Positions 1 through 64,000 of a stretch of 64,000 bases of DNA are shown here, piece after piece; the first letter of the stretch is position 1; each line of letters opens with the position of its first letter. The notes beneath the pieces were generated by a model. That model saw nothing but the letters and a program-made list of their open reading frames with translations, searched no databases and was not told where the DNA came from. This DNA comes from Plastoroseomonas arctica (lineage in GTDB: Bacteria; Pseudomonadota; Alphaproteobacteria; Acetobacterales; Acetobacteraceae), in NCBI RefSeq assembly GCF_018128965.1, contig NZ_JAAEDH010000014.1, positions 1 through 64,000 on the forward strand. The letters run 5' to 3'. The translations under genes and the position numbers were made by a program.

Positions 1-525
1 CCGCAGCCCCGGCCCGCCCAGCCGGCACCGCCGGCGCTCGCCGGCACCCGCTTCATCCCCGACGCCTCGTTGGGCCCGCTCCGTCCTCCGCAGGCGGCGC
101 CGGCGCCGCAGCGCCGCCCCAACCCCGACCAGCTGGCGCTCGGCCCGAACCCACGGCCGGATCGGCCGAACCCACCGGCCGCGCGTTCGGATGAGAATGT
201 TGCCGGCGCCACGCTGCGCATCTCCGGCGCCAATCTCGGCGCCGACTGGCGCGCCGCATTCATGGAATGGCTTCGCCGCAACGGCCGCTACCCGCGCGAG
301 GCCGCGATGAACGGCGAGGATGGCACCACCATCGTCCGCTTCGAGGTCGACCGCGACGGCCGCGTGCAGTCGGTGCGCCTGACCAGCCGCTCCGGATCCC
401 AATGGCTCGACATCGCGTCCACCGCGCTGCTGCGGGACCGTACCATCCCGCCCTTCCCGCCTGGGACCGAGAGCAACCTCGCGACAATCGACCTGACCAT
501 CCAGTACATCCTGGTCCGCCGCTGA
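1..525 (+). CDS. TonB-family C-terminal domain protein (5' truncated by window edge)
   Basis: The reading frame is open from the first base, so the start lies outside the window. The visible part begins with a Pro/Ala-rich stretch of about 60 residues, typical of the periplasm-spanning linker of TonB or TolA proteins. A compact C-terminal domain of about 100 residues follows; it carries the pattern YPREAAMNGEDG ... VRFEVDRDGRV ... PPFPPG. That order (YP..A...G..G.V.V.F.V...G.V) is the TonB C-terminal fold, which transmits inner-membrane energy to outer-membrane receptors. The anchor helix is not visible, and no ExbB/ExbD genes are seen downstream. It may be a stand-alone TonB or a TonB-domain cell-envelope protein. 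Confidence 0.75.
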   Translation, partial: PQPRPAQPAPPALAGTRFIPDASLGPLRPPQAAPAPQRRPNPDQLALGPNPRPDRPNPPAARSDENVAGATLRISGANLGADWRAAFMEWLRRNGRYPREAAMNGEDGTTIVRFEVDRDGRVQSVRLTSRSGSQWLDIASTALLRDRTIPPFPPGTESNLATIDLTIQYILVRR

Positions 526-599
526 TCGCGCTTGAACCGCGCGAAGGAACGGGCCCACCCTCCCCCGCCACCAAGGCACCCCCAAGGGAGGAAACAAGA

Positions 600-1037
600 A
601 TGAACACCACCGCACGCCGCACGCTGGCCATTGCCGGGCTCGGCACCATCATCGCCGCCAAGGCCATCGCGCAGGCCGACGAGGCCGCCGCCGTTGCGGC
701 CCAGGTCGAAGCGCTGCGCACCGCCATGATCGCCGCCGACCGCCCGCGCCTCGAAGCGCTTTCGGCCAGCGCGCTCAGCTATGGCCACTCCGCCGGGCGC
801 ATCGAGAACAAGGCGCAGTTCGTCTCGAACCTGGTCGAGAGCCGGGCGCCATTCCGCTCGATCACGCTCTCCGACCAGACCGTCGCGATCGACGGGCCGA
901 ACGCCATCGTCCGCCACACCTTTGCGGCCGAGCAGGGCGGTGCGACGCCGAGCAGCGTGCGCATCGGCGTGCTGCAGGTCTGGACCAAGCAGGGTGCGGA
1001 ATGGAAGCTGCTCGCGCGCCAGGCCTTTCGCACCTGA
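600..1037 (+). CDS. Exported NTF2-like (DUF4440 type) protein
   Basis: A 145-residue protein with an N-terminal export signal (MNTTARRTLAIAGLGTIIAA, then ending near AIAQA); the Arg-Arg pair is weakly Tat-like. The rest resembles the SnoaL/NTF2-like fold: an early helix (VEALRTAMIAADRPRLEALS), a strand with LSYGHSAGRIENKAQF, and a C-terminal strand with VLQVWTKQGAEWKLLARQ, which is the usual ending of DUF4440 proteins. Such proteins bind small ligands or act as isomerase-like enzymes, but the substrate cannot be read from the sequence. The start is set by a strong ribosome site AAGGGAGGAA at 584-593. It lies 74 bp downstream of the TonB-like gene. Confidence 0.75.
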   Translation: MNTTARRTLAIAGLGTIIAAKAIAQADEAAAVAAQVEALRTAMIAADRPRLEALSASALSYGHSAGRIENKAQFVSNLVESRAPFRSITLSDQTVAIDGPNAIVRHTFAAEQGGATPSSVRIGVLQVWTKQGAEWKLLARQAFRT

Positions 1038-1052
1038 GCACGCCTTGGGCGG

Positions 1053-2123
1053 CTAGCCCCGCTCGCGATACGCCTTGTGGTCGGCAATGACGGCGCGCGC
1101 CGCGTCCCGTGCGGCGCGCGCCAGCCAACCGGCCTTCCGACCACCCACATCCGCGCGCACCGCGTCGAGGCGCGCGGGGTCGGAGGCGTGGCATCCCGCC
1201 ACGTCGCGGCCCATCGCCTCGAGCATGCGGCCGGACAGCATCGGCCCGGCCATGTCGCCGAGCGCGATCTTGCGGTTATTGGGCGAGAGCCGGCGCACCG
1301 CGAGGCCATTGGTGACCTCGAAGAAGGGGTCGGGCGCCCGCGCCGCACCCTCTGCGATCACCCCGGCATGGATGGTCGCGTCGCCCCCGCGATGCGCGCG
1401 CGACCACGCCGAGGGCAGCAGCGCCTTCACCTCGCGCAGCAGCGGGCCACCGCGCCAGGTGGCACGCGCGACGAAGTGCGGCCGACCGAGGCTGCCCATG
1501 CCCGCCACGCGCGGCGCCACCGCGTCGATCGCCGCGCCTACGGGCATGGCGCCGCGCAGCGCATCGCGGAAGCGCTTGCGCACCGGCCCGTCGCGCAGCG
1601 CCTCGAACCGTCTCCACAACTTGGCGCGATCCGCCTCGGCGACCAGCGCCTCGGCGCGCAGCCATTTCCAGCCCTGCTCCAGCACCACCGGCGCCGGCGC
1701 GTCTAGCCCCGCGCCATAGCCGCGCAGCACAGCAGCGGCCAGCTCCTTGGGCTCCGGCGCGCGCTCCGCCTTGGCCAGCATCGCGCTGGTGCAGAGCCGG
1801 ACGAGGTCGAGCGCATAGGGCATCGGCGCCGCCTCGTCGAAATCATTCACGCCCCAGACGAGCCGCCCCTCGGCATCGCGCCAGGTGCCGAAATTCTCGA
1901 CGTGGATATCCCCGATCGCCAGCACCTTCGGCGCCGCGCCGAGTTCGGGGCAGGTCTCGAGGATGGTCTCGGCCCAGCGGAAATAGGTGGCGCGGAGAAA
2001 GATGAACGGGCTCTTGCGCATGCCCCGGTGCTTGGCGTCGAGGTCGCCCACGACCAGGTCGCGGCCGAGCAGCCCGCGCATCCAGCGCTCATGCGCGCGC
2101 ACCGCATCGTCGATGTCCTGCAT
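1053..2123 (-). CDS. DUF2252 family protein
   Basis: A 356-residue protein of the DUF2252 family, which has a protein-kinase/aminoglycoside-phosphotransferase-like core of unknown substrate. The catalytic-loop-like motif GDIHVENFG is at residues 71-79 and the metal-binding-like VNDFDEA at 92-98; the N-terminal GDLDAKHRGMRKSPFIFLR block is also characteristic. The start at 2123 (MQDIDDAV) is preceded by GAAGGATTGGTG; an upstream in-frame ATG at 2180 exists but would add a low-complexity leader. It converges with the NTF2-like gene, 15 bp apart. A phosphotransfer role is inferred from the fold only. Confidence 0.8.
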   Translation of the reverse strand: MQDIDDAVRAHERWMRGLLGRDLVVGDLDAKHRGMRKSPFIFLRATYFRWAETILETCPELGAAPKVLAIGDIHVENFGTWRDAEGRLVWGVNDFDEAAPMPYALDLVRLCTSAMLAKAERAPEPKELAAAVLRGYGAGLDAPAPVVLEQGWKWLRAEALVAEADRAKLWRRFEALRDGPVRKRFRDALRGAMPVGAAIDAVAPRVAGMGSLGRPHFVARATWRGGPLLREVKALLPSAWSRAHRGGDATIHAGVIAEGAARAPDPFFEVTNGLAVRRLSPNNRKIALGDMAGPMLSGRMLEAMGRDVAGCHASDPARLDAVRADVGGRKAGWLARAARDAARAVIADHKAYRERG

Positions 2124-2190
2124 CACCAATCCTTCGCGGCGATGAGGGGCAGTTTCGCGCGGGGTGGCCGGCGCCCGCAAGGCCGCGCGC

Positions 2191-4962
2191 TCACTCGGTG
2201 GTCAGCGCGGGGGCTTCTTCGGCGAAGGCGGTGGGACTGGCGACCGCGGCATCGCGCGCGCCCTTGCGGAAGGCGGCCTGGCTCCAGTGTCGGTTACCGG
2301 ATTTGTAGGGCAGGAAGCAGTGCATCGCGACGCGCTGGTGCAGCACCGGCCGGTCGAAGATCGCGACCCCGGGGGGCGGCCCGCCGGCGGCGACCATCGC
2401 CGCGGCAAGGCAGCGCGACATCATGCCCGGCCCGGTCGAGAGCCAGACGAGGTCGCGGTCCCCGCGCAGCACCGCCGTTGCCGCCTGGCGGAGCGCCTCG
2501 GCGATGATCGACTGGCCCGAAGCCGCGGCCATGAAATTGTTGCCGATGGTGGCCCATGGCTCGAGGTAGAAGGCGAGCGTGAGGCCCGGGCGCAGCAGCG
2601 GCGCGATCGAGGCGTGGCAGCGGTCATCCGCATCGGCGTAGATGCCGCCCTCCGCGTAGAGCCAGGCGAGGCGGAACAGGTCCGCGCGCATCGCCGGCTC
2701 ATGCGCCGCATCGAAGGCGCGCGTCACCATCGGATGGAAGCGTGCGAGGAAGGCGCGGGCGGTCGCGTCGTCGTAGCGGGTAACGGCGGCGCCGGGATGA
2801 TGCCGCGCCCAAGTCGCCATAAGCGCGAGCACGTCGGGCGGCGGGTCGGCATCGGTCCAGAATTGGCAGATGCGGAACGGGATGACCGCGCCGTCCACAA
2901 GCTTGGGCTGGTCGAGCGGGCCCGCGGCGCGATGGGCGAGGAGCAACTGCATCGCGGCCGCGGTGCTTTCCGGATTGCCGCGGATCTCCTCGCCGAGCGG
3001 GCCGATGCGCTCGGCCGGGGGCAGGCGGCGGATGCGCTGCAGATCGGCCAGGAAGGGCGGGTCCAGCGAGATCTCGTCCAGGATCTGCCCGGCATGGGTT
3101 TGGCTGATGTTGCTGCTGCGGCCCGCCTGGCGGCGGGGTGCCGCGCGCACCTCCATCGTGGCACCCAGATGCTCGCGTGCGCCCTCCGCGTCGAGGCGGA
3201 TGAGCGCGTTGCGCGCGGCGTTTAGCCGCAGCTCGGCATGGCGCGGCACCAGCGCGGCCCCTTCGGCGAACAGCGCGGCGGCGGCGTCGTAATCCCACCG
3301 TTCTTCCAGGATCAGGGCGCGGTGGAGCAGGATGTCGCAGCGATCCTTGGGCGTGTTCGGGCGCGCGGTATCGAGTGCTGCGGTCGCCGCCTCGGGACCG
3401 GCCAGCATCAGCTCCAGGCGGGTGCGCTCGATGATCAGGTTCAGCGGCGGCTCCTCGCCGACGCAGGCGGCGCGCGCGACCTCGAGCGCCTCCGGCCAAT
3501 GGCCGCGCCGGCGCAGCGCCGTCGCGCGCAGCAGCGCGATGCGCGGCCCCGGCCCCAGGATCGCCTCGGCCTGGTCGGTCGCTGCCGCCGCCTCGTCGAA
3601 GGCGCCGGTCGAGGCGAGCACGGCGGGCAGGCCCAGCAGCGAATCGGCGCTCGACGGATTGCGCGCGAGTGCCGCGCGGAACAGATCGACCGCGTCGGCG
3701 TGGCGCTCGGCATCGCGCGCGAGTCGCGCCTGCAGTTCCAGCGGGCGCGGATCGTCCGGCGCCATCGCCTCGGCCGCGGCGATCTGGACCTGCGCATCCT
3801 CGGGCCGGCCTTCGCGCCAGGCCAGCAGCGCCAACGCGAGGATCGTTGCGAGGTCGGGGTCGTCGACCGACTCGAAATCCGCGCGCGCTTCGGCGAAGGC
3901 GCCGCGGTCGAGCGCGGCGCGGCCGAGCAGGCGACGCGCGCGGCGCTGGTCGGGATGGGATTGCAGCAGGCGCCGCGCCTCGGCCCGCGCCTCGTCCTCG
4001 CCGAGGTCGAGCAGCATCTGCGCGAATTCCAGCCGCGCGGCGCCGGTGTCAGCGATCGGGCGCAGCACCGCGATCGCTTCGGGCAAGGCGCCGCGACGGC
4101 GATGCATGTGGGCGAGGGCGAGCAGGGCGGCAGAATGCTCCGGCGCGATCGCGAGCGCGGCGGTGGCGACGACTTCCAACTCCTCCCAGCGCTCGGCCTC
4201 GCGATGCTCGCGGATCAGCATGTCGAGTGGGCGGAGTTCGCCCGGCGCGGCCTGGTGCGCCGCCTCGTAGGCGGCGGTCGCGGCGTCCAGCTCGCCGCGG
4301 CCGCGCGCGGCATGGCCCTTCATCAGCAGCGCGAGGAGGTGGTCCGGCGCGATGCCGAGCGCCGCATCGGCCGCCGCCTCCGCCGCGTCCCAGAGCTGCG
4401 CGTCGCGGCATTCGCGCATCAGCTGGTCAAGCGCCTTGAGGTCGGTGGGGGCGGCCGCGTGCGCCGCCTGGAACGCCGCGATGGCGCCAGCGCTGTCGCC
4501 GCGTGCCCGCGCCGCCTGGCCCTTGACCATGAGCGCGAGCAAATGGCCGGGGGTGAAGGCCAGTGCTGCATCCGCCTTCGCCTCGGCCTCCGACCAGCGC
4601 CGCGCGTCGCGGTACTCACGCATAAGCGCGTCGAGCGGCCGCAGGTTCCGCGGCACCGCGGCATGGGCCGACTCGAAGGCCGCGATCGCCGCCTTGGTGT
4701 CGCCCCTGCCCCGCGCGATCGCGCCGAGCCCCATCATCGCCGAGGCCTCGCGCGGTGTGACCGCGAGCACCTTCTGGTACGCCGCCTCGGCGCCGGGGTG
4801 GTCGAGGGCGCGCAGCGCATCGGCGCGCAGCAGCAGCACCTCGGCGGTGGGCGAGCGCAGGAACCAGGGCGTGTCGAGCACAGCGAGCGCCTCGGCCGGA
4901 CGCCCGGCACGGATCGCGGCGCGCGCCGCGATGAGTGGCGAGGTGGCGGCGGTCACGGCCAT
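2191..4962 (-). CDS. TPR-repeat protein with C-terminal GT32-like glycosyltransferase domain
   Basis: About 923 residues. Residues ~10-600 are tandem tetratricopeptide repeats; three successive units share near-identical text (AIAAFQAAHAAAP / AATAAYEAAHQAAP and LKALDQLMRECRDA / LRPLDMLIREHREA), showing recent internal duplication. Residues ~670-900 are a glycosyltransferase of the DXD sugar-binding type (Gly_transf_sug, GT32): CQFWTDADPPPDV, MRADLFRLAWLYAEGG and the metal site IYADADDRC. Such enzymes use nucleotide sugars in polysaccharide or glycoprotein synthesis; the TPR part may hold the acceptor. The start at 4962 (MAVTAAT) is chosen because the upstream frame to 5094 is poorly protein-like. 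It opens a cluster of glycan genes. Confidence 0.8.
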   Translation of the reverse strand: MAVTAATSPLIAARAAIRAGRPAEALAVLDTPWFLRSPTAEVLLLRADALRALDHPGAEAAYQKVLAVTPREASAMMGLGAIARGRGDTKAAIAAFESAHAAVPRNLRPLDALMREYRDARRWSEAEAKADAALAFTPGHLLALMVKGQAARARGDSAGAIAAFQAAHAAAPTDLKALDQLMRECRDAQLWDAAEAAADAALGIAPDHLLALLMKGHAARGRGELDAATAAYEAAHQAAPGELRPLDMLIREHREAERWEELEVVATAALAIAPEHSAALLALAHMHRRRGALPEAIAVLRPIADTGAARLEFAQMLLDLGEDEARAEARRLLQSHPDQRRARRLLGRAALDRGAFAEARADFESVDDPDLATILALALLAWREGRPEDAQVQIAAAEAMAPDDPRPLELQARLARDAERHADAVDLFRAALARNPSSADSLLGLPAVLASTGAFDEAAAATDQAEAILGPGPRIALLRATALRRRGHWPEALEVARAACVGEEPPLNLIIERTRLELMLAGPEAATAALDTARPNTPKDRCDILLHRALILEERWDYDAAAALFAEGAALVPRHAELRLNAARNALIRLDAEGAREHLGATMEVRAAPRRQAGRSSNISQTHAGQILDEISLDPPFLADLQRIRRLPPAERIGPLGEEIRGNPESTAAAMQLLLAHRAAGPLDQPKLVDGAVIPFRICQFWTDADPPPDVLALMATWARHHPGAAVTRYDDATARAFLARFHPMVTRAFDAAHEPAMRADLFRLAWLYAEGGIYADADDRCHASIAPLLRPGLTLAFYLEPWATIGNNFMAAASGQSIIAEALRQAATAVLRGDRDLVWLSTGPGMMSRCLAAAMVAAGGPPPGVAIFDRPVLHQRVAMHCFLPYKSGNRHWSQAAFRKGARDAAVASPTAFAEEAPALTTE

Positions 4963-5167
4963 GCGGCGGCCACACCGGTACGCGGCGGCGCGGCAAACCC
5001 CCGTTTCGCGCTGATCGCGGGACTCGCCAAGGTCATGGCCGTGTTCGTCCTCCTCGCCCGGCGCATCGGCCTGCGGCGCGGACGCATGACACAATTATGC
5101 CGAAGGAAGCTTCAATAAAGGCATTGATTGCGAAGGGCGAAGGATTTTCGCGCCGGCGTGCCGATCG

Positions 5168-5881
5168 TCAGGCCGGCTGCTCCCAGTACAGAAGCAGCTG
5201 GCCCGAACCGGCGCGCTGCAGCGCAGCGCGGAAGCGGCTCACCTGCTTGCGCGCGATGATGATCCGCACCGAGCGGAAGGCCGGCGCGGCGGAGTCGAGC
5301 AGCGTGCCGGTGATGCCTTCGAAGGCCGAGGGCGTGCCGGTCGCCTCGCCGATCCCGAAGGCGGCGAAGCCCACGATGTTCAGGCCCGCGCGGTGCTGCT
5401 GCACGAAATGCAGGTAGTCGATCGCGCGCGGGCGCAGCAGCACCGGCTTCGCGGCGTGCGCGGCGCTGGTCTGGCCGCGCGCGAGCAGCGCCTCGGCGGA
5501 GTCGAAGCACAGGTGTTGGATGAACACGAAGTCGCGCGCGGCGCGCAGCATCGTCACCAGTGCGGTCTCCCAAGCGCGTCGCGTCTCGAGCTCGGGGAAC
5601 AGGTCGATGGCGAAGCTCGCGGTCGCGACGCTGCGACCTTCGAAGGTGAGGAGATCGCCGACCGCGACCTCATAGCCGCGCTCGACCGCCGCGGCGACAC
5701 GGTCGGTCGAGATGTCGAGCCCGACGCCAGGGCCGCCCATGATGCCTTCGGCGAAGCGGATCGAATTGCCGGTGCCGCAGCCGAAATCGATGAAGAGCGG
5801 ATCGGAGCCCGCGAAGAGCGGTGGGGACGTCTCCGCCGTATCCCGTGCCATCTGGTCGCCTTCTGGGGTCGGTGAGGTCAT
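5168..5881 (-). CDS. Class I SAM-dependent methyltransferase
   Basis: A 237-residue protein with the SAM-binding motif I FIDFGCGTGNS at ~30-40, an acidic loop GLDIS at ~55 and a motif II-like region around FAIDLFPELETR. The fold is that of small class I methyltransferases. The acceptor is unknown; position inside a glycosyltransferase cluster suggests a sugar or glycan, as an inference. Start alternatives are 5881 (MTSPTPEG) and 5851 (MARDTAET). It is on the same strand as the TPR-glycosyltransferase, 205 bp upstream of it; that gap holds no gene. Confidence 0.75.
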   Translation of the reverse strand: MTSPTPEGDQMARDTAETSPPLFAGSDPLFIDFGCGTGNSIRFAEGIMGGPGVGLDISTDRVAAAVERGYEVAVGDLLTFEGRSVATASFAIDLFPELETRRAWETALVTMLRAARDFVFIQHLCFDSAEALLARGQTSAAHAAKPVLLRPRAIDYLHFVQQHRAGLNIVGFAAFGIGEATGTPSAFEGITGTLLDSAAPAFRSVRIIIARKQVSRFRAALQRAGSGQLLLYWEQPA

Positions 5882-6165
5882 GCAAAGGCCCGTTCGAGGG
5901 TGCTAGGACGGGCGCTCGTGAATGACAACCCGCCCGGTCCATAGAGCGCTGCTTTGCACTGCACAATCAGCATTTCACACCTGCGTGCGCAAATGCCAAA
6001 GCCCGCCGCCGGCAACGCGGAGGCGGCTGTTTCGGGTGGCGTGCGCCTACGCGCGGCACGCGAGTGCGCGCGCTGCATTGCCCATATGTCAGACGGCGAT
6101 GCGGTGCTATCTGGAAGCCAGAGGTGGTTCGGCGGTCGGGATCGCAGGGTCGGAAACAGCAGCGA
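5882..6165. other. Divergent intergenic region of the glycan cluster
   Basis: 284 bp between the divergent methyltransferase and GT61 genes. It is clearly less GC-rich than its surroundings around 5930-6000. It must hold the promoters of both genes, but no clear -35/-10 pair, operator or RNA gene was recognised. Confidence 0.4.
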
Positions 6166-7335
6166 ATGGTTCTAAGTATTCACCGATTGCTCCGGGGCAT
6201 TGATCTCAAGATCGGCACCCACAAGCTCGGCGACGACATCACCTGCCACGTGGTATTCCCGCCGCACGCCGTCGCACTCTCGACACCCACCAGCCCCGAT
6301 GACGTCCTGGCATCGATCAACGACGAGGAATGCTTGCCGCGCAGCTACGTGGCCGGGCCGGTATACCTTCTGCACCTGAAGAACTGCTTCGTCGACCGTC
6401 AGACCGGCTACGTCCTGACCGCCACGGGCGACCTGGTCGCCGAGACGCTGCCGACCAGCACCCATGCCGGCGCGGCCGAGCGCGCCTTCGCCGACCGCAA
6501 GGCGGTGGGCCCGCGGCGTGGCCAGGTGCCGCGCGCGGTGCTGCTCACCTCCGCCCGGCACGCCAACTACTGCCGCTGGTGGTTCGACTGCATCGCCCGC
6601 GCCTTCGTGGCCGATGCCTACAAGGCGCTCGTGCCGGAATTCCACGGCGCCCCGGTCATCACGCCGGTCGCCGGCCCGGCGTTCCAGGCAGATAGCCTGC
6701 CCCTGATCGGCCTCACCCCGGTCGAGGCGGGGCAGCGCTTCCTCGAGGTGGCGGAGCTGCTGATCCCGTGCGGCCTGACCCATCGCAACGGCCAGCGCGT
6801 CTCCGGCCTGGTGCCCTCCTACATGGATTTCCTGCGCAGCCGCATCCCGGTCGCCAAGGCGCGCACCGTCGCGACACAGGGCACCTGCCTCTACATCTCG
6901 CGCGCGGGTGCGGCGATCCGCCGCCTCAAGAACGAGAGCGCGCTGCTTGCGGCGCTCGAGCCGTTCGGCTTCCAGGTGATCGATCCGGGCAGCTTCAGCC
7001 TCACCGAGCAGGCCATGCTGTTCTCCTCCGCACGGCTGATCGTGGCACCGCATGGCGCGGCACTGACGAACCTGCTGTTCGGGACGCCAGGTTTGCGCCT
7101 GGTCGAGATCTTCAGCCGCGACGGGCTGCACACCTCATCGTTCCGGCACCTGTGCGAATTCCTCGGCGGGCGGTATTTCGTGGTGATCGGCGAAACCGGG
7201 CAGGAGGAACCCTTCCCGGTGAACCGCCGGCCGCGCGACGAGGACATCATCCTGCCTGACGCATCGATCGCCGCCCTGGCGGCCGCGATCCCGGGCTTCC
7301 TCCATCGCGCGGACGCGGCGGAACCGGCGGCATGA
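6166..7335 (+). CDS. GT61-family glycosyltransferase (DUF563)
   Basis: 389 residues. The C-terminal third has the GT61/DUF563 signature: LFSSARLIVAPHGAALTNL followed by FGTPGLRLVEIF, and before it a conserved CLYISRAGAAIRRLKNE block. GT61 enzymes transfer xylose, GlcNAc or other sugars; many bacterial members act on surface polysaccharide. The start at 6166 (MVLSIHRLL) is preceded by GGAAAC; the longer frame from 6064 has no homology-like content. The stop overlaps the next gene in an ATGA (7332-7335), so the two are translationally coupled. Confidence 0.82.
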   Translation: MVLSIHRLLRGIDLKIGTHKLGDDITCHVVFPPHAVALSTPTSPDDVLASINDEECLPRSYVAGPVYLLHLKNCFVDRQTGYVLTATGDLVAETLPTSTHAGAAERAFADRKAVGPRRGQVPRAVLLTSARHANYCRWWFDCIARAFVADAYKALVPEFHGAPVITPVAGPAFQADSLPLIGLTPVEAGQRFLEVAELLIPCGLTHRNGQRVSGLVPSYMDFLRSRIPVAKARTVATQGTCLYISRAGAAIRRLKNESALLAALEPFGFQVIDPGSFSLTEQAMLFSSARLIVAPHGAALTNLLFGTPGLRLVEIFSRDGLHTSSFRHLCEFLGGRYFVVIGETGQEEPFPVNRRPRDEDIILPDASIAALAAAIPGFLHRADAAEPAA

Positions 7336-7961
7336 AGGCGGCGATTGACCTCGAGCAGCCGCAGCTCTCGAGCACGGAAGCCGCGCTGCTGGAGCATCTG
7401 CTTGCTGAGAGCCGCGACGGCTATCTGGAGTTCGGCCTTGGCGGATCGACGCTCAAGGCTGTGCGAAGTGCGACGCCGCGGATCGTGGCCGTCGATTCCG
7501 ATGCCGGCTGGGTCGCCGGCGTTTCGCAGCACGCGGAAATCGCCGCCGGGCTGGAAGCGGGGCGCGTGCACATCGTGCACGCCGCGATCGGGCCGCTCTC
7601 GGGCTGGGGTCGCCCTGCGGACCGGTCGCAGATCCACCACTGGCCGCGCTACGTCGCACTACCCTGGGCCGCCTGCCGCGAGCAAGGGTTCCGGCCCGAC
7701 CTGATCTTCATCGATGGGCGCTTCCGCGTCGCCTGCGCGATCTCGGCCGCCATCATGGGACTGGGTGACGCCGAGTGGCGCGGCAAGGTGCGCCTGGTGC
7801 TGCACGACTATGTCGGGCGGCAGCACAAGTACCGCACGATCCTGGATTTCTGCGCGATCGAGCAGGCTGAGGACAGCATGATCGTGCTCTCGCTCAGGCC
7901 CGATATCGACGCAAACCACGCGATGACGTCGCTGCTGACCTACGTGTTCAACTGGGGCTAG
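7332..7961 (+). CDS. Methyltransferase-like protein of the glycan cluster
   Basis: 209 residues. It resembles small Rossmann proteins of the FkbM/Methyltransf_24 kind: YLEFGLGGST near residue 33 in place of motif I, IVAVDSDAGW as motif II, and DLIFIDGRFRVACA in place of motif IV. Such proteins occur beside glycosyltransferases; the acceptor is unknown. The start codon overlaps the GT61 stop (ATGA), so the two products are probably made together. It converges with the next gene with a 3-bp gap. Confidence 0.65.
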   Translation: MKAAIDLEQPQLSSTEAALLEHLLAESRDGYLEFGLGGSTLKAVRSATPRIVAVDSDAGWVAGVSQHAEIAAGLEAGRVHIVHAAIGPLSGWGRPADRSQIHHWPRYVALPWAACREQGFRPDLIFIDGRFRVACAISAAIMGLGDAEWRGKVRLVLHDYVGRQHKYRTILDFCAIEQAEDSMIVLSLRPDIDANHAMTSLLTYVFNWG

Positions 7962-7964
7962 TCG

Positions 7965-8954
7965 TCAGGCGATGAGCGCCATGTCGGTCGGTGCCGGCTG
8001 GCGCGGCGCATCGGGCGGCAGGCGGAGCAGGGCGCGGATGGAACGCTCGGCCGCATTCGCCTCGAACACGCGCAGGAAGGCCTCGGCGTCGAACTCGACC
8101 TCGGGGCCATAGGCGATCCAGCCGGGCAGCGGCTCCACCCAGAAGGGTTGGAACAGCTTCACGCCAGTGCTGTAGATGGCGGCGACATAGCTGAGCGCGC
8201 TTTTCGCGACGAGCAGCACGTCCGCGGTCGCCATGCGGTCCACATCCTCGAACAGCGGCGTATCGATGCGCAGCTCCGCGCCGAACTCGGCAAATTCGGC
8301 GAACTCCGCCTCGCTGCCCTGGGAATAGACCTCGAATTGCGGGATCAGGCCGAGCGGGGCAATGAGGTCGCGGATGCGGCGGAAGGCGGCGACATAGACG
8401 TCGTTCTCGGTGTAGCGGCCGGCATGGCGCGCGAGCGAGACGTCGCCGCGCCGGATGTGGGCCGCGATCCGCACTGCGCCGGCGGGCGTCTCGCGCGGGG
8501 TGCGCAGGCGCTGCTCGAAGCCGAAGCGCTGGCGGAAGGTGGGGATGCCGCCGAGGAACCTGGTGGGCTCGCGGCTGATGAAAGGGACCGTGGAGACGAT
8601 GCCGATCAGCACGTTCTTGCCGTCGAAGACGATCGGCGACTCGCACGCAGCGGCGGCCGTCTGCGGCGGCAGCGCCATGTCGGAGAGGCGGATTTCGCCG
8701 GCGCCGAGACCCAGGAAATCCTCACATCGGGCGGTGTAGTGGGGGTCGTCGGGTGGGGCGCCCCAGACGCGGTCGAAGGGACGGTGGACGTAGGTGAGGC
8801 CGCGCGCGCGGCAATAAGCGATGACCGACATGATGCGGATCGCCTGGGCGCCGAGGCCATCGCGCTTGTTGGTGCAGGTGAGGTGAACGCGGTGCGTGCT
8901 GCCCAGGGTGCGGAGGAATTTTTCAAGGAACTTGTATTCGGCCATCGTGCCCAT
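7965..8954 (-). CDS. Fucosyltransferase-like glycosyltransferase (GT-B fold)
   Basis: 329 residues. The pattern fits the alpha-1,2/O-fucosyltransferase superfamily: an N-terminal CTNKRDGLGAQAIRIMS (compare the RLGNQ/GLGNQ entry loop), HIRRGDV at 166-172 (donor GDP-fucose binding) and KSALSYVAAIYS at ~252-263, equivalent to the C-terminal S.FS...A motif. It would transfer a deoxysugar from a GDP-sugar, probably to a surface glycan. The donor is inferred, not proven. A second start at 8945 (MAEYKF) is possible. It is divergent from the discoidin-glycosyltransferase gene, 138 bp apart. Confidence 0.7.
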   Translation of the reverse strand: MGTMAEYKFLEKFLRTLGSTHRVHLTCTNKRDGLGAQAIRIMSVIAYCRARGLTYVHRPFDRVWGAPPDDPHYTARCEDFLGLGAGEIRLSDMALPPQTAAAACESPIVFDGKNVLIGIVSTVPFISREPTRFLGGIPTFRQRFGFEQRLRTPRETPAGAVRIAAHIRRGDVSLARHAGRYTENDVYVAAFRRIRDLIAPLGLIPQFEVYSQGSEAEFAEFAEFGAELRIDTPLFEDVDRMATADVLLVAKSALSYVAAIYSTGVKLFQPFWVEPLPGWIAYGPEVEFDAEAFLRVFEANAAERSIRALLRLPPDAPRQPAPTDMALIA

Positions 8955-9092
8955 GAGGCTCTCCCGGGATGCGTTTTCTTATCGGTCGGGGCAAGGGGGT
9001 GCAAGGATGGCGGGTTCGTGGCGTGCTGCGACACGCATGGCGCGAAGCCGCAAAAAATGCGATGGCGTGATGGTGGCCAAAGGCCGCGCGCG

Positions 9093-10460
9093 ATGGTTGT
9101 TGAGGACGCGACATTGAACTATCCGCTGGCGAACCTGGCCCTGCGCCGCCCGACCCAGGCAAGCAGCGTGTCGGCCGAGGAGGGCATCGCCGCCGATGCT
9201 GCGGTGAACGGGACGAAGCAAGGGCTGGCCTCCTTCCGCTCGGCGGTCGAGGAGGGTGCCTGGTGGCAGGTCGATCTCGGGCGGGTTGTCGGCATCGGGC
9301 GCATACAGCTGTGGTCTGCGGAGCGCGCGCCGTTGCGTGGCGTGGCCTTCCTGCCGGTCGCGATCCTCGCCTCGGCCGATGGCGCCGTGTGGGAAACGCT
9401 GGCGGCGCTGCACCGGCCTTATGGAGGTGCCTCGACGCAGCGGCCGGCGGTGCTGGAATTTTCCCAAGGAGTGAATGCGCGCTTCTTGCGCGTGCAGGGG
9501 CTGGGGGGCGGATGTCTGCAGTTCGATGAACTGGAGGCGTTCCGATACGTGCCGCCTTCGCGCGATTCGGCGGTGGCTTCGGTCACACTGAGCGCAACTG
9601 GTCCACTCGATGGGATAGAGCTGAGGCCGCGGCACGATTCGGGCTACTTCTCGGTCATGTCCGTAATCCTCGCCGAGATCCTCCATTTCCGCCGCGCGGG
9701 GCTGGAGACGGTGTCGATCGACGACCACGACATCTTCAAGAAGTTCAAGGATGGCGTTCGCGACAGCGTTCTCGAACTGGTCTGCGATCGTGCGAAGTGG
9801 GTGCAGGCCGATCCCGTCGGCATGACGCGTAAGATCCCGGTGTTCGGTGCACGCGGGCGCTACAGCCCGAATAGCATGGCGTACAAGACGCTGGACCACG
9901 CGGCGATCGGGTATTTCGTCAGCCGATATTTTTCGCCGTCCGGGTCGGTGACCGCGCTGCAGCAGCACTGGGCCACGAAGTACGGTATCGACATCGGCAA
10001 AGCTGTGGTCGTCTGTTATCGCGGGACCGATAAGGTAACCGAGATCAAGCCTGCCTCATTCGATGACTACGCCGACCAGATCGGCCGCATAGCCAATAAT
10101 GTGACGTCCGACATCGTCGTACAAACGGACCAGAGGCAGTTCCTCGAATTCGTCAGCGAGCGCTTTCCTGGCCGCGTGAAGTTCATTGACGACATCCCGA
10201 TGACCACGGGGACCACGGTGATCCACAACCTGGACCTGACCGACGAGTTCGGCCTGACACGGCGGGATTTTGGATTGCGGCTGTTTGCGATGGTGTCGTG
10301 GCTGTCGCAGGCACGCGCCTTGCTCACCTCCAGCGGTAATGTCGGATTTTGGCTGGCGCTGCTGCGCGGGCATGCGCGCGATGTCTACCAGTTCCACCCG
10401 CATACGCAGGCGCTCATTGAGCCGGATGGGATCGCTATCCCAAACCCGCCGCGCGCCTGA
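9093..10460 (+). CDS. Discoidin (F5/8 type C) domain fused to fucosyltransferase-like domain
   Basis: 455 residues. Residues ~12-152 form an F5/8 type C/discoidin module: NLALRRPTQASSV, AVNGT, WWQVDLGRVVGIGRIQLW, ARFLRVQG and FDELEAF are its conserved strands, a carbohydrate- or lipid-binding beta-sandwich. Residues ~180-455 resemble NodZ/FUT8-like fucosyltransferases, with VVVCYRGTDK at ~305-314 (compare HVRRTDK) and ALLTSSGNVGFW near 410. No signal peptide is seen, so it is probably cytoplasmic. The second half is markedly less GC-rich than neighbouring genes, which suggests transfer. The start at 9093 is the ATG that places the discoidin module near the N terminus; no strong ribosome site supports it. 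Confidence 0.7.
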   Translation: MVVEDATLNYPLANLALRRPTQASSVSAEEGIAADAAVNGTKQGLASFRSAVEEGAWWQVDLGRVVGIGRIQLWSAERAPLRGVAFLPVAILASADGAVWETLAALHRPYGGASTQRPAVLEFSQGVNARFLRVQGLGGGCLQFDELEAFRYVPPSRDSAVASVTLSATGPLDGIELRPRHDSGYFSVMSVILAEILHFRRAGLETVSIDDHDIFKKFKDGVRDSVLELVCDRAKWVQADPVGMTRKIPVFGARGRYSPNSMAYKTLDHAAIGYFVSRYFSPSGSVTALQQHWATKYGIDIGKAVVVCYRGTDKVTEIKPASFDDYADQIGRIANNVTSDIVVQTDQRQFLEFVSERFPGRVKFIDDIPMTTGTTVIHNLDLTDEFGLTRRDFGLRLFAMVSWLSQARALLTSSGNVGFWLALLRGHARDVYQFHPHTQALIEPDGIAIPNPPRA

Positions 10461-10487
10461 AGCAATCTTATCCTGCAGCCAGTTATC

Positions 10488-10564
10488 TGGTAGCGGCGGG
10501 CGGACTTGAACCGCCGACCCCGGCATTATGAGTGCCGTGCTCTAACCAGCTGAGCTACACCGCC
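10488..10564 (-). tRNA. tRNA-Met (anticodon CAT), elongator-like
   Basis: 77 nt read on the minus strand. The acceptor stem is GGCGGTG paired with CGCCGCT, the D arm is GCTCAGCTGGTTAGAGC, the anticodon loop is CTCATAA on a CGGCA/TGCCG stem, and the T arm is GGCGG-TTCAAGT-CCGCC. CCA is encoded. The CAT anticodon could in principle belong to a lysidine-type tRNA-Ile, but loop and arm sequences fit elongator tRNA-Met better. The first pair is G-T, a wobble. The initiator is excluded because its three G-C pairs in the anticodon stem are missing. Confidence 0.93.
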
Positions 10565-10642
10565 AAAGACACCCGAAGGGCACCACCCACCGGAGCGCGC
10601 GGAGTAATGCCCCCCACCCTCCCCTGTCAACCGCGGCCCGCA

Positions 10643-11818
10643 TCAAACACGCCGCGCCGACAAGCGCAGCACCAACGCGCCCACCACCGCCGAGGCCAGC
10701 GAGCCCGCCAGCACGCCCAGCTTCACCGCCTCCTGCCGCGCCACATCCGCGGGGAAGGCCAGCAGCCCGATGAACAGGCTCATCGTGAACCCGATTCCGC
10801 ACAGCAGCGCCACGCCATAGAGCTGCACCCAGCCCGCCCCCTCCGGCAGCCGTGCCAGGCCCGAGCGAACCGCAACCCAGCACGCCGCCATCACCCCCGC
10901 CTGCTTGCCGAAAAACAGCCCGAGCGCCACCGCGAGCCCGATCGCGCCCATTCCTGCCCCGCCCAGGCTCACCCCGGCATTGGCAAAGCCGAACACCGGC
11001 ACCACCAGGAAGTTCACCCATGGCGCGATGCGGTGTTCCAACCGCAGCAACGGGGACCCCCTCCGGCTCGCGAGCGGCAAGCAGAAGGCCAAAGCCACAC
11101 CCGCCAGTGTCGCATGTACGCCAGAGGCCAGCACCAGCACCCACAGCCCCGCGCCCAGCACGAGGTAGGGCCACAGCCGATCCACCCGCGCCCGGTTCAG
11201 CGCGCCGAGCAGCGCCAGCACGACCGCCGCACCCGCCAGCGCCGGCAGCGACAGCTCCGCCGTGTAGAAAGCCGCGATGATCAGCACCGCGCCGAGATCG
11301 TCGATGATCGCGAGTGCGGCGAGGAACACCCGCAGCGCCGGCGGCGCCGCCTTCGGCCCGAGCAGCGCCAGCACGCCGAGCGCGAAGGCGATATCGGTCG
11401 CCGCGGGCACCGCCCAGCCGCGAAGCGCGCCAGGTTCTCCCCAGGCGATCGCGACGTAGACCAGGGCCGGCAACGCCATGCCCCCCACCGCCGCGAGCCC
11501 CGGCAATGCTCGCTTGCCCCAGTCAGACAGCTCGCCATCGAGCAGCTCGCGCTTGATCTCCAGGCCGACGAGCAGGAAGAACGCCGCCATCAGCCCGTCA
11601 TTGACCCAGTGGCCGATGTTCATCGGCCCCACATAGACAGCCCACACGGCCCGGTAGCCGGCGGCGATCCCGCCCGCCTCGATATTCGCGATCACCAGCG
11701 CGAAGGCCGAGGCCGCCATCAGCACCAGACCGGCAGCGGCCTGGCTGTTCAGGAATTCGCGCAGGAACGCCGCCCGCGGCCCCGGCTTGCCCGACCTTGC
11801 CCCGTCATCCATGCCCAT
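10643..11818 (-). CDS. nhaA: Na+/H+ antiporter NhaA
   Basis: About 391 residues with ~11-12 membrane helices. The transport-site residues are present: [15 protein letters not shown] (Asp133 of the E. coli enzyme) and [17 protein letters not shown] (Asp163/Asp164). The N-terminal [13 protein letters not shown] helix and the C-terminal [14 protein letters not shown] helix are also diagnostic. It exchanges cytoplasmic Na+ for periplasmic H+ for sodium and pH tolerance. The start at 11818 or 11812 is preceded by a GGATCGGGG-type site. It is divergent from the lactonase gene with 101 bp between starts. Confidence 0.95.
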
Positions 11819-11919
11819 CCCCGATCCATCCCACCACGCCGGCCTGCATAGACCAACTGCGGCGGATCGCGCATCCTCCGCCCCGAACGGACCCGCGCAA
11901 GGGCCGAGGGAGAGACGGC

Positions 11920-13104
11920 ATGACCGACGAGACCACCAGCACCACGTCGCGCAGGACCTTGCTCGCCGGGATGGCCATGGCCACACCCGCGCTGAGCGGC
12001 ACAGCCGCCGCCCAGACCCGCCGCCCGCCCCAGGCGCGACCGGTCTTTGCCTATGTCGGCAGCTTCACCTCCGCCCAGCGCCGCGCGCGCGGCGAGGGCA
12101 TTTCGGTGTTCAGCATGAACACCACCACCGGCGCCTGGACCCATGTTCAGACGCTCGGCGACCTCGTGAACCCCTCCTTCCTGGTCACCAGCCGCGACGG
12201 GCGCTTCCTCTATTCCGTTCACGGCGATGGCGACTTCGCCTCGGCCTTCGCGATCGACCCGGCGAGCGGGCGCATCCGCGCGCTGAACCGCGGCACGACG
12301 GGCGGGCGCAACGGCGTGCGGCAGGCGATCGATCCCTCCGGCAAGTGGCTGGTCGTGGCCAACTACGCGACCGGGTCGGTTGCGGTGCTGCCGATCCGCC
12401 CCGACGGATCGCTCGGCGACCACGCCCAGCTCGTTTCGCTGCCCGGCGAGCCCGGCCCGCACCGCCGCGAGCAGCCCAATTCGGAACCCCATGACGTCGT
12501 GTTCGACCCAACGGGCAAATACGTGGTCATCCCCGACAAGGGCGTGGACCGGGTGTTCGTCTTCTCCTTCGACCCGTCGAACGGCGCGCTTACGCCGGCC
12601 GGCAACAACGGCTTCGTCGCCTCGCGCAGCGGTGCCGGTCCGCGCCACATGGCTTTTCACCCGACCCGCCCGATCGCGTGGGTGCTGAACGAGCTCGACA
12701 GCACGGTCACGACCTGTGCCTGGGCCGTGTCGAACGGCACGCTGACCCCGCAGCAGGTCATCACCACCCTGCCGACAGACTTCACCGGCAACAGCACCTG
12801 CGCCGAGATCGCGGTGAGTGCGGATGGCCGCTTCGTCCATGTCTCCAACCGCGGCCATGACAGCGTCACCAGCTTCGCCGCGCGCGCCGACAACGGACTG
12901 CTCGGCACCCCGGCCTGGACCCGCACCCAGGGCCCGTCGCCGCGTTTCATCGGCCTCGCCCCCGGCGGGCGCTTCCTTTACGCTGCCAATGAGCAGGGCG
13001 ACACCATTCTGCCCTTCCGCGTCGAAGGCACCGGCGGCCGGCTGACCCAGGCCGGCCCCGCCATCCTGTGCAAGAGCCCGGTGACCATCGCCTTCACCGG
13101 ATAG
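11920..13104 (+). CDS. Exported lactonase-family (YbhE/Pgl-like) beta-propeller protein
   Basis: 394 residues. The N terminus has a Tat-type signal ([13 protein letters not shown] ... GTAAAQ), so the mature protein is periplasmic. The rest is a seven-bladed propeller of the lactonase family (PF10282): repeated blades such as [54 protein letters not shown] and [12 protein letters not shown]. Cytoplasmic YbhE hydrolyses 6-phosphogluconolactone; an exported copy more likely acts on other lactones or is non-enzymatic. The site GAGGGAGAG precedes the chosen ATG. Confidence 0.8.
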
Positions 13105-13171
13105 CGAGGCGACAAGGCAACGATGCGCCGCCCTGGCGCGTTGTTGCCTCACCCCGAACCGGAGTGTCTCG

Positions 13172-14851
13172 ATGCCGCCGTTCCTGCCCCCGATCGCGGC
13201 ATCCAACTCCCTGCCCATGCGCCTGCTGCTGATCGGCGGCATCATCGCGGTCATCTACCTGGGCCGCGCGGTGCTCGCACCCCTCGCCCTGGCCATGCTG
13301 CTCACCATTGCCGCACTGCCCATGGTTGCCTGGATAGAGCGTCGCGGCATGCCGCGCATCCCCACAGTGCTGTTCACCATGGCCGTGTTCGTGTCCGCGG
13401 CCGGCGGCCTCGTCTACCTGGTCGTGAGCCAGGCGCTCTCGCTCGCGGCCGAGCTGCCCGGCTATGAGAACGTGCTGCGCGGCAAGGTCCAGGCCCTGAG
13501 CGAGGGCTCGGGTCCGATCGAAGGCGTCTCGCGTCTTTTCCATCGCCTCGGCGCCGCGATGCAGCCCGGCGCCCCGCCTGCCCAGACCGTCACGGTCGCA
13601 TCGCCAGAGGCCGCGCCCTACGAGACCGTGTTGAGCTTCATCGGCATGGTGGTGGGCCCGCTCGCCACCGTCGCGATGACGCTGCTGCTGATGACCTTCA
13701 TCCTCGTCCAGCGCGAGGACGTGCGCGACCGCGCGCTGCGCCTGGCCGGCCTGCACGAGCTGCACCGCACGACCGAGGCGATGACGGACACCACCGGCCG
13801 GCTCGGCCGGTTCCTGCTGATGCAGGTGGTCGTCAACAGCGTGTTCGGCCTGAGCATGGGCATCGGCCTCTGGCTCATCGGCGTGCCCAACGCACCGCTC
13901 TGGGGCGTGCTTGGCTCGGTGCTGCGCTTCATCCCCTATCTCGGTGCGCCGCTGTCGCTGGTCTTCCCCCTCGTCGTCGCCTTCGCCACGACCGAGGGCT
14001 GGAACACGGTGCTGATGGTGCTCGCGCTGTTCATCGTGGTGGACGTGATTCTCAGCTACGGCGTGGAGCCATGGCTGTTCGGCCACAGCACCGGTGTCAC
14101 GCCGCTCGCGCTGGTGCTGTCCTCCGCCTTCTGGGCGGTGCTGTGGGGACCAATCGGGTTGGTGCTGGCGCCAGCCATCACCGCGTGCCTGGTCATCCTC
14201 GGGCGACACATCCCATCGCTCAGCTTCCTCGACGTTCTGCTCAGCGACAGTCCTGCCCTGCCCGTGGAGGCGCGGTTCTACCAGCGGCTGCTGGCCGGCG
14301 ACGAGTTCGGCGCCAGTCGGCTGCTGGCGGCCGAAAGCGAACGCCGCGGCGTGCTCGGCTCGGTCGAACGGATGGTGCTGCCGGCCATCGCGCAGATCGG
14401 CCATGGCCGCCCCGACGAGACGTTCAGCGCCAACCTCGCCATCCGCGGTGCACGCACGCTGAAGAACGTGCTCGACACGATGACGGATGCCTCGATCGAG
14501 CACCCCGAGATCCTGGTGCTGCCGATCGCCGGCGCGCTTGACCGCGCGGCCGCCAGCGCGCTCGTCGCGGCGCTGCTCGAGGTCGGCCACCCCGCGACGA
14601 CGGATGTGTCTCGCGCGACGGACCCGACGTTGGTGATCCTCGCCGCCGCCGGCGCCACGCCCGCCCACCGCGTGGTGCGCGCGTTGCGCGATGCGCGGCG
14701 CATCTCCAGCGAGGTGCTGGTCTTCATCACCACCGACGAGGCGGCGCGCGCGATCGCCGCCACTGGCCAGGCGACGAATTCCAGCGAATCGCTGACCACC
14801 CTGATGCCGCGGATCGACGCGCTGCTGGATCAGACCGAAGTCGCCGCCTGA
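13172..14851 (+). CDS. AI-2E family (PerM-like) permease with extra soluble C-terminal domain
   Basis: 559 residues. Residues 15-355 contain the eight-helix AI-2E/PerM pattern: two N-terminal helices, a central soluble region, GTVAM-like helices, then FIPYLGAPLSLVFPLVVAF and a final WGPIGLVLAPAITACLV segment. Family members export small molecules or Na+. Residues ~360-559 form a cytosolic extension (LPVEARFYQRLLAGDEFGA... and VLVFITTDEAARAI) longer than in the usual ~350-residue members; the last ~90 residues look like a Rossmann or response-regulator-like fold. The gene starts 67 bp after the lactonase stop. Confidence 0.8.
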   Translation: MPPFLPPIAASNSLPMRLLLIGGIIAVIYLGRAVLAPLALAMLLTIAALPMVAWIERRGMPRIPTVLFTMAVFVSAAGGLVYLVVSQALSLAAELPGYENVLRGKVQALSEGSGPIEGVSRLFHRLGAAMQPGAPPAQTVTVASPEAAPYETVLSFIGMVVGPLATVAMTLLLMTFILVQREDVRDRALRLAGLHELHRTTEAMTDTTGRLGRFLLMQVVVNSVFGLSMGIGLWLIGVPNAPLWGVLGSVLRFIPYLGAPLSLVFPLVVAFATTEGWNTVLMVLALFIVVDVILSYGVEPWLFGHSTGVTPLALVLSSAFWAVLWGPIGLVLAPAITACLVILGRHIPSLSFLDVLLSDSPALPVEARFYQRLLAGDEFGASRLLAAESERRGVLGSVERMVLPAIAQIGHGRPDETFSANLAIRGARTLKNVLDTMTDASIEHPEILVLPIAGALDRAAASALVAALLEVGHPATTDVSRATDPTLVILAAAGATPAHRVVRALRDARRISSEVLVFITTDEAARAIAATGQATNSSESLTTLMPRIDALLDQTEVAA

Positions 14852-14856
14852 CACCG

Positions 14857-14874
14857 GCGGGCCCTGCGGCCCGC
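14857..14874. terminator. GC hairpin between convergent genes
   Basis: A perfect 7-bp stem (GCGGGCC / GGCCCGC) with a 4-nt loop lies just after the AI-2E permease stop and before the convergent metallophosphoesterase stop. No T tract follows, so it would be a weak or factor-aided bidirectional terminator. Confidence 0.4.
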
Positions 14875-14886
14875 AGCCGCCCTAAG

Positions 14887-15636
14887 TCACACCGCGGCCA
14901 AATCACGCCCGCGCCAAGTGCCGCCGACGCATTCGCGCGTTTCGACCCTGAGCGTGTCGTCCTCCAGCACCACCAGGTTCCACCCGTTCGCGCGGCCGCC
15001 GCGCTCCGAGAAGGCGCTCGGCGCGATGATCTGCGCCGGGCCGCCCTCGCCGAGCCTGGTCATCTCGGCGCGGTGAAGATGACCGCAGAGCACGGCGCGC
15101 ACCTTGTGCGTAGTCAGCAGCTCGATGGTCCGCTCGGCATGGCGCGGCGGGCGCCGCCCCACCGCCCAGCCGGCATGGCGCAGCGGGTGATGGCAGACCA
15201 GCACCGCGCCCTCCCCCAGCACGCGCGCCAGTTGCTGGCGCCGCTCGCCCGAGATGGCTCCGGCCGACCAGTCCAGGTGCCATTGCGCGCGCGCCACCGT
15301 GTCGAGCCCGACCAGCCGCAGCCCCGGCATCTCCAGCACGGTGAGCGGGAAGGCGGCGCTGACCGAGCGCCAGCGCCCGAGCGGGTCGTACAGCCGCGTC
15401 CACAGGTCATGTCCCGGAATGTCGTGGTTGCCCGGCACCATCAGCAGCGGCGTCTCCAGGCTGGTGAGGAAGCGCAGCGCGGCCGCGAATTCCTTCCGCG
15501 ACGCGCGCCGGGTGAGATCGCCGCTGACGGCCAGCGCATCCGGCGCCGCGGCGCGAATATCGGCGCCGAGATCGGCCACCAGCTTGTCGCTCGCCTCGCC
15601 GAAATGCAGGTCGGACAGGTGTGCGATGCGGGCCAT
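14887..15636 (-). CDS. Metallophosphoesterase (calcineurin-like)
   Basis: 249 residues with all blocks of the dinuclear-metal phosphoesterase fold: SDLHFG at the N terminus (Asp, His), VSGDLTRRA, VPGNHDIPG, CHHPLRHAG and CGHLHRAEM. It resembles the CpdA/Icc group that cleaves cyclic nucleotides or phosphodiesters; the true substrate is not fixed by sequence. Its ATG overlaps the stop of the upstream lipid-kinase gene (TGATG at 15634-15638), so the two are coupled. Confidence 0.85.
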   Translation of the reverse strand: MARIAHLSDLHFGEASDKLVADLGADIRAAAPDALAVSGDLTRRASRKEFAAALRFLTSLETPLLMVPGNHDIPGHDLWTRLYDPLGRWRSVSAAFPLTVLEMPGLRLVGLDTVARAQWHLDWSAGAISGERRQQLARVLGEGAVLVCHHPLRHAGWAVGRRPPRHAERTIELLTTHKVRAVLCGHLHRAEMTRLGEGGPAQIIAPSAFSERGGRANGWNLVVLEDDTLRVETRECVGGTWRGRDLAAV

Positions 15637-16541
15637 CAGGGCACAGGGGGCGGCGGCAGGAGTACCGGCAGGGCGCCACGGCGCACCCGGAACCGCAGCG
15701 GAGAGGGCGCGAGCCGCATCTCGCCGTCGAGGCTCATCCGCAGCAGCGCATCGCCGCCATGGACCACGAGCTGCCCTGCCGCGCGATCCAGCGTCTCGGG
15801 ATCGTCGGAGAGCCGCCCGCGCAGCCAACGCCAGGCCTGGCGAAGCCGCGCGAACGTGCTCGAGGGCCGCGCCAGAGAGAGGGCGAGGCCGCCCTCGGTC
15901 AGCGTCACCACCGCGGCATGCCCGCTGCGGCGCCGGCCCTGCCCGAAGCGCACGCGCAGGTCGCGGCCGTTCGGGCGGAACAGCGTCCGCATCAGCACCA
16001 CGAACAGCGGCATCCAGCCGCGCATCCCGGCACCACGCTGCATCTCGCGGAAGCGCATCAGCCGGGTCGGGCGGCCGACCACGCTCTGATAGAGAAACAC
16101 CTCGCCATTCGCGGTCGCGACATCGGTTGGCGTGGGGTCGCCGGGGCTGAAGCGCCGCGCCGCCTCGACCGGGTCGTCGGGCAGGCCGAAGCGCTGGCAG
16201 AAGCGGTTCATCGTGCCGCCGGGCAAGGGGGCGAGGATGCGCCCGGCCGCGATAGCGCGTTCGGCCGCGGCGCGCAGCGTGCCGTCGCCGCCGGCCACGA
16301 ACACCACCGCGACCTCGGGATGGTCGAACATGGCCCATTGCTCTGCGAGCGGCATGTCCTCGGCAGCGTCGATGGGAAGATGGAAGCCCTGCTGGCGCAG
16401 GATCGCCTCGAGAGCGGCGCGCGGCTTGTCGAGGCCCGAGAGGCTGCCGGCCTGCGCGTTCACGATCAGCGCGGCGCCGGTCAGCGGGGCCGGGGCAGCT
16501 GCCTCACTGGCCATGGCGACCGCGCGACACCATGGCTTCAC
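15636..16541 (-). CDS. Diacylglycerol/sphingosine kinase family lipid kinase
   Basis: 301 residues. The DAGK catalytic domain is at the N-terminal half: LIVNAQAGS near residue 25, the nucleotide loop VFVAGGDGTLRAAAE near 82 and PLPGGTMNRF near 104. The C-terminal half is the usual beta-sandwich ending in the SLDGEMR motif. It phosphorylates a lipid (diacylglycerol, sphingoid base or undecaprenol-like), probably for membrane lipid recycling. Starts at 16541 or 16514 are both possible, with no strong ribosome site. It is coupled with the metallophosphoesterase downstream. Confidence 0.8.
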   Translation of the reverse strand: MKPWCRAVAMASEAAAPAPLTGAALIVNAQAGSLSGLDKPRAALEAILRQQGFHLPIDAAEDMPLAEQWAMFDHPEVAVVFVAGGDGTLRAAAERAIAAGRILAPLPGGTMNRFCQRFGLPDDPVEAARRFSPGDPTPTDVATANGEVFLYQSVVGRPTRLMRFREMQRGAGMRGWMPLFVVLMRTLFRPNGRDLRVRFGQGRRRSGHAAVVTLTEGGLALSLARPSSTFARLRQAWRWLRGRLSDDPETLDRAAGQLVVHGGDALLRMSLDGEMRLAPSPLRFRVRRGALPVLLPPPPVP

Positions 16542-16656
16542 GCATCGGGAGTTGTCGCCGCATCGGTTGCAAAATCCATCCGGTCCATCGATCGCGGGCG
16601 ATCGTCAGCCAACGCCGGGTCATGGGCGGAGTTTCGCGCACCCGTTCGGCCCCGCG

Positions 16657-17748
16657 CTAGACCGCGAGGGCGACCGGCGCCGGGGCGACGGCGCGCAGGA
16701 AGCCGCCGCCGATCACCCGTTCGCCGGCATAGACCACCGCCGCCTGGCCCGGCGCCACGATGCCGGGCACGTCAAGGGTGATGTCGATCTCGCCGGCAGC
16801 CGGGTCCCAGGCGATCACCGCCGGCTGCGGCAGCTCGCGGCCCCGCAGTTTCACCGCGACCCGCATCGGTGCCTCCGGAGGCGCGATGAGCCAGTTCACC
16901 TCGCCGGCCCGCGCCGAATGCTGCGGCAGCGCCGCGCGCGGCCCGACCACGATGCGCCGCGCCAGGGGCTCGACCCGCTGTACATAGAGCCGCTCGGGCC
17001 CGGCAACGCCGATGCCGCGCCCCTGACCGACGGTGAAGCGCGCGATGCCCTGGTGCCCGCCCAGCACGCGGCCGCCGTCATCGACGATCTCGCCAGGCGC
17101 CATCGCATCGGGGCGCATCCGGCCCACTACATCGGCGTAGCGCCCATCGGGGACGAAGCAGATGTCCTGGCTGTCGGGCTTTTCGGCCACGCCGAGCCCG
17201 AGCCGCGCGGCCACGTCGCGCACCGCGCGCTTGTCCGCCATCTCGCCGAGCGGGAAGCGGGCGAATTCGAGCTGCTCCTGCGTCGTGGCGAACAGGAAGT
17301 AGCTCTGGTCGCGGGTGACATCCGCCGCACGGTGCAGCTCCGCACCGTCGGGGCCTTCGACGCGGCGCGCGTAATGGCCGGTGGCCAGGGCCTCGCAGCC
17401 GAGGTCGCGGGCGAGCGCGGTGAGGTCGGCGAACTTCACGGTCTGGTTGCAGCGCACGCAGGGGATCGGCGTCTCGCCGCGGGCATAGGTGTCGGCGAAG
17501 TCGCGCATCACCGCGTCGCGGAATCGCGCCTCGCGATCAAGCACGTAATGCGCGATGCCGAGCTGGTCGGCGACGCGGCGCGCATCGAGAATGTCCTGAC
17601 CGGCGCAGCAGGCGCCCTTGCGCGACGACGCGGCGCCATGGTCGTAGAGCTGCAAGGTGGCGCCCACCACCTCATGCCCCGCCTCGGCGAGCAGCCCGGC
17701 GACGACCGAACTGTCGACGCCCCCCGACATGGCGACCAGAACCCGCAT
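16657..17748 (-). CDS. mnmA: tRNA 2-thiouridylase MnmA
   Basis: 363 residues, the normal length. The PP-loop AMSGGVDSSV is at 6-15; the catalytic cysteines are in IPCVRCNQTVKF (Cys100) and SQDICFVPDG (Cys197), and ATGHYAR at 122-128 is conserved. It thiolates U34 of tRNA-Lys, -Glu and -Gln using sulfur that starts as a cysteine-desulfurase persulfide. It follows the ferredoxin gene directly (no gap), after two desulfurase genes, so sulfur donor and acceptor enzymes are co-expressed. Confidence 0.96.
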   Translation of the reverse strand: MRVLVAMSGGVDSSVVAGLLAEAGHEVVGATLQLYDHGAASSRKGACCAGQDILDARRVADQLGIAHYVLDREARFRDAVMRDFADTYARGETPIPCVRCNQTVKFADLTALARDLGCEALATGHYARRVEGPDGAELHRAADVTRDQSYFLFATTQEQLEFARFPLGEMADKRAVRDVAARLGLGVAEKPDSQDICFVPDGRYADVVGRMRPDAMAPGEIVDDGGRVLGGHQGIARFTVGQGRGIGVAGPERLYVQRVEPLARRIVVGPRAALPQHSARAGEVNWLIAPPEAPMRVAVKLRGRELPQPAVIAWDPAAGEIDITLDVPGIVAPGQAAVVYAGERVIGGGFLRAVAPAPVALAV

Positions 17749-18078
17749 CTATCCGCCGGCGTTCTTCGTGCCGGAGGGAAGCTTCACCACCAGCCCGTCC
17801 AGCGCATCGGTCATGATCAGCTGGCAGCCCAGCCGGCTTGTCTCCTGCAGGTCGAAGGCGAGGTCGAGCATGTCTTCCTCATCCTCGGTGGGCTTGGCGA
17901 GCTTGGGGAACCAGGCCGCGTCCACGATCACGTGGCAGGTCGAGCAGGCGAGGCTGCCCTCGCACGCGCCCTCGATGTCGACGCCGTGCTTGTGCGCAAT
18001 TTCGAGCACGGACAGGCCATTCGGCGCATCCACCTCGCGCGGCACCCCGTTGCGCTCGACAAACACCATCTTCGGCAT
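17749..18078 (-). CDS. fdx: ISC-type 2Fe-2S ferredoxin
   Basis: 109 residues. The cluster cysteines are in ACEGSLACSTCH (Cys39, 45, 48) and SRLGCQLIM (Cys85), the adrenodoxin/Fdx spacing. The acidic stretch PTEDEEDMLDLAF is the partner-binding helix of vertebrate-type ferredoxins. In ISC systems this protein gives electrons for cluster assembly on IscU; no IscU, HscA or HscB gene is nearby. The start at 18078 follows a GGTGAG site; 18099 is an alternative. It overlaps the stop of the upstream desulfurase gene region slightly if the longer start is used. Confidence 0.92.
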   Translation of the reverse strand: MPKMVFVERNGVPREVDAPNGLSVLEIAHKHGVDIEGACEGSLACSTCHVIVDAAWFPKLAKPTEDEEDMLDLAFDLQETSRLGCQLIMTDALDGLVVKLPSGTKNAGG

Positions 18079-18085
18079 CGAATGC

Positions 18086-19255
18086 TCACCCTTCCACAAG
18101 CCGCGACCACGCCTCGGCCAGGATCACGGCCGCACGGTCCACATCCTGCGGCGAGGTAAAGCGCCCGAACCCCAGACGCAAGGTCGCGCGCGCGCGGTCA
18201 TCATCCAGCCCGATCGCGCGCAGCACGTAAGATGGCTCGACCGAGGCCGAGGAGCAGGCCGAACCGGTGGAGACGCAGACCCCCGGCGCCGCCTCCATGA
18301 TGGCCTGCGCCGAGACGCCGCCCGGCAGGGTGAGGTTCAGGTTCCCGGCGACGCGCGGCGCCGCCTCGGCATTGACCACCACGCCGGGGACGCGCGCCAG
18401 GAGCGCGTCGAGAAAGCGCTGGCGGTGCCCGGCGATGCGCCCGGCATCGAGCATGCCTTCGCCCCCCGCGATCCGCGCCGCCGCGCCGATGCCCACCACC
18501 AGCGGCGCCGGCAGCGTGCCCGAGCGCAGCCCGCGCTCCTGCCCGCCGCCGGAGAACAGCGGCAGCAGCCGCGCCCTCGGCCGGCGGCGGACATAGAGCG
18601 CGCCGATGCCCTTCGGCCCGTATATCTTGTGCCCCGAGAGCGACACCAGGTCCGCCTGGATCTCCGCCACGTCGAGCGGGATGCGCCCGGCCGCCTGCGC
18701 GGCGTCGGTGTGGAACAGTGCCCCTGCCGCCTTGGCGATGGCACCGATGGACGCGAGGTTCTGGATCACCCCGATCTCGTTGTTCACCGCCATCACCGAG
18801 ACCAGAAGCGTGCGCTCATCGACCGCCGCGCGCAGTGCGTCGAGATCGACCATCCCATCCGTACCGACGCCGAGGATCACCGGCTCGAATCCCTCGGCGG
18901 CCAGGTCGCGCACGCTTTCGAGGACGCATTTATGCTCGGTCGCGAGCGTGACCACCCGCTTGCGCGGGCTGTCCTGAGAGGCGGCGAAGCGCGCGGCGCC
19001 CTTGATGGCCAGGTTGTTCGCCTCGGTTGCCCCCGAGGTCAGCACCATCTCGCGCGCCTCGGCGCCAATCAGCGCGGCCAGTTCCACGCGGGCCTGTTCC
19101 ACGGCCTCCTCGGCGGCGCGGCCCATCGCGTGCTCGACGGAGCCGGGATTGGCAAAGTTCTCTTCCCACCAGGGCCGCATGGCGGCCAGAACGCGCGGAT
19201 CGACGGGCGTGGTCGCGTGGTTGTCGAGATAGATGGGGCGGTTCGCGTGGCTCAT
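18086..19255 (-). CDS. iscS: Cysteine desulfurase, IscS-type
   Basis: 389 residues. IYLDNHATTPVDPRV is the N-terminal signature; SLSGHKIYGPKG carries the PLP lysine; the catalytic-cysteine loop is STGSACSSASVEPSYVL, of the long flexible group I (IscS/NifS) type. It removes sulfur from cysteine as a persulfide for Fe-S clusters and MnmA. Its ATG overlaps the stop of the preceding desulfurase gene (ATGA, 19252-19255). Co-transcription with mnmA supports a tRNA-thiolation role in addition to Fe-S assembly. Confidence 0.93.
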   Translation of the reverse strand: MSHANRPIYLDNHATTPVDPRVLAAMRPWWEENFANPGSVEHAMGRAAEEAVEQARVELAALIGAEAREMVLTSGATEANNLAIKGAARFAASQDSPRKRVVTLATEHKCVLESVRDLAAEGFEPVILGVGTDGMVDLDALRAAVDERTLLVSVMAVNNEIGVIQNLASIGAIAKAAGALFHTDAAQAAGRIPLDVAEIQADLVSLSGHKIYGPKGIGALYVRRRPRARLLPLFSGGGQERGLRSGTLPAPLVVGIGAAARIAGGEGMLDAGRIAGHRQRFLDALLARVPGVVVNAEAAPRVAGNLNLTLPGGVSAQAIMEAAPGVCVSTGSACSSASVEPSYVLRAIGLDDDRARATLRLGFGRFTSPQDVDRAAVILAEAWSRLVEG

Positions 19256-20340
19256 CGCAGCGCCGATATGGGCGCGCGGGTCGTGGGACGCGAGATGCGC
19301 GCGCGCATGGCGGCCCATGCGTCGACGAAGCCCTCGACATCCGCCGCGGTCGCATTCCATGGCAGCGAGACGCGGATCGCGCAGCCGGCGAGCGCTCCGA
19401 AGCCCATCGCCTCCAGCACATGGCTGCGCGCCACCTTGCCCGAGGAGCAGGCCGCGCCCGCCGAAACGCGCACGCCGTCGAGATCGAGAGCGATCACCTG
19501 CGTCTCCGCCGCGACGCCAGGCAGCGCCAGGCAACTCGTGTTGGGCAGGCGCGACACATCGGCGCCGGCGATCACCAGTTCCGGTGCGAGCGCCAGCAGA
19601 CGTTCCTCCATCCCGTCGCGCAAGGCGGCGAACACGGGCGGGTCGCAGGCGGCGGCCGCGGCCATGGCGGCGATGGCCGGCAGCGGCTCGGTCCCGCCGC
19701 GCCGGCCGCGTTCCTGCCCGCCACCGGCGATCAGCGCGCCGATTTCCACCCCCGGTGCGAGGATCAGCGCGCCGGCACCCTTCACCCCGCCCAGCTTGTG
19801 GCCCGAGATCGCAAGGCTGTCCCAGCCGCCCGGCACCGCGCCGCGGCCTGCGAGCTGCACCGCATCCACATGCAGACGCGCGCCCGCCGCCCGGCACAAG
19901 GCGGCGGCCTCGGCGATCGGGTGCAGCACGCCGGTCTCGTTGTTGGCCGCCATGAGGCAGACCAGTGCCGGGCCCTCGCGCAGCAGCGTCTCCAGCGCGG
20001 CGAGGTCGACCAAGCCCTGGCGATCGACCGGGATGACGATGGCACCCGACGCGGCGGCGAGCACGGCCGGATGTTCTGTGGCGCCCACCAGCACGCGCCG
20101 GCCCGGCGCCAGCCCATGAATGGCAAGCGCATTGGCTTCCGTCCCGCCGGAGGTGAAGACGACGCTGCCCGGCCCGAAGCGCGCCGCGATACTCGCCCGC
20201 GCCGCCTCCAGCACCCACCGCGCGGCACGTCCCTCGCCATGCACGGAGGATGGATTGCCCCAGCAATCCATGGCCGCGATCGCCGCCGACCGCGCCTCGG
20301 GCCGCAACGGCTCCGTCGCATTGGCGTCGAGGTAGATCAT
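19252..20340 (-). CDS. Second cysteine desulfurase (NifS/IscS-like)
   Basis: 362 residues, shorter and clearly diverged from the gene that follows. It begins MIYLDANATEPLRPEAR; the PLP lysine sits in AISGHKLGGVKGAG; the active loop is VSAGAACSSGKVARSHVL, also group I. It lacks some C-terminal residues of IscS, where IscU docks (inference from length). It overlaps both neighbours (ATGA at 20337-20340 with IscR, and 19252-19255 with IscS). The two paralogues may form a heterodimer or serve different acceptors. Confidence 0.9.
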   Translation of the reverse strand: MIYLDANATEPLRPEARSAAIAAMDCWGNPSSVHGEGRAARWVLEAARASIAARFGPGSVVFTSGGTEANALAIHGLAPGRRVLVGATEHPAVLAAASGAIVIPVDRQGLVDLAALETLLREGPALVCLMAANNETGVLHPIAEAAALCRAAGARLHVDAVQLAGRGAVPGGWDSLAISGHKLGGVKGAGALILAPGVEIGALIAGGGQERGRRGGTEPLPAIAAMAAAAACDPPVFAALRDGMEERLLALAPELVIAGADVSRLPNTSCLALPGVAAETQVIALDLDGVRVSAGAACSSGKVARSHVLEAMGFGALAGCAIRVSLPWNATAADVEGFVDAWAAMRARISRPTTRAPISALR

Positions 20341-20846
20341 GGGTAGCCCGGGAAATCATTCTCCGGGCCGCTACGCGCCGCGACAGCGCAAGGTCCCAGC
20401 GCCATCGCGCGACCGCGAACGTCGCCGGCCACCACATCGGCCAGCGTGATGCCGCAGAAGAACAACCGGATCTGCTCGCCGAGCTCGGCCCAGAGGTCAT
20501 GGGTCATGCATTTTTCTCCGGCATGGCAGCCCGGGCCACCCTCCTCGCACCGAGTGGTGACGATGGACTCCTCTACGGCATCGACGATGTCGGAGATGCT
20601 GATCGCCGCCGCCTCCCGCGCCAGGCGATAGCCGCCGCCGGGTCCGCGCGCCGAGGCAACCAGCCCTGCCCGGCGCAGCCGGGCGAAGATCTGCTCGAGG
20701 TAGGCGAGCGAGAGCATCTGCGCCGCCGCGATGTCGGCGAGCGAAGCCGGCCGATCGGCTGAACACGCCTCTCCGCTGGCGCGCAAACGCACCGCCAGTT
20801 CGACCATCGCCATGACCGCATAGCGACCGCGCGTGGAGAGTCTCAT
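20337..20846 (-). CDS. iscR: Rrf2-family Fe-S regulator IscR
   Basis: 169 residues. MRLSTRGRYAVMAMVELA is the canonical N-terminal start; residues 35-75 form the winged helix (SLADIAAAQMLSLAYLEQIFARL then GPGGGYRL). The cluster ligands are Cys100, Cys107 and Cys113 with His116 nearby, the IscR pattern. The 2Fe-2S form represses the isc operon in other bacteria. The tail of ~40 residues after the cluster region is somewhat long. It is the first gene of the five-gene operon, and a candidate operator lies ~90 bp upstream. Confidence 0.93.
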   Translation of the reverse strand: MRLSTRGRYAVMAMVELAVRLRASGEACSADRPASLADIAAAQMLSLAYLEQIFARLRRAGLVASARGPGGGYRLAREAAAISISDIVDAVEESIVTTRCEEGGPGCHAGEKCMTHDLWAELGEQIRLFFCGITLADVVAGDVRGRAMALGPCAVAARSGPENDFPGYP

Positions 20847-21253
20847 GTGCGCCTCAACCCTGATCCGGTGAGCCCCGCACCAGGCCGGAACCAGCCATGC
20901 ATCAGCGGAAGGCCGCCTATGATTTTGTTATGAATACGCTTCCCACTTCCGTATATTCCGCCCCTCGCACCTGGGGCGCCCTGCCGAAAGGATCGAAGCC
21001 AGCAAAAATTCCGCGGTCCAGCCGGCCGTCCCGAGCCCCGCCCACCTACCCTGAGCCCTGGCCTGACGGTCATCGGCTGCCGTGCTGTGAATGCAGTCAT
21101 CCACAACGATATAATTCCCGACTGGATTGGTCAACCTTCCGCGCTTCGGCGCATACCTCGATTGTTCCCCCCGGCGCCGCCCCCTGGGTGGCCAGCAAAA
21201 CCGGCATGCGGGCCCAGGCCCGAATGCCCAAAACCATAGGAAGCATGAGCGCA
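20847..21253. other. Divergent intergenic region, iscR / alpha-beta hydrolase
   Basis: 407 bp without a supported gene. The part at 20915-20960 is AT-rich for this genome and holds an imperfect palindrome (listed separately). A second AT-rich patch at 21100-21125 (CACAACGATATAATTCCC) could carry the hydrolase promoter. No RNA gene was recognised. Confidence 0.5.
20932..20958. promoter_or_regulatory. Imperfect palindrome upstream of iscR, candidate operator
   Basis: GAATACG at 20932-20938 and CGTATATTC at 20950-20958 are inverted copies (one extra T in the right arm) around an 11-nt GC-rich spacer. It lies ~86-112 bp upstream of the iscR start, in the only AT-rich patch there. It does not match the E. 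coli IscR consensus or the alphaproteobacterial iron box by eye, so the binding protein is unknown; IscR autoregulation is an inference from position. Confidence 0.35.
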
Positions 21254-21922
21254 ATGCCAGAAGTCATGTTCGCCGGCCCTGAAGGCCGTCTCGAAGGCCG
21301 TTACCACCATGCCAAGCGCCCCAATGCCCCCGTCGCCCTGATCCTGCACCCCCACCCGCTGCACGGCGGCACCATGAACAACAGGGTGGTGCACTGCCTG
21401 TACCAGCGCTTCCAGGCGATGGGCTTCTCCACGCTGCGCTTCAACTTTCGTGGCGTCGGCAAGAGCCAGGGCCGCTACGATGGTGGCATCGGCGAGATCT
21501 CCGACGCGGCGGCCGGCCTCGATTTCCTCCAGGCGGTCAACCCGGCAGCGTCCTCGCTCTGGGTCGGCGGCTATTCCTTCGGCGCCTTCGTCGGCATGCA
21601 GCTGCTGATGCGCCGGCCGGAGATGGGCGGCTTCGTGTCCATCAGCCCGCCGGCGAGCCATTATGATTTCGGCTTCCTGGCCCCCTGCCCTTGCAACGGG
21701 CTGATGTTCCACGGCGCCGATGACGAGCTCGTTCCCGAGGCCTCCGTCCGCAAGCTAGTCGACAAGCTGAACCTGCAGAAGGGCATCAAGCTCGACTACC
21801 GCGTGCAGCCGGGCGAGGGCCATGTCTTCACCCCCGAAGGCACGGTTCAGATCGGAATCGCCGTAGACGACCACGTCATGGGCATCCTGAACCGCCGCAA
21901 GATGGCGCTCGCCGCGGATTGA
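21254..21922 (+). CDS. Alpha/beta hydrolase (dienelactone-hydrolase-like)
   Basis: 222 residues beginning MPEVMFAGPEGRLEGRYH, a typical start of this alphaproteobacterial family. HPHPLHGGTMNNRVV is the oxyanion region; the nucleophile elbow is GGYSFGAF; the acid lies in FHGADDELV and the base His in GEGHVF. The substrate is unknown. The start at 21254 has AGGAAG 10 nt upstream; an ATG at 21245 adds three residues but is too close to that site. Confidence 0.85.
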   Translation: MPEVMFAGPEGRLEGRYHHAKRPNAPVALILHPHPLHGGTMNNRVVHCLYQRFQAMGFSTLRFNFRGVGKSQGRYDGGIGEISDAAAGLDFLQAVNPAASSLWVGGYSFGAFVGMQLLMRRPEMGGFVSISPPASHYDFGFLAPCPCNGLMFHGADDELVPEASVRKLVDKLNLQKGIKLDYRVQPGEGHVFTPEGTVQIGIAVDDHVMGILNRRKMALAAD

Positions 21923-22080
21923 TCCGCGCTGCGCCGGCCCACAACCGCGTGAGCCGGCGTGATGGCGCCGGCAGTCTCTCAGTCGGCGACACATCAGATT
22001 TTTAAGAGCTTTTACCCGATTGCCGGGCCGTCAACATTCCGTTATCCGAGTCGACTGCACCAATAGATGGCAGATCGACA

Positions 22081-22974
22081 ATGCAGTTCGTGAACAAGAA
22101 GCGCGCTTCCGTTTTTCTGATGGGCTTTTTGTTGACAGGCTGCATGGAAGGGACGGTCCCCGAGGGCCGCATGTTCCGTGAGTCAGCCACCGCCATCGAC
22201 ACGACCTCGGCCGGTGTGCTCGACGAACTCGCCAATTCCGAGCGTGAGATTGCGACTTCGGCACTCGCCGCGCAGCGCGGCGGCACGGCTTCGGGCCGCC
22301 CCTGCTTCATCGGCAGTACGACGCGAAGCGCGATCCGCGATTTCTGCCCCGACGACGTGACCGTCCGCGGCTCGGTCGGCGACCCGCCCGGCACCGCCCG
22401 GCTGCGCCGGGGCCTGGCGACGGTGAATTCGCAGGCGCTGCTGATGGTGGCCCTGGCCGAACAGACCTCCGGCGCGGAGCGCGAAGCGCGGCTCGGCCGG
22501 CTGGTGTCGGACCTCACCGCGCTGAACTCCGCCGCGAATGGCCCGGGTGGCGAAATCTTCCGTCCCGTCGGCTATGACACCGCCGTGCAGGGGCTGCGGC
22601 CGATGGCGGCGGGGCTCATCGCCTCCGACATGCCGGCGAGCCTGCGGGCGCTGCTGCTAGCGAATGAGGCGGCCACGGAGTCCCTGATCGCCGCGCTCCG
22701 GGCATCGCCCACGGCCTTCTTCCGCGACCAGGCGGACCAGATGATGGCCCGCGGCCGTACCGTCGCCGGGCAGGCCAATGCGCTGCGGCGGCTGGAAGAT
22801 GAGCGACGTCTGCTGGCGAACTACCTGCAGCTCCTGGAGCGGTCGGCACAGAACTGGCGCTCGGCGGCGCAGTTGCTTCGCTATGGGCGGCCGGCCAGCT
22901 TCTCGGCCCTGTCCGACACGGCGATCTCCTCGCAGATCGAGGCCGAAGGCATCCGGCGCGCCCGCGCCCGCTGA
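22081..22974 (+). CDS. Predicted lipoprotein of unknown function
   Basis: 297 residues. The N terminus is a type II signal peptide with lipobox LLTGC (Cys21), so the protein is lipid-anchored; Met22 after the Cys predicts no inner-membrane retention Asp. The rest is helical with no domain I recognise; the C-terminal third (RTVAGQANALRRLEDERRLL...) has coiled-coil character. Two cysteines around residues 83-97 may form a disulfide. It is a single gene between a hydrolase and anmK, convergent with anmK. Confidence 0.7.
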   Translation: MQFVNKKRASVFLMGFLLTGCMEGTVPEGRMFRESATAIDTTSAGVLDELANSEREIATSALAAQRGGTASGRPCFIGSTTRSAIRDFCPDDVTVRGSVGDPPGTARLRRGLATVNSQALLMVALAEQTSGAEREARLGRLVSDLTALNSAANGPGGEIFRPVGYDTAVQGLRPMAAGLIASDMPASLRALLLANEAATESLIAALRASPTAFFRDQADQMMARGRTVAGQANALRRLEDERRLLANYLQLLERSAQNWRSAAQLLRYGRPASFSALSDTAISSQIEAEGIRRARAR

Positions 22975-22993
22975 ACGAGGCGCGCGGAAGGCA

Positions 22994-24088
22994 TCAGGCG
23001 GCGCCCGTCAGGCGACCGCCTGGCCAAGGCCGCGCCACGCCCGTCGTGCCCGGGAAGCTGAGCGGCAGGCCGCGCACCACCCGCGCGGCGAGCACGCCGA
23101 ACGCCTGGGCTTCCAGCGCGTCGCCGTCCCAGCCCACCGCCTCGACCGGATGCACCGGTGCGTCCAGCAACGTCGCGAGCGCGCGCATGATCGCGGGGTT
23201 GAGCCGCCCGCCACCGGCGACCAGCCATCGCAGCGGTGGCTCCGGCAGCAGCCGTCCGGCGGCTGCCACGCAGTGGGCCGCGAGGGCGACGAGGGTCGCC
23301 GCACCGTCGGGCGGGCTCAGAGTGGCGAGTCTGGACCCCGCCAGGCTGCGCTGAAAATCCAAGCGGTCCAGGGATTTGGGGGGCGGCGCTGACAGATAGG
23401 GATGGGTCAGCAACTCTCCCAGCACGTCGGCATCGGCCGTCCCGGCCAGCGCGAGGCGGCCGCTCTCGTCGTGCGGTTGCCCGGTATGCTCGCGCACCCA
23501 GTCATCGAGCGGCCCGTTCGCCGGCCCGGTGTCGAAGGCGACCAGCCCGCCATCGCGCCCCATGAAGGTGAGGTTCGCCACCCCGCCCAGGTTCAGCACC
23601 GCGAGCGGCTTGGGCAGCGCCTCGGCCAGCACCGCATGGAACACCGGGACCAGCGGCGCGCCCTGGCCGCCGGCCGCGACGTCGGCGGAGCGGAAATCAT
23701 GCGCGACCCGCACGCCCGTCAGCCGCGCGAGGAGGTCCGCATCGCCGATCTGCCAGGTGAGCCCGACTTCCCCCGCCGCGCCCGGGGGCCGGTGCAGGAT
23801 TGTCTGGCCGTGGAAGCCGATCAGGTCCGCAGTGACGCCAAGGGCCGCCACCGCTTCGGCATGCACCTCGGTCAGCCGCCGCTCCGCATCATCCAGCGCG
23901 GGGTCATCGGGCGCGAGGCCTGCCTGGGCGCGGTCGAGCAGCGCGCGCAGGTCGCGGCGCAGCGCCGGCGCGTAGGGCAGCGTTACGCGCTTGCCGAAGC
24001 CGCCGATGCGCTCGCCGTCCGTGTCCACCACCGCGGCGTCCACGCCGTCGAGCGAGGTGCCGCTCATCAGCCCAATGGTTCTCAGCAT
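22994..24088 (-). CDS. anmK: Anhydro-N-acetylmuramic acid kinase
   Basis: 364 residues, usual length. GLMSGTSLDGVDAAVVD at the N terminus is the ATP phosphate loop; GFHGQT at ~125, NLGGVANLTF near 176 and FDTGPANGPLDDW are sugar-kinase-fold motifs; VAGGGRLNPAIM is near the C terminus. It phosphorylates 1,6-anhydroMurNAc from cell-wall turnover to MurNAc-6-P. It is divergent from tyrS with 49 bp between starts, the common alphaproteobacterial pairing. Confidence 0.95.
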   Translation of the reverse strand: MLRTIGLMSGTSLDGVDAAVVDTDGERIGGFGKRVTLPYAPALRRDLRALLDRAQAGLAPDDPALDDAERRLTEVHAEAVAALGVTADLIGFHGQTILHRPPGAAGEVGLTWQIGDADLLARLTGVRVAHDFRSADVAAGGQGAPLVPVFHAVLAEALPKPLAVLNLGGVANLTFMGRDGGLVAFDTGPANGPLDDWVREHTGQPHDESGRLALAGTADADVLGELLTHPYLSAPPPKSLDRLDFQRSLAGSRLATLSPPDGAATLVALAAHCVAAAGRLLPEPPLRWLVAGGGRLNPAIMRALATLLDAPVHPVEAVGWDGDALEAQAFGVLAARVVRGLPLSFPGTTGVARPWPGGRLTGAA

Positions 24089-24137
24089 TTTGGGAGTGTG
24101 CTAGCCCCGCCCATCCGACGAAAGCCCCAGAGCACCC

Positions 24138-25370
24138 ATGCCGGCAGATTTTCTCAACGAAGCGCGCGCCCGCGGCTTCATTCACCAGACCACTGACGAG
24201 GCTGCGCTCGCCGCGCGGCTGAAGCTCGGCCCGCTGCCGGGCTATATCGGCTTCGACGCGACGGCCGACAGCCTCCATGTCGGCTCACTGGTGCAGATCA
24301 TGCTGCTGCGGCTGATGCAGCGCACCGGGCACAAACCGGTGGTGCTGATGGGCGGGGGCACGACGAAGGTGGGCGACCCCTCCTTCCGTGACGAGGCCCG
24401 CCCGCTGCTCGACGATGCCCAGATCGAGGTGAACAAGGCCGGCATCCGGCGCGTGTTCGACGCCTTCCTCAGCTTCGGCGAGGGCCCCACCGACGCCATG
24501 ATGCTCGACAACGCGGAATGGCTGGACGCGCTGCACTACGTGCCCTTCCTGCGCGAGGTGGGGCGGCATTTCTCGGTCAACCGCATGTTGTCGATGGATT
24601 CCGTGAAGCTGCGGCTGGAGCGCGAGCAGAACCTCTCCTTCCTCGAATTCAACTACATGCTGCTGCAGAGCTACGACTTCCTCGAACTGCACCGCCGGCA
24701 CGGCATCGCGCTGCAGATGGGCGGGTCCGACCAGTGGGGAAACATCGTGCTCGGCGCCGACCTGATCCGGCGCGTCACGGGTGGGGAGGCGCACGCGCTC
24801 ACCACCCCGCTGCTCACCACAGCCTCGGGGGCGAAGATGGGCAAGACCGCGGCCGGCGCGGTGTGGCTGAACGCCGAGCGCGTCAGCCCATACGACTACT
24901 GGCAGTTCTGGCGCAACACGGAAGACGCCGATGTCGGCCGCTTCCTGCTGCTGTTCACGGAGCTGCCGCTCGATGAGATCGCCCGCCTCGCCGCCCTGGG
25001 CGGGGCCGAGGTGAACGAGGCCAAGAAAATCCTGGCCACCGAGGCGACCGCCCTGCTCCACGGCCGCGACGCCGCCACCCAGGCCGCCGAGACCGCGCAC
25101 CGCACCTTCGTCCAGGGTGCCGCGGCCAGCGCGGACCTGCCCTCGATCAGCGCCGCACTCGGCACGCCGATCGTCGACCTGCTGATCCAGGCCGGCTTCA
25201 CCGCCAGCAAGGGCGAGGGACGGCGCCTGATCGCCGGGCGCGGCATCGCGCTGAACGGCACGGCGCTGGAGGACGCGGCGCATGGGCTGGCCGAGACCGA
25301 TCTGCGCGACGGCACGTTGACCCTCTCGCTGGGCAAGAAGCGGCACGTGCTGGTGCGCGTGAGCGCATGA
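24138..25370 (+). CDS. tyrS: Tyrosyl-tRNA synthetase
   Basis: 410 residues. The class I signature LHVGS (HIGH equivalent) is at 46-50, tyrosine-binding GGSDQWGNI in the middle, and the KMSKS-equivalent SGAKMGKT follows. The last ~65 residues ([19 protein letters not shown]...) are the S4 RNA-binding domain that grips tRNA-Tyr. The ATGA overlap (25367-25370) couples it to a GNAT gene. Confidence 0.97.
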
Positions 25371-25807
25371 TCCGCATGGCGGTGGCGGCCGACGCAGCCG
25401 CCATCCGCGCCTGTGCCGATGCCGCCTACCGGCCATATGTCGCCGCGATCGGGCGCGAACCCGCCCCGATGGTCGCTGACTTCGCCGCGCAGATCGCGCT
25501 TGGCATCGTGCACGTTGCCGTTGCAGGCGATGCGCTTCAGGGCTTCATCGTGTTCTGCCCCGAGGCGGACCACATGCTGCTGGAAAATGTCGCGGTGGAT
25601 CCCGCGTCAGTCGGACAGGGCATCGGTAAGTCACTGATCGCGTTCTGCGAGGCGGTGGCGAGGCATGCCGGGTTCCCCGAAGTGCGCCTCTACACCAACG
25701 CCAGGATGAAGCGGAACCTCGCGCTCTATCCGCGCCTGGGCTACGCCGAGGTCGGGCGGCGCCATGAGGACGGCTTCGACCGGGTCTTCTTCGCCAAGCA
25801 ACTCTGA
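25367..25807 (+). CDS. GNAT family N-acetyltransferase
   Basis: 146 residues with the acetyl-CoA motif [22 protein letters not shown], where Q-G-I-G-K-S is the pyrophosphate loop, and motif [13 protein letters not shown]. The acceptor amine is unknown. It is translationally coupled to tyrS by a 4-bp overlap, which suggests a housekeeping or protein-modifying role, though this is only context. Confidence 0.88.
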
Positions 25808-25814
25808 GCATGGC

Positions 25815-26030
25815 TCAGGCCGGTCGGGGGCCCGCCCGCCGCGCCGCCTCGATCAGGGAGAGGGCGAACAGCGCCACCGCGCGCTCGCCCATGCGCAGCT
25901 TGGCGCCGAGCGTCACGGCGCGCGCCAGGGCCTGCCTTGCGACCGGCTCGCCTGCCGTCATCTCCAAAAGACCCGCCAGCAAGGGCGATGCCCGCTTCCG
26001 CTTACCCATCACTCGAATCCCACCAAACAT
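25815..26030 (-). CDS. Small hypothetical protein (doubtful)
   Basis: 71 residues, basic and Ala-rich, no recognised domain. An internal start MGKRKRASPL at 26009 has a GGTGGGA site 8 nt upstream. The AT-rich stretch at 26033-26048 could be its promoter, or that of serA on the other strand. It may be a real small protein or a chance frame in high-GC DNA. Confidence 0.4.
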   Translation of the reverse strand: MFGGIRVMGKRKRASPLLAGLLEMTAGEPVARQALARAVTLGAKLRMGERAVALFALSLIEAARRAGPRPA

Positions 26031-26107
26031 GTCCGAATTTTAATCTCAGACCAGCCCCGCAGGCAACCCGCTTGCACCGCGCCCGGCCCTTGTGCACAGA
26101 GCAACGC

Positions 26108-27352
26108 ATGAACCGCATCTCGCTATCCAAGGACAAGATCCGCATCCTGCTGCTGGAAGGCGTCGCCGACAGCGGCGTCGCGCTCCTCGCAGGCGCAGGC
26201 TACGAGAACGTGACACGGATCCCCAAGGCACTCGACGGCGAAGCGCTGCGCGAGGCCGTCAAGGGCGTGCACATCCTCGGCATCCGCAGCCGCTCGCAGT
26301 TGACCGAGGAAGTCTTCGCCGCCGCCGACCGCCTGATTGCGGTGGGCTGCTTCTGCATCGGCACCAACCAGGTGGACCTCGAGGCGGCGCAGCGGCGCGG
26401 CATCGCGGTGTTCAACGCGCCGTTCTCCAACACCCGCTCCGTCGCCGAACTGACGCTGGGCGAGATCGTGATGCTGATGCGCGGCATCTTCCCCAAATCA
26501 GCCTCGGCGCACGCCGGCGGGTGGGACAAGTCGTCCGCCAATTCCTGGGAGATGCGCGGCAAGACGCTCGGGATCATCGGCTACGGCAATATCGGCAGCC
26601 AGCTTTCGGTGCTCGCCGAGGGCTTCGGCATGCGCGTGCTCTACCATGACCACACCGCCAAGCTGCCGCACGGCAACGCGCGCCAGGCGAGCTCGCTCGC
26701 CGACCTGCTGGCGAACTCGGACGCCATTACCATCCATGTGCCCGAGACCACCGACACGGTCGGCATGATCGGCGCGCGCGAGATCGCCCAGATGAAGCGC
26801 GGCGCGGTGGTGGTGAACAATGCGCGCGGCACGGTCATCGACCTCGACGCGCTGGCCGCGGCACTCCGGCGTGGCGACCTGCTGGGTGCGGCGGTCGATG
26901 TCTTCCCCGTCGAGCCGTCGCGCAACGGCGAGGCCTTCGTGACGCCGCTGCAGGGCATCCCCAACGTGATCCTGACACCGCATATCGGCGGCAGCACCGG
27001 CGAGGCGCAGGAGCGCATCGGCGAGGAAGTGGCCAAGAAACTCGCGGAATACAGCGACACCGGCACCACGCTCGGCGCGGTCAACTTCCCCAACGTGCAG
27101 CTTCCCGCCCGTCCGACCGGCGCGCGCTGGACCCACCTGCACCGCGACACGCCGGGGATGCTGTCGCGCATCAACGAGGTTTTCGCCAAGCGCGGGCTGA
27201 ACATCTCGGCCCAGTTCCTCCAGACCGCCAACGAGATGGGCTATGTCGTGGTCGACAGCGCCGAGGCGCGCAACGAGGCCGAGGCCATCCTGGCCGAGCT
27301 GCGCGCCCTGCCCGGCTCGCTGCGCGCGCGGCTGATCTACGAGCGGAACTGA
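26108..27352 (+). CDS. serA: D-3-phosphoglycerate dehydrogenase with ACT domain
   Basis: 414 residues, the E. coli-length class. The NAD site GIIGYGNIG is at 155-163; NARGTVIDLDAL and TPHIGGSTGEAQ carry the catalytic Arg and His; the last ~75 residues (HLHRDTPGMLSRINEVFAKR...) are an ACT domain that binds serine for feedback inhibition. It catalyses the first step of serine synthesis. The stop overlaps the next start by one base (TGATG). Confidence 0.95.
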   Translation: MNRISLSKDKIRILLLEGVADSGVALLAGAGYENVTRIPKALDGEALREAVKGVHILGIRSRSQLTEEVFAAADRLIAVGCFCIGTNQVDLEAAQRRGIAVFNAPFSNTRSVAELTLGEIVMLMRGIFPKSASAHAGGWDKSSANSWEMRGKTLGIIGYGNIGSQLSVLAEGFGMRVLYHDHTAKLPHGNARQASSLADLLANSDAITIHVPETTDTVGMIGAREIAQMKRGAVVVNNARGTVIDLDALAAALRRGDLLGAAVDVFPVEPSRNGEAFVTPLQGIPNVILTPHIGGSTGEAQERIGEEVAKKLAEYSDTGTTLGAVNFPNVQLPARPTGARWTHLHRDTPGMLSRINEVFAKRGLNISAQFLQTANEMGYVVVDSAEARNEAEAILAELRALPGSLRARLIYERN

Positions 27353-28098
27353 TGCCCGCGGCGGAACGCGGCGGCTTCGCGGGCTTCCCCGCCGATGCCG
27401 ACGCCTTCCTCCTCGAGCTCGCGGCCAACAACAACCGTGCCTGGTATCTGGCGAACAAGACGCGCCATGAGTGCGCGATCCTCGCACCGGCTGCCGCACT
27501 GATCGAGAGCCTGAACCTCGCCTTCGCCGTGCACGATCTGCCGCTGCGCGGCGACCCGCGGAAGTCGGTGTTCCGGCTGCACCGCGACACCAGGTTCTCC
27601 GCCGACAAGGCGCCCTACAAGACCCATGCGGGCATCGTGCTCACGCGCGACGGCACGCGTGGCACGCTGCACATGCTCTACATCCAGCTCGGCGGCGACA
27701 ACGGGCCGTTCATGGGGCTCGGGTTCTACATGCCGCCGCCGGCCGAGCTCGCGGCCTTTCGCGACGCGATCGCGGAGGCGCCGGAGGAGTGGGGCATGAC
27801 AGTGGCGGATCTGCGCAAGGCGAAGCTGACGCTCGAGGCCGGCGACCCGCTGCAACGCATGCCCAAGGGGTTCGAGGGCTTCGCGGACACCCCGATCGCG
27901 GACGACCTCAAGCGCCGGCATTACACCATCCGCCGCCGCATCGCGCCGGCGCGGATGGGAAAGCCCGCGCTGGTGAAGGATGTGCTCGCCTTCGCGCAGG
28001 CCGGGATGCCGCTGCTGCGCTTCGGCGCACGCGCCCTGCATGGCCTGGTGCCGACGGCGATCCGACGCGCCGGCGCGAACCCGCCCGCGAAGGACTGA
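27352..28098 (+). CDS. DUF2461 family protein
   Basis: 248 residues of the DUF2461/TIGR02453 family. Diagnostic blocks are LLELAANNNRAWYLANK, the RLHRDTRFSADKAPYKTH core and GFYMPPPAELAAFRDAI. The function is unknown; the conserved Arg/Lys-rich core suggests an anion- or nucleotide-binding protein. It is translationally coupled to serA (overlap of one base) and ends 4 bp before the convergent VOC gene. Confidence 0.85.
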   Translation: MPAAERGGFAGFPADADAFLLELAANNNRAWYLANKTRHECAILAPAAALIESLNLAFAVHDLPLRGDPRKSVFRLHRDTRFSADKAPYKTHAGIVLTRDGTRGTLHMLYIQLGGDNGPFMGLGFYMPPPAELAAFRDAIAEAPEEWGMTVADLRKAKLTLEAGDPLQRMPKGFEGFADTPIADDLKRRHYTIRRRIAPARMGKPALVKDVLAFAQAGMPLLRFGARALHGLVPTAIRRAGANPPAKD

Positions 28099-28101
28099 GG
28101 C

Positions 28102-28494
28102 TCAGTACTCCGCGTAGATCTCGAGGATGTTGTCTTCGGGATCGCGGAAGAACAGGGTGCGGTGACCCCACTGCGGCAGGTCAGTCGGGCCGCGCAGGAT
28201 CGGCACGCCCGCGGCGATCAGCTCGGCATGGCAGGCCTCGACGGCCGGGGGTGCGACGCGGAAGGCGAGTTGCACCGCCGCCGATCCAGGGTCGAGCGCG
28301 CCATCATCGCACACGCTCCATGTGCCGCGCGGGCGCAGCGAGAGCAGCGCTGCGCCGACGCGAAAGCTGACCCAGCTCTCGCGGTCGGTCACAATCGGGA
28401 AGCGCATCACGTCGCGGTAGAAGGCGCGCGTCTCGGGCAGCTTGCGGCAGAGCAGGACCGTGTGGTCGAGATTGCCGATGCCGCCGAGCGTCAC
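28102..28494 (-). CDS. VOC/glyoxalase superfamily protein
   Basis: 130 residues. LDHTVLLCRKLPETRAFYRDVM opens the first beta-alpha-beta-beta-beta unit; HRTLFFRDPEDNILEIYAEY ends the second, with the metal-site Glu in NILEIYAEY. The family covers glyoxalases, dioxygenases and resistance proteins; the substrate is not evident. It lies 9 bp downstream of the L31 gene on the same strand. Confidence 0.8.
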   Translation of the reverse strand: MTLGGIGNLDHTVLLCRKLPETRAFYRDVMRFPIVTDRESWVSFRVGAALLSLRPRGTWSVCDDGALDPGSAAVQLAFRVAPPAVEACHAELIAAGVPILRGPTDLPQWGHRTLFFRDPEDNILEIYAEY

Positions 28495-28503
28495 GCCCGC
28501 ACT

Positions 28504-28731
28504 TCAGCCCTTGCGGATGCCGATCGAGGCGAACTTCTTGTTGAACTTCGCGATCTGGCCGCCGGTGTCCATCACGCGCTGCACGCCGGTCCAGGCCGGG
28601 TGGGTCTTGGGGTCAATGTCCAACCGGATCACGTCGCCCGCCTTGCCGTGGCAGGAACGCGTCATGTATTCGGTGCCATCGGTCATCACGACCTTGATCT
28701 CGTGGTAGTCGGGGTGGATGTCGGGCTTCAT
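28504..28731 (-). CDS. rpmE: Ribosomal protein L31, zinc-free (C-minus) type
   Basis: 75 residues starting [18 protein letters not shown] and [13 protein letters not shown] are conserved L31 blocks. The CxxC pair that binds zinc in C-plus L31 is absent; one Cys remains in [10 protein letters not shown]. This C-minus form is usual in alphaproteobacteria. The start at 28731 matches the family; 28755 (MMHTESST) is an upstream option. Confidence 0.93.
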
Positions 28732-28812
28732 CGTGCTGCTCTCGGTATGCATCATGGCGCCGCCGATGTCCGACCGGCCGCGAAGCCGCCCCCTATAGGC
28801 GATACCCCCGCC

Positions 28813-29463
28813 TCACGCAATCTCGCCGCGTTCGATCACGAAGGTGGCCTCGACCAGCGGGCGCAGCAGTTCCGGATTGCTCTCGGTGATGAGGATCGCG
28901 AGCTCCGGCAGCGCGTCGCGCAGGCGCTTGAGCGCCTCGGCGTACCGCAGCGCCAAGGCCGGCGCGAGACCCTGGAAGGGCTCGTCCAGCATCACGGCGC
29001 GGACACCCACCATCAGCGCGCGGCCGAGCGCGACCATCTTGCCCTGCCCGCCTGACAGCCCCCCCGCGCGCCGAGGGGCGAGGGCCACCAGCTCCGGCAG
29101 CAGCCCGAACACCAGGTCCAGGCGGCGGCGGATCTCGGCGTTGTCGAGGCGCAGAACCTCGGCGGGCAGCACCATGTTCTCGCGCACGGAGAAGGTGCCG
29201 AACAGGCGCCGCTCCTCCGGCGCGTAGCCGATGCCCAGGCGCGCACGGTGATGCGCGGGCAGCTTCGCGGCATCCTCTCCGGCGATGCGCACGCGCCCGG
29301 CGCTCGGCGTGAGCAGGCCCATCAAGGTGCGGAGCGAGGTGGTCTTGCCCGCGCCGTTGCGCCCGATGAGTGCGACGCGCCCGCCGGCGGGAACGTGCAG
29401 CGTGACGCCGCGCAGCACGGGCGCGCCGGCGATGGCGACGGAGACCTGTTCCAGCTCAAGCAT
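28813..29463 (-). CDS. livF: Branched-chain amino-acid-type ABC ATPase LivF
   Basis: 216 residues. Walker A GRNGAGKTTS near 37, signature LSGGQGKM, and Walker B VMLDEP. It pairs with LivG as the second ATPase of a Liv/HAAT importer. It is slightly shorter than typical LivF (~235), ending soon after the H-loop region, where Ser-Asn (TESN) replaces the usual His. Its start overlaps livG by 8 bp. Confidence 0.85.
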   Translation of the reverse strand: MLELEQVSVAIAGAPVLRGVTLHVPAGGRVALIGRNGAGKTTSLRTLMGLLTPSAGRVRIAGEDAAKLPAHHRARLGIGYAPEERRLFGTFSVRENMVLPAEVLRLDNAEIRRRLDLVFGLLPELVALAPRRAGGLSGGQGKMVALGRALMVGVRAVMLDEPFQGLAPALALRYAEALKRLRDALPELAILITESNPELLRPLVEATFVIERGEIA

Positions 29464-30211
29464 GAGGAGCGGCCACGCCAATGACCTCGCGCAGAACCTC
29501 GGGGTCGCGCAGCACCTCCCCGGGCGGACCCAGGGCCAGGATACGCCCCTGCGACCACACCGCCACGCGGTCGGAGAAGCGCTCCACCACATCCATGTCG
29601 TGCTCGACGAACACCGCCGTCACCTCCGCCTCGCGCAGCACGCGCGCCAGCGTCTCCACCACCGCCATCTTCTCCGACGCCGCGACCCCCGAGGTCGGCT
29701 CGTCCATCAGCAGCAGCCGCGGCCGCAGTGCGACCGCCATCGCGATATCGGCGAGCTTGCGCGCGCCCTCGTTCAGTGTGTCGGCACGGCTTTCGCGGAT
29801 TCCGTCGAGGCCAAACCGACTCAGCAATTCGCGCGCCTCGTCGATCACCCCCACCGAGAGCAGCGGCGCGAAGGGTTGCCACACGCCGCGCCGCGCCGCG
29901 ATGGCGAGGGCCGCGTTCTGCAGCACGGTGTGCTCGGTGAACAATTGCGGCAGCTGGAAGCTGCGCCCGATGCCTCGCTTCACGATCGCCCGCGGCGCGA
30001 GGCCGGTGATCTCCTCGCCATCATAATGGATGGACCCGCCCTGCGGCCGCAGATAGCCCGTGGTCATGTTGATGAAGGTCGTCTTGCCCGCGCCGTTGGG
30101 ACCGATGATGGCGAGGAACTCCCCGCGCATCACCGCGAGATCGATGCCATCGGCGGCCTTCACGCCGCCGAAAGCGAGACGCAGCCCGCGCGCCTCCAGC
30201 AGCACGCTCAC
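29456..30211 (-). CDS. livG: Branched-chain amino-acid-type ABC ATPase LivG
   Basis: 251 residues from a GTG start overlapping the livM stop (GTGA at 30208-30211). Walker A is GPNGAGKTTF, Walker B LLLMDEP, H-loop FVEHDM. The ABC signature is changed to LNEGARK (normally LSxGxxR/Q), as in a known LivG subfamily. A longer ATG frame from 30253 is possible but would overlap livM by 46 bp. Confidence 0.85.
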   Translation of the reverse strand: MSVLLEARGLRLAFGGVKAADGIDLAVMRGEFLAIIGPNGAGKTTFINMTTGYLRPQGGSIHYDGEEITGLAPRAIVKRGIGRSFQLPQLFTEHTVLQNAALAIAARRGVWQPFAPLLSVGVIDEARELLSRFGLDGIRESRADTLNEGARKLADIAMAVALRPRLLLMDEPTSGVAASEKMAVVETLARVLREAEVTAVFVEHDMDVVERFSDRVAVWSQGRILALGPPGEVLRDPEVLREVIGVAAPHA

Positions 30212-31161
30212 GTGACGCGCGCCCGGCGCAACAGCCCCGCGATCACGCCCCACACGCCACCCGGCGCGAACAGGATCACGCCGAGCAGCGCCAGCCCCAG
30301 CGCCATCTGCCAGATGTCGGCAAACGCCGCGGCCGCATAAACCCGGATCAGCTCATAGGTCACCGCCCCCAGGAACGGCCCCAGCACGCCGCCTGCGCCA
30401 CCCAGGATCGCGATGAACACCAGCTCGCCCGAACTGGTCCAATAGGCGAGCAACGGCGTCACATGCCGCGTTGTCATCGCGATGATCGCCCCCGCCGCCC
30501 CCGCCATCAGCGCGGAGAGCACATAGGCCACGAGCAGCACGCCGCGCGCCGAGACGCCCATGAATTCCAACCTGGTCTCGCGCGTCTTGATGCCAGCCAG
30601 CGCCTCGCCCATCGGCGAGACCAGGTAGCGCCGCGCCACCCACCAGAACATGGCCGCCACCACCATCGCGGTTGCGAACATCACCCACGCCGCCATCGGC
30701 CCGTCCATCGCCATCCCCGCGATGCGCAACGGTGCCACGCGAATGCCGTCCGACCCCTTCGTGATGGCGTAGAATTTCTCCAGCAGCGAATACAGCACCA
30801 TGCTGAGTGCCAGGTTCAGCATCGAGAAGAAAATCTCGCGATAGCGCGTGATGAACACGCCGATCACCAGCCCCACCACACCAGCCGCGAGCATCGCCAG
30901 CGGCAGCAGCACCAGCACATCCCCCATCGAGGGCGCGGCAAACGCCACCACATAGGCGCCGATCGCCGCATACATCGCATGCCCGAAACTCACCTGCCCC
31001 GCGCGCAGCAGCAGCAGAATGCCCAGCACCGCAATGCCCTTCGCCAGCGCAAGCGTCAGGATGAAGCGCAGCCAAGGTGCGGCCACCGCCACCACCACCA
31101 GCGCCGCAGCACCCGCCAGCGCCAGCCACGGCTCCGCCCGCCGCATGCCCGACTGCCTCAT
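30208..31161 (-). CDS. livM: Branched-chain amino-acid-type ABC permease LivM
   Basis: 317 residues, about nine membrane helices. The conserved LLLRAGQVSFGHAMYAAIGAY and the EAA-like loop with GEALAGIKTRETRLEFMGVS are LivM hallmarks. With LivH it forms the membrane channel of the importer. It starts 12 bp after the livH stop. Confidence 0.88.
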   Translation of the reverse strand: MRQSGMRRAEPWLALAGAAALVVVAVAAPWLRFILTLALAKGIAVLGILLLLRAGQVSFGHAMYAAIGAYVVAFAAPSMGDVLVLLPLAMLAAGVVGLVIGVFITRYREIFFSMLNLALSMVLYSLLEKFYAITKGSDGIRVAPLRIAGMAMDGPMAAWVMFATAMVVAAMFWWVARRYLVSPMGEALAGIKTRETRLEFMGVSARGVLLVAYVLSALMAGAAGAIIAMTTRHVTPLLAYWTSSGELVFIAILGGAGGVLGPFLGAVTYELIRVYAAAAFADIWQMALGLALLGVILFAPGGVWGVIAGLLRRARVT

Positions 31162-31173
31162 GCGCGCGTCCGA

Positions 31174-32100
31174 TCAAACACGCCGGGCCTCCGCGGCGCC
31201 AAACAGCCCCTGCGGCCGGACCAGCAGCACCGCCACCATGATCAGGTAGGGCACCACCACTTCCAGCTCCGGCGCGAAATACACCGCCACCGACCGCCCC
31301 AACCCTATCAACAGCGCCGTCAGCGCCGCCCCCTCGATCTGTCCCAGCCCCGCCGTCGCGATAACCGCAAACGACAGCACGATCGTCTGCGCCCCGATCC
31401 CCGGCACCAACGACGTCGTCGGCGACGCCAGCGCCCCACCCAGCGCCGCCAGCACCGCCCCCGCCGTGAAGGTCAGCAGGAACACCTTCTTCGCATCGAT
31501 CCCCATCGCCGTGGCCGCCTCGCGGTCCACCGTCACCGCCACGATCACCCGCCCCGTCAGCGTGCGCCGCAGGAACCACGCCAGCCCCACCAGCGTCGCC
31601 ACCGCCACCCCAGGCAACAGAAACAACTGATAGGCCGTGAACGGGATCACATCGCCGGCGAAGGGCACATCCACCGTCCCCAACCACCGCACCGCCACGT
31701 CATTGCTCACGGGTTGCACGCCCCAGATGAGCTTCTGCGCATCCTCCAACACCATGAACAATGCGAAGGTCACCAACAGCTGGATCACCGGCTCCTCGCC
31801 ATAGATCCGGCGCAACAACCCCCGCTCGATCACCGGCCCCAACACCAACCCCACCAGCACCGCCGCCGCCAACAACACCGGCAGACACGCCCATAACGGC
31901 AACCCAGCCACCCCCCCCAAACTCGCCGCCGCATAAGCCCCGATCGCATAGAACGACCCATGCGCGACGTTCAAAACGCGCAACACCCCAAACACCAGAT
32001 TCAAACCCACCGAAACCATGAACACCAACGCCGCATAGGCAAGCCCATCAAGCAAGGCGAGGCCCAGCAGCAGGCCGTTCTCATCGAACCAGGTGATCAT
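31174..32100 (-). CDS. livH: Branched-chain amino-acid-type ABC permease LivH
   Basis: 308 residues. GLNLVFGVLRVLNVAHGSFYAIGAY is the LivH N-terminal signature; DREAATAMGIDAKKVFLLTF is the cytoplasmic coupling loop. The start at 32100 (MITWFDENG) is the family start. It is separated from the upstream receptor gene by the long inverted-repeat element at 32109-32401, which abuts its ribosome-site region (GGAAGAAAGG on the plus strand, so little Shine-Dalgarno character). Confidence 0.88.
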   Translation of the reverse strand: MITWFDENGLLLGLALLDGLAYAALVFMVSVGLNLVFGVLRVLNVAHGSFYAIGAYAAASLGGVAGLPLWACLPVLLAAAVLVGLVLGPVIERGLLRRIYGEEPVIQLLVTFALFMVLEDAQKLIWGVQPVSNDVAVRWLGTVDVPFAGDVIPFTAYQLFLLPGVAVATLVGLAWFLRRTLTGRVIVAVTVDREAATAMGIDAKKVFLLTFTAGAVLAALGGALASPTTSLVPGIGAQTIVLSFAVIATAGLGQIEGAALTALLIGLGRSVAVYFAPELEVVVPYLIMVAVLLVRPQGLFGAAEARRV

Positions 32101-32108
32101 GGAAGAAA

Positions 32109-32401
32109 GGCCAGGGGCGCTGCCCCTGGACCCCGCGAGGATCGTGTCGATCCTCGAACTCCATCTGTTGGTTCCTGGGATTGGGAGGGTGGTTCTGGGT
32201 CGTTGTCCGGAATGCCTGTCATCGGGAGAGGGTGGCCGGAGGGGCGCTGCCCACTGGTGAGCGCAGGCCGGCCACCCTCTCCCGATGACAGGCCCTGATA
32301 AAAGTCCAGAGCCCACCTTCCAGAACCAGGACCAACACATGCAGGGGCCCGGGGATCGGCGCGATCTCCGGCGGGGGTCCAGGGGGCAGCGCCCCCTGGC
32401 C
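32109..32401. repeat. Long imperfect inverted repeat (MITE-like) between Liv receptor and permease genes
   Basis: The two ends mirror each other: GGCCAGGGGCGCTGCCCCTGG from 32109 and, read on the other strand from 32401, GGCCAGGGGGCGCTGCCCCC. Similarity continues inward along both arms. The centre has a perfect 26-bp inverted repeat (32214-32239 with 32268-32293) around a 28-nt spacer. No open frame or transposase is present. Transcribed from the receptor gene towards livH, it would form a very long RNA hairpin. Its left half (32106-32189) matches 43809-43892. Confidence 0.8.
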
Positions 32402-32420
32402 TGTCATCCGTGATCACGGC

Positions 32421-33728
32421 TCAGATGGCCACGCCCACGCGGTTCTCCATGCCGGGCGTGAGGGTCTTCAGCCAGTCGGTGCTTTTCTGTCCGACGGGTG
32501 TGCTGATCTCTTCGGGGTTGTAGCGCAACATCCTCTCGGGCACGGCGTAGGGGTAGCGTTCGCCGTGCGAGGACAGCCCGACGATCTGTTCCTCGAGGCC
32601 CTGCCCGTCGGAGCGCAGCGTGATGGAGGCGGTGGGCGTGGGGAAGGTCAGCCCGCGGAAGGCGGCGGCCAGTTCCTGGTCGTTGGGCCACCCGCCGGAC
32701 TTCGCCTCGATGGCCTTCGCGTAGGCGGCGCGCAGCGCCCAGACCGCCTGGGCCATGTGGTGCACGGGGTAGATCGGGTATTCGTTGAACCGGGTGCGAT
32801 AGCCTTCGACGAAGCGGTCGAACGCGGCGCGGTCGCGCGGTGCGGGGTGGTTGATCCAGTGGTCGCCGCGCGCGCCGATGATGTGCCCGACGGGCATCGC
32901 GCGCCCGAGCGCGGGCATGGAGGGTTCGGAGACCGGCATCACGAACAGCGAGCGCTCGAACAGCCGGCGTTCCGTCGCCTGGCGGATCAGCGTGGTCAGT
33001 TCCCCGCCCCAGGAGGTGGAGAGCACGACATCGGGGCGGAGTGCGAGCAGGCGGGTGATCTCGGTCGAGAAATCGGTGCTGTTGAAGCGCGGGAACATCT
33101 CCGCCACCACGCGCACGCCGGGCTTGAGCGCGTCCATCGCGGTCTTCCACAGCTCCCAGGAATCGCGGCCCCAGGCGTAGTCCTGGTTGATCACCGCGAT
33201 CGAGCGGAAGTCGGGCTTGTGCTTGAGCAGGTACAGCAGCGGCGCCATCAGTTCGGGCGTGCCGTAGCCCTGGGTGCGGAAGGCGAAGGGGTGGCTGGCG
33301 TCCTCGAAACTGCGCTGGGTGCCGCAATCCCACAGGATCGTCGTCTTGCGTAGCTCGTCGGAGAGTGGCGTGCAGGCGAGGCAGGAGCCCGAGGAGATGG
33401 AGGCGAACATGACGTGCACGCCCTCGCTCTGCACCAAGCGGCGGAACTCGCCGACCAGGTGTTCGGTCCCCGGGCCTTCATCGACGAAGAGCGGGCGGAC
33501 GGGCACGCCGCCGATGCCGCCCTCGCGGTTCACCTCGTCGAACAGCCATTGCGCCGCGCGCTGTCCGGGCACGCCGAAGACCGAGGCGGGGCCGGAGAGG
33601 AAGGTGGTGATGCCGACCTTCAATTCGGCGGGCTTCGGCACCGCCTGGGCGGAAAGCGTGTTCGGCAGGACGACGCCGCAGAAGCCTGCGGCGAGCAGCG
33701 CCGCACGGCGCGTGATTCCGTTGGTCAT
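32421..33728 (-). CDS. Liv-type ABC substrate-binding protein
   Basis: 435 residues. The signal peptide has TRRAALLAAGFCG (Tat-like Arg pair), cleaved near LSAQA. The mature part is a type I periplasmic binding fold (Peripla_BP_6): LKVGITTFLSGPASVFG, then FASISSGSCLACTPLSDELRKT and AVINQDYAWGRDSW. These receptors bind amino acids, amides or aromatic acids; the ligand is not readable. A strong GGAGGGAA site precedes 33728. It is the first gene of the Liv operon. Confidence 0.88.
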   Translation of the reverse strand: MTNGITRRAALLAAGFCGVVLPNTLSAQAVPKPAELKVGITTFLSGPASVFGVPGQRAAQWLFDEVNREGGIGGVPVRPLFVDEGPGTEHLVGEFRRLVQSEGVHVMFASISSGSCLACTPLSDELRKTTILWDCGTQRSFEDASHPFAFRTQGYGTPELMAPLLYLLKHKPDFRSIAVINQDYAWGRDSWELWKTAMDALKPGVRVVAEMFPRFNSTDFSTEITRLLALRPDVVLSTSWGGELTTLIRQATERRLFERSLFVMPVSEPSMPALGRAMPVGHIIGARGDHWINHPAPRDRAAFDRFVEGYRTRFNEYPIYPVHHMAQAVWALRAAYAKAIEAKSGGWPNDQELAAAFRGLTFPTPTASITLRSDGQGLEEQIVGLSSHGERYPYAVPERMLRYNPEEISTPVGQKSTDWLKTLTPGMENRVGVAI

Positions 33729-33840
33729 GACCTGTTCCCTCCGAGCGTTTTCGTTCTTGGCCGGGAGCATGACTGCGCCCGCCCGCGCTGGGAAGGGCGA
33801 AGATTTGCCGCGAACCCTACGCGAACACTAGGTTGCGCGC

Positions 33841-34695
33841 ATGCCTGTCTCCATTCTCTCGATCCAGTCCTGGGTCGCCTATGGCCATGTCGGAAACGCC
33901 AGCGCGGTGTTCCCGCTGCAGCGCCTCGGCGCCGAGGTCTGGGCGGTCAACACGGTGCAGTTCTCTAACCACACCGGCTATGGCGCCTGGCGCGGCGAGG
34001 TGTTCTCCGACGCGCTGATCCGCGATTGCGTGCAGGGCATCGCGGAGCGCGGCGTGCTGGGACAGTGCGACGCGGTGCTGTCGGGCTACATGGGCAGCCC
34101 GGCGATCGGTGCTGCGATCCGCGACGCCGCGGCGCTGGTCAAGGCGGCGAACCCGCGCGCGATCTGGTGCTGCGACCCGGTGCTGGGCGACACCGATACG
34201 GGCATCTACGTGCGCCCCGGCATTCCCGAATTCATCCGCGACCACGCGCTGCCGGCCGCCGACCTCGCCACACCGAACCAGTTCGAGCTGGAATGGCTCA
34301 CCGGCGCGCGCATCGTCACGCTCGATGACGCGAAGGCGGCGCTGACATCACTCGCAGCGCGCGGTCCGAAGCGGCTGCTGCTGACCAGCCTGCGCACCGA
34401 CGACACGCCCGCGGACGCGATGGATTTGCTGGCGATGGAGGCCGGTGTTTTTCATCGTCTGCGCACGCCGCGGTTGCCGCTGAACGTCAACGGCGCGGGC
34501 GATGCCATCGCCGCGCTGTTCCTGTTCCACACGCTGGCCGGCGCCGACGTCGCGCAGGCGCTGTCGGCGAGCGGGTCTTCGCTGCACGGCATACTGGCCG
34601 CGACGTCGGCGGCAGGCGCGCGCGAGTTGCAGACCGTGACCGCGCAGCAGGAGTGGGTCACACCCTCGACGCTGTTCCCCGCACTGCCCTGCTGA
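33841..34695 (+). CDS. pdxY: Pyridoxal kinase PdxY
   Basis: 284 residues, PfkB/ribokinase-like fold. SILSIQSWVAYGHVGNASA at the N terminus binds pyridoxal; VLSGYMGSP, CDPVLGDTDTGIYV and TPNQFELEWLTG are conserved; the anion hole and base are NGAGDAIAALF, where NGAGD replaces the commoner GTGD. It makes pyridoxal 5'-phosphate by salvage, which several PLP enzymes in this window use. It ends 9 bp from a convergent gene. Confidence 0.92.
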   Translation: MPVSILSIQSWVAYGHVGNASAVFPLQRLGAEVWAVNTVQFSNHTGYGAWRGEVFSDALIRDCVQGIAERGVLGQCDAVLSGYMGSPAIGAAIRDAAALVKAANPRAIWCCDPVLGDTDTGIYVRPGIPEFIRDHALPAADLATPNQFELEWLTGARIVTLDDAKAALTSLAARGPKRLLLTSLRTDDTPADAMDLLAMEAGVFHRLRTPRLPLNVNGAGDAIAALFLFHTLAGADVAQALSASGSSLHGILAATSAAGARELQTVTAQQEWVTPSTLFPALPC

Positions 34696-34704
34696 TCGCG
34701 CGCC

Positions 34705-35493
34705 TTACACCACAACGTGGCGATACAGATGCCACGTCGCATGCCCGAGCACCGGCATCGCGACGGCCAGTCCCACGAACAGCGTTGCACTGCCGGCGAT
34801 CAGCAGTGCAGCGATGATCACGCCCCAGATTGCCATCGTGACCGGGTTCGCGGCCACGGCGCGCAGCGAAGTGCGCACCGCCACACCCAGGCCCGGGTTG
34901 CGGTCGAGCAGCAGCGGGAAGCTCACCACGGTGACCGCAAGGACGATGGTGGCGAAGATCGCGCCGACGGTGTGGCCGATGATGATCAGCTCCCAGCCCT
35001 CGCTCGTGCCGAAGACACGGGCGAGGAAATCCATCGGGTGGGCGAAGGCGCCGCTGCCGAGCGTCGCGTGCAGGATCACCCGCGCGGCGACCACCCAGGC
35101 GATGAACAGCACCACCAGCACCAGGCCGAGCACAAGGATCGAGGGGAGTGCGGCCGAATGGCGCACGGCGAGCGCATCGAAGGCGGAGACCTCCTTGCCC
35201 TGCTCGCGCCGGCGGCTCAGCTCATAGACACCGAGTGCGAGGATCGGGCCCATCAGGGCGAAGCCCGAGACCAGCGGGAAGAACAGTGTCATCAGGTCCC
35301 CGCCCCAGGCCGCGCGCGCCGCGAGGGCGCCAATCACCGGGTAGATGACGGCGAGGAAGATCAGCTGGGTGGGGGCGGCCTGGAAATCCCGCCATCCCTT
35401 GCCCAGCGCGTCGAACAGGTCGTTGATGCCGATCTTGCGCACGGCGGGTTCGGCCACCGTCGCCCCCTGCGCAACCGCAATGCCGTCAACCAT
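34705..35493 (-). CDS. DUF2189 membrane protein
   Basis: 262 residues with six hydrophobic helices and a short cytoplasmic leader. KIGINDLFDALGKGWRDF and GVYELSRRREQGK after the second helix are typical of DUF2189. The function is unknown. It follows the EamA gene on the same strand after 108 bp that hold no other feature. The start at 35493 (MVDGIAV) is chosen over 35568, which adds a non-conserved leader. Confidence 0.8.
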   Translation of the reverse strand: MVDGIAVAQGATVAEPAVRKIGINDLFDALGKGWRDFQAAPTQLIFLAVIYPVIGALAARAAWGGDLMTLFFPLVSGFALMGPILALGVYELSRRREQGKEVSAFDALAVRHSAALPSILVLGLVLVVLFIAWVVAARVILHATLGSGAFAHPMDFLARVFGTSEGWELIIIGHTVGAIFATIVLAVTVVSFPLLLDRNPGLGVAVRTSLRAVAANPVTMAIWGVIIAALLIAGSATLFVGLAVAMPVLGHATWHLYRHVVV

Positions 35494-35601
35494 GTGCGAA
35501 CTCCCTCGCGATTTGCGCCGTATTGCGTGAGCCGGACGGGTCCCCGCGCTGTCGTCACGGCAAACCATTGTTCAAGACGATAGGGTCGGCCCGCGCGGTA
35601 T

Positions 35602-36501
35602 TCAACGCCGCAGGCCGAGCCGCACCTCCCGGTGCCAGATATAGAGGCCGGCACCGACCAGCACCGCAATGCCGGCGAAATCCCACCCATCTGGCAACTC
35701 GCCCCATAGCAGGCCGCCGAGCGCCGTGGTCCACACAATGCCGGAATATTCGAACGGCGCGATCAGGGAAGGCTCGCCGCGCCGATAGGCCTCCGTCATC
35801 AGCACCTGGGCAAGCGCCGAGATCAGCCCGGTGCCGACCAGGAGCAGCCATTGCGTCCCGGTCGGCCACACCCAGCCGGGCAGCGCCAGGGCGCCCGAGA
35901 CCATCGCCGAGCCGATCGCGAACCACAGCACGATCGAGGGTCCCGATTCGCCCCGCTCGCCGAGCTTGCGGATGGAGATCATCGCCAACGCCCAGGCGAG
36001 TGCCGCGCCCACAACCGCGGCCATGGCGGGCATGCCGCCGAGCATCTCGCCCTGCCATGGCCGCACCATCAGCAGCACGCCACCGAACCCCACTAGCACC
36101 GCACCCAGGCGGCGCGGGCCGACCCGCTCGCCCAGCAGCGGCACGCTGAGCAGGGTGAGGAAGAGCGGCATGGTGAAGCCCAGCGCCGAGACGAGGGCGA
36201 GCGGGAGATGCTGATAGCCGTAGAAGGCACCGAACATGCCGCCCAGGCCGAACATGCAGCGCCAGACATGGCCCATTGGATATTTCGTGCGCAGCGCCCG
36301 CCAACCGCCGGCCGCGAGCAGCACCGGCACCAGGGCCGGGATGGCGAAGAGGTTGCGCCCGAGCACGACCTGCGCGAGCGGCACCGCGCCATCGAGCGCC
36401 TTCACCATCGCGGCCGCGGCGGCGAAGGCGCCTGCCGCACCCAGGATCATCAGGATGGCGCGACGCCGCGCCGCCCCCAAACGCAACTCGCTCTCGGACA
36501 T
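35602..36501 (-). CDS. DMT-superfamily (EamA) transporter
   Basis: 299 residues, ten membrane helices in two EamA repeats (residues ~15-145 and ~160-295). Each repeat ends with the typical helix pattern (FTMPLFLTLLSVPLLGERVG and ALGGLLWGELPDGWDFAG). Members export amino acids, nucleosides or other metabolites; the cargo is unknown. It is divergent from the NUDIX gene, 37 bp apart. Confidence 0.85.
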   Translation of the reverse strand: MSESELRLGAARRRAILMILGAAGAFAAAAAMVKALDGAVPLAQVVLGRNLFAIPALVPVLLAAGGWRALRTKYPMGHVWRCMFGLGGMFGAFYGYQHLPLALVSALGFTMPLFLTLLSVPLLGERVGPRRLGAVLVGFGGVLLMVRPWQGEMLGGMPAMAAVVGAALAWALAMISIRKLGERGESGPSIVLWFAIGSAMVSGALALPGWVWPTGTQWLLLVGTGLISALAQVLMTEAYRRGEPSLIAPFEYSGIVWTTALGGLLWGELPDGWDFAGIAVLVGAGLYIWHREVRLGLRR

Positions 36502-36538
36502 GGACCTACCTTGCGCGCGAAGCTACGGTCTCGCTCAC

Positions 36539-37159
36539 ATGGCGACCACCCCCATACCGCCCTTTCCCGGCCTGAACCTGCTCGACCAGGAAACCGTCTG
36601 GAACGGCCGCTTCCCGCTCGACCGCATCCGCTTCCGCAAGCGCCGCTTCGACGGCGCCGAGGGTGGGCTGCTGACCTGGGAGCTGCGAAGACGCGGGCGC
36701 GCGGCCGCGATCCTGCCATATGACGCGAAGCGCGACCGGGTGGCGTTGATCGAGCAGTTCCGCCTGCCGGCCCTGGCCGCCGGGATGCATCCCGTGATGA
36801 CCGAGGTGCCGGCCGGCCTGTGCGAACCTGGCGAAGACCCGGCCGAGACGGCGCGGCGCGAACTGGCCGAGGAGACGCAGCTGGTGCCGACCGCCCTGGA
36901 AGCGCTCGGCCGCTACATCCTAAACCAGGGCGATTCCGACGAGACCATTCACCTGTACCTGGCGCGCTGCGACCTGCCGGACCTGCTGCCGATGCACCAC
37001 GGCCTGGCCGCCGAGCACGAGGATATCCGCCTGCGCCTGCTCCCGGCGAAGGAGGCGATCGAAATGCTCGACGACAACCGCATCGAGAATGCGACGGCCG
37101 CACTCTGCCTTCACTGGCTCGCGCGGCATCATGCGCGGCTGCTGCGGGAGTGGAAGTGA
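36539..37159 (+). CDS. NUDIX hydrolase, ADP-ribose pyrophosphatase type
   Basis: 206 residues. The NUDIX box is at ~97-119: G-L-C-E-P-G-E-D-P-A-E-T then ARRELAEETQL, matching Gx5Ex7REUxEExGU apart from the last Gly. The N-terminal strand-swap region and a C-terminal LLPAKEAIEMLDDNRIENA segment fit ADP-ribose pyrophosphatases (NudF/TrgB). It begins a four-gene run whose members all overlap; its TGA is inside a GTGA shared with the next start. Confidence 0.88.
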   Translation: MATTPIPPFPGLNLLDQETVWNGRFPLDRIRFRKRRFDGAEGGLLTWELRRRGRAAAILPYDAKRDRVALIEQFRLPALAAGMHPVMTEVPAGLCEPGEDPAETARRELAEETQLVPTALEALGRYILNQGDSDETIHLYLARCDLPDLLPMHHGLAAEHEDIRLRLLPAKEAIEMLDDNRIENATAALCLHWLARHHARLLREWK

Positions 37160-37866
37160 GCAAGCTCTTCCTCGACGACGCCTATGCGCGGGAGGGCGAG
37201 GCCATGGTGCTTGCCGTCAGCGAGGCCGGCATCGAGCTCGACCGGACCATTTTCTACGCCAATTCGGGCGGCCAGCCTGGCGATACGGGGATGATCGGCG
37301 CAACGCCCATCATCGACACGCGCAAGGGGCCCGAGGACACGATCCTGCACATCCCCGCACCCGGCGCGCCGCTGCCGGCGGTGGGCGATCGTGTGGCGCT
37401 GACGCTGGATTGGGAGCGCCGGCATCGGCACATGCGCATGCACACCACACTGCACCTGCTGTGCGCGTTGCTGCCTGGCATCTACGCCACCGGCAACCAG
37501 ATTGGCGCCGAGAAATCGCGGCTTGATTTCGACCTGCCTGACCCGCCGGCGAAGGAGGATCTGACCAAGCGGCTGAACGCGCTGATCGCCGCCGCCCACC
37601 CGACCGGCACGCGCTGGATCAGCGGGGAGGAGCTGGACGCCAACCCCTCTCTGGTCCGCACGCTGTCGGTGCAGCCGCCGCGCGGTGCCGGGCGGATCCG
37701 CCTGGTGCGGATCGGGCCGGAGGACGCGCCCATCGACCTGCAACCCTGCGGCGGCACCCACGTCGCGAACACCGCCGAAATCGGCCGCGCCGAGATCAGC
37801 AAGATCGAGAACAAGGGCAAGCAGAATCGCCGCCTGCACATCATCCTCACGGGAGAGAAACCATGA
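37156..37866 (+). CDS. Stand-alone alanyl-tRNA editing protein (AlaX)
   Basis: 236 residues from GTG at 37156, which overlaps the NUDIX stop. It matches the editing domain of AlaRS: YANSGGQPGDTG near residue 35, the zinc site HTTLH at ~95-99, and QPCGGTHVANTAEIG near the C terminus. It removes Ser or Gly wrongly joined to tRNA-Ala. An ATG at 37204 would lose the first strand. It is followed by ATGA overlap with the sulfurtransferase gene. Confidence 0.9.
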   Translation: MSKLFLDDAYAREGEAMVLAVSEAGIELDRTIFYANSGGQPGDTGMIGATPIIDTRKGPEDTILHIPAPGAPLPAVGDRVALTLDWERRHRHMRMHTTLHLLCALLPGIYATGNQIGAEKSRLDFDLPDPPAKEDLTKRLNALIAAAHPTGTRWISGEELDANPSLVRTLSVQPPRGAGRIRLVRIGPEDAPIDLQPCGGTHVANTAEIGRAEISKIENKGKQNRRLHIILTGEKP

Positions 37867-38702
37867 AGAACCTGGTCACCCCGGCCTGGCTCGCGAGCCA
37901 TCTCGGCGCCGCCGGCCTCGTCATCTTCGACGCGACAAAGTACCTGCCCAACGAGCCCCATGACGGCCTGACCAAATTTCGCGAGGCCCACATCCCCGGC
38001 GCGCGCTTCTTCGACCTCGACCTCTACGCCGACCAGGACACGACCCTGCCGCACATGGTCCCGACGCCTGGCCGCTTCGCCAAGCTGATCGGTGCCGAGG
38101 GCGTGGAGAACACCACCCGCGTGGTGTTCTACGACCAGAAGGGTGTGCATTCCGCCCCGCGCGGCTGGTGGCTGATGCGGCTGATGGGGCATGACAACGT
38201 CGCCGTGCTGGATGGCGGCCTGCCGGCCTGGCTGAAGGAGGATCTGCCGATCGCATTGGGCGACCCGCGCTCCGTCACGCCCACCACCTTCACCCCGGAT
38301 TTCCGTGCCGAGCGGCTGAAGGGCATCGGCGACATGAAGCGCATCGTCGAGGCGAAGGACGCCCTGATCCTCGATGCCCGCGCCGCCGGCCGCTTCGCGG
38401 GCACGGCCCCGGAACCGCGCCCCGGCCTGCCCTCCGGCCACATACCGGGTGCGTCCTCGGTGCCTTTCCTCGACCTCCTTGCCTCCGACGGCACGATGAA
38501 GCCGCCCGAGGCTCTCCGCGCCCGCTTCGCGGAAGCCGGCGCCGACGGCACGCGGCCCGTCATCACCTCCTGCGGCACCGGGGTGACCGCCTGCGTCCTG
38601 GCCCTGGGCATGGTGCAGGCCGGCCTGCCCGAGCCCGCGATCTATGACGGCTCCTGGACCGAATGGGCGCTCCGCCCCGAAACCCCGAAAGCGACCGCCT
38701 GA
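37863..38702 (+). CDS. sseA: 3-mercaptopyruvate sulfurtransferase
   Basis: 279 residues, two rhodanese domains (residues 5-130 and 155-275). The catalytic loop is CGTGVTACVLAL with Cys237; the CGSGVTA-type loop marks mercaptopyruvate rather than thiosulfate enzymes. It moves sulfur from 3-mercaptopyruvate to thiols or cyanide. It overlaps both neighbours (ATGA at 37863, TGATG at 38702), linking it to cystathionine lyase in sulfur amino acid metabolism. Confidence 0.92.
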   Translation: MKNLVTPAWLASHLGAAGLVIFDATKYLPNEPHDGLTKFREAHIPGARFFDLDLYADQDTTLPHMVPTPGRFAKLIGAEGVENTTRVVFYDQKGVHSAPRGWWLMRLMGHDNVAVLDGGLPAWLKEDLPIALGDPRSVTPTTFTPDFRAERLKGIGDMKRIVEAKDALILDARAAGRFAGTAPEPRPGLPSGHIPGASSVPFLDLLASDGTMKPPEALRARFAEAGADGTRPVITSCGTGVTACVLALGMVQAGLPEPAIYDGSWTEWALRPETPKATA

Positions 38703-39883
38703 TGTCCGACGAGACCCACCGCTTCGCCACCCGCCTCTCCCATGGCGGCCGCGCGGGAACGCGCATCCATGGCTTCGTGAACCCCCCGGTCCACCGCGGC
38801 TCCACCGTGCTGCACCCGAGCGTGGAGGCGCGGCGCGACGCCGCGAACCATCGCTTCGAGCAGTACATGACCTACGGCACCCAGGGTGGGCCGACCCACT
38901 ACGCGCTGGAGGACATGATCGCGGAGATCGAGGGCGGGACGCGCTGCACCATCTTCGGCACTGGACTTGCCGCCGTCGCGGTGCCGCTGCTTGCCTTCCT
39001 CAAGACCGGCGATCACTGCCTGATCCCCGACAGCTGCTACGGACCGGCGCGGAACCTGGCAGAAGGGCTGATGAAGGGGTTTGGGATCACCACCACCTTC
39101 TACGATCCCAAGATCAGCGGCGAGGAGGTGGCGACGCTGTTCCAGCCCAACACGCGCGTGCTCTACGCCGAGAGCCCCGGCAGCCACACATTCGAGATCC
39201 AGGACATTCCCGCGCTGGCCGCCGTCGCGCATGCGCGCGGGGCGAAGGTGCTGATGGACAACACCTGGGGCATTCACCACTACCAGCCCTTCAGGCATGG
39301 CGTGGATGTCTCCATCCAGGCGCTGACGAAGTATGTGGGCGGGCATTCGGACATCCTGCTCGGCAGCGCCACGGTGAATGACGAGGCGGATTGGAAGACG
39401 CTGCGCGGGGCCTCCTCGCAGCTAGGGCAATACGCGTCGCCCGACGATGTGTGGCTCGCGATCCGCGGCTTGCGCACGATGCATGTGCGCCTGAAGCACC
39501 AGGAAGCCGCGGGTCTGGAAGTCGCGCGCTGGTTCGAAAGCCGCCGCGAAGTGCTCCAGGTTCTGCATCCCGGCCTGCCGAGCCATTCCCAGCATGAGTT
39601 GTTCGCGCGCGACTTCACCGGCAGCTGTTCCCTGTTCGGCGTGGTGTTCGACCCGCGCTACTCGCAGGCGCAGATCGACACCTGCATCAACAGCCTCAAG
39701 CTGTTCGGCATCGGGGCGTCCTGGGGCGGCTATGAGAGCCTGGCCCTGCCGACCAGCGGCAACATCACCCGCACGGCGACGACGGGCGAGTTCGGCGGCA
39801 AGATCGCGCGCTTCCATATCGGGCTGGAGGACACGCGGGACCTGATCGCGGATCTTGAGCATGGGTTTGCGCATCTGAATTGA
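38702..39883 (+). CDS. metC: Cystathionine beta-lyase
   Basis: 393 residues of the Cys/Met metabolism PLP family. The PLP lysine is Lys210 in DVSIQALTKYVGGHSD, the metC-type sequence (ALTKYVGGHSD rather than the gamma-lyase SATKYLNGHSD). MTYGTQGGPTHYALED and the C-terminal SWGGYESLALP also mark bacterial beta-lyases. It splits cystathionine to homocysteine. It ends the four-gene overlapping operon. Confidence 0.9.
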   Translation: MSDETHRFATRLSHGGRAGTRIHGFVNPPVHRGSTVLHPSVEARRDAANHRFEQYMTYGTQGGPTHYALEDMIAEIEGGTRCTIFGTGLAAVAVPLLAFLKTGDHCLIPDSCYGPARNLAEGLMKGFGITTTFYDPKISGEEVATLFQPNTRVLYAESPGSHTFEIQDIPALAAVAHARGAKVLMDNTWGIHHYQPFRHGVDVSIQALTKYVGGHSDILLGSATVNDEADWKTLRGASSQLGQYASPDDVWLAIRGLRTMHVRLKHQEAAGLEVARWFESRREVLQVLHPGLPSHSQHELFARDFTGSCSLFGVVFDPRYSQAQIDTCINSLKLFGIGASWGGYESLALPTSGNITRTATTGEFGGKIARFHIGLEDTRDLIADLEHGFAHLN

Positions 39884-39984
39884 GGTGCTCGGCAAAACCA
39901 CCAAATTTCGACACTCGATTGCGCCGAGACGCATATGTGGGTTACGGCAACCACCAAAAATTCCACGACATTGGAGAGTTCGCG

Positions 39985-40722
39985 ATGCTTCCCGACCTGG
40001 CTGGCGATCCATATCGAACCGTACTGGCTCGACTGCATGCCGCGCTAAAGCCGAAGACCTATTTTGAAATAGGAACACTCGGCGGCGCTACGCTCGGGCT
40101 GGCCAAATGCTCATCCGTGGCCGTCGATCCGCGGTTTGGCATAAAGGATACTGGTGTCATCCTTAACAAGCCGACCTGTCTGCTTTTTCAACAGACAAGC
40201 GATGACTTCTTCGCTGCGAATAAATTGACAGATCTATTCGGCGCGAATGTTGATTTCGCTTTCCTCGACGGCATGCACAAGTGCGAATTTCTTTTGCGTG
40301 ACTTTATTAATACGGAAAGACAGAGCCACAAGAACACGATGATCGTGCTGCATGACTGCATCCCGACGGAAATCCCGATGACTGGCCGCGATGGCATAGA
40401 TGGCAAGGCGGAGGCGCCGCACCGCAGGGGGTGGTGGACCGGTGACGTTTGGCGGACGCTGTGGGCCTTGATGCAGTTTCGGCCCGACCTCAGCATCACA
40501 GCACTTGACGCCAAGCCAACGGGCCTGATCCTGATCACCAACTTGCACCCGACCTCCACGCGGCTTTCCAACCAGTACCCGGAGATCGAGAAAGCCATGC
40601 TGGAGGCGACGCTCAGCGACATCGGGATCGAAAATTGGCAGGCTCTTATCAAGGTCGAGAGCACCGGCAATTATGCCAGCGATGATCAGATCCTCGCCAA
40701 ATTCGCGTTCGATCGGCATTGA
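39985..40722 (+). CDS. Class I methyltransferase (Methyltransf_24 type), low GC
   Basis: 245 residues. YFEIGTLGGATLGLA is motif I, SVAVDPRFG motif II, FAFLDGMHKCEFLLRD the motif-IV region with the DGxH typical of Methyltransf_24, then MIVLHDCIPTE. The acceptor is unknown; relatives sit in glycan or antibiotic clusters. The start at 39985 has GGAGAG 8 nt upstream. Base composition is clearly lower in GC than all neighbours (AT-rich codons such as AAA, TTT, ATA), a sign of acquisition. Confidence 0.8.
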   Translation: MLPDLAGDPYRTVLARLHAALKPKTYFEIGTLGGATLGLAKCSSVAVDPRFGIKDTGVILNKPTCLLFQQTSDDFFAANKLTDLFGANVDFAFLDGMHKCEFLLRDFINTERQSHKNTMIVLHDCIPTEIPMTGRDGIDGKAEAPHRRGWWTGDVWRTLWALMQFRPDLSITALDAKPTGLILITNLHPTSTRLSNQYPEIEKAMLEATLSDIGIENWQALIKVESTGNYASDDQILAKFAFDRH

Positions 40723-40770
40723 TCTTCCGCTCCCGGCCGTGACAAACCGCGCGCCGGGCTCGGCATCAAG

Positions 40771-41328
40771 ATGACCGTCGCCCCCCTGCTCGTGGCCTTT
40801 GCCGGCGCCGATGCCGGGCGCTGGCGCATCACTTCGGCCCGCACGCTGATTGGGCCGCCGCTACCCGCCGCCTCCCACATCGCCATCAGCGAGGGGACGC
40901 CGCCCGCCTTGCCCTCCAATCGCACCTTCGCGCTGCGTGGCGTGGTCGGCAACCTCCGCTACACCAACCGCAGCGAGCGCGATGGCCTCGCCGCCATCCA
41001 GGCTGGCCTAGCCCGCCCCCAGGCCACCCGCGCTGCCCTCATTCCCATAAGGAAAACCCCCGCCTGGTGGGCGCTCGCACAGGATGAGCGCCGCGCTATC
41101 TTCGAGGAGCAATCGCGCCACATCGGCATCGGCATGGCCCACTTGCCGGCCATCGCGCGGCGCCTGCACCACGCCCGGGAGCTCGGCGAGCCCTTCGATT
41201 TCGTCACATGGTTCGAATACGCGCCCGAGGATGAAGCGAGCTTCGAGGCCCTGCTGGCTTCCCTCCGCGCGACCCCCGAATGGGCCTACATCGACCGCGA
41301 GATCGACATCCGCCTCGCCCGCACCTGA
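40771..41328 (+). CDS. Chlorite-dismutase-family (Cld-like) protein
   Basis: 185 residues. The second half carries the family core: ALIPIRKTPAWWAL, then RHIGIG, and LHHARELGEPFDFVTWFEY, where His133 or His134 fits the proximal haem ligand; FEALLASLRATPEWAYI ends the fold. Whether the distal Arg of true chlorite dismutases is present cannot be judged by eye. Family members include coproheme decarboxylase and haem-binding proteins. The gene ends right against a ruined GST gene on the other strand. Confidence 0.75.
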   Translation: MTVAPLLVAFAGADAGRWRITSARTLIGPPLPAASHIAISEGTPPALPSNRTFALRGVVGNLRYTNRSERDGLAAIQAGLARPQATRAALIPIRKTPAWWALAQDERRAIFEEQSRHIGIGMAHLPAIARRLHHARELGEPFDFVTWFEYAPEDEASFEALLASLRATPEWAYIDREIDIRLART

Positions 41329-41687
41329 TCACGCCCGCGCAGGCGCGAGCTCCTCCATCCGCCGTCCCGGCAACAGGTCATAGGCCGCCCGCCATCCCGG
41401 CAGCGCCGCGACCAGCTCGAGCCAGGCCGCGATCGCCGGATCGCTCTACGCGGAACCATAGCCGGTCTCCTCCGGCGGAACTCCAAGTACCCGCTCATCG
41501 ACAGGTTCGCGATGCTCGCCCCGTCACTCGCGATGAAGAAGCGTGCCGCGACCTGGCCATCCAGGATGCCCAGGAAGTCGTCCAGCCGGCGGCGAAATCC
41601 GTCCACACGCCCTCGAAGGACTGCCTGCCTAGCGTCAGCATCAGCGCCAGCTTGAAGCTGTTCCCCGACTTTGAAAAATAGTGCAGC
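41329..41687 (-). pseudogene. Glutathione S-transferase pseudogene
   Basis: Three minus-strand frames together spell a GST. From ~41687: YFSKSGNSFKLALMLTL (N-terminal thioredoxin-like strand and glutathione site). Then in another frame, about 41480-41600: DDFLGILDGQVAARFFIA and ASIANLSMSGYLEF (helical domain). Then in a third: PPEETGYGSA, an in-frame TAG at 41446-41448, and SDPAIAAWLELVAALPGW to a stop at 41329. So at least two frameshifts, one nonsense codon and no start codon; it is dead. About 60-70 residues of the middle are also missing. Confidence 0.8.
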
Positions 41688-41697
41688 TGCTAGCGGG

Positions 41698-42150
41698 TCA
41701 CCCGCAGGCCCCGCACAGGCCCACCACCTCCACCGTAGCGCCGGCCGGCATAAAGCCCTCCGCCCGCGCCGCGGCCTCGATGGCCGCACTCACCGCCGGC
41801 GCGCAGATCTCCGCCGTGGCCCCGCATTGGGTGCAGATCAGGAACTGGTGGGGGTGCTCATGGCCGTGGTTGTGGTCATGCCCGGCCTCGACGCAGGGAG
41901 TGAAGGCGTTCAGCCGCTCGAGCTTGTGCACCAGCCCCTGCGCGATGAGGAAATCCAGCGCCCGGTACACGGTGGGCGGCGCTGCCCCAGCCCGCAGCCC
42001 GCGCAGTTTGTCCAGCAGTGCATAGGCCCCGATCGGTGCCTCCGCCTCCAAGATCAGGGAAAACACCTGGCGGCGCAGCGGGGTGAGCTGCGCCCCCCGT
42101 TCGCCGCAGATTGCCGCCGCCCTCGCCAATGCCGCCGACACCTCGGCCAT
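41698..42150 (-). CDS. zur: Fur-family zinc regulator Zur
   Basis: 150 residues. A winged helix at ~15-80 (LTPLRRQVFSLIL ... PPTVYRALDFLIAQGLVHKL), a His-rich loop HDHNHGHEH and FLICTQCG with the structural zinc pair Cys106/Cys109; Cys146/Cys149 (CGACG) form the second CxxC. This CxxC...CxxC plus context points to Zur rather than Fur or PerR. With zinc it represses zinc-uptake and zinc-sparing genes. It is divergent from hisI/COG0523 with 45 bp between starts. Confidence 0.88.
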   Translation of the reverse strand: MAEVSAALARAAAICGERGAQLTPLRRQVFSLILEAEAPIGAYALLDKLRGLRAGAAPPTVYRALDFLIAQGLVHKLERLNAFTPCVEAGHDHNHGHEHPHQFLICTQCGATAEICAPAVSAAIEAAARAEGFMPAGATVEVVGLCGACG

Positions 42151-42195
42151 CGCCGCACTCTCCAAACCATTCGACAGAGCGTATATCGTGTGCCC
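42151..42195. promoter_or_regulatory. Short divergent zur / hisI promoter region
   Basis: 45 bp separate the two start codons, so promoters and any Zur operator overlap. The only AT-rich core is GCGTATATCGT at 42179-42189, roughly symmetric about TATAT. It is too degenerate to call a Zur box with confidence. Confidence 0.3.
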
Positions 42196-42603
42196 ATGCC
42201 GAACCTGCCATCCGAAAACGCCATCACGGCCTTCCTCGCCGCTTGCCGCTTCAACGAGGCCGGGCTGATCGCCGCCATCGCCCAGCAGCACGATACCGGC
42301 GAGGTGCTCATGCTCGCCTGGATGGACGCCGAGGCCGTGCGCGAGACGCTGGCCACCGGCCGCGTGTGTTACTTCTCGCGCAGCCGCAACCGGCTCTGGC
42401 GCAAGGGCGAGACCTCCGGCCAGACCCAGGCGCTTATCGACCTCCGCCTCGATTGCGACGGCGACACCATCCTGGCCCTGGTCGACCAGATCGGCGTCGC
42501 CTGCCACACCGGCCGGCAGAACTGCTTCTTCCAGGCAATCCGCGACGACGCGCTGGTGCCCATCGCCGAACCGCTCATCGAGCCCGAAAAACTCTACCGA
42601 TGA
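42196..42603 (+). CDS. hisI: Phosphoribosyl-AMP cyclohydrolase HisI
   Basis: 135 residues, without a HisE domain. VLMLAWMDAEAVRETLATG and YFSRSRNRLWRKGETSGQ are the substrate loop; the zinc and magnesium ligands DCDGDTILALVDQ (Cys87, Asp90), ACHTG (Cys103) and QNCFF (Cys110) are all kept. It opens the N1-C6 bond of PR-AMP in histidine synthesis. Its place between zur and a COG0523 GTPase rather than in a his operon suggests it is a zinc-regulated or second copy. Confidence 0.93.
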   Translation: MPNLPSENAITAFLAACRFNEAGLIAAIAQQHDTGEVLMLAWMDAEAVRETLATGRVCYFSRSRNRLWRKGETSGQTQALIDLRLDCDGDTILALVDQIGVACHTGRQNCFFQAIRDDALVPIAEPLIEPEKLYR

Positions 42604-43589
42604 GCACGCCGGTCACGCTGATCACCGGCTTCCTCGGCGCCGGCAAGACCACCCTGCTCAATCGCCTGCTCAAGCACCCCGACCTCGCCGAGACCGCCGT
42701 GCTGATCAACGAATTCGGCGATGTCGGCCTCGACCACTTGCTCGTCGAGACGCTCGACGACACCACCATGCTGCTGGCCGCAGGCTGCCTGTGCTGCACC
42801 ATCCGCGGCGACCTGCACAAGGCACTGATGGACCTGACCGCGCGCATCGAGTCCGGCCAGCCCATCCGCCGCGTGATGATCGAGACGACCGGCCTCGCCG
42901 ACCCCGCGCCCATCCTGCACACGCTGATGAGCGACCCCGTCCTGCTGCGCCGCTTCCGCCTCGACGGCGTGATCACCCTCATCGACGCCACCAACGCCAT
43001 GCACACGCTCGACGCCCACCCCGAGGCGCTGAAACAGGCCGCCGTCGCAGATCGCATTATCCTCACCAAGACCGACCTGGGGCCCGACACGGCCCCACTC
43101 CGCACCCGCCTCGCGGATCTCAACCCGCACGCGCCGATCCTCGCCGCCGACGCCGAACCCGCAGCCCTGCTCGACCTCGGTCCCTTCCAGCTGAACGCCA
43201 AGCTGCCCGACGTCGCCCACTGGCTCGGGCACGAAGCCGGCCACGCGCACCACCACCATCACCACGACCGCAACCGGCACGACGCCCATATCCACAGCTT
43301 CACGCTGCGTTACGACCAACCCCTCACCCTCGACGCCGTCGCCAGCTTCCTCGAAATGCTCGTCACCACCCGCGGCGACGCGCTGCTGCGCGTGAAAGCC
43401 ATCCTCAACATCCAAGGCGAAGACCGGCCGACCGTGCTGCACGGGGTGCAACATATCTTCCACCCACCCATCCGCCTCAGCGCCTGGCCCGACGGCGACG
43501 ACCGCAGCTCACGCTTCGTGTTCATCGTGAAGGACCTGACGCGAGAGACCGTGGAGCGCGGCCTCGCCGCGTTCATCGAGGCGGCATGA
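42600..43589 (+). CDS. COG0523 (CobW/ZNG1-like) GTPase, probable zinc metallochaperone
   Basis: 329 residues. Walker A is TGFLGAGKTTLLN at 9-21; the invariant metal motif Cys63-Leu-Cys65-Cys66 follows in AAGCLCCTIRGDL; GTP specificity is in ILTKTD; a run of six histidines with GHAHHHHHH is at ~220; the C-terminal CobW_C domain begins near 240. Zinc-associated COG0523 proteins use GTP to load client enzymes. ATGA overlap with hisI suggests HisI as the client (inference). Confidence 0.9.
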   Translation: MSTPVTLITGFLGAGKTTLLNRLLKHPDLAETAVLINEFGDVGLDHLLVETLDDTTMLLAAGCLCCTIRGDLHKALMDLTARIESGQPIRRVMIETTGLADPAPILHTLMSDPVLLRRFRLDGVITLIDATNAMHTLDAHPEALKQAAVADRIILTKTDLGPDTAPLRTRLADLNPHAPILAADAEPAALLDLGPFQLNAKLPDVAHWLGHEAGHAHHHHHHDRNRHDAHIHSFTLRYDQPLTLDAVASFLEMLVTTRGDALLRVKAILNIQGEDRPTVLHGVQHIFHPPIRLSAWPDGDDRSSRFVFIVKDLTRETVERGLAAFIEAA

Positions 43590-43602
43590 GCGGGCAGAAG
43601 GC

Positions 43603-43616
43603 GGGCGGCTCCGCCC
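43603..43616. terminator. Short GC hairpin after the COG0523 gene
   Basis: GGGCGG and CCGCCC form a 6-bp stem with a 2-nt gap, 14 bp after the stop. No T tract follows; a weak terminator at best. Confidence 0.3.
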
Positions 43617-43808
43617 CCGTTCGACGTATACTTCGAAGCCCCGCCAGGAGCCTTTGGCCCCTGCCCCCCCCTTTGTTGGTCCTGAGTTGGGTGAGGGTGT
43701 GCTTGCTGGAATGGGGCGGGTTGGGGAGGAGACGCTTTACAGGAGTTCGCTTGGATCAAGGGTGCTCCACGCGCCCCCTCCCCAGCCCGCGACGCCTCCG
43801 GCGCGACT

Positions 43809-43892
43809 CCCTCACCAAGTCAAAAACCAACCCATGGAGGTCCAGGATCGACACGATCCTGGCGGGGTCCAGGGGCAGAGCCCCTAGCCTTC
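43809..43892 (-). repeat. Interspersed repeat, second copy
   Basis: Read on the minus strand this 84-bp segment matches 32106-32189 without gaps, about 69 of 84 bases identical; the core is TGCCCCTGGACCCCGC then AGGATCGTGTCGATCCT. It lies in a 314-bp space (43590-43903) between the COG0523 gene and lpxB that holds no convincing gene. The rest of that space, including GGCGGGGCTTCGAAG on the minus strand near 43635, also looks repeat-derived. Confidence 0.8.
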
Positions 43893-43903
43893 TGGCCTAG
43901 CCC

Positions 43904-45091
43904 ATGCCCCTGATCTACATCCTCGCCGGCGAGGCGTCCGGCGATGTCCTGGGCGCCCGGCTCCTGCCCGCATTGCGCGCGCGGCGCCCCGATCTTGCCT
44001 TTGCGGGCATCGGCGGGCCGCGTTTGGCCGAGCAGGGCCTGGCATCGCTTTTCGACTATCGCGAGCTGGCGTTGATGGGGCTGGTGGAGATCCTGCCCAA
44101 CATTGCGCGCCTGACCCGGCGGCTGTCCGAGACCACCGCCGATATTGCTGCGCGCGAGCCGGACCTGATCCTCACCATCGACAGCCCCGGCTTTGCGTTT
44201 CGCATCGCCAAGCGGGTCCGCCCGCTCGGGATCCCGTTGATCCACTACGTGGCCCCGCAGGTCTGGGCCTGGCGACAGGGGCGGGTGAAGAAGCTGAAGC
44301 CTTTGCTGGACGGCATCCTGGCTCTGCTTCCCTTCGAGGCGCCCTTCTTCGAGAAGGCCGGCATTCCCGTGACCTTCGTTGGCCATCCGGTGCTGGAATC
44401 TGGTGCCGACCATGGCGATGCAGCGCGTTTCGCCGAACGATTCGGCCTCGCTCCCACGGACACGCCCGTGCTGGTGATGCCGGGCAGCCGGCGCGGCGAG
44501 GTGCAGCGGCTGCTGCCGGTATTCGGCCCTGCCCTCGCCCTGCTCGCCAATGCGCATCCGACGATCCGGCCCGTCATCGCGGTCGCACCCATCACCGCGG
44601 CGCAGGTGCGGGCGGCGGCGGCGGGGTGGCCCAACGCGCCGATCCTGGTGGAGGCGCTGGACGACAAGCACGACGCCTTCGCGGCCACCGCGGCGCGGGG
44701 TGGGGCGGGGCTGATCAAATCCGGCACCTCCTCTCTGGAGATGGCGGTGGCCGGGGTGCCGCATGTGGTGGCGTACAAGGTGAACCCGGTGACGGCGGCG
44801 ATCGTGCGGCGGATCGTCAAGGTGAAGTACGCGAGCCTGGTGAACCTGCTGGCGGACGCGCCGGTGGCGCCCGAGTTTCTGCAGGAATTCTGCACGCCGG
44901 AGAGCCTTTCAGGTGCGCTTTCGGCGATCCTGGCCAGTCCCGGGTCGCAGCGGGAAGGCTTCGCGCATGCCCTTGCGCGCCTGCGCGCGCCCGAGGGACT
45001 TCCCAGCGAGGCCGCCGCGATCGCCGTCTTACGGGCGCTCGACGGCTTGCAGAGGGTTGAGAAACCAAAATTTCCTGAAGGCGTGGCGTAG
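43904..45091 (+). CDS. lpxB: Lipid-A-disaccharide synthase
   Basis: 395 residues, GT19. YILAGEASGDVLGARLL starts the donor domain; FAGIGGPRL, then IDSPGFAFRIAK, HYVAPQVWAWRQGR, FVGHPVLES, VMPGSRRGEVQRL and the acceptor GTSSLEMAVAGVP are conserved. It joins UDP-2,3-diacylglucosamine with lipid X in lipid A synthesis, so this is a Gram-negative with lipopolysaccharide. The other lpx genes are not in the window; it stands alone behind a repeat. Confidence 0.96.
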   Translation: MPLIYILAGEASGDVLGARLLPALRARRPDLAFAGIGGPRLAEQGLASLFDYRELALMGLVEILPNIARLTRRLSETTADIAAREPDLILTIDSPGFAFRIAKRVRPLGIPLIHYVAPQVWAWRQGRVKKLKPLLDGILALLPFEAPFFEKAGIPVTFVGHPVLESGADHGDAARFAERFGLAPTDTPVLVMPGSRRGEVQRLLPVFGPALALLANAHPTIRPVIAVAPITAAQVRAAAAGWPNAPILVEALDDKHDAFAATAARGGAGLIKSGTSSLEMAVAGVPHVVAYKVNPVTAAIVRRIVKVKYASLVNLLADAPVAPEFLQEFCTPESLSGALSAILASPGSQREGFAHALARLRAPEGLPSEAAAIAVLRALDGLQRVEKPKFPEGVA

Positions 45092-45251
45092 AATCCGATG
45101 ATCAGCGGCGCAGCCATGTCCTGCCGATCGGGCTGGCCGATGCATTCCTCCTGCCCGATCCGTGACTTGACCCGCCCGCTGCGGTAAGGCCGCCTGACTG
45201 CTTTACCCATGCCGCGGCGTCCGCCCGGCGAATGCCGAGATCGCACCCGCC

Positions 45252-46226
45252 ATGACCCTTCCCCGCCGCGCCCTTCTCGCCGCCTCCGCCAGCGCGCCCT
45301 GGGCGCTGCCCGCGCTCGGCCAGACGGCACGCCCGCCCGTGACCATGGTGGTGCCCTACGCCGCCGGCGGCGGCACCGATATCGTCGGCCGCGAATTCGG
45401 CCCCCTCTTCGCCGAGGCGCTGGGCCAGACCGTGGTGATCGACAACCGCGGCGGCGCGGCGGGCCATGTGGGCTCCATGTCGGTGGCCCGCGCGCGGCCG
45501 GATGCGACGACCATCCTGTTCGCCGTCTCGACCAACATCATCGTCAACCCGCACCTCCAGCGCGGCGACCGCATTGACCTGGCGGCGTCCCTCGCACCCA
45601 TCGCGCAGGTCTCGACCTACCAGTATGTGCTGGCAATCGACCCGCGCCTGCCGGTCACGACGCTCGCCGAGCTCTCCGCCTATGCCCGCTCCCGCCCGCC
45701 GAGCGACCTGAGCTTCTCCTCGGCCGGCGTCGGCTCCAACAACCACCTGGCCGGGCTGCTGTTTGCCGAGCGCGTGGGCTTCGAGATGGAGCACATCTCC
45801 TACCGCGGCACCGGGCCCGCGCTGCTCGACGTGGTCGCCGGGCGCGTGACGATGAACTTCTCCTCGCCGCCGCCGGCGATCCCGCTGATCCAGGACGGCA
45901 AGCTGCGCGCGCTCGCCGTCACCGGTGCAACCCGCATGGCGAGCCTGCCCGACGTGCCCACCCTCGCCGAAGCTGGCATGCCGGGGATCACCATCACCGG
46001 TTGGCACGGCATCTTCGCCCCCGCCCAGACGCCGGCCGCCGATCTAGACCGCATGCATGAGGCAGCCCGCCGCGCCGCCGCGCGGCCCGAATTCGCCGGC
46101 AAGCTGGAGCGGGATGGGCTGGAGGCCGCGCCGCCGCGAAGCCGCGCGGAGTTCACCACCCTGGTGCGGGAGGAAAACCGCTTTTGGGCGGGGAAGGTGC
46201 GCGAGCTGAATATACGGCTCGATTGA
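45252..46226 (+). CDS. Bug-family (TctC) tripartite tricarboxylate transporter receptor
   Basis: 324 residues. Signal peptide to ~24 (PRRALLAASASAPWALPALGQ). VTMVVPYAAGGGTDIVGREF and VVIDNRGGAAGHVGSMSVA are the carboxylate-binding loops of Bug receptors; ISYRGTGPALLDVVAGRV and the YAAGGG loop are diagnostic. It binds an unknown carboxylic acid in the periplasm. No TctA/TctB genes are near, as is common for the expanded Bug family. The 160 bp before it hold no gene. Confidence 0.88.
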   Translation: MTLPRRALLAASASAPWALPALGQTARPPVTMVVPYAAGGGTDIVGREFGPLFAEALGQTVVIDNRGGAAGHVGSMSVARARPDATTILFAVSTNIIVNPHLQRGDRIDLAASLAPIAQVSTYQYVLAIDPRLPVTTLAELSAYARSRPPSDLSFSSAGVGSNNHLAGLLFAERVGFEMEHISYRGTGPALLDVVAGRVTMNFSSPPPAIPLIQDGKLRALAVTGATRMASLPDVPTLAEAGMPGITITGWHGIFAPAQTPAADLDRMHEAARRAAARPEFAGKLERDGLEAAPPRSRAEFTTLVREENRFWAGKVRELNIRLD

Positions 46227-46253
46227 AGCAAGGCCGCGGAAAGGAATTTCCCC

Positions 46254-46291
46254 GCGAAAACGTATACGTTTTCGCCTTTCTTTTATTTTTG
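46254..46291. terminator. Perfect palindrome with flanking T tract between convergent genes
   Basis: A 22-bp perfect palindrome at 46254-46275 (arms GCGAAAACGTA / TACGTTTTCGC) followed by a T-rich run to 46291, between the stops of the Bug receptor (+) and the oxidoreductase (-). As RNA it gives a hairpin followed by U-rich sequence, a good rho-independent terminator for the plus strand. On the minus strand only a short A/T context is present and it overlaps the stop codon. Confidence 0.65.
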
Positions 46292-47224
46292 GCTACCAAG
46301 AAGCGACGCCTCAACCGCCAACGCCACCCGCAATGCGGCGAGCCCGGCCTCACCGGGGACCACGCATGGCGCATCGCCAAGCACCGCCGCCAAAAACCCG
46401 GCCTGCTCGGCTTCGAGGCTGTCATGGTCCACCCAGGCACCGCGATCGACGCCGTAGCCGGGCATGGTCGCGACCGGCTCCACACCGCCGCGGCGCAGCA
46501 CGCCGTAGGTGCGGGCGAGGAAATCGACGGACAACTCGCCCTCCGTCCCCAGCACCCGCAGGCGGCGTTCCATCGCCAGGCTCACCCGGCTTGCGGTGAT
46601 CACCGCCCGCCGGCCACCGGAGAACTCCAGCGTGGCCACGCAGAAATCCGCCCGGTCGGAGGCCACCGCGGCGCCCACCGCCGCCACGCTCAGAGGCGCC
46701 TCGCCGGCCAGCGCCATCACCAAGTCGATGTCATGGATCATCAGGTCCAGCACCACCGAGACATCGAGGCTGCGCGGCCGGAACGGCGCCGCGCGCACCG
46801 CCTCGAAGCTCAGCGCCCGCCCACCCACCGGTGCCGCCATCACCGCCGCGAAGGCCGCCGAGAAGCGCTCGATATGGCCGACCTGCAGGACCACGCCCTG
46901 CTCGGCGGCCAGCGCGATCATCGCCTCGGCTTCCGCCACAGTTGCAGCGATCGGCTTCTCGACGAACACGTGCTTGCCGGCTTCGAGTGCAGCCTGCGCC
47001 AGCGCGAAATGCCCCCGCGTCGGCACCGAGACCACCACGGCATCGGCGGCCGCGATCAGCGCCTCGGCCGACTCCGCGGGAACCGAGAGCTCGCCCGCGA
47101 CCAGCGCCGCGCGATCCGCGTCGCGATCATGCACGCCGATCAGCGTCGCGCGCGGGTTCGCCGCCCATTTGACCGCATGAAACCGGCCGAAATGCCCAAC
47201 CCCCAGCACCGCCACTCGCAGCAT
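46283..47224 (-). CDS. Gfo/Idh/MocA family oxidoreductase
   Basis: 313 residues. The NAD(P) fold has VAVLGVGHFGRFHAV at the N terminus; the catalytic EKP motif is HVFVEKPIA; the C-terminal sheet domain has DLMIHDIDLVMALAG with the active His. Members oxidise sugars or UDP-sugars. In many alphaproteobacteria a relative is in the lpx cluster (lipid A sugar 3-dehydrogenase); nearness to lpxB (1.2 kb) hints at that, but it is on the other strand. Confidence 0.82.
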   Translation of the reverse strand: MLRVAVLGVGHFGRFHAVKWAANPRATLIGVHDRDADRAALVAGELSVPAESAEALIAAADAVVVSVPTRGHFALAQAALEAGKHVFVEKPIAATVAEAEAMIALAAEQGVVLQVGHIERFSAAFAAVMAAPVGGRALSFEAVRAAPFRPRSLDVSVVLDLMIHDIDLVMALAGEAPLSVAAVGAAVASDRADFCVATLEFSGGRRAVITASRVSLAMERRLRVLGTEGELSVDFLARTYGVLRRGGVEPVATMPGYGVDRGAWVDHDSLEAEQAGFLAAVLGDAPCVVPGEAGLAALRVALAVEASLLGSQK

Positions 47225-47366
47225 CGACTTGCCCCCACCGTGGCCCGCGCCATAGCATCGCCCGCGACCCGGGGGAATTGCACCCGGACGCCCTGGACAC
47301 GCGCCCTTGCGCGCCGGGGTCCCCGTCGTCATTCTCCGCCCCCTTTGCAGGGGCTACCTTCACCCA

Positions 47367-49943
47367 ATGCTTCACTTCGCCCGTTGGAAGACCTTTTCGA
47401 TCCTCGGCGTGCTCCTCGCCGGGGTGGTGCTGTGCGTGCCGAACCTGCTGCCGCGCTCGATCTTCCCGAGCTGGGTGCCCGCGCGCCAGATCAGCCTGGG
47501 CCTCGATCTCCGCGGTGGTTCCTACCTGCTCATGGAGGTCGACCTCAACGCCGTCATCCGCGAGCGTCTCGAGGGCATGGTCGACGCCGCCCGCACCCGG
47601 CTGCGCACCGCCAATATCCGCTACCAGAACCTCGCGTCTGACGCCGCGGGCCGCCGCATCAGCCTCCGCGTCACCGACCCTGGCCAGGGTGAAGCCGCCG
47701 CCACTGCGCTGCGCGAATTGTCCAACCCGATCCAGTCGCGCACCGGGCAGCAGATCCCGGACCTCGAGGTCACCACCACTCCCGAGGGCATCGTCACCGC
47801 CACGCTGACCGAAGCCGGCCTGCGCGCCAGGTCCAACGCCGCCGTCGAGCAATCCGTCGAGATCATCCGCCGCCGCGTCGACGAGACCGGCGTCGCCGAC
47901 GCCCTCGTCGCCCGCCAGGGTGCCAACCGGGTCATCGTGACGCTGCCCGGCATCGAGGATCCGAACCGCATCAAGGACCTCATCGGCCGCACCGCGCGGA
48001 TGACCTTCCATCTGCTCGACGAGAACACCACCCCCGGCCAGGGCGCCGCCCCGCCGGGCGTGCAGTTCCTCAACGGCGAACGCGCCGGCGAACGCTACGC
48101 CGTGCGCCGCCGTGTCGAGGTCGATGGCGCCAACCTCACCGATGCCCGCGCCGGGCAGGACAACCGCACCAATGAATGGGTGGTGAACTTCACCTTCGAC
48201 AGCCTCGGCACCCGCCGCTTCGGCGCCATCACGCGCGAGAATGTGGGCCGGCCCTTCGCGATCGTGCTCGACGAGAAGGTCATCAGCGCGCCCGTCATCC
48301 GCGAGCCCATCACCGGCGGCCGCGGCCAGATCAGCGGCAGCTTTTCCGCCCGCACCGCGAACGACCTGGCCGTGCTGTTGCGCGCCGGCGCCTTGCCCGC
48401 CCCGCTCACGGTCGTGGAAGAGCGCAGCGTCGGCCCCGAACTGGGCGCGGACGCGATCCGCGCCGGCGTGCTGAGCCTCGCCGCCGGCACGCTGTTCGTC
48501 TTCCTCTACATGGGCCTCGCCTATGGGCTGCTCGGCTGGTTCGCGAACATCGCGTTGGCCTTCAACATCATCCTGATGCTGGCCGCACTCTCGATGTTGG
48601 AGGCAACGCTGACGCTGCCCGGCATCGCCGGCATCGTGCTCACCCTCGGCACCGCGCTTGACGCCAATATCCTCATCAACGAGCGCATCCGCGAGGAGGT
48701 GAAGAATGGCCGACCACCACATAGCGCGCTGGAGGCCGGGTTCAGCAAGGCCTCCGGCACGATCATGGATTCGAATCTCACGAACCTGATCGCGATGATC
48801 TGCCTCTACGCTTTCGGCTCCGGCCCGGTGAAGGGGTTTGCGGTCACGGTCGCGATCGGCACCATCGTGCAGATGTGGACGGCGACCACGCTGGTCCGTC
48901 TCTTCGTCGCCTGGTGGTATCGCGCGACGCGGCCCAAGGAGGTCCCCGCCTTCGCCAAGCCTGGTGTCGGGCTGTACGAGAGGCTGCGCCGGCCGCTGTT
49001 CCGCATCATCCCCGATGTCACGAATATCCGCTTCATGAACGGCGCGAAGGCGGGGCTGATCGTCTCCGCGGTGCTGTCCACCGCCTCGGTGATTCTGGCC
49101 TTCGCGCCGGGGCTGGACAAGGGCATCGACTTCAAGGGCGGCATCGTGATGGAGATCCGCACACCCGGGCCGGCCGATCTTCCGGCGCTGCGCAACTCCG
49201 TGGGCGCGCTCAACCTCGGCGATGCCGGGATGCAGGAATTCGGCGATGCCTCGACGGTGCTGCTGCGGCTTCCCGCACAGGGCGAGGAAGCCCAGACGCA
49301 GGTGGCGGTGAACCGCATCCGCGGCGCGCTGGAGCAGGTTGCACCCGGCACCCGCATCCTCCGCGTCGAAGCGGTGGGCAATCGCGTCTCGGACGAGCTG
49401 TTCCAAGGCGGCCTGATCGCGTTGGGGCTCTCGCTGCTGGCAATGCTGCTCTACATCTGGTTCCGCTTCGAATGGCAGTTCGGGATCGCGGCGATCGTCA
49501 CGCTCATCCTCGATACCACCAAGACCATCGGCTTCATGGTCGTCTTCGGGATCGAGTTCAATCTCACCACGATCGCCGCGATCCTGACCATCATCGGCTT
49601 CTCGGCCAACGACAAGGTCGTGGTGTTCGACCGCATGCGCGAGAACCTGCGCAAATTCAAGCAGATGCCGCTGCGCGAGCTGGTCGACCTCTCGATCAAC
49701 GAGACACTCAACCGCTCGCTCGGCACATCGATCACGCTGCTGCTCTCCGCGGTGCCGCTGGCGCTGTTCGGCGGCGACACGCTCTCGGGCTTCGCGCAGG
49801 TGATGGTGGTGGGCATCATCATCTCCGCCTCATCCTCGGTGTTCATCGCGGCGCCGATCGTGCTCTACACCGGCGAGAAGCGGCTGCGCCGCGGCGAGCC
49901 GGAACCGAGTCCGGGCAAGCCCAAGCCGGTCCGCGCGGGATGA
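47367..49943 (+). CDS. secDF: Fused protein translocase subunits SecD-SecF
   Basis: 858 residues with twelve membrane helices. The SecD half (1-~510) has GLDLRGGSYLLMEVDL at 45-60 with the conserved DLRGG, a large periplasmic P1 domain and the GIVLTLGTALDANILINERI helix pair. The SecF half (~545-850) has GIDFKGGIVMEIRT and GFSANDKVVVFDRMREN. Together they use proton flow to help Sec export. Separate secD and secF genes are commoner in proteobacteria; no yajC is next to it. Confidence 0.95.
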   Translation: MLHFARWKTFSILGVLLAGVVLCVPNLLPRSIFPSWVPARQISLGLDLRGGSYLLMEVDLNAVIRERLEGMVDAARTRLRTANIRYQNLASDAAGRRISLRVTDPGQGEAAATALRELSNPIQSRTGQQIPDLEVTTTPEGIVTATLTEAGLRARSNAAVEQSVEIIRRRVDETGVADALVARQGANRVIVTLPGIEDPNRIKDLIGRTARMTFHLLDENTTPGQGAAPPGVQFLNGERAGERYAVRRRVEVDGANLTDARAGQDNRTNEWVVNFTFDSLGTRRFGAITRENVGRPFAIVLDEKVISAPVIREPITGGRGQISGSFSARTANDLAVLLRAGALPAPLTVVEERSVGPELGADAIRAGVLSLAAGTLFVFLYMGLAYGLLGWFANIALAFNIILMLAALSMLEATLTLPGIAGIVLTLGTALDANILINERIREEVKNGRPPHSALEAGFSKASGTIMDSNLTNLIAMICLYAFGSGPVKGFAVTVAIGTIVQMWTATTLVRLFVAWWYRATRPKEVPAFAKPGVGLYERLRRPLFRIIPDVTNIRFMNGAKAGLIVSAVLSTASVILAFAPGLDKGIDFKGGIVMEIRTPGPADLPALRNSVGALNLGDAGMQEFGDASTVLLRLPAQGEEAQTQVAVNRIRGALEQVAPGTRILRVEAVGNRVSDELFQGGLIALGLSLLAMLLYIWFRFEWQFGIAAIVTLILDTTKTIGFMVVFGIEFNLTTIAAILTIIGFSANDKVVVFDRMRENLRKFKQMPLRELVDLSINETLNRSLGTSITLLLSAVPLALFGGDTLSGFAQVMVVGIIISASSSVFIAAPIVLYTGEKRLRRGEPEPSPGKPKPVRAG

Positions 49944-50875
49944 TCACGCGCCGCGCCACGCTCGCCCTCTCGGCAGGTTTGCTGGCGCGGCCGGCCCTGG
50001 CGCAGGGGCGGTTGAACCTGACGCTCGTGGTGGGTGCGGCCGCGGGTTCTGCCGCGGATCGCTGGGGCCGTGGCTTCGCGCCCTTCCTCGAACGTCACTG
50101 GCCCCGCAGCAGCGTCGCCATCGCCAATATCGCGGGCGAAGCGGGCCTCGTCGCGGCGCGCGCCATCGGCGATGCGCAGCCGGACGGCAAGGCCATCGCC
50201 GCCATCACCACGCCCTTCCTGATCGCGCACGCGATCGAGACGGGGACGCGGCGCGTCATCGACCGGCTTGACCTCATGGGCGCCGTCGCCGACGAGCTGA
50301 TCGTGCTCGTCACCGCGCCCGGTATCACGCCCGACCTCGCGGGCATCCGCAGCATCGGGGCACGCGGGCGGCTGGGCAGCCCGCCGCCGGGCAGTGCCGC
50401 GCAACTCGCGGCGCACAGCATCAACGCGCTGATGCCGCTGGAGCTGATCGCCTTCCCGTCCGCCAGCACGGCGCGCCAGGCGGTGATCGCGGGCAACCTC
50501 ACGGCGGCGCTGCTGCCCCTGCCAGACGCGCTCGGCGCGATCCGCGAGGGGCGGCTTCAGGCGGTGGCGGTTTCGGGACGGACCCGCAGCCCGCATCTGC
50601 CGGAGCTGCCCTGTTTCGCGGAATTCGGGATGCCCGATGTCGCCGTCACCCAGCGAGGCTTCGCGCTGCCCCGAGGCGTGCCGGCGATCATGCGCGATGG
50701 TCTCGCCGAGGCACTGGAGGCGGTTCTCGCCGACCCCGAATTCACCGCGCAGAACAGCGCGATGGGCCGCACTCCGCGGCTGATCCGTGCGGCCGCCTGG
50801 TCAGCAGAGGTCGGCGCGCTGACCGAGGCGCTGCAGCGTCGCTGGGATGGCGAGCCCTGGGTGCGCCGGGCCTAA
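49940..50875 (+). CDS. Bug-like (TctC) periplasmic receptor coupled to secDF
   Basis: 311 residues. Signal peptide MITRRATLALSAGLLARPALA with a Tat-like Arg pair. LTLVVGAAAGSAADRWGRGFAPFLE is a diverged form of the Bug PYAAGGG loop, and VAIANIAGEAGLVAARAI replaces the second loop, so the ligand may differ from typical carboxylates. Its ATG is inside the secDF stop (ATGA), an unusual coupling of a solute receptor to the translocase. No transporter genes are adjacent. Confidence 0.8.
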   Translation: MITRRATLALSAGLLARPALAQGRLNLTLVVGAAAGSAADRWGRGFAPFLERHWPRSSVAIANIAGEAGLVAARAIGDAQPDGKAIAAITTPFLIAHAIETGTRRVIDRLDLMGAVADELIVLVTAPGITPDLAGIRSIGARGRLGSPPPGSAAQLAAHSINALMPLELIAFPSASTARQAVIAGNLTAALLPLPDALGAIREGRLQAVAVSGRTRSPHLPELPCFAEFGMPDVAVTQRGFALPRGVPAIMRDGLAEALEAVLADPEFTAQNSAMGRTPRLIRAAAWSAEVGALTEALQRRWDGEPWVRRA

Positions 50876-50879
50876 CGCC

Positions 50880-52046
50880 TCAGGCATAGACGGCGCGGTA
50901 CAGCGCCTCGATTTCCGCCGCATCCGGCACACGGGGATTGTTGCCCGGGCTCCCCGAGGCCAGTGCCTGCCGCGCCATGGTGGGCACCAGCCCTTCCCAC
51001 TGCGCCGCGCCGATCCCGTAGCCGGCGGGCGATGGCACCGCGAGCTCTCGGTTCAGCGCCTGCAACTCCTCGACCAGCTTGGCCGCCGCCGACTGGTCGC
51101 CCTCGTCTCGCCCGGCGACGCCCATGGCGCGCGCGGCCTCGGCGTAGCGTGGCAGCGCGGCATTGAGGCTGAACGCGGTGACCGCCGGCAGCAGCATGGC
51201 GTTGGACAGCCCGTGCGCGACGTGGAAATGCGCGCCCATCGGGCGGGACATGCCGTGAACCAGCGCCACCGAAGCGTTCGAGAAGGCGATGCCCGCCAGG
51301 GTCGCGCCCTTCATCATCGCGGCGCGCGCTTCGGCATTGCCCGGCTCGGCATAGACGGTGCGCAGTTGGGGCGCGATCAGCCGCATCGCACGCAGCGCGT
51401 ATTCGTCGCTCTCCTCGGTCGCGAGCTTGGAGACGAAGGCCTCAAGTGCGTGCGTCAGGCTGTCGATGCCGGTATCCGCGGTCGTGCGCGGCGGCACGGA
51501 GAAGGTAAGCTCGTAATCCACGATGGCCGCGGTCGGCAGGGCGCCGAGGCCGGCGATCAGCATCTTCTCGTCGCGCTCGGTGTCGGTGATGATGGTGAAG
51601 CGCGTCGCCTCGCTGCCGGTGCCCGCGGTAGTGGGGACGCAGACCACCGGGAGCGCCCCGCGATTGGCCTGCGCCGGCACCTTGAACTCCCGCATGTGGG
51701 TGCCCGGCGGAGCGGCGGCGAGGATCGCCATCGCCTTGGCCGTGTCCATCGGCGAGCCGCCGCCGAAGCCGATCAGGCAATCGTAGTCACCCGCGCGTAG
51801 CACGGCGACGCCGGCCTCAATCACCGTGTCGGTGGGGTCGGGCACGGTGTCGGCGAAGATGGTGGCCTCGATCCCCGCGGCCCTGAGCGGCGCGACCACG
51901 CGATCCACCATGCTCGACGAGACCATGAATGCATCGGTCACGATCAGCGGGCGCGAGAAACCGAGCTGCGCCAGCACCTCCGCGGTGCGCGCCACAGCGC
52001 CCCCGCCGATGAGCAAGAGTCGTGGCGACTGGAACCGCGTGATCAT
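50880..52046 (-). CDS. Iron-containing alcohol dehydrogenase
   Basis: 388 residues, group [21 protein letters not shown] is the NAD(P) loop; [17 protein letters not shown] is conserved; the metal His ligands are in [19 protein letters not shown]. It oxidises an alcohol or reduces an aldehyde. It is the last gene of the ten-gene leftward operon, overlapping the upstream ATPase gene (ATGA at 52043-52046), so its substrate is probably a product of the imported compound. Confidence 0.9.
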
Positions 52047-53110
52047 GGCCGCTTTCCTCCCGGACGGGCCGCCGCGTAGAGAGCGAGGCGCCGCACCGCA
52101 TTGGGCGCGAACCCCGCGCCGGCGGCAGTGTCGGCCATCGGCAACTGCTCCGCCAGATGGCACGCGACCTGGCTCTCTCCGACCAGGCGGAGCGGGGGCT
52201 CCTCCACCCTGCAGCGGTCCTCCGCAAAGGCGCACCGCGTGTGAAAGCGGCATCCGGGCGGGATCGCCATCGGCGAGGGCACGTCGCCCCCGAGCGGCGT
52301 CACCCGGCCGCGTCCGCTTGGGTCGGGATGCGGAATGGCCGCGAGCAGGGCGCGCGTGTAGGGGTGCCGGGGCGCAGCGAACAGCGACCGCTTGGGCGCG
52401 ATCTCCACAATACGGCCGAGGTACATGACGGCCACGCGGTCCGCCATGTGCTTCACCACCGCGAGGTCGTGGGCGATGAACAGGTAGGCCAGCCCGAAGC
52501 GGCGCTGCAGCTCCTTCAGCAGGTTCACCACCTGCGCCTGGATCGAGACGTCCAGCGCGCTCACGGGCTCGTCGCAGACGATCAGCTCGGGCCGCAGGCT
52601 GAGCGCGCGGGCGATGCCGATGCGCTGGCGCTGCCCGCCCGAAAACTCGTGCGGAAACCGCGCCGCGTGGAAGGGCGCGAGGCCGACCAGCGCCAGCAGC
52701 TCCTCGACCCGCGCGCGCCGCGCCGCGGCGTTGCCAACGCCGTGCACGATCATCGGCTCGGCGATGGTGTCGCCCACGCTCATGCGCGGGTTGAGGCTGG
52801 CATAGGGGTCCTGGAACACGATCTGCGCGCGCCGGCGCAGGGCGCGGAGCGGCGCACCGCCAATCCTGGTGACGTCCGTGCCCTCGAACCGGATGCTCCC
52901 CGCGGAGGGTTCGATCAGCCGCAGCGCGAGCCGTGCGGTGGTGGATTTGCCGCACCCGCTCTCGCCCACCAGGGCCAGCGTCTCGCCGCGATCGACATGG
53001 AAGGACACCCCATCGACGGCGCGCACTGTCCCGGTCTGCCGCGCGATGATCATGCCGCTCCGCACCGGGTAGTGCTTGGCGAGGTCGCGAACCTCCAGCA
53101 GCGGCGTCAT
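52043..53110 (-). CDS. Peptide/opine-type ABC ATPase (OppF/DppF)
   Basis: 355 residues. Walker [10 protein letters not shown] near 55, signature [15 protein letters not shown], Walker [13 protein letters not shown], and the oligopeptide C-terminal motif [14 protein letters not shown] that holds an Fe-S cluster in some relatives. It is the second ATPase of the importer encoded in this operon. It overlaps both neighbours by 4 bp. Confidence 0.92.
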
Positions 53111-54096
53111 GGCGCGAGGGCCGCCTCGATGGGCGCACGGATGCACGCCGCGAGGTGACCATCCGCCACGACCCGCAGCGGCGGCACCACGTCGTTGCAG
53201 GGCGATATCATGAAGGGGCAGCGCGGCGCGAAGCGGCAGCCAGGCGGCAGCGCGAAGGGCGGCGGGACCGTACCGTCGATGGCGAGCAGGGTCTCGCGCT
53301 CCTCGTCCAGGCGCGGGATCGAGCCCAGGAGGCCCAGCGTATAGGGGTGCTGCGGGTCCTCGAAGATCTCGCGCGCGGTGCCGCGCTCGACGACGCGACC
53401 GGCGTACATGACGGCGACCTCGTCGGCCATCTCCGCGACCACGCCGAGGTCGTGGGTGATCAGGATGATGCTCATCCCGGTCTCGGCCTGGAGGTCGCGC
53501 AGCAGGTCCAGGATCTGCGCCTGCACGGTCACGTCGAGTGCCGTCGTGGGCTCGTCGGCGATCAGCAGGCGCGGTGCGCAGGCGAGCGCCATCGCGATCA
53601 TCACGCGCTGCCGCATCCCGCCCGAAAGCTGGTGCGGATACTCGGTGAAGCGCCGCTCGGGAGCTGGAATGCGCACGCGGCGTAGCGCCTCGACCGCGCG
53701 CTCCCGCAATTCGGCATTGGAGGCGCCGCCATCATGCGCGCGCATCGCCTCCATGATCTGGTCGCCGATGCTGTGCACCGGGTTCAGCGAGGTCATCGGC
53801 TCCTGGAAGATCATCGCGACGTCGCGCCCGCGCACGTCGCGAATTGCGGAGTTCGGCAGAGCCAGCAGGTCGCGGCCATCGAGCAGCACGCGGCCGGTGG
53901 CCACCCTGCCCGGCTGCGGCACCAGGCGCATCACCGAGAGCGAGAGCATGGATTTCCCGCACCCGCTCTCCCCCACGATGCCGAGGGTGCGTCCCTGCGG
54001 CACCTCGAGTGAGACGCCATCCACCGCGGGGATATCACCGCCGCTGCTGCGGAAGACGGTGCGCAGATCCTCGATGCGCAGCAGCGCGTCGGTCAT
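53107..54096 (-). CDS. Peptide/opine-type ABC ATPase (OppD/DppD)
   Basis: 329 residues. Walker [10 protein letters not shown] (Met where Thr/Ser is usual), signature [15 protein letters not shown], Walker [14 protein letters not shown]-loop LITHDL, and the C-terminal [14 protein letters not shown] cysteine motif. The pair of ATPases with DppB/DppC permeases and a family 5 receptor makes a full importer. It overlaps the amidohydrolase gene upstream (ATGA at 54093-54096). Confidence 0.92.
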
Positions 54097-55526
54097 GCCC
54101 AGCGAAAGGTGGTCGGCGCGATCTGCTCGGCGCTGCGGTGGGCCCAGTCGCGCAGCGGAACCTGGCCTTCGATACGCTTCTGCGATTCGTGCAGATGCGC
54201 GGCGGCGGCGCGGTAATCCATGGTCAGCACCTCGCCATCCTCGACGACCTTGTGGCCATCGACATAGACAGCCTTGAGCGCGCGATCGCCGGCGGAATAG
54301 ATCAGGCTGCGCAGGGGATCGCGGGCCGGCTGCATGCGCGGATGCGTCACATCCACCAGCGAGAAGTCCGCCCGGCACCCGACGGCGAGCCGCCCGATAT
54401 CGTCGCGCCCGAGCGCCTGCGCACCACCGATGGTGGCTGCGTGGAAAAGGTCGGAGGAGGAGAGCGTGCGCGGGTCGGTCGCCTGCGTCCGCGCCACGTA
54501 AGCGGCGAGCCGCATCTCATCAAGCATATTGTGCGGATAGGTGTCGGTGCCGAGCCCGAGGTTCACGCCGGCGCGCCGGTAGCGACCGATATCCTTCAGC
54601 GAAATGCCTCGCCGCGCGAACACGGTCGGGCAATGCGCGACCGTGGTGCCGGTCTCCGCCAGGCGCGAGAGGTCGGTCCGCGTGTGCCACGGCGTCGAAG
54701 GGTGGTCGTCTAGGAAGATGCCGTGCCCGATGATTGCGCGCTCCGACAGCAGCCCCATGGAATCGAGCCAGCCGATCGGCGTGAAGCCGTGGCGCCGCGT
54801 GATCTCGTGGAACTCGACCACGGATTGCGCCGCATGGATCTGCCAGGACAGGCCGCGCGCCTTGGCTTCCTGCTTGCTCTCGCGCAGCAGCGTCTCGGAG
54901 CAGGTGTCGATCTGCGCGGGCACCACCATGCCGAAGAGACGGCCGCATTCATGCTGCTCGGCGCGCTCGATCAGGGTGAAGGCCTCCGCCATCGCCTTCT
55001 CGCCGGCGGCCTCGTCCCATTCGTATTCGACAACGTGGCCGTTCTTGGTGAACCAGCGCGCGGAGCGGAACATCGGCGCGATGCAGACGCGCATCCCCGC
55101 CTCCGCCAGAAGGTCCAGCCAGCCGGGATGCGCCATCGACAAATCGGCGACGGTGGTCACGCCCGAGAGCAGCAGCTCGCTCATCGCCACGCGCACGCAG
55201 GAGGGCACAGCCTCCGCATCGGCGCGGAAGATGGGCAGGTATTCGTACAGCGACGAATTGTAGAGGCCCGGCGTTCCGACCTCATCCGTGAAGCCCTTGT
55301 TCATGGGCTCGCTGGAGGGATGCGAGTGGATGTTGACCAGGCCCGGCATCACCATCAGCCCGGCGCCGTCGATCTCCGCGTCCGGCGTGCCCACGTAGCC
55401 GCGCCCGACGAAGGTCAGCACGCCATCCCTGAAGGCGATGTCTGCGTCGGGGAGGTAGGTGTGTTCCTTCGCCGTCGCGTCCCAGGCGATGGCGAGGTCG
55501 GCGTTGCGGATGAGCGTCGTGGTCAT
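54093..55526 (-). CDS. Amidohydrolase of the chlorohydrolase/SsnA type
   Basis: 477 residues. The metal site is complete: HSHPSS (HxH) near 68, QIHAAQS, GHGIFLDDHPS and the Asp in LGTDTYPHNM. This subtype includes deaminases and chlorohydrolases of guanine, melamine and triazines. The N-terminal composite beta domain is present. A good AGGAGACC site precedes the start. It probably acts on the imported compound; the true reaction is unknown. It overlaps the VOC gene stop. Confidence 0.88.
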   Translation of the reverse strand: MTTTLIRNADLAIAWDATAKEHTYLPDADIAFRDGVLTFVGRGYVGTPDAEIDGAGLMVMPGLVNIHSHPSSEPMNKGFTDEVGTPGLYNSSLYEYLPIFRADAEAVPSCVRVAMSELLLSGVTTVADLSMAHPGWLDLLAEAGMRVCIAPMFRSARWFTKNGHVVEYEWDEAAGEKAMAEAFTLIERAEQHECGRLFGMVVPAQIDTCSETLLRESKQEAKARGLSWQIHAAQSVVEFHEITRRHGFTPIGWLDSMGLLSERAIIGHGIFLDDHPSTPWHTRTDLSRLAETGTTVAHCPTVFARRGISLKDIGRYRRAGVNLGLGTDTYPHNMLDEMRLAAYVARTQATDPRTLSSSDLFHAATIGGAQALGRDDIGRLAVGCRADFSLVDVTHPRMQPARDPLRSLIYSAGDRALKAVYVDGHKVVEDGEVLTMDYRAAAAHLHESQKRIEGQVPLRDWAHRSAEQIAPTTFRWA

Positions 55527-55921
55527 TCCTGGTCTCCTGATTGGCCAGGCGCGTGGCACACGGCTTCGATGTTGTGGCCATCCGGGTCGATGACGAAGGC
55601 AGCGTAGTAGTTCGCGTGGTACTGCGGCCGCAAACCCGGCCCGCCATTGTCGCGCCCGCCGGCCGCGAGTGCCGCGGCGTGGAAGGCGTCCACGCTGGCA
55701 TGGTCGGGCGCGGTGAAGGCGAAGTGGAAATGCCCGGGCGGCGGACCGGCGAGAGACGCCGCACCGATCCACAGCTCGGGCTCGCCGGCGCCCGCGCCGA
55801 GCATCAGCGAGTCCGCCGTCTCCTTCTTCACGCTGAAACCGATGGGCTTCAGCGCGGCGATGTAGAAGGCGCGGCTCTTCGTGAAATCGCTGACGGAAAA
55901 GCCGAGATGATCCAGCGCCAT
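55523..55921 (-). CDS. VOC/glyoxalase superfamily protein of the operon
   Basis: 132 residues. LDHLGFSVSDFTKSRAFY opens the first unit; AAFVIDPDGHNIEAVCH is the second-unit end with the metal Glu; HFHFAFTAPDHASVDAFH is in the middle. Such proteins are often dioxygenases, isomerases or lyases in catabolic operons. It lies 12 bp after the receptor gene in transcription order and overlaps the amidohydrolase by 4 bp. Confidence 0.82.
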   Translation of the reverse strand: MALDHLGFSVSDFTKSRAFYIAALKPIGFSVKKETADSLMLGAGAGEPELWIGAASLAGPPPGHFHFAFTAPDHASVDAFHAAALAAGGRDNGGPGLRPQYHANYYAAFVIDPDGHNIEAVCHAPGQSGDQE

Positions 55922-55933
55922 GGAGCTCCTCCC

Positions 55934-57514
55934 TTACCGTGTCAGGCGGATATCGAGGCCCTTGTAGAGCCCGACGCCATAGATGCCATGCGCCCGGGCA
56001 CCCTCGACCCGCTGCGCCGAAGCGACCCAAAGATTCTCCCGCGCGATCGGCAGCCAGACGTTGTTCTCGGCGGCGATACGCTGCGCCTCCGCGATCGCGG
56101 CCAGGCGGACGGTTGCGTCGAGCGCAGTCTTGGCGGTGTCCAGCGCGGTGTCAGTGCGCGGGTCGGACCAGTTCATGCGGTTCGGCGTCGGGCGGTTGCG
56201 GCTGTCGAAATACAGCCCGAACGCGTCCGTCGCGGAGATGTAGGGGTACGACATCACGAAGGCATCGAACTCCTGCGTCGCCAGGCGACCCCAGCCGACG
56301 GTCGCATCCCAGAGCTGGATGCGCATCTCGATCCCGATGCGGCGCAGATCGGCCTGGATGGCCTCGGTCGCCTGGCGCCACTCATTGGTCTGCAGGCCGT
56401 AGAGGAGGAAGGTGGCACGCTGACCGTCCTTCACGCGGATGCCGTCGGGGCCCATCACCCAGCCAGCCTCATCCAGCACGCGGCGCGCCGCGGCGGGGTC
56501 GAATTGCGGCACCAGGGCGGCGGCTTCCGCGCTGTAGCCGGCGGTGTTTGGGTTGAGGTAGGCCGTCGCCGGCTCGGCATTGCCGAACCAGACCGCGCGC
56601 ACGATGGCGGCGCGGTTGACCGCGAGGTTGATGGCGCGGCGCACCGCGGGGTCGCTCACCACAGGCTTGTCGACCTTGAAGCCCAGGAAGAAATCCCAGA
56701 AGTAGTTCTCCTGCCGCGACATCCGGATGGTGGGCACGTTGCGCAGCTGCTGGATCGCGATGTTGGGGATGTATTGCGTCACGTCCCCCTGCCCCGTCTG
56801 CAGCGCGGCCAGGCGGGTATTCGCCTCCGGGATCACGCGCCAGATGACGCGCTCCACCTGCGGCGCGGGGTTGGTGTAGATCGGCGGGCCCCAGCGGTAG
56901 TTGGGGTGGCGCTGCAGCACCAGGTCCTGGCGCGGGGTCCAGCTCACCCAGCAATAGGGACCGGTGCCGTTGAAGCCCTGAGTGCCGAAATTCGCACCAA
57001 GTCGCTCAACCGAATTGCGGTCTACGACCGAGGCGAAGAACAGCGTGAGCTGGTACAGCAGCTCGCCGAATGGCTCCGTCAGCTCGTACTCGACGGTGAA
57101 GTCATCGACGGCGCGCACCTCGCGCACCGGCCCCGCGCGCCAACGCACCGGGGAGCGGTTGGCCGGGTCGACCCAGCGGTTGATGGTATAGACCACGTCC
57201 TGCGCCGTCATCGCGCGGCCGTCGCAGAAGGTCACGTCGCGGCGCAGGTGGAAGGTGTAGGTCTTCCCGTCCGGGCTCACCTCCCAGCGCTCGGCGAGGC
57301 CCGGGCGCACGGTGCGCATGTCCCAGTCGAGCGAGACCAGCGTGTCGCTCATCATGTAGACGACCTCGCCCGAGCCACGCGCGGTTGAGCGGATGGGGTC
57401 GTAGTTGTCGGCGTCGATCTCGCGCAGCACGACGAGCGTGTTGCGCGGTGCGGCCTGGGCCATGGCCTCGCCGGCGCCGAAGGCCAGCAGCAGCAGGGTG
57501 AGCAGAATTCGCAT
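55934..57514 (-). CDS. Peptide/opine-type ABC substrate-binding protein (family 5)
   Basis: 526 residues. Signal peptide MRILLTLLLLAFGAGEAMAQ. The mature protein is an SBP_bac_5 receptor: LAERWEVSPDGKTYTFHLRRDV, MTAQDVVYTINRWVD, NGTGPYCWVSW and VRRAINLAVNRAAIV are family blocks. Ligands include di/oligopeptides, opines, nickel and glutathione. It is the fifth gene of the operon, after the two permeases, 17 bp from dppC-like. Confidence 0.92.
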   Translation of the reverse strand: MRILLTLLLLAFGAGEAMAQAAPRNTLVVLREIDADNYDPIRSTARGSGEVVYMMSDTLVSLDWDMRTVRPGLAERWEVSPDGKTYTFHLRRDVTFCDGRAMTAQDVVYTINRWVDPANRSPVRWRAGPVREVRAVDDFTVEYELTEPFGELLYQLTLFFASVVDRNSVERLGANFGTQGFNGTGPYCWVSWTPRQDLVLQRHPNYRWGPPIYTNPAPQVERVIWRVIPEANTRLAALQTGQGDVTQYIPNIAIQQLRNVPTIRMSRQENYFWDFFLGFKVDKPVVSDPAVRRAINLAVNRAAIVRAVWFGNAEPATAYLNPNTAGYSAEAAALVPQFDPAAARRVLDEAGWVMGPDGIRVKDGQRATFLLYGLQTNEWRQATEAIQADLRRIGIEMRIQLWDATVGWGRLATQEFDAFVMSYPYISATDAFGLYFDSRNRPTPNRMNWSDPRTDTALDTAKTALDATVRLAAIAEAQRIAAENNVWLPIARENLWVASAQRVEGARAHGIYGVGLYKGLDIRLTR

Positions 57515-57531
57515 GGCCCAGTCTCCTTGGT

Positions 57532-58398
57532 TCAGACGCGCAGCCGGGGGTCGAGCGCGTCGCGCAGCGCATCGCCAAGCATGTTGAATGCCAGCACCAC
57601 CGCGAAGATCGCGACGGACGGGATGACCGCGATATGCGGCGCGAAAAACAGGAAGTTGCGCCCTTCGCTCGCCATCGCGCCGAGTTCCGGGTTCGGCGGC
57701 TGCGCGCCGAGCCCGAGGAACGACAGCGCGGAGCCGAGCAGGATCACCTGTCCGAAGCGGAGCGTGGCGAAGACGAACAGCGCGGAGAGGCAGTTGGGCG
57801 CGAGGTGGCGCCAGATGAGGCGGAGGTCGCCCATGCCGGTGGCGCGCGCGGCCTCGATGTAGTCCGCGCGCATGACGACCAGCGCGGAGCCGCGCACGAT
57901 CCGCGCCATCAGCGGCACCGTCGCGACCGAGAGTGCCAGCACCACCGCGAGCATGCCCGGCCCCAGGATCGCCGCGATGGCGAGGCCGAACAGGATGGCC
58001 GGGAAGGACAGCATGATGTCGACCAGGCGCATGATCGGCGCGTCCAGCCAGCGCTGGTAAAAGGCGGCGAGGAAGCCCAGCGCCGCGCCGATGCCGCCGC
58101 CGAGGATCACCGCGAAGAAGCCCATCGCAAGGGAGGCGCGCAGCCCGTACAGCAGCCGCGTGACCAGGTTGCGCCCCTGCGCATCGGCGCCGAGCGGAAG
58201 TCCCTCGGTGCCCGGCGGCGCCATGGAGCTGGCGAGGTCGTTGTCGAAAGGATCGGTCGGCGACAGCCACGGCGCGAAGATTGCGGCCAGCAGCACCAGA
58301 ACCACGAAGATGAGCGCGGCCGCCGCGCCAGGATCGCGCGTCAGCCGGCGCAGCAGCCCGGGGCGCGCCGGTGCCATGGTGACCGTGGTCGCACTCAT
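57532..58398 (-). CDS. Peptide/opine-type ABC permease (DppC-like)
   Basis: 288 residues, six helices with the N-terminal OppC region (LSPTDPFDNDLASSMAPPGTEG, PLGADAQGRNLVTRLLYGLR). The EAA loop is YIEAARATGMGDLRLIWRHLAPN. It forms the importer channel with the DppB-like protein, whose gene it overlaps (ATGA at 58395-58398). Confidence 0.93.
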   Translation of the reverse strand: MSATTVTMAPARPGLLRRLTRDPGAAAALIFVVLVLLAAIFAPWLSPTDPFDNDLASSMAPPGTEGLPLGADAQGRNLVTRLLYGLRASLAMGFFAVILGGGIGAALGFLAAFYQRWLDAPIMRLVDIMLSFPAILFGLAIAAILGPGMLAVVLALSVATVPLMARIVRGSALVVMRADYIEAARATGMGDLRLIWRHLAPNCLSALFVFATLRFGQVILLGSALSFLGLGAQPPNPELGAMASEGRNFLFFAPHIAVIPSVAIFAVVLAFNMLGDALRDALDPRLRV

Positions 58399-59336
58399 GC
58401 CGCGCGCATCCTCGGGTCGAGTGCGGCGTAGAGCACGTCGACGATGAGATTGACCAGGATGAAGCCGAGCGAGAGCACGATGATCGTGCCCTGTGCCATC
58501 GGCAAATCCGACGAAGTGATCGCGCCGACCGCCAAGCGTCCGACGCCAGGCCAGGTGAAGACGGTCTCGGTGACGACGGCGCCGCCGAGCAGGAAGCCGA
58601 TCTGCAGGCCGATCAGCGTCACCACCGGCACCATCGCGTTGCGCAGCGCGTGGCGCATGACGACGAGCCGCTCCGACAATCCCTTCGCGCGTGCGGTCCG
58701 GACGTGGTCGAGCGATAGGACGTCCAGCACCGCCGTGCGCGTCATGCGCGACACCGGCCCCACGAAGACACCGCCCAGGGTGAGCGCCGGCAATGCCAGC
58801 GAGCGGAGCCCGTCCAGCGTCCAGATCGGCCCGCCGCGTCCGGTGAAGGGCAGCCACTGCCACTTGAAGCCGACATACCAGATCAGGATCAGCCCGAGGA
58901 AGAACACCGGGATGGACACGCCGGCCACCGAGATCGCCATCACGCCGCGATCGATCAGCGTACCCCGGTAGTAAGCGCCCAGCGTGCCGAGGAAGATGCC
59001 CAGCGGGATCGACCAGACGAGGCTCGCGAACATCAGCTCCAGCGTCGGCCCGATGGTCGCGCCGAGCTCCTGCACGACAGGGACGTTGTTGATGATCGAG
59101 ACACCGAAATCGCCCTGCACCAGGCGCCACAAGTACAGGCCGAACTGCACCGCGAGCGGCCGGTCGAGCCCGAGATCGCGGCGGATCTCCGCAATGAGCT
59201 CCGCCGATGCCTGCGGCCCCGCGCGCACCGTTGCGGGATCGGTCGGCACCACCTGCATCAGCAGGAAGCCGATCAGCAGCACCCCGAACAGCACCGGCAC
59301 GGCGAGCAGCAGCCGATGCAGCGCGTGGCGCAGCAT
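58395..59336 (-). CDS. Peptide/opine-type ABC permease (DppB-like)
   Basis: 313 residues, six helices. PVLFGVLLIGFLLMQVVPTDP is the usual N terminus, LGLDRPLAVQFGLYLWRLVQGDFG the periplasmic loop, and HVRTARAKGLSERLVVMRHALRN the EAA loop. Its start overlaps the upstream amidohydrolase stop (TGATG). Confidence 0.93.
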   Translation of the reverse strand: MLRHALHRLLLAVPVLFGVLLIGFLLMQVVPTDPATVRAGPQASAELIAEIRRDLGLDRPLAVQFGLYLWRLVQGDFGVSIINNVPVVQELGATIGPTLELMFASLVWSIPLGIFLGTLGAYYRGTLIDRGVMAISVAGVSIPVFFLGLILIWYVGFKWQWLPFTGRGGPIWTLDGLRSLALPALTLGGVFVGPVSRMTRTAVLDVLSLDHVRTARAKGLSERLVVMRHALRNAMVPVVTLIGLQIGFLLGGAVVTETVFTWPGVGRLAVGAITSSDLPMAQGTIIVLSLGFILVNLIVDVLYAALDPRMRAA

Positions 59337-60955
59337 CAGGCGAGGGCCCCGTGCCGGTCGAAGATCGCCGCACCTTCGCGCAGCGTTAGGTCGGCCCGCA
59401 CATCGGGCAGCGCGGCATGGTCGATGGCGAAGATATCCTGCGACAGAACCGCGATATCGGCGAGCATGCCGACTTCGAGCGTGCCGCGGCGATCCTCCGC
59501 GAACTGCGTGTAGGCGCCACACCAGGTGTAGCAATGCACCGCCTCGGCGATGGTGAGCGCCTCGGATGCGCCGAGGACCGTGCCCTTGTTGGTGCGCCGC
59601 GTCGCCATCGTGAACAGGTTGAGGAAAGGATCGACGGTGGAGACCGGGCAGTCCGACGATGCGGCGGGGTTGTGGCCCTCGTCGAGCCAGGTCTTCATCG
59701 GGTAGGCCAGCTCGCTGCGGGGGAGACCGAGGTTCTTCACGTAGGTGTCGCCGAATTCGTACATGAAGATCGGTTGCGGCACCGGCAGGATGCCGCGCGC
59801 CTTCATGCGTCGTCGCTGGTCGCGCGCGAGGAAGCCGCAATGCTCGATGCGGTGCCGCCGGCCGGCGAAGGGGTGCGCGTCGCTGTCGGCCGCCTCCATG
59901 CCCAGCAGCACCTGCTCGATCGCGGCATCGCCGATGGCGTGAATGTCGAGCTGCCAGCCCTGCTCATGATACAGCTTGAGCAAGGCGTGAATCTTCTCGT
60001 CGGGGAAGGTGAAGACGCCGGTGCCGCCGCCGATCAGGTAGGGATCGAAGAAGGCAGCGGTGAGGCCACCGGCCGAGCCATCTGCGAACACCTTCACCGC
60101 GCCCCAGCGCAGGCCGTCATGGCCATCATTGGGCCGCAGCCCGGCCTCCCAGGCCTCGGCGGCGATGCCCTCGGGGTTGCCGGCGAGCACCTGCCACATG
60201 CGCAGCGGCAGACGGCCGTCGCGCTGCGCGACGCGATAGGCTTCAACCTCGGCAAACCCCGCGGACATGCCCACATTCATGTCCGTGGCACTGACAAAAC
60301 CGCGGGTGGCGAGGTCGTTGCAGGCAGCCTCGATCGCATCGACCATCGCGGCCTGCCCAGGCTGCGGCATGTGGTCGCGCAGCAGGCGCATCGCGCGTTC
60401 CTGGAACAGACCGGTGAGCGCCCCGGCGCGACGCTCGATCACCCCGCCCTCGGGGTCGGGCGTGTTGTGGCCGACGCCGGCGATGCGCATCGCGGCGGTG
60501 TTCGCCACACCCATGTGGCCGCAGGTGCGGGTGATGAAGACGGGGTTGCGCGGTGCGGCGCGGTCCAGCTCGGCGGCGGTCGGATGGCGCGCGACATCCA
60601 GCGCGTCATGGTCGTAGCCGCGCCCGAGCACCCATTCGCCGGGCGCCGCTTCCGTCGCCGCGGCCGCGATGCGGCGCAGCACCTCGTCGAGCGTCGTGAC
60701 CTCCTCCGCGCGGAGGTTCACCCGCGTGAGGCCGAGCCCATAGGGCAGCAGGTGCATATGCGCTTCGTTCAGGGCCGGGATCGCAACGCGCCCGGCCAGG
60801 TCCAGCAGGTAAGTGCCGGTCGGGGCCATCTGCGCCACATCCGCCGCGTCGCCGACGGCCGCGACGCGACCGTCCACGACCAGCACCGCCTCCGCAAAGC
60901 CACCCGCGAGGCCGCGGAAGACGCGGCCCCCGGTGATCAGCAGCGGTGACTGCAT
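59336..60955 (-). CDS. Amidohydrolase family 3 (YtcJ-like)
   Basis: 539 residues. Metal and catalytic residues are seen: HMH in LNEAHMHLLPYG, the lysine in AVKVFADGSAGG, DIHAIGDAAI, RIEHCG and the Asp in AASSDCPVSTVDP. YtcJ-type enzymes hydrolyse N-acyl or amide bonds. A second, unrelated amidohydrolase in the same operon implies two hydrolysis steps. It overlaps both neighbours. Confidence 0.9.
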   Translation of the reverse strand: MQSPLLITGGRVFRGLAGGFAEAVLVVDGRVAAVGDAADVAQMAPTGTYLLDLAGRVAIPALNEAHMHLLPYGLGLTRVNLRAEEVTTLDEVLRRIAAAATEAAPGEWVLGRGYDHDALDVARHPTAAELDRAAPRNPVFITRTCGHMGVANTAAMRIAGVGHNTPDPEGGVIERRAGALTGLFQERAMRLLRDHMPQPGQAAMVDAIEAACNDLATRGFVSATDMNVGMSAGFAEVEAYRVAQRDGRLPLRMWQVLAGNPEGIAAEAWEAGLRPNDGHDGLRWGAVKVFADGSAGGLTAAFFDPYLIGGGTGVFTFPDEKIHALLKLYHEQGWQLDIHAIGDAAIEQVLLGMEAADSDAHPFAGRRHRIEHCGFLARDQRRRMKARGILPVPQPIFMYEFGDTYVKNLGLPRSELAYPMKTWLDEGHNPAASSDCPVSTVDPFLNLFTMATRRTNKGTVLGASEALTIAEAVHCYTWCGAYTQFAEDRRGTLEVGMLADIAVLSQDIFAIDHAALPDVRADLTLREGAAIFDRHGALA

Positions 60956-61728
60956 CAGCTGCGGTAGTCCGGCTTGTCGTTCTCGATCAACCGCAGCGCG
61001 GCCTCCCAGGCCAGCAGTTTCGTCGGGCTGTTGGGGTCGCGGGTGTATTGCGCCGCGGTGTGCCGACGCACGCTCTCGGGCGGGAAGACCAGCTCGGCGC
61101 CGCCGGACTGGGCGGCGATCTGCGCGTCGCAGGCGCGTTCGAGCGTGAAGATGTTGTCGAAGGCCTGAGCCGGATTGCGGCCCGTGACCAGCAGCCCGTG
61201 GTTGCGCAGGATCATCGCATCATGCTGGCCGAGATCGCGCACCAGGCGGTCCCGTTCCTCGAGATCGAGCGCGATGCCTTCGTAGTCATGATAGGCGAGG
61301 TGGCCGTAGAATTTCAGCGCGTGCTGGCTGATCGGCAGCAGACCCTGGCGCTGCGCGCTCACCGCGATGCCGGCGCGGGTGTGGGTGTGGATGACCACGG
61401 CGGCATCCTCGCGCGCCATGTGGATCGCCGAGTGGATCGTGAATCCGGCGGCGTTCACGCGCTTCGATTCCGCCATCTCCTCGACCACGTTGCCGTCGAG
61501 GTCGATCTTGATGAGGTCCGAGGCGCGCATCTCATGGAACATCACGCCGTAGCGGTTGATCAGGAAGTGGTGCTCGGGCCCCGGGATGCGGGCGGAGATG
61601 TGGGTGTAGATCAGGTCGGTCCAGCGGTGATGCGCGACGAGGCGATAGAGGGCGGCGAGGTCGCAGCGGATGGCCCACTCTTCCTCGGAGATGCCGGCGC
61701 GAAGCGCCAGCGGCACGGATTGGTTCAT
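60955..61728 (-). CDS. Class II aldolase/adducin domain protein
   Basis: 257 residues. The zinc His residues are in HTHTRAGIAVS; YTHISARIPG, LINRYGVMFHEM and MILRNHGLLVTG are conserved class II aldolase blocks. Members are sugar-phosphate aldolases or decarboxylases; longer bacterial members like this often have no known substrate. It is the first gene of the ten-gene operon; the promoter should lie in 61729-61876, shared with the divergent HbpS-like gene. Confidence 0.88.
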   Translation of the reverse strand: MNQSVPLALRAGISEEEWAIRCDLAALYRLVAHHRWTDLIYTHISARIPGPEHHFLINRYGVMFHEMRASDLIKIDLDGNVVEEMAESKRVNAAGFTIHSAIHMAREDAAVVIHTHTRAGIAVSAQRQGLLPISQHALKFYGHLAYHDYEGIALDLEERDRLVRDLGQHDAMILRNHGLLVTGRNPAQAFDNIFTLERACDAQIAAQSGGAELVFPPESVRRHTAAQYTRDPNSPTKLLAWEAALRLIENDKPDYRS

Positions 61729-61876
61729 GGCGAGAGCTCCTGGCAGGACAGTCCCCGATGCTCCGCCCCGGCAGGCGCTGCGTCAACCGGATGACGGTGG
61801 GAAATCGGCTCCATCCCCTCTTGCCGCCCGGCGCGGTGGCGCATCATTGTGCATCGCACACTCCGGAGACCAATCC

Positions 61877-62374
61877 ATGGCCCGCGCCGCCCTGACTGCC
61901 GCCATGCTGCTCGGCTGCGCGACCGCGTTCGCCCAGGCGCCGGCGCCGGGCCTGTACACGGAGCGCAGCATCAACGCCGCCCTCGCGCAGGATGCGGTGA
62001 ACGCCGCGGTTGAGGCCTGCGCCGGGCGCGGGCATCGCGTGACGGCGGTGGTGGTGGACCGGTCCGGCATCATGAAGGCGCTGCTGCGCGCCGACGGCGC
62101 GGGGCCGCACGGCGTGTGGGCGGCACGCGCGAAGGCCTATACCGCGGCCTCGACGCGCATCGGGACGACGCAGCTGCTTGAGGCGGTGCGGGCCAATCCG
62201 GGAGCCTCGCGCCTGCCCGATGTGGAGGGCTTCCTGATCCTCGGCGGCGGCTTCCCGATCCGCGCCGGCGACGAGGTCGTGGGTGGCATCGGCGTGGACG
62301 GCGCGCCCGGGGGCCTGCTGGATGACCAGTGCGCGGAGGCGGGGATCGCCCGCATCCGCGACAGACTTGGCTGA
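61877..62374 (+). CDS. Exported GlcG/HbpS-like protein
   Basis: 165 residues. Signal peptide MARAALTAAMLLGCATAFAQ, ending at an Ala-x-Ala type site. The mature domain is GlcG/HbpS: AVNAAVEACAGRGHRVTAVVVDRSG, RAKAYTAASTRI, and GGGFPIRAGDEVVGGIGVDGAP. Relatives bind haem or cobalamin or sit in glycolate clusters; the ligand is not fixed. CGGAGA precedes the ATG. It is divergent from the ten-gene operon and may share its control. Confidence 0.85.
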   Translation: MARAALTAAMLLGCATAFAQAPAPGLYTERSINAALAQDAVNAAVEACAGRGHRVTAVVVDRSGIMKALLRADGAGPHGVWAARAKAYTAASTRIGTTQLLEAVRANPGASRLPDVEGFLILGGGFPIRAGDEVVGGIGVDGAPGGLLDDQCAEAGIARIRDRLG

Positions 62375-62384
62375 TGTCCTCAAG

Positions 62385-62439
62385 CTCCGGGCGCCGCCTT
62401 CAGCGGCTTGAAGCGCCGGGCGCCGCCTTCAGCGGCTTG
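62385..62439. repeat. Two-copy tandem repeat, 29-bp period
   Basis: CCGGGCGCCGCCTTCAGCGG occurs at 62387-62406 and again at 62416-62435, each continuing CTTG, in the gap between the HbpS-like gene and the ThDP enzyme. Each copy has GC-rich hairpin potential (GCCGC...GCGGC). Confidence 0.8.
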
Positions 62440-62495
62440 GCTCGCCGGACGACCGGCGGGCCGAAGGCCGTGCGTGGCTGTTAACGCTGGCCTGC

Positions 62496-64000
62496 TTACC
62501 TCGGCCGCGGCGTCGTCCGGCGCGGCGCGGGGATGCGCGGCGCGGGGGTCGCCGTCCCGCCCGCTGAGGCGCGGAGGTCCGAGATCGTCACGCGGTTGGT
62601 CACCTGTTCCGGGTTCGTGCGGATCTCGACGATGGCGGGCTTGCCGCTCGCCAGCGCACGCTGCACGGCGGGGACCAACTCATCCGTCGCCTCGACGATT
62701 TCGCCGTGCCCGCCGAAGGCCTCGATGAACTTCGCGAAATCGGGGTTGGTGAGTGCGGTGCCGGAGACGCGGTTCGGGTAGGTGCGCTCCTGGTACATGC
62801 GGATGGTGCCATACATCTGGTTGTTGAACACCAGGATGATCGGGTTCACCGCATGGTGGAAGGCGGTCGCGATCTCCTGCCCCGTCATCAGGAAGCCGCC
62901 ATCGCCCACGAAGCAGATCACGGTGCGATTCGGGTGCACGATCTTCGCGCCGATCGCGGAGGGCACGCCGTAGCCCATGGCGCCGTTGGTCGGGCCGAGG
63001 AAATCCTGGCCATCCTTCAGGTGCATGAAGCGCGTGGGCCAGGTCGCGAAATTGCCGGCATCGGTGGTGAAGATGGTGTCGTCCGGCAGAGCTTTTTCGA
63101 GCGCCTGCAGCGCGCGGGCGAGGTTCAGCGGGCCCTCGTAGTCCGGCGCCTCGGCCTGCTTCAGGCGCGATGCGCGCAGCGTCTCGCGCCAGCCTGACCA
63201 GGCGGTGGAGGCGACGGGCGCCATGGCATTCGCGGCCTCGGCGAAGGCATTGAGGTCGCACGGAATACCCAGGGCCGGGCGATGCACGCGCCCGATCTCG
63301 CTCTGCTCTGGATGCACATGGATGATCGGCTGCGCGCCGGCGAAGTCGAACAGCGTGTAGCCTTGGCTCACGGGCTCACCCAGCCGCGTGCCGATGGCGA
63401 GGATGAGGTCCGCCTCGCGCGCATGGGCGACCAGGCCGGCATCGGCGCCGACGCCGAGATCGCCCACGAAATTCGCGTGCGTCCCGTCGAACAGGGATTG
63501 CCGGCGAAAGGAGACGCAGACCGGCAAATCATGCGCCACGAGGAATTTCGCGATCGCCTTGCGCCCTTCCGCGGTCCATCCCGAGCCGCCGAGGATGGCG
63601 AGCGGCCGTTCCGCTGTGGCGAGCATGTCGCGCAGCCGCGCCATGGCCTCGGGCGCGGGGTGCGGTGGGAAGACTTCGGCCGGGCCGATATCCGGCACCG
63701 TCACCTGGTGCTTCTGCATCTCCTCGCTGATCGCGATCACAACGGGGCCGGGGCGCCCGCTGGTCGCGATGTCGAAGGCGTGGGCGATGATCTCGGGGAT
63801 GCGCTTGGCGTCGTCGATCTGCGTCACCCATTTCGCGATGGGCGAGAACATGCGGCGGTAGTCGACCTCCTGGAAGGATTCGCGGTCGGTTTCTTCGACG
63901 GGGATCTGGCCGACGAGGAGCACCAGCGGCGTCGAATCCTGCATCGCGACATGCACGCCGATGGCGGCGTGGCAGGCGCCGGGGCCGCGGGTGACGATGG
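62496..64000 (-). CDS. Thiamine-diphosphate enzyme, acetolactate-synthase-like (5' truncated by window edge)
   Basis: At least 500 residues are visible; the frame is open to the window end (…VTRGPGACHAAIGVH), so only about the first 60-70 residues are missing. The middle domain spans PEAMARLRDMLATAERPLAI...; the ThDP-binding GDGGFLMTGQEIATAFHH plus NNQMYGTIRMYQE is the GDG...NN motif. It belongs to the acetolactate synthase/benzoylformate decarboxylase group of uncertain substrate. The last ~25 residues are an unusual Pro/Arg/Thr-rich tail. A role with the adjacent operon is only an inference. Confidence 0.85.
   Translation of the reverse strand, partial: IVTRGPGACHAAIGVHVAMQDSTPLVLLVGQIPVEETDRESFQEVDYRRMFSPIAKWVTQIDDAKRIPEIIAHAFDIATSGRPGPVVIAISEEMQKHQVTVPDIGPAEVFPPHPAPEAMARLRDMLATAERPLAILGGSGWTAEGRKAIAKFLVAHDLPVCVSFRRQSLFDGTHANFVGDLGVGADAGLVAHAREADLILAIGTRLGEPVSQGYTLFDFAGAQPIIHVHPEQSEIGRVHRPALGIPCDLNAFAEAANAMAPVASTAWSGWRETLRASRLKQAEAPDYEGPLNLARALQALEKALPDDTIFTTDAGNFATWPTRFMHLKDGQDFLGPTNGAMGYGVPSAIGAKIVHPNRTVICFVGDGGFLMTGQEIATAFHHAVNPIILVFNNQMYGTIRMYQERTYPNRVSGTALTNPDFAKFIEAFGGHGEIVEATDELVPAVQRALASGKPAIVEIRTNPEQVTNRVTISDLRASAGGTATPAPRIPAPRRTTPRPR

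Follow-up and report, generated by a model that had tools for sequence, protein, structure and literature searches.

A REP/REPIN-like palindromic repeat family with mirror-image flanks at gene ends of Plastoroseomonas arctica, including a copy between livJ and livH

In the window, the 64,000-nucleotide stretch of Plastoroseomonas arctica DNA analysed here, a livH-type permease gene (31174..32100, minus strand) lies downstream of a gene encoding a LivJ-type substrate-binding protein (32421..33770, minus strand). The whole gap, from the receptor stop codon at 32421 to the livH ATG at 32100, is occupied by a palindromic element, exactly where an earlier note had placed it. With limits based on our end model R1 (matches at 32102-32175, plus strand, and 32328-32407, minus strand) and on the family search, the element spans 32102..32407 on the minus strand, slightly beyond the 32109-32401 previously given. 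Read on the minus strand, the direction of the liv genes, its order is end B, centre and end A.

End A (32102..32175, plus strand) matches the 77-position end model with an E value of 8.3e-17 and contains two hairpins. Hairpin 1 (32111..32129, plus strand) is formed by CCAGGGGC GCT GCCCCTGG and is terminator-like on the minus strand, with the tail CCTTTCTTCC; hairpin 2 (32136..32156, plus strand) is formed by CGAGGATCG TGT CGATCCTCG, and other self-complementary stems take its place in subfamilies. End B (32328..32407, minus strand) matches the same model on the other strand (E 1.2e-13), with hairpin 2 at 32349..32371 and hairpin 1 at 32379..32399, both on the minus strand. Between the ends, the inverted-repeat search detected a central stem of 26 bp (centre type 1), with its left arm at 32214..32239 and its right arm at 32268..32293 (both plus strand), 100% complementary and 28 nt apart, in agreement with the perfect inner stem reported before. 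Between the outer arms, matches fall into blocks of 12-25 nt, with 88% complementarity between 32093-32117 and 32393-32417 and 79% between 32114-32137 and 32372-32395. RNA folding, proposed earlier as a check, gave -210.7 kcal/mol for 301 nt, against a shuffled mean of -134.2 kcal/mol (z = -13.5; equalled by 0 of 100 shuffles). Arm complementarity and fold together confirm that the palindrome, described in the earlier note as an imperfect inverted repeat in the Liv operon, is real and far above chance.

A genome search with this element returned 89 matching stretches; many span its full length, with 73-90% identity, and its self-complementarity explains why both strands are hit. With the 77-position end as a covariance model (A1, R1), we found 141 ends, comprising 11 weak solo ends and 65 inverted pairs, of which 63 measure 274-321 nt; the 65 copies are a lower bound, part of the first-look candidates having been scored. 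The 4.4-Mb genome thus holds at least 63 full-length copies of about 295 nt each, and the family search of the genome and its relatives, suggested at the outset, revealed a multi-copy non-coding repeat rather than single-copy sequence. The architecture consists of hairpin 1, hairpin 2, a long central stem, hairpin 2' and hairpin 1', with two unlike ends: aligned copies carry type A at one end and type B at the other, inverted with respect to each other in nearly all. The foot of the family hairpin has the consensus GAAGCAAGGC. A second copy in the window (43597..43896, minus strand, orientation B>A) has an upstream gene (42600-43589) on one side and lpxB (from 43904) on the other.

Of 10 solo-end regions inspected, most appear to hold a single end a short way behind a stop codon; one holds a compact element that has an inverted partner of its own. 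The solo ends L259-L268 lie directly behind stop codons with the GAAGCAAGGC foot toward the gene, like single REPs. One copy (L146, G000:C2:382110-382690) measures 581 nt, with about 290 nt of AT-richer DNA in place of its centre. Elsewhere in the window, a tandem duplication of 29 nt, 97% identical (family D18), was observed at 62382-62439.

The element had been described as lacking any coding frame. Frames are open across it, such as that at 32097-32417 on the minus strand (106 codons), and 57 of 61 family copies contain some fully open frame, but no one frame is open family-wide; the description thus holds in a loose sense. A conserved reading frame was rejected, since the open frames are scattered over all six frames in the 61 copies, and they are explained by composition, not coding. 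An Rfam search of the window matched only a tRNA, with no known RNA family above the gathering score at the element. Plasmid carriage of the family was likewise rejected, no plasmid match being found. None of the papers retrieved in our literature search names a palindromic repeat in Roseomonas or Acetobacteraceae, and the family is apparently undescribed so far.

The end model matched 35 of 60 Acetobacteraceae genomes, in very uneven numbers, the family being abundant in two members of the genus and in many Acetobacteraceae. At E 1e-4 and with stricter filters, it matched none of 75 other genomes across the class (74 from other alphaproteobacterial families). The two-end design recurs with different lengths in other genera, pairing of the ends by coordinates giving about 200 nt for G050 and 293 nt for G074, and Plastoroseomonas hellenica carries a diverged element of the same design (L200) at the orthologue of the L128 site. 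Many contigs of G074 match the end model in their first 100-270 bases, as if the assembly had been broken by recent, near-identical copies.

Gene context was examined in 65 genomic stretches with our own dicodon gene caller, for which the window and the loci served as training set. All 65 copies are located at gene 3' ends, 26 in convergent and 39 in tandem junctions, with none in divergent junctions. Divergent junctions make up 18% of those free of the element and hold 38% of their intergenic bases; by junction share, the chance of 0 in 65 is about 2e-6. Element ends mostly lie within 15 nt of a stop codon, and in several tandem copies the other end adjoins the next ATG, as at livH. Most gene junctions carry no element. 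As a description, the likeness to REP elements drawn in the earlier note is borne out, given a repeat between receptor and permease genes and a family restricted to gene 3' ends.

At window positions 46225-46285, a short convergent palindrome shares the foot of the family (GAAGCAAGGCC) and carries a genuine T-tract (GCCTTTCTTTTATTTTT). It resembles a common bidirectional terminator and may point to the origin of the element ends.

Relatives make it possible to date the copy at livJ-livH. In 14 of 16 of them, the two genes are spaced by -1 to 21 nt, that is, by a gap free of the element. The metagenome-assembled genome RYN_442 (locus L067; genome G001/G077) also carries the element; boundary and ends agree, and the centre differs. 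This sequence comparison indicates that the element entered the gap in the common ancestor of P. arctica and RYN_442, before their split. Of the copies compared, 22 occupy the same places in RYN_442, and the family is therefore old in the lineage and stably inherited, with centres and hairpin-2 stems replaced at orthologous sites (L147, L173, L188). P. hellenica is without the element at many of the same junctions; as read from the sequences, its lpxB and L142 junctions are stop/start overlaps, that at lpxB being GTGA. The P. hellenica livJ-livH gap (L068) contains an unrelated stretch of 146 nt. L068 and L229, the orthologue of the L176 site, carry a different repeat (CGTGATTCAGACTTTTCGGC and GCCTCAAGTCATCACG), as if another repeat family had used the same junctions in P. 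hellenica.

Pairing is retained in the family while the sequence changes. In the end alignment, whose structure was set by hand because RNAalifold lost most pairs through misalignment, 86% of cells pair, compared with 39-55% after sliding the partners, and 6 pairs have changed on both sides. The central stems of 61 copies have a mean length of 22 bp, are 97% paired and comprise 29 different arm sequences; because the stem taken from each copy was its best inverted repeat close to the centre, the 97% is biased upward, but the variety of arms is free of this bias. Stems at orthologous sites differ by matched changes. Selection on RNA would be expected to leave more G-U than A-C mismatches in tandem copies, and when these were read in the direction of transcription, no such excess appeared (70 vs 64, a comparison of limited power). 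Of the marks of a structured RNA, then, covariation is present and a preferential tolerance of G-U is not, and nothing in the mismatches between the arms points to selection on RNA. As the arms vary yet stay complementary without a G-U excess, the palindrome looks maintained as DNA.

The surprising part of the analysis lies outside the element. Copy by copy, the left and right host flanks resemble each other in inverted orientation (z = 15.5 at 0-30 nt and 12.4 at 15-45 nt), when controlled with mismatched left/right pairings that account for stop codons and composition. The mirror reaches about 45 nt out, into coding sequence, fades at 45-100 nt (z = 1.6), and is present separately in convergent and in tandem copies; at element-free junctions, z is 2.1 (convergent, n = 18) or less. 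At livJ-livH, the start region of livH recurs inverted just behind the livJ stop codon: the livH-side flank with the start codon (32093..32101) is the mirror partner of the livJ-side flank (32408..32417; GTGATCA), as detected by the inverted-repeat search and the family-wide flank test. A G precedes 69% of element-adjacent stop codons, against 22% elsewhere. Direct repeats in the family flanks are nil, with z between -1.3 and 1.3 over the windows tested, a range in which duplications of 2-3 nt would escape. A target duplication at livJ-livH, for which CCATGATCA on both sides in L067 was a candidate, was rejected; as this motif is palindromic and the direct-repeat signal of the family is nil, the L067 flank repeat is taken to reflect inverted copying. 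Mirrored flanks are not a trace that ordinary jumping genes leave.

The left flanks of P. arctica match the right flanks of RYN_442 nearly as well as those within the species (8.68 vs 9.12, p = 0.10), so that this comparison does not demonstrate ongoing conversion of the arms. Since the mirror is common to P. arctica and RYN_442, it arose before their split, either at or after insertion or prior to it. The latter case, insertion into palindromes already present at gene ends, in which the mirrored flanks would be the target rather than the product, is a serious possibility that we hold to be somewhat improbable. It accords with the mirror being shared by the two genomes, and several repeat-targeting mobile elements favour palindromes. 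It fits poorly with the scarcity of such targets, since a flank score of at least 10 is reached at 3 of 195 element-free junctions, compared with 25 of 61 element flanks. Orthologous empty sites in P. hellenica and RYN_442 also show no mirror (z = -0.1, n = 21), although most are too diverged to decide, the signal being lost in simulation at 20% divergence or more. For want of power at that divergence, we dropped the P. hellenica empty sites as proof of a mirror formed after insertion.

The earlier note took the element for a non-autonomous mobile element (MITE), an assignment that did not become established, given that neither a target-site duplication nor a RAYT nor a coding copy was found. 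That the family consists of ordinary MITEs, deletion derivatives of an insertion sequence mobilized by a transposase in trans and without a host role, seems unlikely to us. Terminal inverted ends, a uniform and short length, many copies, the scattering of open frames and the empty sites in relatives are all as expected of MITEs, but a direct target duplication is absent at every window tested, no A/B pair in this genome encloses a gene or a long coding interior (the transposase search covered the Y1 type), and unlike ends with two hairpins each are more REP-like. Searches for RAYT (Y1_Tnp) found none in the P. arctica genome or in RYN_442, and a RAYT partner was rejected on its absence from the family's own genome; RAYT is present in 5 of 60 Acetobacteraceae genomes, with no clear link to element number. 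A host-owned 3' processing element or bidirectional terminator or insulator, selected at gene ends, is improbable: the lack of copies in divergent junctions, the GC hairpin followed by CCTTGCTTCC when each end is read outward, and the similar foot and real T-tract of the short hairpin at 46225-46285 agree with it, but the T-tract of CCTTGCTTCC is short and interrupted, G-U mismatches are not in excess over A-C, the majority of junctions have no element, and at many junctions occupied in P. arctica the P. hellenica counterpart is empty.

We therefore favour, as the probable reading, a REP/REPIN-like family of non-coding palindromes at gene ends, whose arms would be matched as DNA and whose hairpin would favour livJ over livH. 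The family unit would act like a REP/REPIN, as palindromic DNA that spreads within the genome and is tolerated only behind genes. Once transcribed, the element would form a very stable hairpin, and at livJ-livH this would probably cap the 3' end of the livJ message and cut read-through into livH, leaving more receptor than permease, as the earlier note proposed by analogy with malE-malF. Matching of the arms would take place on DNA, with template switching from arm to arm in the course of replication as the likeliest means; such switching could also place an inverted copy of one arm's flank on the opposite side. More tentatively, and with considerable doubt, it may be suggested that replication template switching maintains this dispersed repeat, and perhaps spreads it, as palindromic DNA with no dedicated transposase; insertion or subsequent switching between arms would then leave inverted, not direct, target duplications, with neighbouring gene ends rewritten as mirror copies.

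The family represents an abundant Acetobacteraceae repeat without a RAYT, in a bacterial family from which CGTC repeats have been reported missing (PMC3733652). With dozens of aligned sites in two species, it offers a DNA-level test bed for perfect palindromes and compensatory change. The mirrored flanks warn that neither covariation in such repeats nor an odd final codon in an adjacent gene is necessarily a sign of RNA or protein function. Should the copies within operons act as insulators of genes, then liv, the lpxB operon and others like them would each contain a natural tuning point.

Several known systems resemble the family in part. Like MITEs, its members are short and non-coding, with terminal inverted ends, many copies and empty sites in relatives; they differ in that no target-site duplication or parent transposon was found and that the host flanks are inverted. 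In Escherichia coli, a BIME/REP sits between malE and malF, and there too a palindromic repeat separates the binding-protein gene from the first permease gene of an ABC importer; the sequences are unrelated and the likeness seen is one of position. In the alphaproteobacterium Caulobacter, the CIR intergenic repeats, which were found through GANTC methylation sites, are likewise long elements of inverted-repeat type located at gene ends, but with 0.18 GANTC per copy in the present family, a GANTC-site repeat of that type was rejected here. Template switching homogenizes the arms of inverted repeats (PMC8604942, PMC8794818), and as in template-switch mutations, reverse-complement copying could account for perfect stems and multi-base compensatory changes; such mutations have been described for RNA genes and yeast coding genes (PMC8794818, PMC8604942), whereas the present case is a dispersed bacterial repeat with mirrored host flanks. 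REPs and REPINs are interspersed palindromes, in single or paired inverted units, behind coding regions (PMC3733652, PMC3116915), and REPs are found mainly between convergent and unidirectional genes (PMC3733652), as are the 65 pairs and 11 solo ends described here in kind and the 26 convergent and 39 tandem copies in placement. REPs and REPINs work with RAYT transposases (PMC3733652, PMC3116915), whereas this family has none, is four to ten times longer, forms five hairpins and carries GAAGCAAGGC rather than a GTAG or CGTC tag at the hairpin foot, the GTAG near some copies belonging to host stop codon context. Among interspersed palindromic repeats, we file the family as a REP/REPIN-like variant that corresponds to no catalogued REP and is not established as a MITE.
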